Positions 1 through 40,171 of a stretch of 40,171 nt of DNA are shown piece after piece. A program made the translations under genes and the position numbers. The notes below the pieces were generated by a model that saw only the letters and a list, made by a program, of their open reading frames with translations, ran no database searches and was not told where the DNA came from. Source of the stretch: Desulfamplus magnetovallimortis (GTDB lineage: Bacteria > Desulfobacterota > Desulfobacteria > Desulfobacterales > Desulfobacteraceae); the NCBI RefSeq assembly GCF_900170035.1, contig NZ_LT828545.1:208965-249135 (forward strand). The letters are read 5' to 3'. Every line of letters starts with the position of its first letter. Within the stretch, counting starts at the first letter, position 1.

Positions 1-2
1 AT

Positions 3-437
3 ATTTTAAGCTCTGATGAAAACATGAACCGGCAGATTTTTGACTGCCTTGTCTGGGCAGCTTACCTGACAGACTGGAAGGGACCGGCGGAAGGGGAACA
101 GCCTTCCGGGTACATTGTGATTCTCGGAGACAAAACCATTACAGAAAATTTTCGTTGTGACCATGGAATTGCTGCCCAGACAATTCTTCTTGGTGCAAGG
201 GAGATTGGGTTAGGAGGATGTATGCTTGCTGCCATAAATCATAAAAAGCTTCGTCCTCTTCTCAATGTAGGGGATGAACTTGAGGTTCTTCTTGTCATTG
301 CACTTGGCAGACCTGCTGAAAGGGTGTGCCTTGAAGATGTCGGTGTTGATGGCAGCATCCGTTACTGGCGTGACAGCGATGGGGTTCACCATGTTCCTAA
401 GCGTTCCCTTGATGAAATGATTGTCTCGGTTCATTAA
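3..437 (+). CDS. Nitroreductase family protein, 3' part (cut by window edge)
   Basis: C-terminal part of an FMN-dependent nitroreductase-fold oxidoreductase; the frame is open through the left edge, so the start lies outside the window and the ATG at 24 is probably internal. Visible hallmarks are the conserved aromatic-rich stretch FDCLVWAAYLTDWKGP, the central strand SGYIVILGD, the helix DHGIAAQTILLGAREIGLGGC that packs on the flavin in this family, and the closing VIALGRPAE strand. The last 35 residues (VDGSIRYWRDSDGVHHVPKRSLDEMI) match the usual tail in which a KR-x-L-D-E motif follows a short hairpin. Family members reduce nitro compounds, quinones or flavins with NAD(P)H in the cytoplasm. 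The substrate cannot be told from this fragment. Confidence 0.85.
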   Translation: MLSSDENMNRQIFDCLVWAAYLTDWKGPAEGEQPSGYIVILGDKTITENFRCDHGIAAQTILLGAREIGLGGCMLAAINHKKLRPLLNVGDELEVLLVIALGRPAERVCLEDVGVDGSIRYWRDSDGVHHVPKRSLDEMIVSVH

Positions 438-462
438 ATCGTGAACAATAAAGGACAAAGTA

Positions 463-674
463 ATGAATATACAAGAAAACTATCTGCAAAGAATTCAATA
501 TGAGCTTGCTCATACACCAGCGGAGTATTTACCAGCATTATTAAATATAATTAATAGTTTCCGTAAAAGTATTTGTATCAACAGTGCTGCTGAAAGTTTT
601 GTACTGGTTGGCAGGAGATGTTGCAAGGTCAGTATGAACCTATCAATAGCTTATGGGATGATATGGACAAGTGA
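463..674 (+). pseudogene. Antitoxin of a RelE-type TA pair, frameshifted
   Basis: The first 46 codons read as a small antitoxin-like protein (start MNIQENYLQRIQYELAHTP, then a helix LPALLNIINSFRKS). After the triplets for Glu-Ser-Phe near 597-600 the open frame turns into unrelated sequence. The +2 frame instead continues with GWQEMLQGQYEPINSLWDD and ends MDK-stop at 672-674, a typical acidic antitoxin tail. Restoring one base near 600-608 (for example one extra G before GGTTGG) gives a 70-residue protein. Its stop then overlaps the GTG start of the toxin by four bases, the usual coupling of such pairs. A single-base deletion is therefore inferred. It could also be a sequencing error, but the toxin next door is broken as well. 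Confidence 0.65.
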
Positions 675-1071
675 GTGTGAATATTTATTACACGCCAGAT
701 TTTAAACGCAATATTCGTAAATTGATAAAAAAATACCCACATTTACAGCAAGATATAAGCAGTTTTATTGAACAATTGCAAGCGGGGAATTTATCGGGTT
801 CTTTACCGTGGAAATGGATACAATTTTCCGTATTCGGGGGTGACTGGATGTCAGCCATGACCGTTTAATAAAGCATGTTGGTTATAGCGTTTATAAAGTT
901 AGAATAAAAAATTCTGATAACAACAAAGGTAAACGTTCTGGCTATCGATTGATTTATTATGTGAAAAAGGGCGACGAGGTTATTTTGCTAACTCTTTATT
1001 CTAAATCTGAACAGGGTGATATTAGTTCACAAGAAGTTTGTGCTATTATTGATAAATGGAAACAAGGATAA
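671..1071 (+). pseudogene. RelE/ParE-family toxin, interrupted by a 62-bp repeat element
   Basis: GTG start at 671. The N-terminal part reads SVNIYYTPDFKRNIRKLIKK followed by HLQQDISSFIEQLQAGN, a RelE-like start with a long first helix. The frame then runs into a type C repeat (806-867) and stops at 868. Directly after the repeat, in another frame, the toxin resumes with IKHVGYSVYKVRIKNSDN and continues through KRSGYRLIYYV and VILLTLYSKSEQGDI to a TAA at 1069-1071, the typical RelE C-terminal half. Removing the 62 bases from 806 to 867 leaves one TTTA and rejoins the halves in frame (LSGSLIKHVGY), giving a 112-residue toxin. In its present state it cannot encode a complete ribosome-dependent RNase-type toxin. 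Confidence 0.8.
806..867 (+). repeat. Type C two-hairpin element inserted in toxin gene
   Basis: Sixty-two bases that begin CCGTGGAAATGG right after TTTA (802-805) and end GACCGTTTA. They match the tandem units at 34904-35091 (minus strand) and the single insertions near 31517 and 37282. The unit has a first hairpin (GGAAATGG / near-complement in TTTTCC), a CGGGGGTG linker and a second hairpin region before the CCATGAxCGTTTA end. The target word TTTA appears on both sides. Confidence 0.8.
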
Positions 1072-1119
1072 AAAAGAACACGAATTTTGTATGTGTTGAT
1101 ATGAAAGGTAAATCAGTTT

Positions 1120-2886
1120 TTGAGAGTTTTTCTTGTAAATCCAGCCTGCCTTGACGTTCGCATTACGGATGAAGATGCCATGGCGGTTCCCATAGGTCTT
1201 TTTTATATCGGGGCATATCTTAAAAAAAATGGATTTGATGTTGATATTGTCAACCTTGCTCCTTTATCAGAGCCTGTCTCTTCTCTTATGAAACTTGTTG
1301 AAAAAGATAAGCCTGATATTGTGGCATTTTCAGTATTACATGCAAACCGGCACTGTGCAATGGAGTCTGCTTCTGCTGTAAAGAAACTAAATCCGGAAAC
1401 CGTAACTGTGTTTGGAGGTCCTGGCGCTACCTTTTCCCCTTATCTTTTTTTAAAAGAGTGCCCAGCCCTTGATTATATAGTAAAAGGGGAGGGTGAAGAG
1501 ACCTTTTTGGAACTTGTACGTTATCTCGATACTGCTTCAAATGAACAAAATGATGAACAAAATGATGAACAAAATAATGAACAAAATAGAGAGCACCGTG
1601 CAGAATATTCAATAAAGGGGCTTTTTTTCAGAAAGTCATTGCCTGATTCAACAATTGATGACTCTTTTCAAATGATTGAAACTTTATCAAGACCCTTGAT
1701 CGCGGATCTGGACAATTTGCCCCATCCAGCCGAATTTTTTGACTTCCATCACCTTTCGCTTTCACGGGGATGTCCTGGGCAGTGCAATTTCTGTGGTTCC
1801 CCTGCTTTCTGGGGAAAGGGGCGGGTGAGGTTTCATTCTGTAAAATGGTTTGTGGATGAGATTGAACTTCTTGTCAAGCGTGGCAGAACCCATTTTTTTA
1901 TATCTGATGATACCTTTACAATGAGCAAAAAAAGGGTTCTGGAGTTATGTCACGAGATTACTTCAAGAAAACTTTTCATCACCTGGCAGGCAATATCCAG
2001 AGTTGATTTTCTGGATAGTAAGATGCTTTATGAGATGCGCATGGCAGGGTGTATCCAGATAAGTTTTGGCGTGGAAAGCGGCTCTGAAAAAATACGTAAA
2101 ACCCTTGGAAAACCATTTAAAAACGAAAAAATAATAAAGGCATTCAGGGATACCGCAGCTCATGGAATTATGCCAAGGGCATATTTTATCTACGGCTCTC
2201 CGGGAGAAACAAAAAAAACTATTAAGCAAAGCATTGATTTGATTGAAAAAATCAGACCACTTGCCATGATTTCTTATATACTTGTTCTGTTTCCGGGCAC
2301 AGCACTCTATGATAAAGCTGTGGATAAGAAGATTGTGCCCTTAGACTCCTGGATAAAAAAATGTGAGGATATTCCCTGGTTTGAAGTTGATCCTCTTCTT
2401 GATTTCCATCAGGTAAAAGAGTTTGGTAAACGTCTCAGAAAGGGTTTTTATTCAAAGCTTCATCAATTTGTCAGGAAAATAGAGCTGCTTGATGATGAAC
2501 GACTTTTTCCTTTTCATGCTGATTTTTTATCAAGACTTGCAATGACCTTCAGCCATGGAGAGTATGCAAATCACCCTGATGTGCTGCATCCGGAAAAAAC
2601 CGCTGAATTTTTGTATGAAAAAGCTTTGGGTTATGCTCCTGATACACGGGCATTTCTTGGGCTTGCAATGCTCATGCAAAAAAGACGAGACTTTCCTGGC
2701 GCTGTTTCTTTGCTTAAAGATGGACTTGGATACTTTCATGATGACCGGAAGCTTAATATATGCATGGCAATAAGCCTCATGAATATGGGGCACTTCAGGG
2801 AGGCTCTCTCATATCTTGAACCTTTTGCAGGGTTTGAAGAGGTTATTCCATACATAAATGCCTGTCTTGAAAGGCTTTCGGTTTAA
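1120..2886 (+). CDS. B12-binding-domain radical SAM protein with TPR-like tail
   Basis: 588 residues from a TTG start at 1120; AAAGGT about 11 bases upstream is a weak ribosome binding site, and the nearby ATG at 1101 is out of frame. Residues 1-140 form a B12-binding-like Rossmann domain (MRVFLVNPACLD, VPIGLFYIGAYLKKNGFDV, TVFGGPGATFSP, YIVKGEGEETFLELVRYL). A short insertion of four near-identical NDEQ units (about 141-156) separates it from the radical SAM domain. The cluster-binding motif is CPGQCNFC with cysteines at 218, 222 and 225, followed by FISDDTFTM and the GVESGSE motif. The C-terminal ~80 residues look like two TPR-type helix pairs. Such class B radical SAM enzymes methylate or rearrange unreactive carbons; the substrate is unknown and there are no biosynthetic neighbours. 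It stands alone. Confidence 0.85.
   Translation: MRVFLVNPACLDVRITDEDAMAVPIGLFYIGAYLKKNGFDVDIVNLAPLSEPVSSLMKLVEKDKPDIVAFSVLHANRHCAMESASAVKKLNPETVTVFGGPGATFSPYLFLKECPALDYIVKGEGEETFLELVRYLDTASNEQNDEQNDEQNNEQNREHRAEYSIKGLFFRKSLPDSTIDDSFQMIETLSRPLIADLDNLPHPAEFFDFHHLSLSRGCPGQCNFCGSPAFWGKGRVRFHSVKWFVDEIELLVKRGRTHFFISDDTFTMSKKRVLELCHEITSRKLFITWQAISRVDFLDSKMLYEMRMAGCIQISFGVESGSEKIRKTLGKPFKNEKIIKAFRDTAAHGIMPRAYFIYGSPGETKKTIKQSIDLIEKIRPLAMISYILVLFPGTALYDKAVDKKIVPLDSWIKKCEDIPWFEVDPLLDFHQVKEFGKRLRKGFYSKLHQFVRKIELLDDERLFPFHADFLSRLAMTFSHGEYANHPDVLHPEKTAEFLYEKALGYAPDTRAFLGLAMLMQKRRDFPGAVSLLKDGLGYFHDDRKLNICMAISLMNMGHFREALSYLEPFAGFEEVIPYINACLERLSV
1539..1592 (+). repeat. Short in-frame 12-bp tandem repeat in radical SAM gene
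   Basis: Four to five imperfect copies of AATGATGAACAA encode (N)DEQNDEQNDEQNNEQN in the linker between the B12-binding-like and radical SAM domains. The unit is a multiple of three, so copy number can change without breaking the frame. Confidence 0.8.
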
Positions 2887-2896
2887 CGGATTTGTG

Positions 2897-3562
2897 ATGC
2901 CAAAATTATACGAATACTTCGGATTGATAGTGCTTTTCTACTCAAACGAACACGAACCGGTTCATGTTCATGGTAAATATCAAGGTATGGAAAATAAAGC
3001 AGAAATTATTATTGATAATGGCGATATTATCGGAATTCGATATCTTCCTGTAAGAGGTAAAAGGCCATTAAATGCTGTAAAATTTGGCATGTTTCATTTC
3101 CCGCTTTACACTTTCTCAAATGAAATCCCCATTTTTCAGGATTAGTCATCAAAAAAGTGTAAACTACTTTCATGGTCTTATGAAGGATGCCTAAAATTTA
3201 AAGATTTTAAACTTATTGTAGAATGCTTTACACAGGAGATAGTACAAAATATGGATCGATTACTTTGTTTTGCACAAAAAGTTCGAGATAAAAAAGATTT
3301 GTCAAAAAATCAAGAATATTTAGAAAAAGAAAAATTTATTGATGTCATTTTTGCTGAATATCTGGAATCCTACAAGTTATTGGTGGGATTTAGTGATGGA
3401 ACGGAAAGAATAATCGACTTCAGCGATTTTTTAAAAACATCTTTGAACCCTCTAATTAGAAAATACCTTGATATCGTGAAATTCAAAAATTTTACAACTG
3501 AATATGGAGACTTATTTTGGGATGATTATGAGTTATGCTTTCCCGTGATTGATTTTATATGA
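2897..3562 (+). pseudogene. DUF4160-DUF2442 fusion gene split by a 106-bp MITE
   Basis: Starting at ATG 2897 (MPKLYEYFGLIVLFYSNEHE, then PVHVHGKYQG) the sequence is a DUF4160 domain, a small family usually found beside or fused to DUF2442 and suspected of toxin-antitoxin-like roles. After RPLNAVKF the frame enters a MITE (3086-3191) and meets its TAG at 3143-3145. Beyond the MITE and its duplicated TAAAATTT, the same frame resumes as KDFKLIVECFTQEIVQN and runs without a stop through a DUF2442 domain (FIDVIFAEYLESYKLLVGF, GTERIIDF, GDLFWDDYELCFP) to TGA at 3560-3562. Deleting the MITE plus one 8-bp duplication (114 bases, 38 codons) gives an uninterrupted 183-residue protein. A distal fragment from ATG 3251 might still be translated. 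The stop codon is supplied by the type A element that follows. Confidence 0.8.
3086..3191. mobile_element. 106-bp GGCATC-ended MITE with 8-bp target duplication
   Basis: Ends GGCATG-TTTCAT and ATGAAGGATGCC are inverted repeats, with second inner inverted repeats CTTTACACTTT and AAAAGTGTAAAC. It is flanked by TAAAATTT at 3078-3085 and 3192-3199, a perfect 8-bp direct repeat. Removing it restores the DUF4160-DUF2442 frame. No coding capacity. 8-bp duplications and GG-starting ends occur in, for example, the ISL3 and IS1595 transposase families, but no parent element is in the window. Confidence 0.9.
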
Positions 3563-3638
3563 AAGTCTCAGTAAGTGGCTGTTTTTAAAAGGACTTTCAT
3601 CTCTTCGATTGTGGCGTGAATCCGCCATGTACGTTATA
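3560..3638 (+). repeat. Type A two-hairpin element
   Basis: 79 bases starting directly after TTATA (3555-3559) and ending CGTTATA. First hairpin GAAAGTC ... GACTTTC, linker CTCTTCGATT, second hairpin GTGGCG ... CGCCAT. It lies between the DUF2442 part and ampG; its first three bases TGA are the stop codon of the upstream gene, and its 3' end is two bases from the ampG ribosome binding site. Confidence 0.85.
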
Positions 3639-3653
3639 TGAAGGAAATATTTA

Positions 3654-4919
3654 GTGGAAAAAGATGTTAAAGCTGCAAAAAATGGTTTTTCTATGATTGT
3701 AAGTGCTCCCATGATCAAAAGCATTTTAAGCAGGAAAATGCTTGTATCCCTGATAATGGGTTTTTCATGTGGTGTTCCTCTTCTTTTAACAATATCGGTT
3801 CTTCAGGCATGGATGAAGAGAGAAGGGGTTGACCTCTCGGTTATCGGTTTTTTTTCTCTTGTTGGTCTTCCCTATACCCTCAAGTTTTTATGGGCTCCCA
3901 TTTTTGACCGATTTACTCTTCCCTTTCTGGGCAGAAGAAGGGGGTGGCTTATTGTTGCACAGCTCCTTTTGATGCTTTCCATTATTATGCTTGGATTCAC
4001 AAATCCCGGCAAAGCGCCCTGGATGGTCGCCTTTGCAGCATTTCTTGTTACTTTTTTCAGTGCATCACAGGATATTGTGGTTGATGCTTACCGTCGGGAA
4101 GATTTAAGTGACGAAGAGCTTGGGCTTGGCTCTTCCATGTATATCTATGGGTATCGTGTCGGTATGCTTTTGGCATCAGGTGGAGGCTTGATTCTTGCTG
4201 ATATAATCCCCTTTTCAGTTGTATATTTTCTCATGGCCGTCTCCATGATTCCAGGAGTTATAACGACCATTGTCACACCTGAGCCGCCACAGGTTACAGG
4301 CCAGCCTGTTAACCTTTACAGTGCTGTGATTGAGCCCTTAAAAGAGTATTTTTCCCGCAAGGGTGCCATTATGATCCTTCTTTTTATTCTCTTTTACAAG
4401 ATAGGGGATACAATGGCATCTGCAATGACTACCCCATTTTACATGGATATAGGTTTTACCATGACTGAAATAGGAACAGTGGTAAAACTTTTTGGATTCT
4501 GGGCAACACTTGCGGGAACTTTTGGTGGCGGTATCCTGATGCTCAGGATGGGTATCAATATGAGCCTGTGGATTTTCGGAATACTTCAGGCAATATCCAC
4601 AGCATGCTTTGCTCTTCTTGCAATGGCCGGCCACAGTGTCCCTTTGCTTTCCTGTGTCATAGCCTTTGAAAATATCTCAAGCGGAATGGGAACAGCAGCC
4701 TATGCAGCTTTTATGGCATCAATGACAGATCGGCGATTTACTGCAACACAATATGCTCTTTTGTCAAGCCTTATGGGAATTCCAAGGGTAATGGCATCTG
4801 CACCCACAGGTTTTTTTGCCAAAAATATGGGTTGGGAAGGCTTTTTTATTGTCTGTACCATAGCTGCTGTTCCAGGGCTCGTGTTGCTGTTTTTTATGCA
4901 GTCTGCCATTAACCGATAA
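3654..4919 (+). CDS. ampG: AmpG-like muropeptide permease (MFS)
   Basis: 421-residue polytopic inner-membrane protein of the major facilitator superfamily, AmpG type, which imports GlcNAc-anhydroMurNAc (muro)peptides released during wall turnover. GTG start at 3654 with AAGGA about nine bases upstream. Family hallmarks are the first helix MGFSCGVPLLLTISVLQAWM, the stretch GLPYTLKFLWAPIFDRFTLP with the conserved FLWAP-x-x-DR loop, the cytoplasmic RRRGW loop, and the SASQDIVVDAYRRE motif characteristic of AmpG. Alternating hydrophobic segments are consistent with 12 helices. It is followed 17 bases later by the DUF6178 gene and may be cotranscribed with it. A related acetyl-CoA-transporter-like MFS role cannot be excluded, but the SQD-VDAYR motif favours AmpG. 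Confidence 0.85.
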   Translation: MEKDVKAAKNGFSMIVSAPMIKSILSRKMLVSLIMGFSCGVPLLLTISVLQAWMKREGVDLSVIGFFSLVGLPYTLKFLWAPIFDRFTLPFLGRRRGWLIVAQLLLMLSIIMLGFTNPGKAPWMVAFAAFLVTFFSASQDIVVDAYRREDLSDEELGLGSSMYIYGYRVGMLLASGGGLILADIIPFSVVYFLMAVSMIPGVITTIVTPEPPQVTGQPVNLYSAVIEPLKEYFSRKGAIMILLFILFYKIGDTMASAMTTPFYMDIGFTMTEIGTVVKLFGFWATLAGTFGGGILMLRMGINMSLWIFGILQAISTACFALLAMAGHSVPLLSCVIAFENISSGMGTAAYAAFMASMTDRRFTATQYALLSSLMGIPRVMASAPTGFFAKNMGWEGFFIVCTIAAVPGLVLLFFMQSAINR

Positions 4920-4936
4920 TATAGGGTAGAATCTCA

Positions 4937-6955
4937 ATGAATATGATACCAGCAAATGATTATCAGATTGCCAACAGAATCTCAAAAGAGAAAAAAATGG
5001 CTGCACTCAGGGCAGAAGTTCTTGCCAAATCACCTGAAAAGGCACTTGATGCCATTCTTGATGCACCTTTGCCAGCCACATTTGTGCAGTCCTTTCCAGA
5101 TCAGGATCTCCATTTTTTGATGCACTATATTGGAGAAGATGATTTTCTGCCAATTCTCTCACTTGCCACGTCACAACAGTGGGAATATATAATGGACGTT
5201 GAGGTATGGAATCGCGACAGGCTTGATATTGCATCACTTACTCGGGTTATGGAGCTTCTTTTTAAGGCTGATCCCCACCGTCTTCTGCGATGGACCATTA
5301 CTGAGAAAACTGAATTTCTGGAGTATTATCTTTTCAGAAACCTGGAGATAAGAGTAAGGGAGCATGATGAAGACCCATCTGATTTTGGAGATGGTTTTGA
5401 AACCATTGACTCTGTTATCTATTTCAGGTTTCCCAATATTGATGCTCAAAGAGAATTGGAGGCAGGTGGGGCACACAGAGATGGCTCTTTATGTGACTCA
5501 GAAGATTTAGATGCTTCTGTTATTGAAAATGGCATTGTTGAAGGTGCTATTGCAGATGAAGAGTCAGATTTTGATGCCGACGTAAAAAATGAAATAATAA
5601 ATAGTGCTGAAGCTTCAGGAAGCCTGATTACAGATATGCTGAACACACTTGCAGATATGGACATTGGAGTGTTTCAGGCTCTTATGTTTGAAACTTCATC
5701 TGTTATTCCTGCTGAAACAGAAGAGGAGCAGTTTCGTTTAAAGAATATCCGCCTTGCAGAAAAAGGATTTTTGCCATACCATGAAGCTGTTGCCATTTAC
5801 CAGCCTGTTGACCCTGATTCTTTGAAGCCACGTCCCTCATTCTATCTTGAAAATAATTTATATGCAGGCGATCTTCCCCTGCCTCCAGTATTTCCTTTTA
5901 CTATATCAGAAAGAAAAAATATATTTGCGGCATCCCTTTCACTAATTAATATTGATACCTTTGTAATTTTGCAATCGGAGTTTGCTTTTCTTGTAAATTC
6001 ATTTATTTCAACAGAAAAAAATCCTGCTCGCTCAATCAGCGACATTAAAAAATGTGTGGAGAGTTGCTGCTCTTTCTTAAGCCTTGGACTTGAAGTGCTT
6101 CACTTAAGAAATATTGCAGGTGTTCAAGAAACTCTTAATTCAAAAGAGAAATATATAGATGAACGTGATTGTTCTGATTTAAAAAACAGTTCAGATATGC
6201 AGCCTCTTACTCCTGAATCCGCTTCAGACCTTATTCTTAAATATGCGTTGAAGGATATCTTCAGGGTGGGTTCTGGTGAAGGGTTGAAATTAAAGCAAAA
6301 ATTACAGAACTGGTATTCCAGAAGCTGGGTGGCTGCCAAAAAATTGAAGCTTACCTTTCTTGATGAAAAATGGATGGGCATTGCTGGAGGATTGCTTCTA
6401 AAGAGACCTCTCTATTTTGATAACTATGAAACAGGTGTACTCTACAGGCCGTTTGCATCCATTGAAGATATCCGGAAAACCGCCCGTGAGGTAAATTTCA
6501 TGGTATCAATGGACGCTATTATGGCAAGTGTTGAGCCAGAGTATGAGTATCTTGATAGGCCTTACGTTACCTGGAAAGCTGTTATTCTGACGATGTGGGC
6601 AAATCAACGTATGTCAGAAGATGCAGATGTCATTGACAGTGATTTGCCTGAAAAATCTTTTTTTATCCCTCTGGGTCGTTTTAAACGTTTTTTTGAGCAG
6701 ATATTTGCTGATTTGAGTGGAGGAGATGCCTCGTTTGAGGAAGAGAGAGTTAAGAAAAAGATATCTTCTGTTGTACGGCAGGATTTCGTTGCATGGCTTT
6801 CAAGCTATGGTGACATTGCAGTTAACTTGGGATTTATTGATGATCTGTTTGATGAACTTGAAGATGAGTATGGCCGTGTGGAATCAGATGACATTGATGG
6901 GGATCTGGTTACCCACTTTATCATTGATAAGATTGCTGCATTTGATGCGCTATAG
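4937..6955 (+). CDS. DUF6178-family protein
   Basis: 672-residue soluble protein without signal peptide or membrane segments. It resembles the DUF6178 family common in deltaproteobacteria: an N-terminal region with Ala/Leu-rich helices (EVLAKSPEKALDAILDAPLP, then VQSFPDQDLHFLMHYIGEDD), the ILSLATSQQWEYIMDVEVWNRDRL segment, repeated RLLRW/LLEAD-like helices, and a C-terminal part rich in acidic residues. An acidic low-complexity insert lies around residues 175-235 (EDLDASVIENGIVEGAIADE region). No catalytic motif is visible and function is unknown. The gene starts 17 bases after ampG with no terminator between, so an operon is likely. The family assignment rests on recalled sequence pattern, not on a search. 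Confidence 0.65.
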   Translation: MNMIPANDYQIANRISKEKKMAALRAEVLAKSPEKALDAILDAPLPATFVQSFPDQDLHFLMHYIGEDDFLPILSLATSQQWEYIMDVEVWNRDRLDIASLTRVMELLFKADPHRLLRWTITEKTEFLEYYLFRNLEIRVREHDEDPSDFGDGFETIDSVIYFRFPNIDAQRELEAGGAHRDGSLCDSEDLDASVIENGIVEGAIADEESDFDADVKNEIINSAEASGSLITDMLNTLADMDIGVFQALMFETSSVIPAETEEEQFRLKNIRLAEKGFLPYHEAVAIYQPVDPDSLKPRPSFYLENNLYAGDLPLPPVFPFTISERKNIFAASLSLINIDTFVILQSEFAFLVNSFISTEKNPARSISDIKKCVESCCSFLSLGLEVLHLRNIAGVQETLNSKEKYIDERDCSDLKNSSDMQPLTPESASDLILKYALKDIFRVGSGEGLKLKQKLQNWYSRSWVAAKKLKLTFLDEKWMGIAGGLLLKRPLYFDNYETGVLYRPFASIEDIRKTAREVNFMVSMDAIMASVEPEYEYLDRPYVTWKAVILTMWANQRMSEDADVIDSDLPEKSFFIPLGRFKRFFEQIFADLSGGDASFEEERVKKKISSVVRQDFVAWLSSYGDIAVNLGFIDDLFDELEDEYGRVESDDIDGDLVTHFIIDKIAAFDAL

Positions 6956-7091
6956 TTTTTTTGTTCTTGCCTTTTGTGTTTTTTGGGCAAGAGAATCGGG
7001 CATCATTTGTATTAGAAAGTCACCACAACATAGTGATATATCATGACTTTCATGCATCTTTGTGATGCCCTCAAAATCATGAGGATTTATA

Positions 7092-7170
7092 GGAAAGTCT
7101 CGGTAACAGCTTGTTTTTAAAACGACTTTCATCCCTTCGATTGTGGCGGTGATCCGCCATGTACGTTATA
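7092..7170 (+). repeat. Type A two-hairpin element
   Basis: 79 bases directly 3' of TTATA (7087-7091) and ending GTACGTTATA, nearly identical to the copy at 3560. Hairpins are GAAAGTC/GACTTTC and GTGGCGG/CCGCCAT. It fills the convergent gap between the DUF6178 gene and the hydrolase gene, ending 13 bases from the hydrolase stop codon. The rest of 6956-7091 shows nothing recognisable. Confidence 0.85.
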
Positions 7171-7182
7171 GATTGCCGGGTG

Positions 7183-8022
7183 TTAAAGATTGAACTCCAT
7201 GCCGCATGCCACACCAAAACAGTCAATGGCATTGCCTTTTTTCTGGGCGATATTCCGGCAGTTTGACACCAGAACATCCATTTCGTCATCTGTTCGTTCC
7301 TGATTTATGTGAAAAAGGCCAAGGCGTTTTACGCCGGCATTCATTGCAAGCTCAAGGACATCTGTATAGGCGGAGTGTCCCCATCCTTTTTTGTCAGGGT
7401 ACTCTTCTGGAGTGTACTCCATATCATGGAACAGCAGATCAGCATCTTTGCAGAAATCTGTATATTCGGCAATGCTTTTGCTACCTGGATGGCTGAATGT
7501 GATCTCGTTATCTGTCAGGAATACAAAGATTTTGCCATTTTCAGAAAAGCGGTAGCCAAGTCCACCTCCCGGATGGCTCAAAGGAATGGTTGAAATATCA
7601 AGGGAGCCGATGGAAAAATTCGATGATGCGTTCTCATTATATATAACCTTTGCCTGCATCTGCTGCATTGTAACGGGAAACAGTGGGGGGTTCATGATGT
7701 TGGCAAGGATCTCTTTTACAGAGACCATGGAAAATTTACTGTTGTTGATGCTAAGAGTTACATTTTTTGATTGAAGGGGTTTGAAAAAAGGAAAACCGGC
7801 AATATGATCCCAATGGGTATGGGTGAAGAGCATGTGGTAGTGCGACCCGCTGTTGGATGGCAGTACAAGCCCAAGTTTACGCAGACCGGTCCCAGAATCG
7901 AGAATAATCGTTTCCCCGCTTTTTGCACGAATCTGAATACAGGTTGTTTCCCCGCCATATCTGTTATACTCTTTGCCTGCAACGGCAATGGATCCCCTGG
8001 ATCCCCAGCATTTAATATACAT
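7183..8022 (-). CDS. Metallo-beta-lactamase-fold hydrolase
   Basis: 279-residue cytoplasmic metal-dependent hydrolase. The start MYIKCWGSRGSIAV is typical of the cAMP-phosphodiesterase/PhnP-like branch of the fold. Zinc-binding motif H-x-H-x-D-H is intact (FTHTHWDHIAGF, H68, H70, D72, H73); later ligands are probably in SHPGGGLGYRF, DLLFHDMEYT and KRLGLFHINQ, and the GHSAYTDVLELAMNAGVKRL segment is a family signature. Start at 8022 is chosen because AAGGA lies six bases upstream. The overlapping ATG at 8027 opens a frame of only 89 codons. The likely substrate is a phosphodiester or cyclic nucleotide, but it is not determinable here. A decayed MITE (8039-8144) sits just ahead of the ribosome binding site and may separate it from its old promoter. 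Confidence 0.85.
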   Translation of the reverse strand: MYIKCWGSRGSIAVAGKEYNRYGGETTCIQIRAKSGETIILDSGTGLRKLGLVLPSNSGSHYHMLFTHTHWDHIAGFPFFKPLQSKNVTLSINNSKFSMVSVKEILANIMNPPLFPVTMQQMQAKVIYNENASSNFSIGSLDISTIPLSHPGGGLGYRFSENGKIFVFLTDNEITFSHPGSKSIAEYTDFCKDADLLFHDMEYTPEEYPDKKGWGHSAYTDVLELAMNAGVKRLGLFHINQERTDDEMDVLVSNCRNIAQKKGNAIDCFGVACGMEFNL

Positions 8023-8038
8023 GCCATGTCCTTATACG

Positions 8039-8144
8039 GTCATACTTCATATCATCCCTGAAATACTTTACATTTGTTTGATGGCTATTCCCGACAAATG
8101 GCAGCATTATTCCGGAAAGTTTAAACCTGGAAATGAAGGATGTC
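8039..8144. mobile_element. Decayed 106-bp GGCATC-type MITE
   Basis: Diverged copy of exactly the same length as the intact ones: left part CATACTTCATATCATCCCTG with ACTTTACATTT, right part AAAGTTTAAACC with AAATGAAGGATGTC. Flanks CTTATACG (8031-8038) and CTTGTATG (8145-8152) agree at 6 of 8 positions, the two differences being transitions, as expected of an old target duplication. Confidence 0.7.
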
Positions 8145-8234
8145 CTTGTATGTTAGAATTCCATGAAGATGTTTCATTTATCTGGCTACCACATCAACGG
8201 TTGATAGTCCATAAAAAAATGAATCAACCATATG

Positions 8235-8263
8235 TTGACATTCCTGTTTTATTGTCTTAGGAA
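8235..8263 (+). promoter_or_regulatory. Possible sigma70-type promoter of the acyl-CoA dehydrogenase gene
   Basis: A perfect TTGACA (8235-8240) is followed after 17 bases by TAGGAA (8258-8263), a poor -10 match. It lies about 50 bases before the coding start. Weak because only the -35 is convincing. Confidence 0.25.
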
Positions 8264-8311
8264 AGTTATTGTTCAACGTAAACCACGTCTAATAAGGAGA
8301 TATCAAAAAGA

Positions 8312-10159
8312 ATGGCACAGTTAATTTCAGATAGAAGAGATGTTGATTTTGTTCTGCATGAGCAGTTTGGGCTTGTTGATCATGATAAATTTGCCGAGTT
8401 CAATAAAAAGACCGTTGATCTGATTGTTTCCGAGGCAAGAAATCTTGCAATAAAAGAGATTCTGCCCACTCAGAAACCAGGGGATGAAGAGGGTTGTGTT
8501 CTTGAAAACGGAGTTGTAAAGGTACCTGAATGCTTTAAAAGAGCGTGGGAACTTTACAAAGAGGGCGAATGGCTTGCAATGACAGATGACCCAGAGGTTG
8601 GAGGACAGGGTATGCCCAAGATGGTTGGCATTGCTGCAAGTGAGTACCTTGTAGGGGCTAACTCCGCTTTTATGCTTTACAGTGCCATGACCCACGGGGC
8701 TGCAAAACTTGTTGAAGCTTTTGGGACTGAAGAGCAAAAAGCCCTTTACATGAAAAAGATGTTTTCCGGCGAATGGGGCGGAACCATGCTTTTAACAGAA
8801 CCCGAGGCAGGTTCTGATGTGGGAGCATTGACCACAAGTGCAACACTCAATGATGATGGAACATATTCCATTACAGGCAGCAAGATTTTTATATCAGCAG
8901 GGGAACATGATCTGTGCGAAAATATAATACATCCTGTGCTTGCCCGTATTGAAGGCTCTCCTGAAGGAACAAAGGGGATTTCCCTTTTTCTTGTACCCAA
9001 ATACCTTGTGAATGAAGATGGCTCATTGGGAGATTTCAATAATGTTGTATGCACCGGTATTGAAGAGAAAATGGGGATACACGGTAATGCAACATGCACA
9101 CTTTCCCTTGGAGAAAAGGGAAAATCAATAGGAACTCTTCTTGGAGAGATCAACAAGGGTATGCCCGAAATGTTTAAGATGATGAATGAAGCAAGGGCAT
9201 TTGTAGGGCTTCAGGGATTTGGTGTTGCCACAGCATCTTATATGTATTCCCTTGATTATGCACGCACAAGGATTCAGGGACGACACATGGTAAAAGGCCG
9301 CGAACCGGGAGCTAAAAGTGTGCCCATTATACAGCATCCTGACGTGAGAAGGCAGCTTCTCAATATGAAAGCCATGGTTGATGGCATGAGAAGCCTTCTT
9401 TATCTCAACGGAAAATGCTCTGATCTTATGGTTACTGCTGAAAGTGATGAAGAGAGGGAAAAATACAGCGATCTTGTTGAGGTGCTTACCCCCATTGTAA
9501 AGGGATATGTCACTGACAAGGCACTTGAAGTTTGCAGTCATGGTATCCAGATTTATGGTGGATATGGATATATTAAGGAGTTTCCTGTTGAGCAACTCAT
9601 GAGGGATTCCAGAATCTTCATGATATATGAGGGAACAAACGGTATTCAGGCTATGGATCTTCTTGGACGTAAGCTCTCAATGAAAAAAGGCAGATCCTTT
9701 GGCTACTTTATCGAATGGATGGAAAAAACCATACAGGAGTCAAAATCTGTTGAAGGAATTGAAAATATAACTGCCTCGGTTGAGAGTGCAAAGGAAAAAT
9801 TTGTATCAACGGCAAAGATTCTGGGAGATCGTGCAAGATCTGCTGATGTTATGAATGCCTTTTCTTTTGCACATCCATTCCTTGAAGTTACAGGTGATGT
9901 CACAATGGCATGGATGCTCTTATGGCGTGCCATGGTGGCAGCTCCAAAACTTGTGAAAAAAGCAGGCAGCTTGGAAAGTTCGGTTGTTGCTGAAAAGGCA
10001 GGAAAAAACAAAGATGTTGCATTTTATGCAGGTCAGATAAGAACAGCAGAATTCTTTATAAATACACTTCTGCCTTCAGCACTTGCAAAGATGGATGCAA
10101 TAGTGGCAGGGGACAGAGCCGTTGAGGAGATGCCGGAAGCCTCTTTTGGTTCAAAATAA
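8312..10159 (+). CDS. Acyl-CoA dehydrogenase (long ~600-residue type)
   Basis: 615-residue FAD flavoenzyme that oxidises acyl-CoA to 2-enoyl-CoA, feeding electrons to ETF. Start is set by AAGGAGA 13 bases upstream (8295-8301 region). Domains in order: N-terminal helical domain (to ~155), beta domain with the signature MLLTEPEAGSDVGALTT and ITGSKIFISAGEHDL (~160-280), C-terminal helical domain with RIQGRHMVKGREPGA and the IQIYGGYGYIKEFPVEQLMR signature, then IYEGTNGIQAMDLLGRK where E440 is in the usual place of the catalytic base. About 130 further residues form the additional C-terminal helical region of the larger members. It is likely part of fatty-acid or aromatic-derived acyl-CoA oxidation in a sulfate reducer. 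It appears monocistronic and ends in a stem-loop terminator. Confidence 0.93.
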   Translation: MAQLISDRRDVDFVLHEQFGLVDHDKFAEFNKKTVDLIVSEARNLAIKEILPTQKPGDEEGCVLENGVVKVPECFKRAWELYKEGEWLAMTDDPEVGGQGMPKMVGIAASEYLVGANSAFMLYSAMTHGAAKLVEAFGTEEQKALYMKKMFSGEWGGTMLLTEPEAGSDVGALTTSATLNDDGTYSITGSKIFISAGEHDLCENIIHPVLARIEGSPEGTKGISLFLVPKYLVNEDGSLGDFNNVVCTGIEEKMGIHGNATCTLSLGEKGKSIGTLLGEINKGMPEMFKMMNEARAFVGLQGFGVATASYMYSLDYARTRIQGRHMVKGREPGAKSVPIIQHPDVRRQLLNMKAMVDGMRSLLYLNGKCSDLMVTAESDEEREKYSDLVEVLTPIVKGYVTDKALEVCSHGIQIYGGYGYIKEFPVEQLMRDSRIFMIYEGTNGIQAMDLLGRKLSMKKGRSFGYFIEWMEKTIQESKSVEGIENITASVESAKEKFVSTAKILGDRARSADVMNAFSFAHPFLEVTGDVTMAWMLLWRAMVAAPKLVKKAGSLESSVVAEKAGKNKDVAFYAGQIRTAEFFINTLLPSALAKMDAIVAGDRAVEEMPEASFGSK

Positions 10160-10191
10160 CTGCATTGTCAGAGCTTGGTAATTTTGGTAAG

Positions 10192-10228
10192 AATGCCTCT
10201 TCTTGTGATTTGGGAAGGGGCATTTTTA
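10192..10228 (+). terminator. Stem-loop terminator between acyl-CoA dehydrogenase and cheD
   Basis: AATGCCTCTTC (10192-10202) pairs with GGGAAGGGGCATT (10212-10224), an 11-bp stem with one T-G pair and a 9-base loop, followed by TTTAT. It sits between convergent genes, and the cheD stop codon (complement of 10226-10228) lies in the T-tract, so it may work in both directions. Confidence 0.7.
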
Positions 10229-10738
10229 TCTGTCACTTTCGTATGGGTACCAGTCTGATTGCCTAAGGTTTGGAACCTTGAGTATGGCAATTTCACAGTT
10301 TGATGTATTAAAAACAATCTTCCTTCCGATCTCTCCTCCCACATCTTCTGATATGATTTTAATATTTAATCTGTTTAAAATATTGCGGGCAGCATTGATG
10401 TTCCTTGTGCCGATATTATGTTGTGACAGTTCAGGATTATAGGCTCCACCAAAAATCTGGGCAACAAGATGTCTGTTTTTTGAGCCGGAAGATTTCATCA
10501 TCCTTACCAGGGCAAGGGTTGCAACATTACCATATCTTGCTGTGGGGTCATCGCTTTTAAGAGCTTCAGGAAACTGAAAGTGGTTCATACCTCCAATTTT
10601 TTGCTTTTTGTCAAAAATGCAAACAGAGACTGATGAACCAAGTACAGTTGAAATGGCAACTGGTTTCTCAGCCATATATATAAAACCCGGTCGCAGCAGA
10701 TAGTCCTGGGGTAGTGGTTTGTTGGTGGCATTGTTCAT
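10226..10738 (-). CDS. cheD: CheD-like chemoreceptor deamidase homologue, catalytic Cys replaced by Ser
   Basis: 170-residue cytoplasmic CheD homologue; CheD deamidates glutamines of methyl-accepting chemoreceptors and binds CheC. The family core is clear: YLLRPGFIYMAEKPVAIST, VLGSSVSVCIFD, IGGMNHFQFPE, then ARYGNVATLALVRMM, QIFGGAYNPELSQHNIGTRN and ISEDVGGEIGRKIVFNT. In characterised CheD (Thermotoga) the triad is Thr21, Cys27, His44 in TxGLGSCV ... AHV. Here the histidine is kept (H53), the threonine position aligns with S30, and the nucleophilic cysteine of GSCV is serine (S36, codon TCA). Activity is therefore doubtful; a binding or scaffolding role is possible. No che operon is nearby. 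Convergent with the acyl-CoA dehydrogenase gene. Confidence 0.8.
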   Translation of the reverse strand: MNNATNKPLPQDYLLRPGFIYMAEKPVAISTVLGSSVSVCIFDKKQKIGGMNHFQFPEALKSDDPTARYGNVATLALVRMMKSSGSKNRHLVAQIFGGAYNPELSQHNIGTRNINAARNILNRLNIKIISEDVGGEIGRKIVFNTSNCEIAILKVPNLRQSDWYPYESDR

Positions 10739-10916
10739 GGGATGTATATTGTCAAATTTTATAGTATTCCAGATAATTAAATTGATAATGGAAAGGTCTA
10801 ACTATCTGTTATCTGGATTAATTTTTTTGACCAAAAAATAAAGTAATTTTCTGGAAAGCTATAATATTAAAATAGCAACTTTAGTCACTGATTTCTTTTT
10901 TGAGTTTGGTTTTATA

Positions 10917-10996
10917 TGAAAGTCCCCGTATTTCAAGGTTTTTTTCAGGGATTTCATGCTTCGTTGTGGCAAGATGGTTTTGCCATGGCCGTTATA
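10917..10996 (+). repeat. Type B two-hairpin element
   Basis: 80 bases directly 3' of TTATA (10912-10916), starting TGAAAGTCCCCGT and ending GGCCGTTATA. The second hairpin is GTGGCAA ... TTGCCAT after the linker CTTCGTT. Same layout as type A but with the CCCCG 5' hairpin arm. Confidence 0.85.
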
Positions 10997-11006
10997 ATCA
11001 CATAGG

Positions 11007-11112
11007 GGCATCCTTCATATTACCTCGAAAGTACTTTACACTTTGAAGATGATATTCCCTTAAAAATGGGGTTATCTTTCTGAAAAGTGTAAAGATGTGA
11101 ATGAAGTCTGCC
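11007..11112. mobile_element. 106-bp GGCATC-ended MITE
   Basis: Starts GGCATCCTTCATATTACC with ACTTTACACTTT and ends AAAAGTGTAAAG then GAATGAAGTCTGCC. Flanked by CACATAGG (10999-11006) and CACATCGG (11113-11120), 7 of 8 identical. Same length as the copies at 3086 and 8039. Confidence 0.85.
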
Positions 11113-11324
11113 CACATCGGAATTATTATTATATTGAATATACAATTTCAAGTTATTAATGATAATTACACACTCTTGTATATAAATATTGCATCATACC
11201 GTTATCATGTGTTAAAAAATTGGATTATATTATTTGGAATTATTAATCTGAAATCGGCATCCTCTATTGTCTGATTTTTTACAAGGTTGTCAGTTTATGA
11301 CACTATTTTCCATAGGTGATACTC

Positions 11325-12257
11325 TTGTCCGGAATCTCTGATATCAAAATTGGATATCTGGAAATTCTTGACCATTTAGTGGTTGAAATCGGGAGAGCCG
11401 GAAATAAACAGTCTGAATCAGGGGCCTGCCCCGATGGTGTGGATACTGTTATCATGGGTAGCTGGGCTGCGCTTACACATGCACTTTGCGAAGGTGACAT
11501 ACAGGGCGCTTTTATTCCCCTGCCCGAAGCTATGTCACTATTCAGTAACGGCCTTGATATAAAAATATTGTTGCTGGATTGTCGCCCTGGTACTTTTGTT
11601 GTGGCCAACCGTGCAGCAGGTGTTGCCAGGCTCAGTGATTTTAAGGGCAAGAGTGTTCTTTTACCAGGTATTCTCTCTGTGTATTATCTGCTGTTTCACA
11701 GATTGATGGGCTCGGCTGGTTTGAGAACCGGAATTGAAAATCAGGCTACTTGTGATGTCTTTATTGAAGTTGTGCCGTCATTTATGATACCGGAGATGAT
11801 AAGTTGTGACATTGATGGTGATATAGCAGGATGCATGGTTGAAGAGCCTTTTGCATCAAGGATCATATATGAAGGTTATGGCAAAAAGATCTGCCATTCC
11901 AGGAGTCTGTGGCCTGATCATCCACACACTGCCTTAGTAATGCATGATCATGTGATAGATAACCATCGATCTTCAGTGCTGGAATTTGTCAGGTGGATTG
12001 CGGAATCAAACAGTGCTGTTTACAGACAATCCCCTGATTTAAAGTTTTACCTTGAAAATATGCCGGATCAGAAACGCTCCATGATGGAGAAAATATCTAC
12101 CTCCGCGTTCTCTTCAAAACCTTTCTCCCTGGTACCGGATATTCATCTCCTTGAAATTATAAATGATTTTATGGTGAAAGAGATGGGTTTGCTCAACAGC
12201 ATTATTCGCATGGATGATTTTGTTGACATACAGTTTGCTGTTGAGGCAGGAGCATGA
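11325..12257 (+). CDS. NrtA/NMT1-like substrate-binding-fold protein without signal peptide
   Basis: 310 residues from TTG at 11325, chosen because AGGTGA lies five bases upstream; a GTG at 11316 is the alternative. It begins directly with the mature-type strand SDIKIGYLEILDHLVV, so there is no export signal and the product should be cytoplasmic. It aligns by eye with the two other binding proteins of the cluster: VPSFMIPEMI (their LPPSEMP and VPPIKMP), then GDIAGCMVEEPFASRII and SRSLWPDHPHTALVM, matching the G-x-x-V-x-E-P and W-x-x-H-P motifs of the nitrate/bicarbonate/taurine family. A cytoplasmic copy recalls the C-terminal NrtA-like regulatory domain of cyanobacterial NrtC, here encoded as a separate protein. 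First gene of a tight cluster; the ATPase starts five bases after its stop. Confidence 0.75.
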   Translation: MSGISDIKIGYLEILDHLVVEIGRAGNKQSESGACPDGVDTVIMGSWAALTHALCEGDIQGAFIPLPEAMSLFSNGLDIKILLLDCRPGTFVVANRAAGVARLSDFKGKSVLLPGILSVYYLLFHRLMGSAGLRTGIENQATCDVFIEVVPSFMIPEMISCDIDGDIAGCMVEEPFASRIIYEGYGKKICHSRSLWPDHPHTALVMHDHVIDNHRSSVLEFVRWIAESNSAVYRQSPDLKFYLENMPDQKRSMMEKISTSAFSSKPFSLVPDIHLLEIINDFMVKEMGLLNSIIRMDDFVDIQFAVEAGA

Positions 12258-12262
12258 ACTAA

Positions 12263-13036
12263 TTGAATAACATTGAAATTCAAAACGTATCCAAGGTTTT
12301 TCCAAGGTTTGATGCCGGAAGGAATATTGTTCTTGATGATATCTCCTTTTCCATAAAAAGTGGAGATTTTGTTACTGTTCTTGGGGAGTCCGGCGGTGGC
12401 AAGACCACTTTGCTCAATCTTATCGCGGGGCTTGAATCCCCAACATCGGGGGAAATTCTTATTGATGGCAAAAAGATTGAGGGTAGCCATCCTTCACGCT
12501 CCATGCTTTTTCAGCAGCCTGTGTTGATTCCATGGCTCTCTGTCAAGGATAATGTGGCCTATGGTTGCAGGTTAAGGGGTGACCTTGATCGACTTGATTA
12601 CAGGGTGCATCAGTTTCTTGAGATGATGGGGCTATCCTGTTTTGAAAATGCCAAACCATCCTCACTGTCACTTGGTATGGCACAGAGGGTTTGTCTTGCC
12701 AGGGCACTTGTCGGGAGAGCAGAGATGTTGCTGTTGGATGAACCTTTTGCATCTCTTGATACGTTTACCCAGGCTCATATCCAGGAGGAGCTGATAAATA
12801 TCTGGCTAAGTGAAGCCTTTACCGCTGTTTTTGTGACCCATGACATTGATGAGGCGATTCTTCTGGGAAACAAGATTATTCTTCTTGGTGGCTATCCTGG
12901 CAGGATATGGGGTGTTTATGATATTGCAGAACCTTACCCAAGAAACATGGATTGTGAAAAACTGAAATCATTCAGACGGGAAATACTGGCTAATTTTAAA
13001 AGAGCGCATGTGGGCAACAGGAGGTTTCTCCAATGA
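12263..13036 (+). CDS. ABC transporter ATPase, nitrate/sulfonate/taurine type
   Basis: 257-residue cytoplasmic ATP-binding subunit of the NrtD/SsuB/TauB group. Walker A GESGGGKTT (41-49), Q-loop FQQPVLIPWLSVKDNV, Walker B MLLLDEPFASLD (155-166), switch histidine in VFVTHDIDEAI (H193). The signature motif is LSLGMAQR instead of the usual LSGGMxQR, a Leu at the first glycine (L137). TTG start at 12263 after AGGAG about 11 bases upstream. Its TGA overlaps the ATG of the next gene (ATGA), so translation is coupled to the Tat-exported binding protein. Confidence 0.9.
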   Translation: MNNIEIQNVSKVFPRFDAGRNIVLDDISFSIKSGDFVTVLGESGGGKTTLLNLIAGLESPTSGEILIDGKKIEGSHPSRSMLFQQPVLIPWLSVKDNVAYGCRLRGDLDRLDYRVHQFLEMMGLSCFENAKPSSLSLGMAQRVCLARALVGRAEMLLLDEPFASLDTFTQAHIQEELINIWLSEAFTAVFVTHDIDEAILLGNKIILLGGYPGRIWGVYDIAEPYPRNMDCEKLKSFRREILANFKRAHVGNRRFLQ

Positions 13037-14340
13037 AGCATTTTCTAAAAAATCATTCTTTTATCAATGGAGCTGCGAACATTGAACAGAATGCTCAAAG
13101 CTCTGCTACACTTGATTCTACTGCCTTTGATAATGGGAGTAGTTATTGTAAAAAACTTGACAGGCGTTCTTTTTTAAAGAAGAGTGTTGCCGCAACCATA
13201 GGTGCAACCCTTATGCCGTTACCCATGAAGGCATTTGCCCGTGAACCTGAACTTAAAATAGGCTACATCCCCATTACAGATGCCACCCCGCTTTTGATTG
13301 CCCACAGCCTCGGATTTTTCAGGGACGAAGGTTTGAAAGTTCAAAGACCTGTCATGATACGCTCCTGGACTGTTCTCACCGAATCTTTTATCGGAGGGAA
13401 ATTTAATCTTACGCACATGCTTTTTCCCATACCTGTCTGGATGCGTTTCAGCCGCAATATTCCTGTTAAGGTGCTGGCCTGGGATCACACAAACGGCAGC
13501 GCTGTGACAGTACATGGGGAATCTGGTATAAGGGGATTTGGTGACCTTGGCGGTAAACAGATTGCAGTTCCCTCATGGTACTCCATGCATAACTTTATTC
13601 TTCAGATGGGCATAATGGCAAAGGGCCTGACACCTGTAATAAGACCACAGGATGCAGAGTTGAAATCTGATGAAGTTAATCTGTTTGTCCTTCCTCCTTC
13701 TGAGATGCCTCCTGCTCTTTTAGGAAGAAAAATGGATGGCTTTATTGTTGCAGAACCATTTAATGCATTGGCTGAAATGAAGCTAAATGCAAGGATAATG
13801 CGTTTTACAGGAGATATCTGGAAAAATCATCCATGTTGTGTGCTTGTATCACATGAACAACTATTAAAGGAGCAGCCGGTATTTATCCAGAAAGCAGTAA
13901 ATGCTGTTGTTCGTGCCCAGTTGTGGTGCACAAAAAATCCTGAAAGGGCAGCTCACATCCTGAGCCGTGAAGGAGACGGATATCTTCCTGTGCATGAGGA
14001 GGTGCTTTTGAGGGTATTTACAGGATACGATGACAAAAAATATCTTGAAGGTCCCAAGCCAAGACCTATAATGCATCCGGAGTGGCAAACAGGCAGGATA
14101 GGATTTCAACCTTATCCATATCCTTCAGCAACCCGTTTTATTATTGAACAGATGGCAAGGACAAAGGTTGAAGGTGACACTGACTTTATCAGGGCAATAG
14201 ATCCTGTGCGTGGTGCCGGCCTCCTTGTGGATGACACTTTTGTAAAAAAAGCCATGCAGGAGATGAGAGTTCATGGTACCTTTGGCAGTGAAGAAGATTT
14301 TACATCATTTGCCCGGGAAGAGGTTATAGAGATTGGCTAA
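13033..14340 (+). CDS. Tat-exported substrate-binding protein of the ABC transporter
   Basis: 435 residues. A long 42-residue Asn/Ser-rich n-region precedes a Tat signal LDRRSFLKKSVAATIGATL (RR at 44-45) with hydrophobic core and a likely cleavage near KAFA-R. The mature protein begins EPELKIGYIPITDATPLLIA, the classic start of NrtA/SsuA/TauA-type binding proteins, and contains LPPSEMPPALLGRKMDGFIVAEPFNA and GDIWKNHPCCVLV. The Tat route implies folding before export, sometimes with a cofactor. Substrate is unknown; nitrate, sulfonate, taurine, bicarbonate, thiamine precursors and aromatic anions all occur in the family. It overlaps the ATPase gene by four and the permease gene by eight bases. 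Confidence 0.88.
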   Translation: MKHFLKNHSFINGAANIEQNAQSSATLDSTAFDNGSSYCKKLDRRSFLKKSVAATIGATLMPLPMKAFAREPELKIGYIPITDATPLLIAHSLGFFRDEGLKVQRPVMIRSWTVLTESFIGGKFNLTHMLFPIPVWMRFSRNIPVKVLAWDHTNGSAVTVHGESGIRGFGDLGGKQIAVPSWYSMHNFILQMGIMAKGLTPVIRPQDAELKSDEVNLFVLPPSEMPPALLGRKMDGFIVAEPFNALAEMKLNARIMRFTGDIWKNHPCCVLVSHEQLLKEQPVFIQKAVNAVVRAQLWCTKNPERAAHILSREGDGYLPVHEEVLLRVFTGYDDKKYLEGPKPRPIMHPEWQTGRIGFQPYPYPSATRFIIEQMARTKVEGDTDFIRAIDPVRGAGLLVDDTFVKKAMQEMRVHGTFGSEEDFTSFAREEVIEIG

Positions 14341-15367
14341 GGACAAAGTTTATATAAATCCTGATCTGAAATTCGATGCTGCACCCGATCCTGATAGAGA
14401 TGTTGGTTCTGACTTCTCTTCTGATATCAATGAGAAAATGTCCGGTTGGGGAGAGAATGATTTATATCGAGAATCTTCCCGGATAGAAGATGGTTCGGCA
14501 ATTGAGGAAAAACTTGATTTTCCACTTGATCAGGAAGGTTTTCGCTCTGATTCTCATCCAATTAAGAGTGAGAATCGTTTCAGTTTTCAAGCCTTTTTTG
14601 CCTATCGTGCTGAAAGTTTTAAATATGAATCTTTAGGTATTATTCTTCTCTTCACTATGTGGATGGTTGGCGGCATAATCTTTGTTTATATATCAGGCCA
14701 TGAGCAGTTCAATGATTTTTTGCCTGTTCCTGCTTTCAAAGCGCTTTTCAGGGCAATTCAGGAAGATCGTTTCTGGTTTTCTGTTTGGGCAAGTATAAGG
14801 CGTGTTTTAACCGGAATAACCATTGCAGCCCTAATTGGCGTGCCTTTGGGACTTGTAACCGGATTCTATCCTGTGCTTCGCAATATTGCCTATGCACCCA
14901 CCCAGTTTTTGAGAATGATAAGCCCTCTGGCTTGGATGCCTGTGGCATTGATTCTTTTTACAAGTTTTGAGTCTGCAATCTGTTTTTTGATAGCAATGGC
15001 AACAGTCTGGCCGATTATTCTCAATACAGCTTCCGGTGTTGCAACCATAAATCCTCAGTGGATAGAGATGGCAATGAATCAGGGAGCAAGTTCTCCCCAG
15101 CTATTACGTACCATTGTTATTCCGGCATCACTGCCGGCGATTTTGTCAAGTTTGCGACTTGCCCTTGGTGTTGCATGGATTGTTCTTGTGCCTGCGGAGT
15201 TTCTTGGTGTTGCAAGTGGTCTTGGGTACCTCATAAACGATGCAAGAGATACCCTTGAATATGACATGCTGATGGCCATGATTATTGCTATTGGAATCAT
15301 GGGCTTTGTTTTGGATAAAGTTTTCCAGTATATTCAGGCTGTGGTTGTAAGGTCGTGGATGCAATAG
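14333..15367 (+). CDS. ABC transporter permease with acidic N-terminal extension
   Basis: 344 residues; TTG start at 14333 overlaps the preceding gene by eight bases. Residues 1-90 are an unusual acidic hydrophilic extension (PDLKFDAAPDPDRDVGSD region). From ~98 there is a standard SsuC/TauC/NrtB permease: first helix GIILLFTMWMVGGIIFVYI, then FWFSVWASIRRVLTGITIAA, RMISPLAWMPVALILF, and the ATPase-docking EAA loop around EMAMNQGASSPQLLRTIVIP. C-terminal helices follow to the end. It forms the inner-membrane channel for the ATPase and Tat-exported binding protein. The extension is unlike the family, which normally starts close to the first helix; a downstream start (ATG 14438) would shorten but not remove it. 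Confidence 0.87.
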   Translation: MAKDKVYINPDLKFDAAPDPDRDVGSDFSSDINEKMSGWGENDLYRESSRIEDGSAIEEKLDFPLDQEGFRSDSHPIKSENRFSFQAFFAYRAESFKYESLGIILLFTMWMVGGIIFVYISGHEQFNDFLPVPAFKALFRAIQEDRFWFSVWASIRRVLTGITIAALIGVPLGLVTGFYPVLRNIAYAPTQFLRMISPLAWMPVALILFTSFESAICFLIAMATVWPIILNTASGVATINPQWIEMAMNQGASSPQLLRTIVIPASLPAILSSLRLALGVAWIVLVPAEFLGVASGLGYLINDARDTLEYDMLMAMIIAIGIMGFVLDKVFQYIQAVVVRSWMQ

Positions 15368-15886
15368 CCTGGAGTATTTCCAAGTCAGAAGCATTCGTGC
15401 TATATGGGCATGATCGTATATTAACTATCCCATAATACGGACATATGATTCGTTTTTGTGGTAAAAATAATATGTTATAGAGACTTTTGGCATGCTTCAA
15501 CTTTTTTGCTTTTTATCTATAGCATTCCAGATTAATAAAGCTTATAGTATAGATTTTTCCATTTTTTTCTTTCCAAAACAAATGATTATGGAAAAGTCTG
15601 CCCGAAGGGGGCTAACTTCTTCGGTGTGAATGGTATGGACACGGTACACCGTGACATTACTCAAGAGTCCTAACTTCTCAAATCCACCACCACATATTGT
15701 ATTTTCAATTCTTTGAAAAATACTATCTGTGGTCTCCATTTAGAGAACTTATGACTAACGAGGACATTACAACAAAGTTATTTTTCTGGAAATCTATATA
15801 AAGCCTTGTTGAAATGGTTTTAAGGTAAATCAGATGAGATATGGAGTATGCCAGATTTTTACATAAAAAATCTAAGGAGTGTTTTT
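15368..15886. other. 519-bp gap within the transporter/CheY cluster
   Basis: No convincing gene. A 65-codon minus-strand frame (15542-15739) has no ribosome binding site and no recognisable domain. A small hairpin CCGAAG/CTTCGG lies near 15602-15623, and an inverted repeat CACGGT-AC-ACCGTG at 15640-15653 could be a regulator site or a hairpin. The gap makes a separate promoter for the CheY-fusion gene likely. Confidence 0.5.
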
Positions 15887-17269
15887 ATGGCAGTGGATCC
15901 TAAAATCAAAATTCTTATAGCAGATGATTCAGGCACAATGCGTATCATGTTCAAGCAGATGCTGAACAAGGCCGGCTTTGAAAATATTACGGTTGCCGTG
16001 GATGGCAGTGATGGAATTAAGAAGGTGCAGGAGCAGAAGCCTGATCTGGTTATCAGTGACTGGAACATGCCTCGACTTGATGGACTTGAGTTTCTCCAAT
16101 GGCTTCGGAAAACACCACCTTATCAGGATATCCCTTTTATTATGGCCACAGCCCAGGCAGATAAGGGACAGCAGATTGCAATAAAAGAGGCAGGTGGCAA
16201 TGGGCATGTACCAAAACCATTTGATTCCAATCAGATAAAGGATGCTATCTATAAGGTCTTTGCACCTGAAGCTGTTGCTCAATCTGGCCCAAGAACACGC
16301 AATATTATTGACGGGAAGGTTGAGATAACTGTTGCACATATTCAGATTACCGACCATCTTGCCCTTGGAGCATTGAAACACCGCATAGAGACAGGAGAAA
16401 TTGCTCCGCGTCATTTCCAGCTAAAAGTTGAGAAAAAACCTGGCTGGAATCCCATTCAGGAGGGACTTGAGACAGGGGAGCTTGACTGTGCCTTTGTGCT
16501 TGCCCCAATTGCAATGGATCTTTTTGCATATGATTCTCCAATACAGCTTGTGCTCCTTGCCCATAAAAATGGAAGTACTTTTGTCAGAAGCAGGCATTAT
16601 GATCCACGCTTTGATTCACTTCAAAGTTTTTACAAATATAAGGTAGTTGATATTCCCCATAAAATGTCAATTCATCATATGCTTGCACATCAGTTTCTAA
16701 AGGAGCTGGGGCTGAAACCAGGTGTGCCGGGTAAAAAGGCCATAAACGTAAGATTTGAGGTTGTTCCTCCCATCAAGATGCCCGGAATAATGAAGGAAAA
16801 TGAAGATGTGGCAGGTTTTATGGTTGCAGAGCCAATTGCCACCAAGGCAATTGCCCTTGAGATCGGAAACCTTGAATTTCTATCGTCCACCCGCTGGGAT
16901 AAGCACCCCTGCTGTATTGTTGCCATGCAGAAGGAGTTTATCCAGAACTATCCTGATGCAGTCCAGGAATTTGTATCTCTTTTGATTGAAACAGGACAGT
17001 ATGTGGAGCAGGATAAGCCAAGGGCTGCACAGATTGCTGTTAATTTTCTTGATCCTGACGGAAAGCTTGGCCTCAGTACTGCTGTGCTTGAAAAAGTGTT
17101 TGCTCAACCCATGGCTATTCGTATGGATGATCTTTATCCAGTTCTGGAAGATTTCGACCGTATCCAGAAATATATGCATGATGTTATGGAAATTGGAAAA
17201 ATTATTGATCTTGAGAAATTTATAGACACAACTTTTGCCCACAAGGCAGTAATGCAGATGCATGGTTGA
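15887..17269 (+). CDS. CheY-type receiver fused to NrtA/NMT1-like substrate-binding domain
   Basis: 460 residues from ATG 15887, set by AAGGAG seven bases upstream; the in-frame ATG at 15848 lacks a site. Residues 6-128 are a complete CheY-like receiver: acidic pair D13-D14, phospho-acceptor D58 (LVISDWNMPRLDG), ATAQ switch region and the lysine in HVPKPFD. From ~150 a solute-binding-protein domain follows without any signal or membrane segment (KVEITVAHIQITDHLALGAL start; VVPPIKMPGIM; DVAGFMVAEPIATKAI; SSTRWDKHPCCIVAM), homologous to the two binding proteins upstream. The product must be cytoplasmic, with ligand binding and phosphorylation in one chain. A role linking intracellular substrate level to motility or to the transporter is inference. 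The next gene starts nine bases after its stop. Confidence 0.85.
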   Translation: MAVDPKIKILIADDSGTMRIMFKQMLNKAGFENITVAVDGSDGIKKVQEQKPDLVISDWNMPRLDGLEFLQWLRKTPPYQDIPFIMATAQADKGQQIAIKEAGGNGHVPKPFDSNQIKDAIYKVFAPEAVAQSGPRTRNIIDGKVEITVAHIQITDHLALGALKHRIETGEIAPRHFQLKVEKKPGWNPIQEGLETGELDCAFVLAPIAMDLFAYDSPIQLVLLAHKNGSTFVRSRHYDPRFDSLQSFYKYKVVDIPHKMSIHHMLAHQFLKELGLKPGVPGKKAINVRFEVVPPIKMPGIMKENEDVAGFMVAEPIATKAIALEIGNLEFLSSTRWDKHPCCIVAMQKEFIQNYPDAVQEFVSLLIETGQYVEQDKPRAAQIAVNFLDPDGKLGLSTAVLEKVFAQPMAIRMDDLYPVLEDFDRIQKYMHDVMEIGKIIDLEKFIDTTFAHKAVMQMHG

Positions 17270-17277
17270 GGATAACA

Positions 17278-18114
17278 GTGAAAGTAACCCATCCAGATGT
17301 CATAAAAACTGGTGAAAAAGATTTAATTGACTCCATTAAAGAAGATCTTGACTGGGATGCCATCAGGGTGCTTGTTGCTGAAGGAGTCAGAAAAACCACC
17401 TTCAGGTCAAATGGTGGAGAGATTGTAGTACATGAGGGAGAGATTGCCTTCAAGATAGATGTGGAGGTCAGAACCTCTGTTTCACTGTTTTTTGACAGAC
17501 AGGGAAACTACATAAAAATGAAAGAGATTGATGCTTCAGAAGAGGGTGGAGGAAAAACAGAAGCTGGAGCAGATATAAATGATTCTCAGAAAAGATCTGA
17601 AACAGATGATTCTCAGGAAAGCCTTGACCCTGAGCCTGAAGTGGGCATGGAATATGACAATGAGATGAAAAAAAACAGTGATTCAGAGGAGCCAGATGAT
17701 CTTGAAGATTCCGTGACAGAAGATTTAATGGCAGAAAATTCCGTGACAGAAGATTCCGTGACAGAAGATTCCGTGTCAGAAGATTTCATGGCAGAAGATT
17801 CCGTGACAGAAGATTTCATGGCAGAAGATTCCGTGACAGAAGATTTCATGACAGAAGATTCCGTGACAGAAGATTTCATGGTAGAAGACTCCGTGACAGA
17901 AGACTCCATGATTGAAGATTCCGTGATTGAAGGATCTGAAGAGCTTGCTGAAGAATTTGAAAGAGAAAATGGGCAATCAATTGATGAGGATATAATGCAG
18001 GATTTTGAGGATGTTCTCTCTTTTTCCGGAGATAATGACCACGAAAATACAGATGAGGATATCGAATCACTGCTGAAAGAGAGCCGTGATTTTTGGGAAA
18101 ACAGAAAAAAGTGA
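17278..18114 (+). CDS. Acidic protein with ~10-residue tandem repeats, unknown function
   Basis: 278 residues from GTG 17278, preceded by GAGGAT; the longer TTG 17266 frame overlaps the upstream stop without a better site. Residues 1-85 form a compact alpha/beta-looking domain (MKVTHPDVIKTGEKDLIDSI, LDWDAIRVLVAEGVRKTTF, SLFFDRQGNYIKMKEID) with no family I recognise. The remainder is very acidic and Ser/Thr rich, with repeats of the type EDSVTEDFMA between about residues 145 and 218, then an acidic helical end (SLLKESRDFWENRKK). No signal peptide or membrane segment. Position right behind the CheY-binding-protein fusion suggests a partner, but that is inference. Confidence 0.75.
   Translation: MKVTHPDVIKTGEKDLIDSIKEDLDWDAIRVLVAEGVRKTTFRSNGGEIVVHEGEIAFKIDVEVRTSVSLFFDRQGNYIKMKEIDASEEGGGKTEAGADINDSQKRSETDDSQESLDPEPEVGMEYDNEMKKNSDSEEPDDLEDSVTEDLMAENSVTEDSVTEDSVSEDFMAEDSVTEDFMAEDSVTEDFMTEDSVTEDFMVEDSVTEDSMIEDSVIEGSEELAEEFERENGQSIDEDIMQDFEDVLSFSGDNDHENTDEDIESLLKESRDFWENRKK
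17706..17935 (+). repeat. 15/30-bp tandem repeats inside the acidic protein gene
   Basis: About 15 imperfect copies of a 15-base unit alternating between GAAGATTCCGTGACA and GAAGATTTCATGGCA, giving a 30-base higher-order unit. Units are multiples of three, so length variation keeps the frame. The complementary strand is also open through the repeat, a by-product of the composition. Confidence 0.9.
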
Positions 18115-18167
18115 CAAGTATCGGGCATCTTCTATATGTTTTATCTCATGAAAATTGAACCTGGGGT

Positions 18168-18294
18168 TAAACCGTCATGCCACTCATCGGTCACCCTGGA
18201 TCATGAAAATCATGAAGGGGATTTTCAAGTTAAACAGCCATGATTGTGTATCAATCCCCTCATATATGGAAATGAGAGCCACTTTCACGGTAAA
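18168..18294 (-). repeat. Two tandem type C elements, diverged
   Basis: On the minus strand, TTTA-bounded units run from 18290 to 18231 and from 18230 to 18168. The first has CCGTGAAAGTGG ... CATTTCC ... CATGGCTGTTTA; the second ends GGCATGACGGTTTA. They occupy most of the gap before the PEP carboxykinase gene. Confidence 0.6.
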
Positions 18295-18340
18295 GATGTC
18301 TTATATGGTAATTATCTGTGATTAATACAGGATTGGAAAA

Positions 18341-20302
18341 ATGGTAGAGATTGTGGGACAACAATCGGGAGCGGATATTGTGGAGCGTCTTGGGAAAATT
18401 AAATCCCGGGATGCTATTGAAGATGTTTTCAGGAAGTATATGGATGGAGAACACTATTCAAGGATAGCATCCATCTCAAATGGTGATGTGAGGCAGAAAA
18501 TTGCCAATGCCATTGCCCTTTGCCGCCCCTGTAGTGTTTTTATTAACAGAGGAACTGAGGCTGACAGGCAGTTTATACGGGAACTTGCTTTGAAAAAAAG
18601 CGAAGAAGCCTCGCTTGCAATGAAAAATCATACTATTCACTATGATCTTGCCCAGGAGCAGGGCCGGATAGTGGACAGGACATACTATATTGTTGATGAG
18701 TGGGAGGATGTAAGTTCCCTTGCCCAGAGGATGAACCGTGAAACAGCTCTGAAAGAGGTAAAAACAAACCTTGCCGGTATCATGGAGGATATGACCATGA
18801 TAATCGGTTTCTACATGCGCGGACCTGTAGGGGCACCTGTATCCAATCCTGCAATTGAAATCACAAGCTCTGCCTATGTTGCCCACAGTGCCGAGATTCT
18901 CTACCGGAATGCATATGAGGATTTTGATGACGAAGTCAAACGTGCAGGGCACTTTTTTACCAATATCCACAGTGAAGGCCTGAATAGACCGGAAGATCTT
19001 CCTGATGCAAGGGTTCTCATGGATCGCCACTATCGGACTACATACAGTTTTAAATGCACATATGCAGGAAATACCTTGCTTCTTAAAAAAGGGAACCACA
19101 GGTTTGCAGTTGACAAGGCTGTATATGAAGGGAATGGCAAAGAGCTTGCAGAACATATGTTTATAACAGGCATAAATGGCCCTTCAGGAAGGGTGACCTG
19201 GTGCGCCGGTGCTGCTCCCAGCGGATGCGGTAAAACCACAACAGCCATGGCAGGCAGCCACTTTGTGGGTGATGATCTTGCCCAGATGTGGATAGCAAAA
19301 GATGGCACAATTCGGTCAGTTAATCCCGAATGCGGTATTTTCGGCATTGTGGAGGATGTCAACTGGGAAGGTGATCCAATGCTCATGGAAAACCTGAGAA
19401 AACCAGGTGCTGAAGTGATCTGGTCAAATGTTCTTGTTGATGATAATGGGGTTCCCCACTGGACAGGCAATGGAGAAGAGTTGCCGGAAAGTGGCATCAA
19501 TTTCCAGGGCAGATGGCACAAAGGTATGAAGGAAGAGAGCGGCAAGCCTGTTCCTGTTTCACATCCCAATGCAAGGTGTACAATTGCTTCATCTTTTCTT
19601 GGAAATTACTCAGAAGAAGCGGAAAACCCCAAAGGTGTCCTGACAAGGATTTTTACATACAGTGGCAGAGACAGTGATACAATGCCCCCTTTGTGGGTTG
19701 CAAAAAATTCAGATCAGGGAGTTGTTCTTGGGGCATGCATTGTCTCGGCAGCAACTGCCACAGAAGTTGGTGCAACCGGAGTTAAACGTGCTCCCTGGGC
19801 AAATGCTCCATTTATTCCTGGTTCCCTTGGAGATTATATGGAGGCTCAGTTCAGTTTTTTTGGCAACCCTGACATTGCATTGGAACATAAACCTGTTATG
19901 GCAGGACTCAATTATTTTTTGACACACAAGGCAAGGGGTGGAGACTCTGATAAACTGCTTGGGGAGAAAAAGGACGTAAAGGTCTGGCTGGCATGGCTTG
20001 AAAGGTTTGCTCATGGTGATGTGAGTTACATTGAAACCCCCATAGGATATATTCCGGTTTATGATGATTTAAAAACACTTTTCAGTGAAATCATTTATAA
20101 ACAATATCCTGAAGCGCTTTATGAGAAGCAGTTTTCGCTCTATGTCGATAATATTGTAAAAAGGCTTGAGCTTCAGATTGATGCTTACTCTAAGGAGTCT
20201 GGAATTCCGGATAAACTTTTTGATGTGCTTAAAAGTCAGATGGATGAACTTCTTCAGTTGAAAGATGTAAAAGGTGCTGTTGTTTCTCCTTTTGATATGT
20301 GA
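18341..20302 (+). CDS. pckG: Phosphoenolpyruvate carboxykinase, GTP type
   Basis: 653-residue cytosolic enzyme interconverting oxaloacetate and PEP with GTP/GDP (gluconeogenesis, or anaplerosis in anaerobes). It resembles the GTP-dependent family: RPCSVFINRGTEADRQFIRE, YYIVDEWEDVSSLAQRMNR, MTMIIGFYMRGPVGAPVS, the P-loop AAPSGCGKTTTAM, metal/substrate region FVGDDLAQMW, NPECGIFGIVEDVN and the late TRIFTYSGRD segment. The P-loop differs from the usual FPSACGKTNLAM, keeping the reactive cysteine but with Thr for Asn. Length is ~40 residues above typical. The start is the ATG after a weak GGATTGG site; no other in-frame ATG fits. It stands alone, with repeats on both sides. Confidence 0.88.
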   Translation: MVEIVGQQSGADIVERLGKIKSRDAIEDVFRKYMDGEHYSRIASISNGDVRQKIANAIALCRPCSVFINRGTEADRQFIRELALKKSEEASLAMKNHTIHYDLAQEQGRIVDRTYYIVDEWEDVSSLAQRMNRETALKEVKTNLAGIMEDMTMIIGFYMRGPVGAPVSNPAIEITSSAYVAHSAEILYRNAYEDFDDEVKRAGHFFTNIHSEGLNRPEDLPDARVLMDRHYRTTYSFKCTYAGNTLLLKKGNHRFAVDKAVYEGNGKELAEHMFITGINGPSGRVTWCAGAAPSGCGKTTTAMAGSHFVGDDLAQMWIAKDGTIRSVNPECGIFGIVEDVNWEGDPMLMENLRKPGAEVIWSNVLVDDNGVPHWTGNGEELPESGINFQGRWHKGMKEESGKPVPVSHPNARCTIASSFLGNYSEEAENPKGVLTRIFTYSGRDSDTMPPLWVAKNSDQGVVLGACIVSAATATEVGATGVKRAPWANAPFIPGSLGDYMEAQFSFFGNPDIALEHKPVMAGLNYFLTHKARGGDSDKLLGEKKDVKVWLAWLERFAHGDVSYIETPIGYIPVYDDLKTLFSEIIYKQYPEALYEKQFSLYVDNIVKRLELQIDAYSKESGIPDKLFDVLKSQMDELLQLKDVKGAVVSPFDM

Positions 20303-20330
20303 TTAATTGATTGTTTTCATTGATAAATTT

Positions 20331-20603
20331 GGCATCTTTCAAATCATCCCAAAATTAGTTGACATCCTTCATATCAACTCAAAATTAGTTTACACTTTTC
20401 GAAAAATTCTGAACCATGATTAAAGGATTTAAGGATTAACACGATTAAAAATCAAGATAATCCCTTAATCATGAAAATCATGGTTCAAAAAAAGTGTAAA
20501 CCGACAAATGAAAGATGCCAATTAGTTTACACTTTTTTTATGGAAAAACCCTATAAATGGGCGTGGTTTCCCAGAAAGTGTAAAGCGGGAAATGAAACAT
20601 GCC
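20331..20603. mobile_element. 106-bp GGCATC MITE interrupted by a second MITE
   Basis: Outer ends GGCATCTTTCA and GAAATGAAACATGCC, inner repeats TTTACACTTTTTT and GAAAGTGTAAAG. Removing the inner element and one 8-bp duplication (167 bases) leaves exactly 106 bases, the length of the other copies. Its own flanking target duplication is not clear. Confidence 0.85.
20361..20519. mobile_element. 159-bp long-form MITE inside the 106-bp MITE
   Basis: Ends GACATCCTTCATAT and AAATGAAAGATGCC, inner repeats AGTTTACACTTTTC and AAAAGTGTAAACC, plus a core with GAACCATGATT/AATCATGGTTC inverted repeats. Flanked by perfect AATTAGTT at 20353-20360 and 20520-20527. Confidence 0.92.
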
Positions 20604-20720
20604 TTTTTATTTATGAAAAGATAAAACAGTTTTTTTTAACCTGATAGTGTTTGAATCAGGCGGATTATTTGTAATGACTTACGGGTCAAATTTTAGAGAT
20701 AATTATAAAGGTGATAAGTA

Positions 20721-21218
20721 ATGGTAAGAATTGAAACAAATATGGGTGAAATCGTTTTGGAACTGAATGGGGAAAAATCTCCAAAAACCGTTGAAAACTT
20801 TCTTTCCTATGTCAAGGCAGGACATTATGACGGAACGATTTTCCACAGGGTTATCAATGGATTCATGATCCAGGGCGGTGGAATGACAGAAGATATGAAG
20901 GAAAAAGAGACCAATCCACCCATTGAAAACGAGGCAGATAACGGCCTTACCAATGATCCATATACAGTTGCCATGGCAAGAACCATGGACCCTAACAGTG
21001 CAACAGCCCAGTTTTTCATTAATGTGAAGAAAAACGATTTTCTTAATTTTTCATCCAAAACTCCACAAGGCTGGGGATATGCTGTTTTTGGGAAAGTTGC
21101 AAAGGGGCATGGTGTGGTTAACAAGATCAAGGCAGTTGCCACAGGAAGCAAGGCAGGCCATGATGATGTGCCAAAAGAACCTGTCACCATTATCAAGGCA
21201 GAGGTTGTTGAAGAGTAA
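20721..21218 (+). CDS. Cyclophilin-type peptidyl-prolyl cis-trans isomerase
   Basis: 165-residue single-domain cyclophilin, cytoplasmic (no signal peptide). It accelerates cis-trans isomerisation of X-Pro bonds. Hallmarks: VRIETNMGEIVLELNGEKSP, KTVENFLSYVKAGHYDGTIF, the catalytic FHRVINGFMIQGGGM (Arg of FHR), ARTMDPNSATAQFFINVKKN, and WGYAVFGKV near the end. Length is usual for bacterial PpiB-type enzymes. Start fixed by AAGGTGAT upstream. Monocistronic. Confidence 0.95.
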   Translation: MVRIETNMGEIVLELNGEKSPKTVENFLSYVKAGHYDGTIFHRVINGFMIQGGGMTEDMKEKETNPPIENEADNGLTNDPYTVAMARTMDPNSATAQFFINVKKNDFLNFSSKTPQGWGYAVFGKVAKGHGVVNKIKAVATGSKAGHDDVPKEPVTIIKAEVVEE

Positions 21219-21590
21219 TTTTTTCTCTTTGATGCCGTCTGAATCAGGATAATCAGAGTGAAAAAGATCTTCAGGATAGATATTGGTTATAGATCACAAA
21301 ATCGACATCTTATTGCTTTTTCAGAAGTTCTTGTATTTGTCTGAATCAGGATAACCAGGATGGATAGGATGTTCAGGATAGATATAATCCTGCCTTATCT
21401 TTGTTAATCCTGGGAATCCTGATTCAGACAGTGTTGACAAGGCTTACAAGATCATAGGTGTCAACTTTGAGTATAGATAGATAACCCTGCTTTATCCTGT
21501 TAATCCTGGATATCCTGATTCAGACAATTGTCAGAATCTTCAGAAGTATTCGTTAGTAGTCGGGTTTTTTTTACGTTTGTCACGCAAGCC
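21219..21590. other. Intergenic region with nested TCAAAATCGAC-type MITEs
   Basis: An inner element (21295-21471) splits an outer palindromic core: GTCTGAATCAGGATAA on the left (from ~21227) and TATCCTGATTCAGAC on the right (to ~21527). No gene. 21530-21590 shows nothing. Confidence 0.65.
21295..21471 (-). mobile_element. TCAAAATCGAC-ended MITE (family 2), inverted copy
   Basis: Ends ACAAAATCGACATCTTATTGC and ATAGGTGTCAACTTTGAG are the right and left ends of the copies at 26744 and 32221, so this copy is inverted. Flanking TATAGAT at 21288-21294 and 21472-21478 is a perfect 7-bp duplication. The core carries GTCTGAATCAGGAT/ATCCTGATTCAGAC inverted repeats. Confidence 0.8.
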
Positions 21591-22892
21591 TTAATCCATT
21601 CCATTTATAGCCTCATCAATATCCTTAGAAGCAGCGTTGCAAATCTGTGTCAGTTCTGAAGCCTCAATACCAAGGATAATGGCTGATTGAATATTTTCCA
21701 TGTCCGTCGATGCCTCCCTTGCTGGAAAGCCATGACCCATTGTTACCGAAAGCTGGTCTGCAAGGTTTACAACCAGCACTTCATTGTCTATCTCGTCATC
21801 AAATTTGTCCCATTCATGCAATCTTGCAACATCCACAAAATCTTTTCCAAAATTCCAAGTTTTGAAAAGCGTTCCTCCAAAACTTGCATGAACCTCAATT
21901 ACACTGCTGATAAGTTCGTCAACAAGAGCTTGGTTGTTTTCCATCATATCTTTTTGTGCAGAGTCTTTTTTCTGTTTTGCGATAATGTCATCAATATTTT
22001 TTATAAGAAGTGTTGCCCCCACATCATGTATGAGACCCTTTACAAATGCCTGCTCTTCCTTTACTGACCACACTTTGCCTGCAATATGCCTTGAAAGATG
22101 GGCAACGGCAAAGGAGTGTTTCCATAGCAGATCCATAACAGGTTTTATATAAGGCACTTTGGTTTCGTAAAGTCCTTTATTTGCAATTTCAGAGACAATG
22201 GATCTTGTTTTATCAAGGCCAAGGCGACTGATGGCCATCTTCACATCTTTAATGTTTTCAACCCCTCCGTAATATGGAGAATTTGCGGCCTTGATAAGGT
22301 TGATTGATATTGCTGTATCTTTTTTTATTATTTTTGCCATTTCAGAAGAGGATGCATTGGGTGAATTCATCATGTCCTGGAGTTCCTGAACAATGAATGG
22401 CAATGATGGCAACTCAACCTTTCCCTTCTTAAATCCCTCAATTGCATCGGCAACCATTTTTGATATGGAAAGCTCTGTTTCAGTGGGAGGAGCAGCATCA
22501 GGGGTAAAACCCATTTTTTGCATTTTTTCAATTACAACATGCTTTTTAAAAGGTTTTACAGCATAGTCATCGCATCCGGCAACATAACAGGCGATAACAG
22601 TGTCTTTGTCAGCATAGGATGTCAGCATCAGAACTTTTGTCCTGTCTTCCTTTGTGATATTCTTTTTTTTCTCAAAGCTTCTGACCTCTTTCAACAGCTC
22701 AATGCCATCCATCTCCGGCATTGAAACGTCCAGAATAAGCATATCAAAGGGAGTGCCTTCGTCAAAATTTTTTACAAAGGCTTCCAATGCAGGTTTTCCG
22801 GTTTCAAAAAGCTCTGTCTCACCAATCTCGGAAAGCATTTTAGCGATTCTTAGACGGCTGACAGGTTCATCTTCTGCTACCAGTATTTTCAT
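21591..22892 (-). CDS. Response regulator with HDOD output domain
   Basis: 433 residues. An N-terminal receiver (1-125) has the acidic pair in VAEDEP, phospho-acceptor in MLILDVSMPEMDG, switch TSYAD and the lysine in YAVKPFKK. After a linker comes an HDOD domain (~165-370): LPSLPFIVQELQDMMNSPNA, the metal-free HD-like fold segments KKDTAISINLIKAANSPYYG, ISRLGLDKTRSIV, and FVKGLIHDVGATLLIKNID. HDOD proteins act in signalling without a known catalytic activity, often controlling motility, surface attachment or second-messenger systems. Divergence from usual two-domain regulators is small. Fifty-nine bases separate it from the receiver-receiver-HPt gene upstream on the same strand, so the two are probably cotranscribed. 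Confidence 0.9.
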   Translation of the reverse strand: MKILVAEDEPVSRLRIAKMLSEIGETELFETGKPALEAFVKNFDEGTPFDMLILDVSMPEMDGIELLKEVRSFEKKKNITKEDRTKVLMLTSYADKDTVIACYVAGCDDYAVKPFKKHVVIEKMQKMGFTPDAAPPTETELSISKMVADAIEGFKKGKVELPSLPFIVQELQDMMNSPNASSSEMAKIIKKDTAISINLIKAANSPYYGGVENIKDVKMAISRLGLDKTRSIVSEIANKGLYETKVPYIKPVMDLLWKHSFAVAHLSRHIAGKVWSVKEEQAFVKGLIHDVGATLLIKNIDDIIAKQKKDSAQKDMMENNQALVDELISSVIEVHASFGGTLFKTWNFGKDFVDVARLHEWDKFDDEIDNEVLVVNLADQLSVTMGHGFPAREASTDMENIQSAIILGIEASELTQICNAASKDIDEAINGMD

Positions 22893-22951
22893 TAATATTA
22901 ATACCTTTTTGATTTTGGTCTTTTAGGTAAAAAATGATAGAAAAATGGGTT

Positions 22952-24445
22952 TTATGCTCCCTCTTCAATGATTCTTTTAAGTATCATAAACTGGTTTTCC
23001 AGCTCAGAGATTAGTTGTATCAGTGTTCTTAAATCCTTATTTTTGCCTGCTTTTTCCATTTCCCAGGCTGTTTGCTGCATTTTTTCACTGCTTACGTTTG
23101 CGGCTGCACCTTTTATTCTGTGAGCAAGTTTTATTGCATTGTCAATATCTTTCTTCTCTATGAAATTGCGAAGCTCCTTTATATCACAGGGAGTTTTTTC
23201 AAGAAACAGGGTACTTACAGATAGTCCAAGCTCTTCATCTCCATCCATCAGTTCCAGAAATTTTTGTCTGTCAAATATGGCCGGATGCTCTGTTTTGGTT
23301 GTTTTGTCTGTTTGTGTTTTTTTTTCATTCGTTACTTCATTTGAGTTGAATTTTGCAGATTTATCTTTGTCTTGGTGGGGAAAAAATTGGTTGGCAGGTT
23401 TTGATATGGTATCTTTGTGACCAGCCCATTTTGTAATTGCAGCCATGAGAAGTTTGGGGTTAACAGGTTTGGTGAGGTAATCGTCCATTCCTGCTTCAAG
23501 GCATTTTTCACGGTCGCCTTTCATTGCATGTGCGGTCAGGGCAATAATGGGGAGATTGTGGTTTTGGACATTTGATTCAGGGTTGCGTATAAGTCTTGTG
23601 GCTTCAAGGCCATCCATTTTAGGCATCTGCACATCCATGATGACAATATCCCATAAATGTTTCTCCATAAGAGTTATTGCCTCCAGGCCGTTGAATGCTG
23701 TGGTTGCTGACAGGCCAAAATGGTTGAGAATTCCCATGACAACCATCTGGTTGGTAGGGTTGTCTTCAACAAGTAGTATTTTGATATCAGGTCTTAAAAA
23801 TGCTTCGTTCTTCCTATTAGATAAACTCTTTTTGTCATAATGGCTTTGTGGGTTTCCCGAGTGATCGCCTATTGTTTTTTCTCTGTGTCGGGTTTCTGTT
23901 TTTTGGTTATCATAATATGTTATCTCTTTTATATGTTGAGCTTCAAGTTCTTTGGTCTCATGGAGTTCTGCTTTGCTTTTATATTGATTTTCCTGTTTTC
24001 CTGTGTCACTGGAGTGTGATTGATCGCTGTCCGGTTCGCTTGATGTCAGAATATCAAAAAGGATATTTTGCAAGTCATCCATGCTGACAGGTTTGGTAAT
24101 AGATGTATTAAAACCTGTTGCTTTGATGCGTGAAACAAGTTCTTCATCGTTCATGGAATCCTGTGGGAGCATCATTACAAGTTTTATTTGCTTGAGCCGT
24201 TTATCAGCTCTTATTGCACGCCCAAGAGATTCGCCATTCATACCTGGCAACTGCATATCAACAAAAACTATTGAAAAAGGAAGATTTTTTTCCTGGGCAC
24301 TATATACATTCTGGAGAGCTTTTGGGGCACTATCCACCTCTGTTACTTCTATTTGCCATTTTGCCAGTTGATCTGCAAGAATTTTTCTGTCTGTGGCAAT
24401 GGAATCAACAGCCAAAATTCGGATTTCACTGAAAAAAGTGTTCAA
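22952..24445 (-). CDS. Phosphorelay protein: receiver-receiver-HPt without kinase
   Basis: 497 residues from a TTG start at 24445, about 11 bases after AGGAG. The open frame extends upstream to 24568, but that part lies in A/B repeat elements and is not coding. Order: receiver 1 (~8-135, acceptor D63 in VFVDMQLPGMNG, acidic pair reduced to D14-S15), a polar linker, receiver 2 (~225-345, KILLVEDNPTNQ, acceptor in IVIMDVQMPKMDG, lysine in DYLTKPVNP), a second linker, and an HPt domain with LAHRIKGAAANV (H442). This is the C-terminal half of a typical hybrid kinase without its sensor and kinase. It could be the HPt source for the hybrid kinase at 27059, which has two receivers and no HPt. Confidence 0.88.
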   Translation of the reverse strand: MNTFFSEIRILAVDSIATDRKILADQLAKWQIEVTEVDSAPKALQNVYSAQEKNLPFSIVFVDMQLPGMNGESLGRAIRADKRLKQIKLVMMLPQDSMNDEELVSRIKATGFNTSITKPVSMDDLQNILFDILTSSEPDSDQSHSSDTGKQENQYKSKAELHETKELEAQHIKEITYYDNQKTETRHREKTIGDHSGNPQSHYDKKSLSNRKNEAFLRPDIKILLVEDNPTNQMVVMGILNHFGLSATTAFNGLEAITLMEKHLWDIVIMDVQMPKMDGLEATRLIRNPESNVQNHNLPIIALTAHAMKGDREKCLEAGMDDYLTKPVNPKLLMAAITKWAGHKDTISKPANQFFPHQDKDKSAKFNSNEVTNEKKTQTDKTTKTEHPAIFDRQKFLELMDGDEELGLSVSTLFLEKTPCDIKELRNFIEKKDIDNAIKLAHRIKGAAANVSSEKMQQTAWEMEKAGKNKDLRTLIQLISELENQFMILKRIIEEGA

Positions 24446-24480
24446 TGCCAGAAATTCTCCTTTGATTCTATGTGGTCTTG

Positions 24481-24634
24481 AATAACGGCCATGGCAGATC
24501 CATCTGCCACAACGAAGCATGAAAGTCCTATAGCTCCTTAAAAGACGGGGCTTTCTTATAACGTACATGGCTGATCACCGCCACAATCGAAGAGATGAAA
24601 ATCGTTTTAAAACAGCCTGTTACAGAGACTTTCA
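24481..24634 (-). repeat. Tandem type A-type B two-hairpin elements
   Basis: Read on the minus strand: type A (24634-24557, 78 bases) directly 3' of TTATA, ending GTACGTTATA, then type B (24556-24481) ending GGCCGTTATT. Same A-then-B order as at 39904-40061. It lies just upstream of the receiver-receiver-HPt start and may carry or displace its promoter. Confidence 0.85.
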
Positions 24635-24644
24635 TATAAAACTT

Positions 24645-24674
24645 ATGAAAAGGCAATAATATGTCTATTTTGAG
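24645..24674 (+). repeat. Fragment of family 2 MITE right end
   Basis: GAAAAGGCAATAATATGTCT followed by ATTTTGAG matches the right terminus of the family 2 MITEs (AAAAAGCAATAAGATGTCGA, then TTTTGAG). The rest of the element is absent. The remaining gap to 24872 is AT-rich with no clear signal. Confidence 0.6.
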
Positions 24675-24872
24675 TATAAACACATTTGGGAGACTGCCGA
24701 ATTTGGCAGTGATAGTTTAACAAAAAAAATTGGCACAGGCATTACAGTTATGATCAATCCGTTAAATATATCAATATATCCCTTGTTTTCAAGAAATATC
24801 TGCTCTATATCTATAGTACTTCAGATAATTTTTTTTACGTCTAACAGAACACATTTTTAAAGGATGCTCATT

Positions 24873-24947
24873 ATGACTGAAAAACAAATAGAAGTGTATA
24901 TAAAAGAAAACAAAAAAATAAAAACAGTAATTTTATGCCCATGGTAA
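24873..24947 (+). CDS. 24-codon ORF overlapping the start of the double binding protein
   Basis: ATG 24873 has the only good ribosome binding site in the area (AAGGA nine bases upstream). It encodes MTEKQIEVYIKENKKIKTVI and LCPW, lysine-rich, and ends inside the first codons of the next gene. Either a leader peptide giving coupled translation, or the true n-region of the binding protein signal peptide separated by a one-base deletion. Joining the frames would give a normal basic n-region before the hydrophobic core. Confidence 0.4.
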   Translation: MTEKQIEVYIKENKKIKTVILCPW

Positions 24948-26716
24948 TATTTTTTCTTTTTTGGGCGATGATCATTTGCCCTGTAGTTGTTTTTGCAGGT
25001 AGTGATGTGGGGAACGCTTCTGTGAAAACCGCCAACTCGGATTCCAAGGCTGGGCAAAAGGTGGCTCTGGTCATGAAAGCTCTATCAAATCCTTTTTTTG
25101 CAAAAATGGAAAAGGGTGCTAAGGATTATGCCCATAAAAATGGTATTCATCTTGAAGTGTTCGGAGTTGAAAGGGAAACTGATGTCCAGGAACAGATCAC
25201 AATTGTGAAACGTCTGATCCAGCAGAAGTACCCTGCAATTGTAATTGCACCTGCTGATTCAAAACGTCTTGTTCCTGTTGTCAGGGAGGCAGTGGATAAA
25301 AATATTGTAATTATCAATATTGATAATGCCCTTGATAAAAATACCCTTGGTGAAGCAGGAATAAAGGTTCCTTTTGTGGGATCTGATAACTTTTTAGGTT
25401 CACGAATGACAGGCGATTACGTGCGAAGCAAGCTGCCCAAAGGGGGTAACGTACTTTATATTGAGGGTATCCGTGGGAATGAGAATGCCGATTTGAGGAG
25501 GGATGGTTTTCTTGCAGGTATCTCTTCTGCACCATTCAAAATTCTGGGCACTATTTCCGCCAACTGGCATGCAGATGAGGCTATGAATCAGGTTGCGGAC
25601 TTTCTTTCACGCACAAAAGAGTCAGTGGATGTGATTGCCTGTGCCAACGATGTTATGGCACTTGGGGCACTTCAGGCCATTAATGCTTTTATGGAAGGAG
25701 AAAAACGTCCACTTGTTACAGGCTATGACAATATCCCTGAAGTTCGTTCGGAACTTTTTAACGGCAACATACAGGCAACCATTGAGCAGCATCCAGAGAT
25801 GATGGGGGCTTATGGTTTAAAGCTTGCTGTTCAGTCGCTTAAGGGGGAAACTGTTCCAGTCTATGAGCCAACCCCCCTTGATCTTGTCTCTTTTGATACT
25901 TTCGGAAAGAAGGTCATGTTAAGTGTCTCCAATCTTGAAAATCCTTTTTTTACAACAATGGTTGATGGAGCAAGGGAGGCGGCAGAGCTGCATGGCATGA
26001 CCATTGAGGTTGTGGATGCAAAAAATGATAATGCACGACAGCTTGAGGATATTTCGACATATCTGGAGCAGGGAATGGATCTTTTTATTGTGAATCCAAC
26101 AGACAGTGTTGCAAGCGGTCCCGGCATTGAACTTGCTAACAGTGTTGGAGTACCTGTGATAACAGTTGATCGGCATTCCATTGATGGAACGGTTGCTGCA
26201 CACATTGCCTCTGATAACAGTCAGGGCGGCCGTATGGCTGCTCAATATATCCATGAGAATTTTCCTGATGGATGCAAAATACTTGAAATTCAGGGGATAC
26301 TTGGTACATCTGCTGCACATGAACGGGGAACCGGATTTAATGATTACTTCAGGGAGTATAAAGGATTTGATATTGAAAGGGTAACCGCAGATTTTGATGG
26401 AGAAAAGGCAAAAAAAACAGTGAGAGAGATGCTTGGTCAAGGACGGCTCTATGATGCTGTTTTTGCTCACAATGATGAGATGATTTTTGGTGCCCTGACA
26501 GCTTTTCAGGAATCAGGAGTTGCGGCTCTGCCAATTTTGGTTGGCTTTGATGCAATTGATAAGGTTGTTGATGCTGTAAAGAAAGATGTAATAAGTGCAA
26601 CCATTGCCCAGAAACCCTATGTGATGGGAGGAATGGCCATTGGAGTTGCCGCCGATTTATTGAGAAACATGGACGTTAAGAGTGAAATAAGGGTTGGACT
26701 TCAGTTGATAAATTGA
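24935..26716 (+). CDS. Periplasmic sugar-binding-type protein with two fused RbsB-like domains
   Basis: 593 residues: signal peptide (MPMVIFFLFWAMIICPVVVF-A, no basic residue before the core), then two complete Peripla_BP_4/RbsB-like domains. Domain 1 (~40-305): KVALVMKALSNPFFAKMEKG, LRRDGF, CANDVMALGAL, GYDNIPEV, ATIEQHPEMMG. Domain 2 (~312-590): KVMLSVSNLENPFFTTMVDG, AAHERGTGF, AHNDEMIFGAL, VGFDAIDKV, ATIAQKPYVMGG. Both keep the Arg, Asn-Asp and Asp positions that bind pyranoses in this family. No ABC permease or ATPase for sugars is nearby, but a hybrid histidine kinase follows 342 bases later, so a sensory role like TorT with TorS or LuxP with LuxQ is more likely than transport. The start is uncertain, see the overlapping 24-codon ORF. 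Confidence 0.85.
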   Translation: MPMVIFFLFWAMIICPVVVFAGSDVGNASVKTANSDSKAGQKVALVMKALSNPFFAKMEKGAKDYAHKNGIHLEVFGVERETDVQEQITIVKRLIQQKYPAIVIAPADSKRLVPVVREAVDKNIVIINIDNALDKNTLGEAGIKVPFVGSDNFLGSRMTGDYVRSKLPKGGNVLYIEGIRGNENADLRRDGFLAGISSAPFKILGTISANWHADEAMNQVADFLSRTKESVDVIACANDVMALGALQAINAFMEGEKRPLVTGYDNIPEVRSELFNGNIQATIEQHPEMMGAYGLKLAVQSLKGETVPVYEPTPLDLVSFDTFGKKVMLSVSNLENPFFTTMVDGAREAAELHGMTIEVVDAKNDNARQLEDISTYLEQGMDLFIVNPTDSVASGPGIELANSVGVPVITVDRHSIDGTVAAHIASDNSQGGRMAAQYIHENFPDGCKILEIQGILGTSAAHERGTGFNDYFREYKGFDIERVTADFDGEKAKKTVREMLGQGRLYDAVFAHNDEMIFGALTAFQESGVAALPILVGFDAIDKVVDAVKKDVISATIAQKPYVMGGMAIGVAADLLRNMDVKSEIRVGLQLIN

Positions 26717-26743
26717 GCCTATTATTTGGGGTGTGTCATTTGC

Positions 26744-26917
26744 TCAAAGTGGACACCTATGATCTTGTAAGCCTTGTCAACACTGGCTGAATCAGGATTC
26801 CCAAGATTAACAAAGATAAGGCAGGATTATCTATCCTGAGCATCCTATCCATCCTGGTTATCCTGGTTCAGACAACTGCAATAACTTCTGAAAAAGCAAT
26901 AAGATGTCGATTTTGAG
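26744..26917 (+). mobile_element. TCAAAATCGAC-type MITE (family 2)
   Basis: Left end TCAAAGTGGACACCTATGAT slightly diverged, right end ATAAGATGTCGATTTTGAG intact. About 90% similar by eye to 32221-32393. Flanks CATTTGC (26737-26743) and CATTTGG (26918-26924) agree at 6 of 7 bases. Confidence 0.8.
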
Positions 26918-26948
26918 CATTTGGTTGAAATCTCCAATTGCATTTATA

Positions 26949-27024
26949 AGAAAGTCCCCGTCTTTTAAGGTTCTAAGGACTTTCATGCTTCGTTGTGGCA
27001 GGTGTGTCTGCCATGGCCGTTATA
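26949..27024 (+). repeat. Type B two-hairpin element
   Basis: 76 bases directly 3' of TTATA (26944-26948): AGAAAGTCCCCG ... AAGGACTTTCATGCTTCGTT, then GTGGCAG ... CTGCCATGGCCGTTATA. The open frame of the downstream kinase runs back into it, but coding starts after it. Confidence 0.85.
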
Positions 27025-27058
27025 TAGAGTATTATATGCACATGATAAAGATATATTT

Positions 27059-29902
27059 ATGAAGAAAAGTATTAAAAAACGATTCTATTTTATAGTTGGA
27101 GTTACATTAACACTGGGCAGTGTTTTGATAGCCTATATGCTTGTACTCAGCCAGCACATGAACGATCAGATAAACATTGTTCTTCATACAGTGGAGATAG
27201 AGAGAAAAATTTCAGGTGTTGTGGAGCAGTTTCAGCACGCCCGTTATCTCCAGAGTAATATTTTATCGTCAGGTCTTATAAGTGCCGAGGATGAAATTGC
27301 ATATGATAACAGGCTTACAAGTATGCATGATATATTACTTTCAATTGATTTGGCTTTCCTTGAAAAAGATTTTGATTCTTTCGTCTTCAAGGTGAAGCAA
27401 AATATAAAAAGAAGCAGAGAGCTCTTTGCCGAACTTGTTCAGCTAAAGACAAAAGAGAGGCTCAATAGAACAGAAATTGATGCAACATATAAAAATATAG
27501 TATCAAGTGTTCTTATGCAGTCGGATATTTATCTTATACGCCAGTTGTTCAATATTGCCCGATTTCAGAACGACTACTTTATTTTTAAGAATGAATCAAA
27601 ACTTAAGGCTATTAAGATAGTGGCCACTGCTTTCAAAAGAAAGGTGGAGTCAAGGGAGATTGTAAAGGGACGCATCACATCAATTATTGATAACTATATT
27701 GCCCTGATAGAGACTGATTTTTCAATATACCACAGGGCACATAAACTTGACGGGCAGTTTGAGGATGTTAGCCAGGAGTTGAGAAATACACTTGACATCA
27801 TTACAACAATGACAAGAGATATTGCCCATTCTACAAATCAAAATGCACGTTCCATGCTGCGAAATATAAAATTTTCAATGCTGATGGTTTCAACAGTATT
27901 ACTTACATCGCTTCTGTTTTTGATGTGGATGCTTAACAAGAGGGTTATACAGCCTGTATATGCTTTGTCGGATCTTGCACAGACAGTTGAGCAGGGTGAC
28001 ATGGATGCCCGATGCAATGCAACAGGTGAAGATGAGCTGGCACGTCTTGGCGGGCTTATAAACCAGATGCTGGATACACTTAAACTTCGTAATCAGGAGC
28101 TGCTCTCCTTTCAGCGTAATCTTGAGGCAAAGGTGGAGAGCCGTACAAGTGAACTTCATGCAGCCATGGAAAAGGCACAGGCCTATGCAGAACAGGCAGA
28201 TGCTGCAAGTCAGGCAAAAAGCCAGTTTCTGGCAAATATGTCCCATGAGATACGGACTCCGATGAACGGAGTTATTGGAATGACCGGCCTGCTTCTTGAG
28301 ACCGAGCTTGACAGTGAGCAGAGGCGCTATGCAGAAGCAGTAGATGTAAGCGGTAAAGTCCTGCTTGATCTTATTAATGATATCCTGGATTTTTCCAAGA
28401 TTGAGGCAGGAAAACTTGAGCTTGCTCCCTCGGATTTCAATTTGCAGGAGATGATGGATGACTTTGCAAGCATGATGGCATCAAGGGTTGCCGACAAAAA
28501 TATTGAGTTTATCTGTGATGAGTTGCCCGATGTTCCATTGTTTTTAAATGGGGATGCTCCACGTCTGCGTCAGATTTTGATCAATCTTGTTGGTAACTCT
28601 TTTAAATTTACAGAAAGTGGTGAAATTGTTGTACAGGTATCCCTTGAAAAGGATTTTGCAATGGAGGATATCGGTGATAAGCGGGTAGAGCTTCACTTTG
28701 CAGTAAGGGATACTGGTATAGGCATTCCTGAAGACAAACAGGCGATGCTGTTTGAAAGTTTTACACAGGTGGATGCCTCAATTACAAGGCAGTATGGTGG
28801 TACAGGTCTTGGGCTTGCCATAAGCCGTCAGCTTGTAAACATGATGGGTGGCGAGATAGGTGTAAAAAGTGGAAATGGCAGAGGCTCCGAGTTTTGGTTT
28901 ACAGTGATCCTTTCAAAGCAGTCAGCAAATATGGACTTGGAGAGAGGTTCTGAAAATCAACCTCACAATTCTGGCTACTTTAATAACATCCATTCTGTAA
29001 GCCCGTTAAATCTGAATTTGATGCAAAAGGATATTTTTTTGCAGAAGCTTCTTTTTTTGATAAATTCCCGTGTGCTTGTTGTTGATGACAATGAAACAAG
29101 TATGGAAATTATTTTGCGTCATTTAAAAACCCTTAAAATGCGTCCTGAAGGTGTGCTTGATGGAGCCGCTTGTCTTTCGCGTCTTTATGCAACAATGACA
29201 ACCTCTGATCCTTTCAGGATTGTTTTGATAGACTCACGAATGCCGGGTATGGATGGCGAAGCCATATGCCGTGCAATTAGAGCTGATAGCCTTATGGATA
29301 ATGTTTTTCTGGTGATGATGAGTTTCCCCGGTAATCAAAATAATATACAGAGTTTGAAAGATGCTGGGGTTTCGGCTTTTCTGCAAAAACCTGTAAGGTT
29401 GTCGGCAATGGTTGATGCTTTTGTCGGGCTTTCACAACGAGAGGTGCCCATTTTTGATGAAACAACTGCGTCGTCCATGGATTTCATTTTTAAGAATGGG
29501 GTTAATGTTCGTATTCTTCTTGTGGAAGATAATCTGGTAAATCAGAAGGTTGCCACTGAAGTTATCAAAAAAATGGGACTCTCTGTGGATATTGCATTTA
29601 ACGGTATTGAGGCAGTTGATGCTGTCAGGGATAGTCGTTATGACTTGGTTCTTATGGATATGCAGATGCCGGAAATGGATGGACTTGAAGCCACAAGGCG
29701 CATCAGACAGCTTGGAGCTGGCAATTCAAGTATAGTTGATTCCGAAAAGGACTATTTTCTATCTTTGCCGATCATTGCCATGACAGCAAATTTTATGTCA
29801 GATGATCGGGAACGCTGCCTAAAAGCCGGCATGAATGACTATATATCCAAGCCTGTTATGCCAAGGATATTGGTTGAGGTGATAAACAAATGGATCTCTT
29901 AG
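27059..29902 (+). CDS. Hybrid histidine kinase, TorS-like, with two receivers and no HPt
   Basis: 947 residues from ATG 27059 ([14 protein letters not shown]); the frame upstream to 26993 lies in a repeat. TM1 ~12-30, a ~255-residue all-helical periplasmic sensor, TM2 ~283-302, HAMP ~303-355, coiled coil, HisKA with H396 ([12 protein letters not shown]), HATPase (N-box [30 protein letters not shown]), receiver 1 with D725 ([12 protein letters not shown]) and receiver 2 with D867 ([13 protein letters not shown]) ending in DYISKPVMP. Phosphate flow beyond receiver 2 needs an external HPt; the nearest is the 22952-24445 protein. The long helical sensor resembles TorS-type domains that read a periplasmic binding protein, here probably the double-domain protein upstream. 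It overlaps the next gene by 13 bases. Confidence 0.92.
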
Positions 29903-31401
29903 GAATAAGTATTAAGACAATGTATTTCTCGGGAATGACCCTTAGACTTTTTAAGTTGCTGCGGGTTTTACTCAGCTTTTTGTGGGTTTTCATATATGTG
30001 GTAATAATTTCAGCAGAAACCGCAGATGCCATATCCATATCAAAGGAGAAGGAAATTGCCGATGAGTTTATGGAAACAATTAAAAAGCAGGGCAAAATAA
30101 TCAATGATCCCATATCTTCTGCTCTTGTTTCAGGAATCGGAAAAACCATTGTCAGCAATCTTCCACCCCAGCCCTTTGCGTACTCATTCTATATAATGGA
30201 TGAAGAGCAGTTCAATGCCTTTGCCGGGCCAGGATCCAATATTTTCATCAACCGTGGTCTTATCACATCCCTTGATACTGTGGATGAACTTGCCGGAATA
30301 ATCGGCCATGAGATTGCACATTCATCCTGTCGCCACATATCCGATATGATTGATCAGTCAAGGGTTATGAGTATCGGAACCCTTGCCGGTGTGCTTGCTG
30401 GTGTGCTTGTAGGTGCGTCAGCAGGAGGCGGCACCGATCTTGGACAGGCTGTGGCAATAGGTTCAATGGCTGCGGGTCAGACCATGATGCTCTCTTACAG
30501 CCGTGAACATGAAAGTGAAGCAGATCAAAAGGGGCTTGCTTATATTGCTGCATCAAACTTTAATCCCATGGGGCTTCTTACAGGTCTTGAGAAGATAAGA
30601 AACAGGGATTGGTATGGCAGCGAGCATGTCCCTGACTACCTTAAAACACATCCTGGTACAACGGAACGAATTGTTAATATTCAATCCTGGCTTGAAAGGA
30701 ATTCAGCCCCCAATGAAAACGCCATTTCTCCTGTTAACTCTTTCCGTTTTGAGATGGTAAAGTCTCGACTTGCAGCAATTTATGGGGATGAGTATGAGAT
30801 GGAAAATAGATTTTTAGGAATCCTTGAAAAGAATCCGGAAAGTGCTCCTGCACATTATGGAATGGCACTTCTGATGGAGAGGAAAAACAGGGTGACAGAA
30901 TCCCTTGAACACCTAAGGCATGCACTTTCCCAAAGGCCATTTGACCCTTTGATCCTGCTTGAGACAGGCAAGGTTAATATCCTTTCAGGCAATGCAGAAA
31001 AAGCTCTCCAGGTGGTGCAAGGACTTGAAAATATCTCTGAAATTGAGATGGATGTCTGGTATGTGAAATCTGAAGCACAATTGCTTCTTGGCAATTTTTC
31101 GGTGGCTGAAAAGGGTTTTGAAAAGGTTATTGCAAATGGTTCGCACCGCTTTCCAAAGGCATATTACCATATGGCCCTTATAAAGGATAAAAAAGATGCG
31201 GGTCCAGGCAAGAGTGATTCTATCTCTGAAACCCCTGCAATTTCTCATTATTTTCTTGGTCTATACTATTATGAGATGAAAAATATGAAAAATGCCAGGT
31301 TTCATCTGGAAAAAAGTATTGAAAATCTTGATGATAAAGAAAAACGATCAGAAGCTGAAAAAATACTTGGAAAGATCATAAAGCAGAAAAAAGAGGGATG
31401 A
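29890..31401 (+). CDS. M48-family metalloprotease with TPR domain (BepA-like)
   Basis: 503 residues. Start 29890 has GAGGTGAT six bases upstream and overlaps the kinase end. A hydrophobic N-terminal signal or anchor ([14 protein letters not shown]) implies periplasmic location. Peptidase M48 core: [18 protein letters not shown], zinc motif HEIAH (140-144) and third ligand in the HESEAD helix (E208 onward), then the [10 protein letters not shown] motif. Residues ~290-500 are TPR-type repeats ([29 protein letters not shown]-like, [10 protein letters not shown]-like). BepA-type proteins chaperone or degrade outer-membrane proteins such as LptD. Overlap suggests cotranscription with the sensor kinase, possibly an envelope link, but this is inference. 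Confidence 0.9.
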
Positions 31402-31516
31402 GAAGGGCTAATAACTTTATTAGAGAATTAGCATAATATATTGATATATAAAAACTTTAATACATGATTGTGCTCTCTTCGCAATCATGAGTGGTTATTA
31501 GAGAGTCTCTTGTTTA

Positions 31517-31655
31517 CCGTGAAAATGACTATCATTTTTATATTTGGGGGTGATTGATACGCAAGTTTACTGTGAAATTACCCCCTATTATTTTCATAAT
31601 CGGGGGCGGCAGTAGAGAGACAAGGCATGCCTTGTATCTACTGAATGAGGGTTTA
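31517..31655 (+). repeat. Two type C-like elements in tandem
   Basis: After TTTA (31513-31516), a 53-base unit CCGTGAAAATGACTATC ... GATACGCAAGTTTA is nearly identical to the insertion at 37282. It is followed by a longer unit CTGTGAAATTACCCCC ... GAGGGTTTA (31570-31655) with a GACAAGGCATGCCTTG hairpin. They fill the gap between the protease gene and hicB. Confidence 0.6.
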
Positions 31656-31697
31656 TTTTGTCTGATGAAGCGTAATTGAGTTTGCGCAGGAGGATAT

Positions 31698-31940
31698 ATG
31701 ATACTTGATTATATCAATGAAGCCATGCATACTGCCATATATGAAGTTCTGGAGGATGATGGCTCTTTTTACGGAGAAATTCCTTCATGTCGAGGTGTAT
31801 ATGCCAATGCTTTGTCGCTTGAATCATGTCGCAACGAACTTGCCGGGGTTCTTGAGGAGTGGCTACTTATTCGTATTTACCGCAATTTGCCCATTCCCGA
31901 AATTAACGGAGTCACAGTTGAAATAAAGGCGGTCGCCTGA
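31698..31940 (+). CDS. hicB: HicB-family antitoxin
   Basis: 80-residue antitoxin of a HicBA pair. The HicB fold is seen in AIYEVLEDDGSFYGEIPSCR, GVYANALSLESCRNELAGVL and EEWLLIRIYRNLPIPEING. There is no C-terminal DNA-binding extension, so autoregulation would need the complex. AGGAGG four bases before the ATG is a strong ribosome binding site. The TGA overlaps the hicA ATG by one base. It is intact, unlike the two other TA-like loci of the window. Confidence 0.88.
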   Translation: MILDYINEAMHTAIYEVLEDDGSFYGEIPSCRGVYANALSLESCRNELAGVLEEWLLIRIYRNLPIPEINGVTVEIKAVA

Positions 31941-32164
31941 TGGCTCCGGCATTTGGACCAATAAATCAAAGAGAACTCGTGAGGTGCATGAGACTACTTG
32001 GATTTGAAGGTCCTTTTTCCGGTGGTAAGCACCCTTTCATGATCAAGGGGGATTTGACGGTTACAATACCTAATCCACATCGTGGAGATATCGGAAGATC
32101 TTTGTTGTCAAGAATTCTTCGTCAGGCAGATATTGCACGCGAAGATTGGGAATCAATAAGTTGA
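31940..32164 (+). CDS. hicA: HicA-family mRNA interferase toxin
   Basis: 74-residue HicA toxin with a double-stranded-RNA-binding-like fold that cleaves mRNA. The active-site histidine is in GPFSGGKHPFMIKGD and the family end is IPNPHRGDIGRSLLSRILRQ followed by a helix ending in W-x-S. Gene order is antitoxin first, the reverse of the classic hicAB operon but common. Neutralised by HicB from the coupled upstream gene. Confidence 0.9.
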   Translation: MAPAFGPINQRELVRCMRLLGFEGPFSGGKHPFMIKGDLTVTIPNPHRGDIGRSLLSRILRQADIAREDWESIS

Positions 32165-32220
32165 TTACTAAAGAATGACAGAACATGTATATTTTAAAAA
32201 TCTATTCTTTTCCTGTATAT

Positions 32221-32393
32221 TCAAAATCGACACCTATGATCTTGTAAGCCTTGTCAACACTGTCTGAATCAGGATTCCCAAGATTAACAAGATAAGGCAA
32301 GATTATCTATCCTGAGCATCCTATCCATCCTGGTTATCCTGGTTCAGACAACTGCAATAACTTCGGAAAAAGCAATAAGATGTCGATTTTGAG
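32221..32393 (+). mobile_element. TCAAAATCGAC-ended MITE (family 2)
   Basis: Best preserved copy. Ends TCAAAATCGACACCTATGAT and ATAAGATGTCGATTTTGAG form a 12-bp terminal inverted repeat; the core contains TGTCTGAATCAGGATTCC and TGGTTCAGACA. Flanked by TGTATAT at 32214-32220 and 32394-32400. The right duplication ends one base before the EF-G stop codon (complement of 32402-32404). Confidence 0.88.
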
Positions 32394-32401
32394 TGTATAT
32401 G

Positions 32402-34444
32402 CTATGCCCTTCCAAACCTTAAAAATTTCATTGTAAAATTTCCTCTGCCCTGGGTTGCAGATCGAAGCGAGGTTGAATATCCAAACATTTTGGAGAGAGG
32501 CACTGTGGCCTTTATCACTTGTATATTGGATCTCGGTGCAATTGACTCTATCTTGCCGCCTCTGGTGTTGATATCTGCTATTGCATCCCCCATGTAGTTG
32601 TCAGGAACAAGCACCTCAACAGCCATGATGGGCTGAAGCAGGGCAACCTTGCCTTTTGTCATGGCATTTTTACAGGCCATTGAAGCGCACACTGAAAAAG
32701 CAAGCTCTGTACTTTGCCCATCTCTTGTGTTGGCTTTTTTCAGTCTGATTTCAGTATCAACCATTGGATATCCCTTAAGAAAACCACTCTCAAGACCCTC
32801 TCTTGCACCTTTTTCAATTGCAGCAATATGTTCCGGTATAAGAACTGGCGGATCACCTGTAAGTTCATTTTTGAAGATAATGCCTGCTCCACGCTCAATG
32901 GGAATAAGTTCCATTTCAAGCTCGGCAAAATGGGATTTTCCGGTGATATCTTTTTCAAATATGGCATGTCCTTTTGAGGGGCTTTCCATGATTTCCCTGT
33001 AAACAACCTGGGGTTTTCCCACATTGACATTGGTATTGAATTCCCGAAGCATTCGGCTTATGATGATTTCAAGGTGAAGCTCACCCATACCAGATAAAAT
33101 TGTCTGTCCTGTATCTTCATCAGTTTTTACCTCAAGTGTGGGATCTTCTATGGTGAATTTTTTAAGAACTTCATCTAGTTTCTCCTGGTCAGAGTGGCTT
33201 TTAGGCTCAATTGCAATGGAGATTACAGGTTTGTAAAATTCCATGCGTTCCAGAAGAAGTGGTGCAGATGCAGAGCATAAAGTTTCTCCGGTGGATGAGT
33301 CTTTAAGACCAACAATACCAACAATATCACCTGCCACAGCCTCTTTTACTCTCTCTCTCTTGTTTGCATGCATCTGAAGAATTCTGGAGAGCTTCTCCTT
33401 TTTTTTCAGTGAAGAGTTATAGACATCTTCACCTGCAATGAGCTTTCCGCTATAAATCCTTGCAAAGGAGAGTTTTCTGCCCTCAATCATTGATACCTTG
33501 AAAATAAGAGCTGCAAGGGATGCTGACTTTTGTGGCAGACAAGAGATAGTTTCACCGGTCTCGGGATGGATGCCGGTCATTGGAGGAACATCTGAAGGAG
33601 ATGGCAGGTAATCCTTTATGGCATCAAGAAGGGGTTGAACTCCTTTGTTTCTAAGGGCAGTCCCACAAAGTACCGGCACTATTTTACGACCAACAGTGGC
33701 ACACCTGATTGCCTTTATGAGATCCTCAGAGGAGATTGTCTCCTCTCCAAGGTAACGCTCCATGATATTGTCATCAACCTCGGAAATTGCCTCCAGCATC
33801 TTCTCACGATACTCTTTTGCCTTGTCAATTTCTGCCGGGTCAATATCCTTTGATACTGTAAACTGTGCGCCAAGGGTTTCATCATCCCATGTAATCTGCT
33901 CCATATTTACAAGATCAATAACTCCTGTAAAATTCTCTTCACTTCCTACTGGTATCTGCAAAGGTACAGGGTTTGCGTTTAATCTTTCACGGATCATGGA
34001 TACAGCATTGAAAAAATCTGCACCTATCCTGTCCATCTTGTTTATGAATGCAATTCTTGGGACTTTATATTTATCTGCCTGGCGCCACACTGTTTCTGAC
34101 TGGGGTTCCACTCCGCCTACGCCGCAGAATACAGCAACAGCACCGTCGAGAACACGAAGTGCCCTTTCAACCTCAATGGTAAAATCTACATGTCCTGGAG
34201 TATCAATAATATGAATCTGTGCACTTTTCCACTGGCAGGTTGTAACAGCAGATGTAATGGTGATCCCGCGGTTCTGCTCATCTTCCATCCAGTCCATTGT
34301 TGCTTCTCCATCATGTACCTCTCCAATCTTGTGGGATTTGCCGGTATAGTAGAGAATCCGCTCTGTAACAGTTGTTTTGCCAGCATCAATGTGGGCCATG
34401 ATTCCGATATTTCTTATATTTGTAATTTTTGTTTTGTTATCCAT
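32402..34444 (-). CDS. fusA: Elongation factor G
   Basis: 680-residue translational GTPase that drives translocation and ribosome recycling. Domain I: G1 [10 protein letters not shown]2 RGITITSA, G3 DTPGHVDF, G4 NKMD, G5 near [10 protein letters not shown]. Domain [11 protein letters not shown] region. Domains [25 protein letters not shown], then [21 protein letters not shown] and the closing [19 protein letters not shown]. It does not sit in a str operon (no rpsL, rpsG or tuf nearby), so it may be a second EF-G copy. That cannot be settled without the rest of the genome. Confidence 0.93.
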
Positions 34445-35141
34445 TTCTTATCAGCCTGTTTATTATTTTTATTTTTAAAACGGTATATTAAATCGCTGCT
34501 GGCTGCCTTGGTTTTTCAAGAAGTTCCTTAATTGTTTAAGGAGTGCAGGAGGTTCATTTTTTGACTGTGGCGGTGTTTAAGCCTTTTATGTAATATCAGC
34601 AGGGACAGCGTAGCAATCGGCTTTTTTATGTAATCAGTAAAGATTTTTCATGTAGTCAGTAAAGAGATAATTGATATAAGAAGAGCTGTAAAGTGTCAAG
34701 AAAATAAGCAGTTCAGCATGATTCATATCCCTTTTGCCTTGCAAACATTCCATGTTTTTTATACTATCATGCGAAAAATCATGCTTGGATTCAAAGATAT
34801 TGGAAACAATGGCTATTTGTATCATTAGTTCAAGAAAGGTAAAAAAAATGAACGACGATTCTATTAAGAAAATCAATTAGAACTATGAGTTGCTAAATTC
34901 TGGTAAACGATCATGGCTGATGATCAGCCATCCCCGACCATGGAAATTGTATCCATTTCCACGGTAAACGATCATGGCGGCATTCAGCAACCCCCGAATA
35001 TGGAAATTTGTATCCATTTCCACGGTAAACGATCATGGCCGGCATTCAGCCACCTCTGAATATGGAAATTTGTATCTATTTCCACGGTAAAAGTAAAAGT
35101 AACTTAAAAATTACAGATGACTGGTTAAAGGAAAGATTACC
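34445..35141. other. 697-bp gap upstream of EF-G and the DUF1992 operon
   Basis: Divergent promoters must be here. It holds a degenerate direct repeat (TTTTATGTAATCAGTAAAGA / TTCATGTAGTCAGTAAAGA, 34624-34668) and the type C array at 34904-35091. The only longer frame (34634-34876, minus strand) looks non-coding. Confidence 0.5.
34904..35091 (-). repeat. Tandem array of three type C elements
   Basis: Three head-to-tail units with periods of 61, 61 and 62 bases, each bounded by TTTA on the minus strand: CCGTGGAAATGGATACAA ... TTTCCAT ... CGGGGGTGGCTGAATGC ... CCATGATCGTTTA. Hairpins are TGGAAAT/ATTTCCA and, in the copy nearest 34914, TGGCTGA/TCAGCCA. Units adjoin without spacers, so this is not a CRISPR. 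Confidence 0.9.
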
Positions 35142-35513
35142 ATGATTCCAGGATTTCAATCCCTTGTGGAGGAGAGAATAAAAAATGCCCAGAAAAAAGG
35201 AGAATTTGACAATCTTCCCGGGCGTGGAACTCCGTTGAATCTTGAGGATATGAAGATTCCGGAGGAGTTCAGAATGGCTTACAGGGTTTTAAAAAATTCA
35301 GGATTTCTTCCGCCTGAAATAGAGCTTGGAAAAAAGATAAGGCAGACAGAAGAGCTTATTGCCTCTTTGAGTGAAGATGATCCTTCCAGATTAAAGCTTG
35401 GTAAAAAACTTAACTTTCTTATGACAAAACTAAATGCATCCCGTGGTCACTCTGCCCTCTCTGCTACCGTTACCCATAACTACAGGGATGCTTTACAGAA
35501 AAGGATATCATGA
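35142..35513 (+). CDS. DUF1992 (DnaJ homologue subfamily C member 28-type) protein
   Basis: 123 residues with the full DUF1992 signature: SLVEERIKNAQKKGEFDNLP followed by GRGTPLNLED and FRMAYRVLKNSGFLPPEIEL, then a charged helix pair and a short tail. The family occurs in many bacteria and beside J-domains in eukaryotes; its biochemical role is unknown. A ribosome binding site AAAGGAAAG precedes the ATG. First gene of a three-gene run with four-base overlaps (ATGA) leading to ddl. Confidence 0.9.
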   Translation: MIPGFQSLVEERIKNAQKKGEFDNLPGRGTPLNLEDMKIPEEFRMAYRVLKNSGFLPPEIELGKKIRQTEELIASLSEDDPSRLKLGKKLNFLMTKLNASRGHSALSATVTHNYRDALQKRIS

Positions 35514-36244
35514 AATTTAAAAAACAAGATAAAGACGGTGTTTTTAAAAGTCTTTTTGCTGCCTATTTTGTACTACTTTTGCACGTATTCCTTTTATCTG
35601 GCACAGGTATTACTGTGGTGCTTTTCAAGGGAGTTTATCACTATCTTCCCTGGATTCTCGGAGGAATTGCGCTGCTTGTGATTGCTCTGTTCTGGATTTT
35701 TTATCTTAGAATCAAAAGATCTTCAACTGATATAAAGGATGTACTGAATCATCCTGCATTCCAGAACCGTAATGTTGAAATCAAGCTTCTTGGCGGTGTG
35801 GCATCTTTTAAAATTGACGCACCAGTGGCTGGGGATTCACGCTTTTTGTTGAATAATAACGGAGAATCCGGTGCCGCTATGCTTCCCATGATTGAAGAAG
35901 GAAGCCGTAACATTGAAAGAAGGCTTTCTGAACTGGCTGATCTTTACAACAGAAATCTCATTGATGATGAAGAGTATGACATGGCAAAAAAGCGTATTCT
36001 CTTTGAAAGTGACTTTGCAATGGATGAAAAATCACCCTCAGTTGAAGTGTCATCGTCAATTGATGCAGCTTCGGTTTCATCTTTATCAGGTGTTTCATCA
36101 AGAGTGGATGCTGTTGAACCATCTTCAATAGATGCTTTTTCACCAGAAGTTGATGCCGGTTCACCATCTTCTACTGATACAACTACATCAGGCACACAAT
36201 CATCAACAAAAAACAGTCAATCAGTTATAAAGGATGAATCATGA
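35510..36244 (+). CDS. Membrane protein with SHOCT-like motif and Ser-rich tail
   Basis: 244 residues, function unknown. Two membrane helices (LFAAYFVLLLHVFLLSGTGI and YLPWILGGIALLVIALFWIF) are followed by a soluble region. Around residues 137-162 RRLSELADLYNRNLIDDEEY DMAKKRIL resembles the SHOCT domain, a short C-terminal helix pair found in many membrane-associated bacterial proteins. The last ~75 residues are a low-complexity Ser/Asp/Val tail (SSSIDAASVSSLSGVSS). It overlaps both neighbours by four bases, so it is cotranslated with DUF1992 and ddl. Confidence 0.7.
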   Translation: MKFKKQDKDGVFKSLFAAYFVLLLHVFLLSGTGITVVLFKGVYHYLPWILGGIALLVIALFWIFYLRIKRSSTDIKDVLNHPAFQNRNVEIKLLGGVASFKIDAPVAGDSRFLLNNNGESGAAMLPMIEEGSRNIERRLSELADLYNRNLIDDEEYDMAKKRILFESDFAMDEKSPSVEVSSSIDAASVSSLSGVSSRVDAVEPSSIDAFSPEVDAGSPSSTDTTTSGTQSSTKNSQSVIKDES

Positions 36245-37170
36245 AAAAAATTAATTTAGCCCTGTTGTCCGGTGGTGATTCATCGGAGCGGGAAGTCTCC
36301 TTAAACAGCGGTAAACAGGTATATGAAGCACTGGACAGGAACAAGTATAATATTGTCAGATATGACCCGCTGACAGATCTTAAAAAAATTGTTGAAGATG
36401 CTTCTGACATTGATGTTGCACTTCTTATCCTTCATGGTCCAAATGGAGAAGATGGAACTGTTCAGGGCCTTTTGGATCTTTTAAAGATTCCTTATCAGGG
36501 TGCTGGAGTTTTGGGCAGCTCCCTTGCAATGAACAAACTTGCAACCAAGCAACTGTACGAAAAAAGAGGAATTCCTGTTCCTGATTCTGTTGTCTTTTCA
36601 AAGGGTGACACCATTGAAACCTCAAAATGGGTGAATCGCCTTGGGCTTCCAATTGTTGTAAAACCTGTTTGTGCAGGATCAAGTGTCGGAATGACCATTG
36701 TCAGGAAGGATAGTCAAATTGAAGAAGCCATTGACAAGGCACTTGAATTTGATGAGTCGCTTTTGCTTGAAAAATATATAAAAGGGGTTGAGCTTACCTG
36801 CGGAGTACTTGGTAACAAGGAGCTTGAGGCTCTTCCGGTTATTGAGATTATTCCAGGTGAAGGTTATGAGTTTTTTGACTACAATGCCAAATATCTTAAA
36901 GGAGCCACAGAAGAGATATGTCCGGCACGCATTGACGATGCCGTAAGGGATGAAGTTCAAAGGTATGCCCTTGAAGCCCATGAAGCCCTCTTTTTGAGAG
37001 GGTACAGTCGAACGGACATGATCCTTTCTGATGGAAAACTCTATGTGCTTGAAACCAACACAATTCCCGGAATGACAGCCACAAGTCTCTATCCCCAGTC
37101 TGCTCAGGCGGCAGGATACTCATTTCCGGAACTTCTGGACAGGCTGATATCTCTGGCAATGGAGTTGTGA
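36241..37170 (+). CDS. ddl: D-alanine--D-alanine ligase
   Basis: 309-residue cytoplasmic ATP-grasp ligase making D-Ala-D-Ala for peptidoglycan. Motifs in order: ALLSGGDSSEREVSLNSGKQ, LHGPNGEDGTVQGLLDLLKI with YQGAGVLGSSLAMNK, the ATP-grasp lysine strand PIVVKPVCAGSSVGM, LLEKYIKGVELTCGVLG, FFDYNAKY, and the metal-binding end VLETNTIPGMTATSLYPQ. The usual HG(x)xGEDG loop is HGPNGEDG. Length is typical. Last gene of the DUF1992-SHOCT-ddl run. Confidence 0.95.
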   Translation: MKKINLALLSGGDSSEREVSLNSGKQVYEALDRNKYNIVRYDPLTDLKKIVEDASDIDVALLILHGPNGEDGTVQGLLDLLKIPYQGAGVLGSSLAMNKLATKQLYEKRGIPVPDSVVFSKGDTIETSKWVNRLGLPIVVKPVCAGSSVGMTIVRKDSQIEEAIDKALEFDESLLLEKYIKGVELTCGVLGNKELEALPVIEIIPGEGYEFFDYNAKYLKGATEEICPARIDDAVRDEVQRYALEAHEALFLRGYSRTDMILSDGKLYVLETNTIPGMTATSLYPQSAQAAGYSFPELLDRLISLAMEL

Positions 37171-37182
37171 ATAAGTAAAATT

Positions 37183-37402
37183 AGTGTCTTTCGTTTATCG
37201 GTTTACACTTTTTTTGAACCATGATTTTCATGATTAAGGGATTATCTTGATTTTTAATCGTATTAATCCTTGAGTCCTTTATCGTGAAAATGACTATCAT
37301 TTTTATATTTGGGGGTGATTGATACGCAATCATGTCCGTTTAATCAGGGTTCATAATTTTTCGAAAAGTGTAAACTAATTTTGAGTTTATATGAAGGATG
37401 TC
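37183..37402. mobile_element. Long-form GGCATC MITE carrying a type C element
   Basis: Matches the reverse complement of the 159-bp element at 20361 over its whole length except a 61-base insertion at 37282-37342. 220 minus 61 is 159. Inner repeats GGTTTACACTTTTTTTGAAC and TTCGAAAAGTGTAAAC. Flanks GTAAAATT (37175-37182) and ACAAAATT (37403-37410) agree at 6 of 8, differences being transitions. Confidence 0.85.
37282..37342 (+). repeat. Type C element inserted in the long-form MITE
   Basis: 61 bases after TTTA (37278-37281), TCGTGAAAATGACTATC ... GGGGGTGATTGATACGC ... CCGTTTA. Removing it joins CCTTTA to ATCAGG, matching CCTTTAATCATGG of the uninterrupted MITE. Confidence 0.88.
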
Positions 37403-37474
37403 ACAAAATTAATTCTTTTTTTAAAAATGTATTAGTTGCGTTTTAACAAAGAAATTTTCAGGAGAAATTGAAAC

Positions 37475-39241
37475 ATGAACATCTTAGTTGTAGGAGGCGG
37501 TGGCAGGGAACACGCCCTTGTCTGGAAAATTGCCAAAAGTGATCTTGTAAAAAAAATATACTGCGCCCCTGGTAATGCGGGAACTGCATCAATTGCGGAA
37601 AATGTTGCCATTGACGCTGAAAATATTGAAGCCCTTGCAGAGTTTGCAATTGAAAAAGAGATTAATCTGACTGTTGTAGGACCTGAAGCTCCCCTGGCAA
37701 AGGGTATTGTTGATCTTTTTGAATCAAAGGGGCTTAAGGCATTTGGGGCATCCCAAAAGGCTGCTCAGCTTGAATCCAGCAAGATGTTTGCCAAAAATAT
37801 AATGGAGCAGTACAACATCCCCACAGCAAGGGGTAAATCCTTTACAGATATTGAAAAGGCACGTCTTTATGTTAAGCAACTTGGTGCGCCTCTTGTTGTA
37901 AAAGCCGATGGGCTTGCAGCAGGAAAGGGCGTATTTGTATGTTCATCTGAAGATGAGGCCAATGAAGCTTTGACATCCCTTATGACAGAAGGGATTTTTG
38001 GAGATGCCGGCGCAGTTGTTGTTGTGGAAGAGTGTCTTGTTGGTGAGGAGGCCTCATTTATTGCACTTACCGATGGCAAGACAGTATTGCCTCTTCCCAC
38101 ATCCCAGGATCATAAGCGTATTTTTGATAATGACCAGGGGCCAAACACAGGCGGTATGGGGGCATACTCTCCGGCACCTGTGCTTGATTTCATGCTGAGG
38201 CGCCGCGCCATGGATGAAGTTATGATTCCGGCTGTAAAAGGAATGGCTGCTGAAGGGATTCCCTTTAAAGGGGTTCTTTATGCAGGGCTTATGATTCATA
38301 ATGACAAGATCAAGGTGCTTGAGTTCAATGTAAGACTTGGAGATCCTGAAACCCAGCCGATTTTAATGCGTCTTAAAAGCGATCTTGTTCCGCTTATGGA
38401 GGCATGTGTTGATGGCACACTTCATAAGTTCAAGACAGAAATTGATCCAAGAAGCACAATGTGTGTTGTTATGGCGGCAGGCGGCTATCCTGGCTCATAT
38501 GAGAAAGGTTCTGTAATTGATGGGCTTGACAGTGCAGCTGCTCTTTCTGACACAGTTGTTTTTCATGCAGGCACAGCAGTTAAGGATGGAAGTGTTGTTA
38601 CAAGCGGGGGCAGGGTGCTTGGTGTAACTTCACTTGGAGATACTGTAAAAGATGCCATGGACAAGGCATATGAGGCGTGTGAAAAGATCTCATGGCAAGG
38701 GGCGTTTTACAGAAAAGATATCGGGGCAAGGGCCATTGCAAGGCTTTCTGTTCCTCCAAAGGTGGGTGTTATAATGGGAAGTGACTCAGATCTTCCTGTT
38801 ATGGAAGAGACCCTTAAAGTATTGAAAAAGTTCGGCATCTCCTATGAGGTGACAGTTGCCTCAGCACATAGAACACCGGCAAGGGCAGAAGCCTTTGCAA
38901 AAAATGCACGCAAAAAGGGCATGGGGGTTATAATAGCAGGTGCAGGCCATGCAGCTCATCTGGCAGGAGTTCTTGCTGCACATACAACCCTTCCTGTACT
39001 TGGAATACCCATTGACTCATCTGCACTTCAGGGACTTGATTCCCTTTTGTCAACAGTTCAGATGCCTCCTGGAGTACCTGTTGCAACCCTTGCTGTGGGA
39101 AAACCAGGGGCAGTTAATGCAGGTGTTCTTGCTGCCCAGATACTTGGAGTTTCCGATCCTGAGATAGCTGCAAAACTTGCTGAATACAAGAGAGACATGG
39201 CGGAAAAAGTAAACAAGAAGGCAGAAAATCTTACCTGGTAA
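37475..39241 (+). CDS. purD/purE: PurD-PurE fusion: GAR synthetase plus N5-CAIR mutase
   Basis: 588 residues. Residues 1-~425 are phosphoribosylamine--glycine ligase (MNILVVGGGGREHALVWKIA, GPEAPLAKGIVD, PLVVKADGLAAGKGV, PLPTSQDHKRIFDNDQGPNT, EFNVRLGDPETQ). From ~428 a complete class I PurE follows (VGVIMGSDSDLPVMEETLKV, TVASAHRTPARAEAFAK, IAGAGHAAHLAGVLAAHT, LPVLGIPIDSSALQGLDSLL, the M-P-x-G-x-P-V-A motif). The two catalyse steps 2 and 6b of de novo purine synthesis, so the fusion does not join consecutive steps. AGGAG lies ten bases before the start. The ORF is continuous with no stop between domains; the junction has no long linker. Confidence 0.95.
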   Translation: MNILVVGGGGREHALVWKIAKSDLVKKIYCAPGNAGTASIAENVAIDAENIEALAEFAIEKEINLTVVGPEAPLAKGIVDLFESKGLKAFGASQKAAQLESSKMFAKNIMEQYNIPTARGKSFTDIEKARLYVKQLGAPLVVKADGLAAGKGVFVCSSEDEANEALTSLMTEGIFGDAGAVVVVEECLVGEEASFIALTDGKTVLPLPTSQDHKRIFDNDQGPNTGGMGAYSPAPVLDFMLRRRAMDEVMIPAVKGMAAEGIPFKGVLYAGLMIHNDKIKVLEFNVRLGDPETQPILMRLKSDLVPLMEACVDGTLHKFKTEIDPRSTMCVVMAAGGYPGSYEKGSVIDGLDSAAALSDTVVFHAGTAVKDGSVVTSGGRVLGVTSLGDTVKDAMDKAYEACEKISWQGAFYRKDIGARAIARLSVPPKVGVIMGSDSDLPVMEETLKVLKKFGISYEVTVASAHRTPARAEAFAKNARKKGMGVIIAGAGHAAHLAGVLAAHTTLPVLGIPIDSSALQGLDSLLSTVQMPPGVPVATLAVGKPGAVNAGVLAAQILGVSDPEIAAKLAEYKRDMAEKVNKKAENLTW

Positions 39242-39282
39242 TTATGCAGTACTGGCATGTAGTTAATTAAAAAGGTGGGAGT

Positions 39283-39918
39283 GTGATATCGGATTCTAAT
39301 CCAGACCATGATTCTTTGCTGCAAATATGCAGGGCTGCCCAGATCATAAACGCAGGAGGCGTTGTTGTTTTTCCTGCCAAATGCCTTTATGGTCTGGCTG
39401 CCGATGCTTTGAATCCTGTTGCGGTTGAACGTGTCTTTGCCATTAAAAAACGTCCTTTGAACAATCCTCTTCTTGTATTGATTGATGAGGTAAGTTGGCT
39501 TGAAAGCATTGTGAAAAAGATTCCCGGTGATGCGAATCTTCTAATGAAAGCCTTTTGGCCTGGAAATCTGACCATTGTGTTTGAGGCTCGTTCTAATCTG
39601 CCTGAAGCGTTGACAGCAGGAACAGGAAAGGTTGGTGTAAGGATACCCGGGCATCCGGTTGCAAGGCAACTTGTCAGAGAGTGTGGTCGTCCGATTACAG
39701 GCACAAGTGCCAATATATCAGGCCATGAAGGCTGCATGGATAGTTCAATGCTTGAACCTGATATTTTAAATTCGGTTGATATGATACTTGAAGGAGGGAG
39801 GCTTAAAGGCGGGAAAGGCTCAACAGTTCTTGATGTTACAGTCTCCCCTTCCCGAATTTTAAGGGAAGGGGAGATTTCAGAACATGATATTCTGGAATTT
39901 ATATTCAAGTCTCAGTAA
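39283..39918 (+). CDS. tsaC: L-threonylcarbamoyladenylate synthase (YrdC/Sua5 type)
   Basis: 211-residue YrdC-domain enzyme making threonylcarbamoyl-AMP for t6A37 of tRNA. Typical segments: GGVVVFPAKCLYGLAADALN, AVERVFAIKKRPLNNPLLVL, LLMKAFWPGNLTIVFEA, VGVRIPGHPVARQLVRECGR, PITGTSANISGHEGC and the closing LDVTVSPSRILREGEIS. It lacks the extra C-terminal Sua5 domain. GTG start at 39283 after AAAGGTGGGA. The last four codons and stop (Phe-Lys-Ser-Gln-stop) are read from the type A element starting at 39904, so the original C-terminus may have been different. Confidence 0.92.
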   Translation: MISDSNPDHDSLLQICRAAQIINAGGVVVFPAKCLYGLAADALNPVAVERVFAIKKRPLNNPLLVLIDEVSWLESIVKKIPGDANLLMKAFWPGNLTIVFEARSNLPEALTAGTGKVGVRIPGHPVARQLVRECGRPITGTSANISGHEGCMDSSMLEPDILNSVDMILEGGRLKGGKGSTVLDVTVSPSRILREGEISEHDILEFIFKSQ

Positions 39919-39984
39919 GTGGCTGTTTTTAAAACGACTTTCATCCCTTCGATTGTGGCGGTAATCCGCCATGTACGTTTTATA
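39904..39984 (+). repeat. Type A two-hairpin element at the end of the tsaC gene
   Basis: 81 bases directly 3' of TTATA (39899-39903): TTCAAGTCTCAGTAAGTGGC ... CGACTTTCATCCCTTCGATT, then GTGGCGG ... CCGCCATGTACGTTTTATA. Same core as 3560 and 7092. Confidence 0.85.
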
Positions 39985-40061
39985 AGAAAGTCCCCGTCTT
40001 TTAAGGAGCTATAGGACTTTCATGCTTCGTTGTGGCAGATGGATCTGCCATGGCCGTTATA
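39985..40061 (+). repeat. Type B two-hairpin element following type A
   Basis: 77 bases beginning AGAAAGTCCCCGTC immediately after the TTATA that closes the type A unit and ending GGCCGTTATA. The remaining 40062-40171 shows nothing recognisable. Confidence 0.85.
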
Positions 40062-40171
40062 TAAAATTGGATAATAGCCTTATACCGATTTGGTTTTAGC
40101 CGATTGTTCGCGTTTTGGGATTTCTACTATTTGAATAGCTCAGTATGTGATCCGGTTCTTTCGTGATATAC

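Follow-up and report, generated by a model that had tools for sequence, protein, structure and literature searches.

A CheY-type receiver fused to an NrtA-like binding domain, encoded beside an ABC importer in Desulfamplus magnetovallimortis

Textbook chemotaxis reads the exterior of the cell, and the case for taxis that depends on metabolism usually rests on indirect signals, redox being one. Energy-taxis receptors and soluble cytoplasmic chemoreceptors sense an internal state and pass it to CheA. The C-terminal domain of CmpC and NrtC, from the cyanobacterial bicarbonate and nitrate ABC transporters, is an NrtA-like binding domain on the cytoplasmic side that works on its own importer: it is part of the ATPase polypeptide and gates transport. 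PMC13249358 describes nitrate sensing by the CmpC regulatory domain, a precedent for a cytoplasmic NrtA-like sensor. A further point of comparison is CheV, in which CheW and a receiver are joined in one soluble protein. We describe here a gene cluster within a window of 40,171 nucleotides (the whole stretch of DNA analysed) in which a binding domain of the CmpC/NrtC kind differs from those precedents in being joined to a CheY receiver; its relatives carry fusions to CheW or CheA.

The gene cluster and its importer

Six reading frames on the + strand, designated A to F, were confirmed by ORF analysis and Pfam, in keeping with the original prediction of a binding protein, an ATPase, a Tat-exported binding protein, a permease, a CheY fusion, and an acidic protein. 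A (11316–12257) is a binding-fold protein without a signal peptide (NMT1_2, 2.5e-20) and is followed by B (12263–13036), an NrtD/SsuB/TauB-like ATPase (ABC_tran, 2.3e-33), C (13033–14340), a Tat-type exported substrate-binding protein (NMT1_2, 1.5e-46), and D (14333–15367), a permease (BPD_transp_1, 2.4e-22). A gap of 480 bases separates the contiguous genes A-B-C-D from the contiguous pair E (15848–17269), a Pfam-supported fusion of a CheY-type receiver to an NMT1_2 binding domain without a signal peptide, and F (17266–18114), an acidic protein. The NMT1_2 scores of A, C, and E are 73.8, 159.8, and 95 bits, against a curated cut-off of 24.7. An Rfam scan of the window returned 0 matches.

Together, B, C, and D make up an ABC importer of the NrtA/SsuA/TauA type. 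Assignment of B, C, and D to a known nitrate, taurine, sulfonate, or SaoA/P/X system was rejected, the curated NCBIfam cut-offs not being reached: the best score for B was 199.8 bits for SaoA (cut-off 360; best 25 of 188 families), and SaoP and SsuA_fam reached 150 of 295 and 85.5 of 163.5, respectively. The sole family over its cut-off for B (257 aa) is ABC_tran. Because the complete B homologues listed measure approximately 250–277 aa, none of them carries a fused binding domain; A and E are likewise separate from B, unlike the fused arrangement of NrtC and CmpC. Most homologues lack the first 70–100 residues of D. Inspection of the C sequence shows a twin-arginine motif, DRRSFLKK, indicative of export (RRSFLKK at 13162–13182, + strand). 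A hydropathy test for signal peptides is uninformative for Tat signals and the RR motif was used instead; it lies near the N-terminal end in 27 of 28 C homologues, versus 2 of 35 standalone proteins and 1 of 103 E-type proteins. One exported and two cytoplasmic binding proteins thus reside in a single conserved cluster, as had been proposed, and the three motifs said to be common to them are real, aligning across A, C, and E as P308-x-x-M311-P312, G323-x-x-V326-x-E-P329, and W350-x-x-H353-P354 (E numbering), with Ser in place of P308 and Ile in place of M311 in A.

Protein E, its candidate pocket, and its relatives

Translation of E probably begins at an internal Met (15887) because its homologues mostly align from residue 14. 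The receiver domain (15911–16249; Response_reg, 4.4e-27) retains the features of the CheY type: D27, the phospho-acceptor D71 (16058–16060), and K123 are invariant in 62 rows, T101 is present in at least 90%, and position 26 is Asp in the window protein and mostly Glu in relatives. For the binding-fold domain (16316–17257; NMT1_2, 8.2e-27), a confident AlphaFold2 model of E (pLDDT 92.8, pTM 0.89) and its Foldseek matches in the PDB (3un6, NrtC, CmpC, NrtA, TauA, and SsuA, with CheY also matched) identify a type II binding-protein fold, an assignment made for E only. The best match (TM 0.91 on the target) is 3un6, a Staphylococcus aureus ABC-type ligand-binding component whose title mentions zinc; it has W200, H239, H276, and the CC pair in common with E but is the binding component of an import system and lacks D169 and the W-x-x-H-P context.

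Comparison of 104 E rows with 29 C rows bore out the expectation that E and the exported protein have the same candidate pocket residues: T168, D169, W200, H239, G242, S243, P270, S274, H276, P329, W350, H353, P354, C355, and C356 are common to both, and no fewer than 103 of the 104 E rows retain the candidate pocket residues (three long-branch rows, L062_6, L120_10, and L121_8, were excluded from the table). Differences between C and E occur at H164/Y, Q166/P, H170/A, D224/W, and G383/Q, and therefore their ligands may differ. E H276 aligns with the CmpC His counted as H409, which PMC11349869 equates with NrtA H196. Among 20 background NMT1_2 proteins, in which single positions of distant rows may be wrongly aligned, D169, W200, H239, G242, S243, S274, and H276 occur together in one; this set derives from 30 loci, 4 of which gave no row, and from 27 rows less 2 from the window, 4 REC-SBP, and 1 partial. 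The HPCC motif (16904–16915 in E) is not peculiar to C and E: that reading was rejected because 10 of the same 20 proteins have it.

The other cytoplasmic protein presents a weaker case for internal sensing than E. Window A lacks H239, H276, and both Cys of HPCC, and its end branch is the longest of the three (0.95, versus 0.13 for C and 0.16 for E); A is fast evolving, and its candidate pocket, judged by these residues, is eroded in the window. These losses and this branch length lend no support to the suggestion that the transporter is controlled by A through sensing of the same ligand.

On sequence grounds, E is a member of a family of predicted cytoplasmic modules (hereafter REC-SBP) in Desulfobacterota. 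Named records of the full module that are not MAGs include Desulfobacter latus, Desulfoluna spongiiphila, Desulfatibacillum alkenivorans, and Desulfacinum hydrothermale, among the matches listed, and single MAG contigs labelled Spirochaetes, KSB1, Bacteroidetes, and Melioribacter appear among the best 80 matches listed, the last rows of which match the receiver only. In a tree of 76 rows, the binding domains of E-type proteins fall together to one side of a branch whose support is 100. An accidental fusion to an otherwise ordinary CheY was rejected as a reading of E because of this supported grouping and because the module recurs on contigs assigned to several phyla. No description of the family was found in the open PMC literature, as covered by titles and abstract beginnings (subscription papers and preprints lie outside that scope), and NMT1 does not occur in the main text of PMC10782961.

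The 103 distinct REC-SBP proteins comprise 45 CheW fusions, 43 short forms, and 15 other long forms. Pfam places CheW at the C-terminus of REC-NMT1_2 proteins with values of 1e-32 to 1e-34 in seven and 1.7e-10 in L085. Beyond the 103 are two CheA fusions and one histidine-kinase fusion; L078_7, L112_0, and L084_1 fall outside the count, their best BLAST match being another reference. L078 carries H-kinase_dim, HATPase_c, and two CheW domains on a REC-NMT1_2 protein, and L084 is fused to HisKA/HATPase. RsbW/STAS/SpoIIE-type domains are also among the fusion partners, as HATPase_c_2-STAS in L107, L117, L118, and L119 and as SpoIIE in L102. Many relatives of E thus resemble CheV in combining a receiver with CheW, but the order is REC-SBP-CheW, with the binding domain inserted between, and window E has no CheW domain by Pfam. 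The likeness to cytoplasmic chemoreceptors is that E would sense internal state and feed CheA; the difference is that a Pfam scan of E and 17 other REC-NMT1_2 proteins detected no MCP signalling domain (MCPsignal).

Gene order and co-occurrence

The six-gene order is a family-level arrangement: A-B-C-D-E-F recurs in Desulfobacteraceae, and approximately half of those loci have a divergent CheD gene. The expectation that the six genes co-occur in this order is borne out at loci of that family. Outside the taxonomic order, mostly forms of REC-SBP-CheW size are found. The presence of B, C, and D was scored by tblastn because simple ORF calls misplaced some genes (e.g., at L074, L087, L098, and L159). 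Identity of E to the window protein reaches 72% or more at 18 loci; in 16 of these B, C, and D are all nearby, and in 15 of the 18 A-like and F-like genes are also present; the remaining three (L154, L162, and L219) start within B or C at a contig edge. Across 112 distinct REC-SBP loci, which were sampled by way of E and cleared of exact duplicates only, B, C, and D all lie at most 8 kb from E in 20, and none of the three was found near the REC-SBP gene in 89, where some contigs are short. Some named contigs duplicate genomes already sampled (e.g., L164 and L052).

Clear orthologues of C occur in 18 of 145 genomes of the order, a weak match in G030 (36%) being excluded. A REC-SBP gene is found somewhere in the genome in 17 of these 18, compared with 16 of the 127 genomes without C (Fisher p = 3e-12 over 145 genomes, uncorrected for kinship). 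The original prediction had named clusters that mostly lack the cytoplasmic binding proteins as evidence against it, and this came out by halves: REC-SBP stands beside B-C-D in 7 of the 18 genomes, beside B only in G018, and not beside B-C-D in 10, in several of which the contig ends within a few kilobases. The 33 REC-SBP genomes were read by eye and applied to sets of 145 genomes (C) and 140 genomes (CheD), and may not all fall among the latter; 11 candidates were scored per genome, and receivers crowd this first look, so that genes could be missed. A search with the A protein in which every candidate was scored yielded no additional genome with a REC-SBP-type frame.

Chemotaxis genes near homologous clusters had been named as a check, and some were found. 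CheD neighbours occur, and a Desulfobacter latus REC-SBP paralogue lies inside a CheA cluster (L053/L168), but no separate CheA or MCP gene was found beside window E, and none was matched within 9 kb of 40 of the 43 short proteins or of 40 of the 45 CheW fusions, some of these loci being short. A CheA/MCP match also occurs in 2 of 10 C loci that lack REC-SBP; neighbourhood alone is therefore weak evidence. Elsewhere in the window's genome, which has 6 CheA-type and 28 MCP genes in total, a REC-SBP-CheW gene is followed by a receiver gene and CheA (L064), and in four other genomes (L080, L082, L087, and L098) a REC-SBP-CheW gene lies directly upstream of B-C-D. The proposed tie between E and chemotaxis-type signalling is accordingly supported through the family, by its CheW and CheA fusions, the paralogue in a CheA cluster, and the CheD neighbour.

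Proposed function, rival readings, and possible partners

The most likely reading, which we hold slightly more probable than its alternatives combined, is that E is a cytosolic, ligand-sensing chemosensory protein coupled to the importer, akin to a CheV with a binding domain that embodies the NrtC/CmpC idea. The binding domain of E would read the cytosolic level of the solute imported by B-C-D, or of a close analogue, and the receiver would take phosphate from a CheA; uptake would thereby be reported to a motility or chemosensory pathway. In many relatives, joining REC-SBP to CheW, or in a few cases to CheA, may bring the module into the receptor array, in the manner of a CheV that carries a ligand domain, whereas in the window lineage, which lacks CheW, E might act as a diffusible CheY-like reporter.

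A rather unlikely alternative is that A and/or E act on the ATPase B, as the C-terminal domains of CmpC and NrtC do, with the receiver adding phosphorylation control and with no role in motility in the window lineage. The CmpC regulatory domain is reported in PMC13249358 to sense nitrate and block the ATPases, NrtC and CmpC are the second and third fold matches of E, A-B-C-D-E-F are tightly linked, and most short E proteins have no matched CheA or MCP gene next to them. This reading sits poorly, however, with the 89 of 112 loci that lack adjacent B, C, and D (some contigs being short), with CheW as the commonest fusion partner, and with the lengths of complete B homologues, which leave no room for a fused binding domain. 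Quite unlikely is that the binding fold of E serves for docking or dimerisation and has ceased to bind a small molecule, E being a phosphate sink or adaptor of the usual CheY-like sort: a candidate pocket that is conserved in at least 103 of 104 rows and matches exported C is not what docking alone would predict, even though the short lineage lacks an output domain and window A indicates that pockets in this group can erode. We regard as improbable an output other than motility, whether a phosphorelay through a histidine kinase or the control of gene expression by RsbW/STAS/SpoIIE partner switching. The HisKA/HATPase, HATPase_c_2-STAS, and SpoIIE fusions noted above would fit it, as would the lack of a CheA/MCP match near L102, but all four scanned HATPase_c_2-STAS fusions adjoin CheA genes, and CheW fusions are far more numerous.

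If the chemosensory reading of E is correct, a soluble binding domain wired to CheY/CheW and encoded with an importer would give a direct readout of an imported solute, transport-coupled chemotaxis could be tested with one purified protein, and the CmpC/NrtC idea of an internal binding-protein copy as sensor would extend from transporter gating to behaviour. The family suggests that cells may steer by solutes already taken up. More tentatively, and with a chance somewhat short of even, REC-SBP may represent an unnamed class of bacterial chemosensor, in which a cytoplasmic ABC-type binding domain behind a CheY receiver is reused across outputs (CheW, CheA, or partner switching) and phyla for navigation by an internal, imported solute.

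Possible partners of E are F, A, and a Ser-type CheD. Alignment of 25 F homologues delineates a conserved N-terminal domain of approximately 85 residues that belongs to no Pfam family; it precedes an acidic repeat tail (residues 101–282; 18% D, 20% E), and the structure model of F is of low confidence (pLDDT 64.8). The CheD-like gene (10226–10738, − strand; Pfam CheD, 4.1e-23), which the original prediction did not include, is divergent from the cluster, and 9 further loci besides the window's have CheD next to the cluster. In CheD, the catalytic Cys is the essential nucleophile. The cluster copies resemble CheD receptor deamidases in Pfam family but differ in having Ser at what we take to be this position (LGSSVSV in the window; GSS in the window and in 9 of 9 others, hence 10 of 10), whereas, of the 20 other family members with a readable motif (from 29 loci besides the window's), 17 have Cys. 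CheD as an exclusive partner of REC-SBP was set aside, the idea being weakened by the 13 genomes that lack REC-SBP among the 28 of 140 genomes of the order with a CheD family member at E < 1e-35. The two nevertheless co-occur more often than expected by chance, REC-SBP being present in 15 of these 28 genomes versus 18 of the other 112 (Fisher p = 1e-4, uncorrected for kinship and motility).

The transport cluster and the receiver-binding protein family

Six plus-strand genes (11316–18114), lying on contig C6 of a 6.68 Mb genome, encode a binding protein with an NMT1_2 domain and no signal (A, 313 aa), an ATPase (B, 257 aa), an NMT1_2 protein with a Tat-type signal (C, 435 aa), a permease (D, 344 aa), a Response_reg receiver fused to an NMT1_2 domain (E, 473 aa), and a protein with acidic repeats (F, 282 aa). 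Pfam searches confirmed the three binding-fold proteins of the original prediction. The scores of B, C, and D did not reach the curated cut-offs of the nitrate, sulfonate, taurine, and SaoA/P/X families, so no ligand name can be assigned. The gap between D and E measures 480 bases in the window (15368–15847) and <100 bases in locus L052. By E, the nearest named relatives among the matches listed are Desulfamplus MAGs (84–89% identical).

The family of E, termed REC-SBP for its receiver and substrate-binding domain, was represented by 103 distinct proteins: 43 of <520 aa like E, 45 CheW fusions identified by BLAST, and 15 other long forms. Pfam revealed REC-NMT1_2-CheW in six loci (L080, L087, L064, L083, L190, and L214) and a tandem REC-NMT1_2 pair before CheW in proteins of ~1200 residues (L076:7968–11567 and L085:7790–11407). 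In a CheA-like protein (L078:6975–10058, minus strand), REC-NMT1_2 precedes the CheA core at the N-terminus, in the usual place of Hpt, and Pfam detected no Hpt domain. Further fusions comprise a histidine kinase N-terminal to REC-NMT1_2 (L084), REC-NMT1_2-SpoIIE (L102), and REC-NMT1_2-HATPase_c_2-STAS (L107:6669–8918, L117:7792–9984, L118:1880–4093, and L119:6452–8770), the last uniting binding, RsbW-like, and RsbV-like domains in a single chain.

In a quick, unrooted tree of binding domains, a branch with SH-aLRT support of 100 sets those of E (76 rows) apart, another with support 100 does so for those of C (26 rows), and A and its counterparts from other B-C-D clusters form a group of 15 (support 99). 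A phylum-wide sample of 395 genomes contained matches at E ≤ 1e-35 in 23, with 20 outside the order Desulfobacterales. Since 17 of these 20 have frames of 645–734 aa, which is the length of the CheW form, that form looks widespread and the short form appears to be a derived lineage; four of the outside-order frames begin with a receiver. Among the matches listed, single MAGs labelled Spirochaetes, KSB1, Bacteroidetes, and Melioribacter also carry relatives (L190 and L214 being the two such contigs analyzed with Pfam), with binning errors possible.

Conservation of the gene order

Of 112 distinct REC-SBP loci, a sample biased by having been fetched for E, tblastn located the complete B-C-D set within 8 kb in 20 and no member of it in 89. 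Sixteen of the 20 come from the 18 loci whose E is ≥72% identical to that of the window, which among the matches listed belong to Desulfamplus, Desulfobacula, Desulfotignum, Desulfobacter, and unnamed Desulfobacteraceae; in the remaining four, a REC-SBP-CheW gene precedes B-C-D (L080, L082, L087, and L098). A-like and F-like genes accompany 15 of the 18 close loci, and a contig edge falls inside B or C in the other three (L154, L162, and L219). Clear C orthologues occur in 18 of 145 Desulfobacterales genomes, 17 of which have a REC-SBP gene versus 16 of the 127 without C (Fisher p = 3e-12, kinship ignored). The gene order is conserved among close relatives of E. REC-SBP adjoins B-C-D in 7 of the 18 C-bearing genomes; in one (G018), B alone is next to the REC-SBP-CheW gene, and the two lie apart in the other 10, with contig ends within a few kb in several.

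A candidate pocket shared by E and C

The structure model of E is confident (pLDDT 92.8, pTM 0.89), with 3un6 as the best PDB match (TM 0.91 on target), followed by NrtC, CmpC, NrtA, TauA, and SsuA; the receiver part matches CheY. The candidate pocket (E numbering) consists of T168-D169, W200, H239-x-x-G242-S243, P270-x-x-x-S274-x-H276, P329, W350, and H353-P354-C355-C356. In the secondary structure of the model, most of these positions fall where strands end or helices begin, as is usual for ligand residues in this fold. Each is conserved in at least 103 of the 104 E rows, and all 29 C rows share them. H276 aligns with the CmpC His counted as H409, with a one-residue numbering offset remaining; CmpC H409 is reported to be equivalent to NrtA H196 (PMC11349869). 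HPCC is present in 10 of 20 background NMT1_2 proteins, and D169, W200, H239, G242, S243, S274, and H276 occur jointly in only one (L240), which reads H-I-C-C instead of the full HPCC. L240, an apparently Tat-exported binding protein of genome G160, has most of the pocket residues and a D-H-L motif like that of E, and possibly stands close to the exported form from which the cytoplasmic copies descend.

C and E differ at H164, Q166, H170, D224, and G383, and judging from sequence their ligand chemistries are likely similar, not necessarily identical. The anticipated likeness of cytoplasmic to exported pockets is retained by E, which keeps the candidate positions of C, but not by the window A, where Cys, Tyr, His, and Thr replace H239, H276, C355, and C356. 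Each of the two Cys is retained by 7 of the group of 15, and the end branch of A in the quick unrooted tree is 0.95 versus 0.13 for C and 0.16 for E. Beyond gene position, nothing here favored control of the transporter by A. Standalone A-related binding proteins, which fall outside the tree group of A, lie beside or within ~1.2 kb of REC-SBP in loci with no B-C-D (L054, L055, L057, L059, L090, L073, and L074), and F homologues come after E in L054 and L090 and are nearby in L055, L057, and L059, where the transporter is absent. These arrangements hint at a partnership of A and F with E more than with B-C-D. The window genome also encodes a second standalone binding protein (G000:C1:496823–497761, L063) that is free of the erosion in A and has every candidate pocket residue, HPCC included.

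Chemosensory context and a possible mechanism

Six CheA-type and 28 MCP genes are found in the window genome, where a REC-SBP-CheW gene is followed by a receiver gene and then CheA (L064). In Desulfobacter latus, a CheA-containing cluster (L053/L168) includes a paralogue of E (69%), and CheA genes adjoin all four HATPase_c_2-STAS fusions; none was found beside the SpoIIE fusion. In contrast, CheA or MCP matches lie within 9 kb of only 3/43 short proteins and 5/45 CheW fusions, compared with 10/15 other long forms and, as controls, 0/10 standalone loci and 2/10 C loci without REC-SBP. With so few matches nearby, the chemotaxis link of the window E rests on its kinship with CheW and CheA fusions, its CheY-like receiver, and CheD.

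Receiver residues D27, D71, and K123 are invariant in 62 rows. Set beside the observed cluster and its order, the fusions, the grouping of E binding domains, these receiver residues, and the shared candidate pocket residues, a mechanism can be proposed in which C brings in a solute via B-D and E recognizes that solute, or one like it, inside the cell. The receiver of E would be phosphorylated by a CheA, and binding and phosphorylation would jointly alter the effect of E on the chemosensory pathway. Relatives that carry CheW would have the module in the array, acting like a CheV; in the window lineage E would act in solution. CmpC offers a likeness for the sensor: its domain is reported to sense nitrate inside the cell and then to release its ATPases (PMC13249358), which shows that a cytoplasmic NrtA-like domain can serve as a true sensor. 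Titles and abstract starts in the open-access literature searched yielded no named family for REC-SBP, and the word NMT1 is absent from the main text of a CheA architecture survey (PMC10782961); signal-transduction databases may list such architectures without comment. The parts all belong to known types; what is new is how they are combined. If sensing is confirmed, REC-SBP would represent a distinct class of chemosensor.

A CheD-like gene (10226–10738, minus strand) diverges from the cluster. In its product, Ser takes the place of the catalytic Cys, as in 9/9 other cluster copies, and the family elsewhere (29 loci, 20 with readable motifs) has 17 Cys, 2 Gly, and 1 Ser; Cys at this position is the nucleophile. 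REC-SBP is present in 15 of 28 Desulfobacterales genomes with the CheD family versus 18 of 112 without (p = 1e-4). The family also occurs in 13 such genomes without REC-SBP, which rules out CheD as an exclusive partner. A non-catalytic CheD beside the cluster is plausible by analogy with Bacillus subtilis, because the binding functions of its CheD are reported to weigh more in chemotaxis than deamidase activity (PMC3513319). On the other side of the cluster, the third gene downstream of F encodes a receiver-HDOD protein (21591–22892, minus strand), and an HDOD gene also adjoins REC-SBP-CheW in L176.
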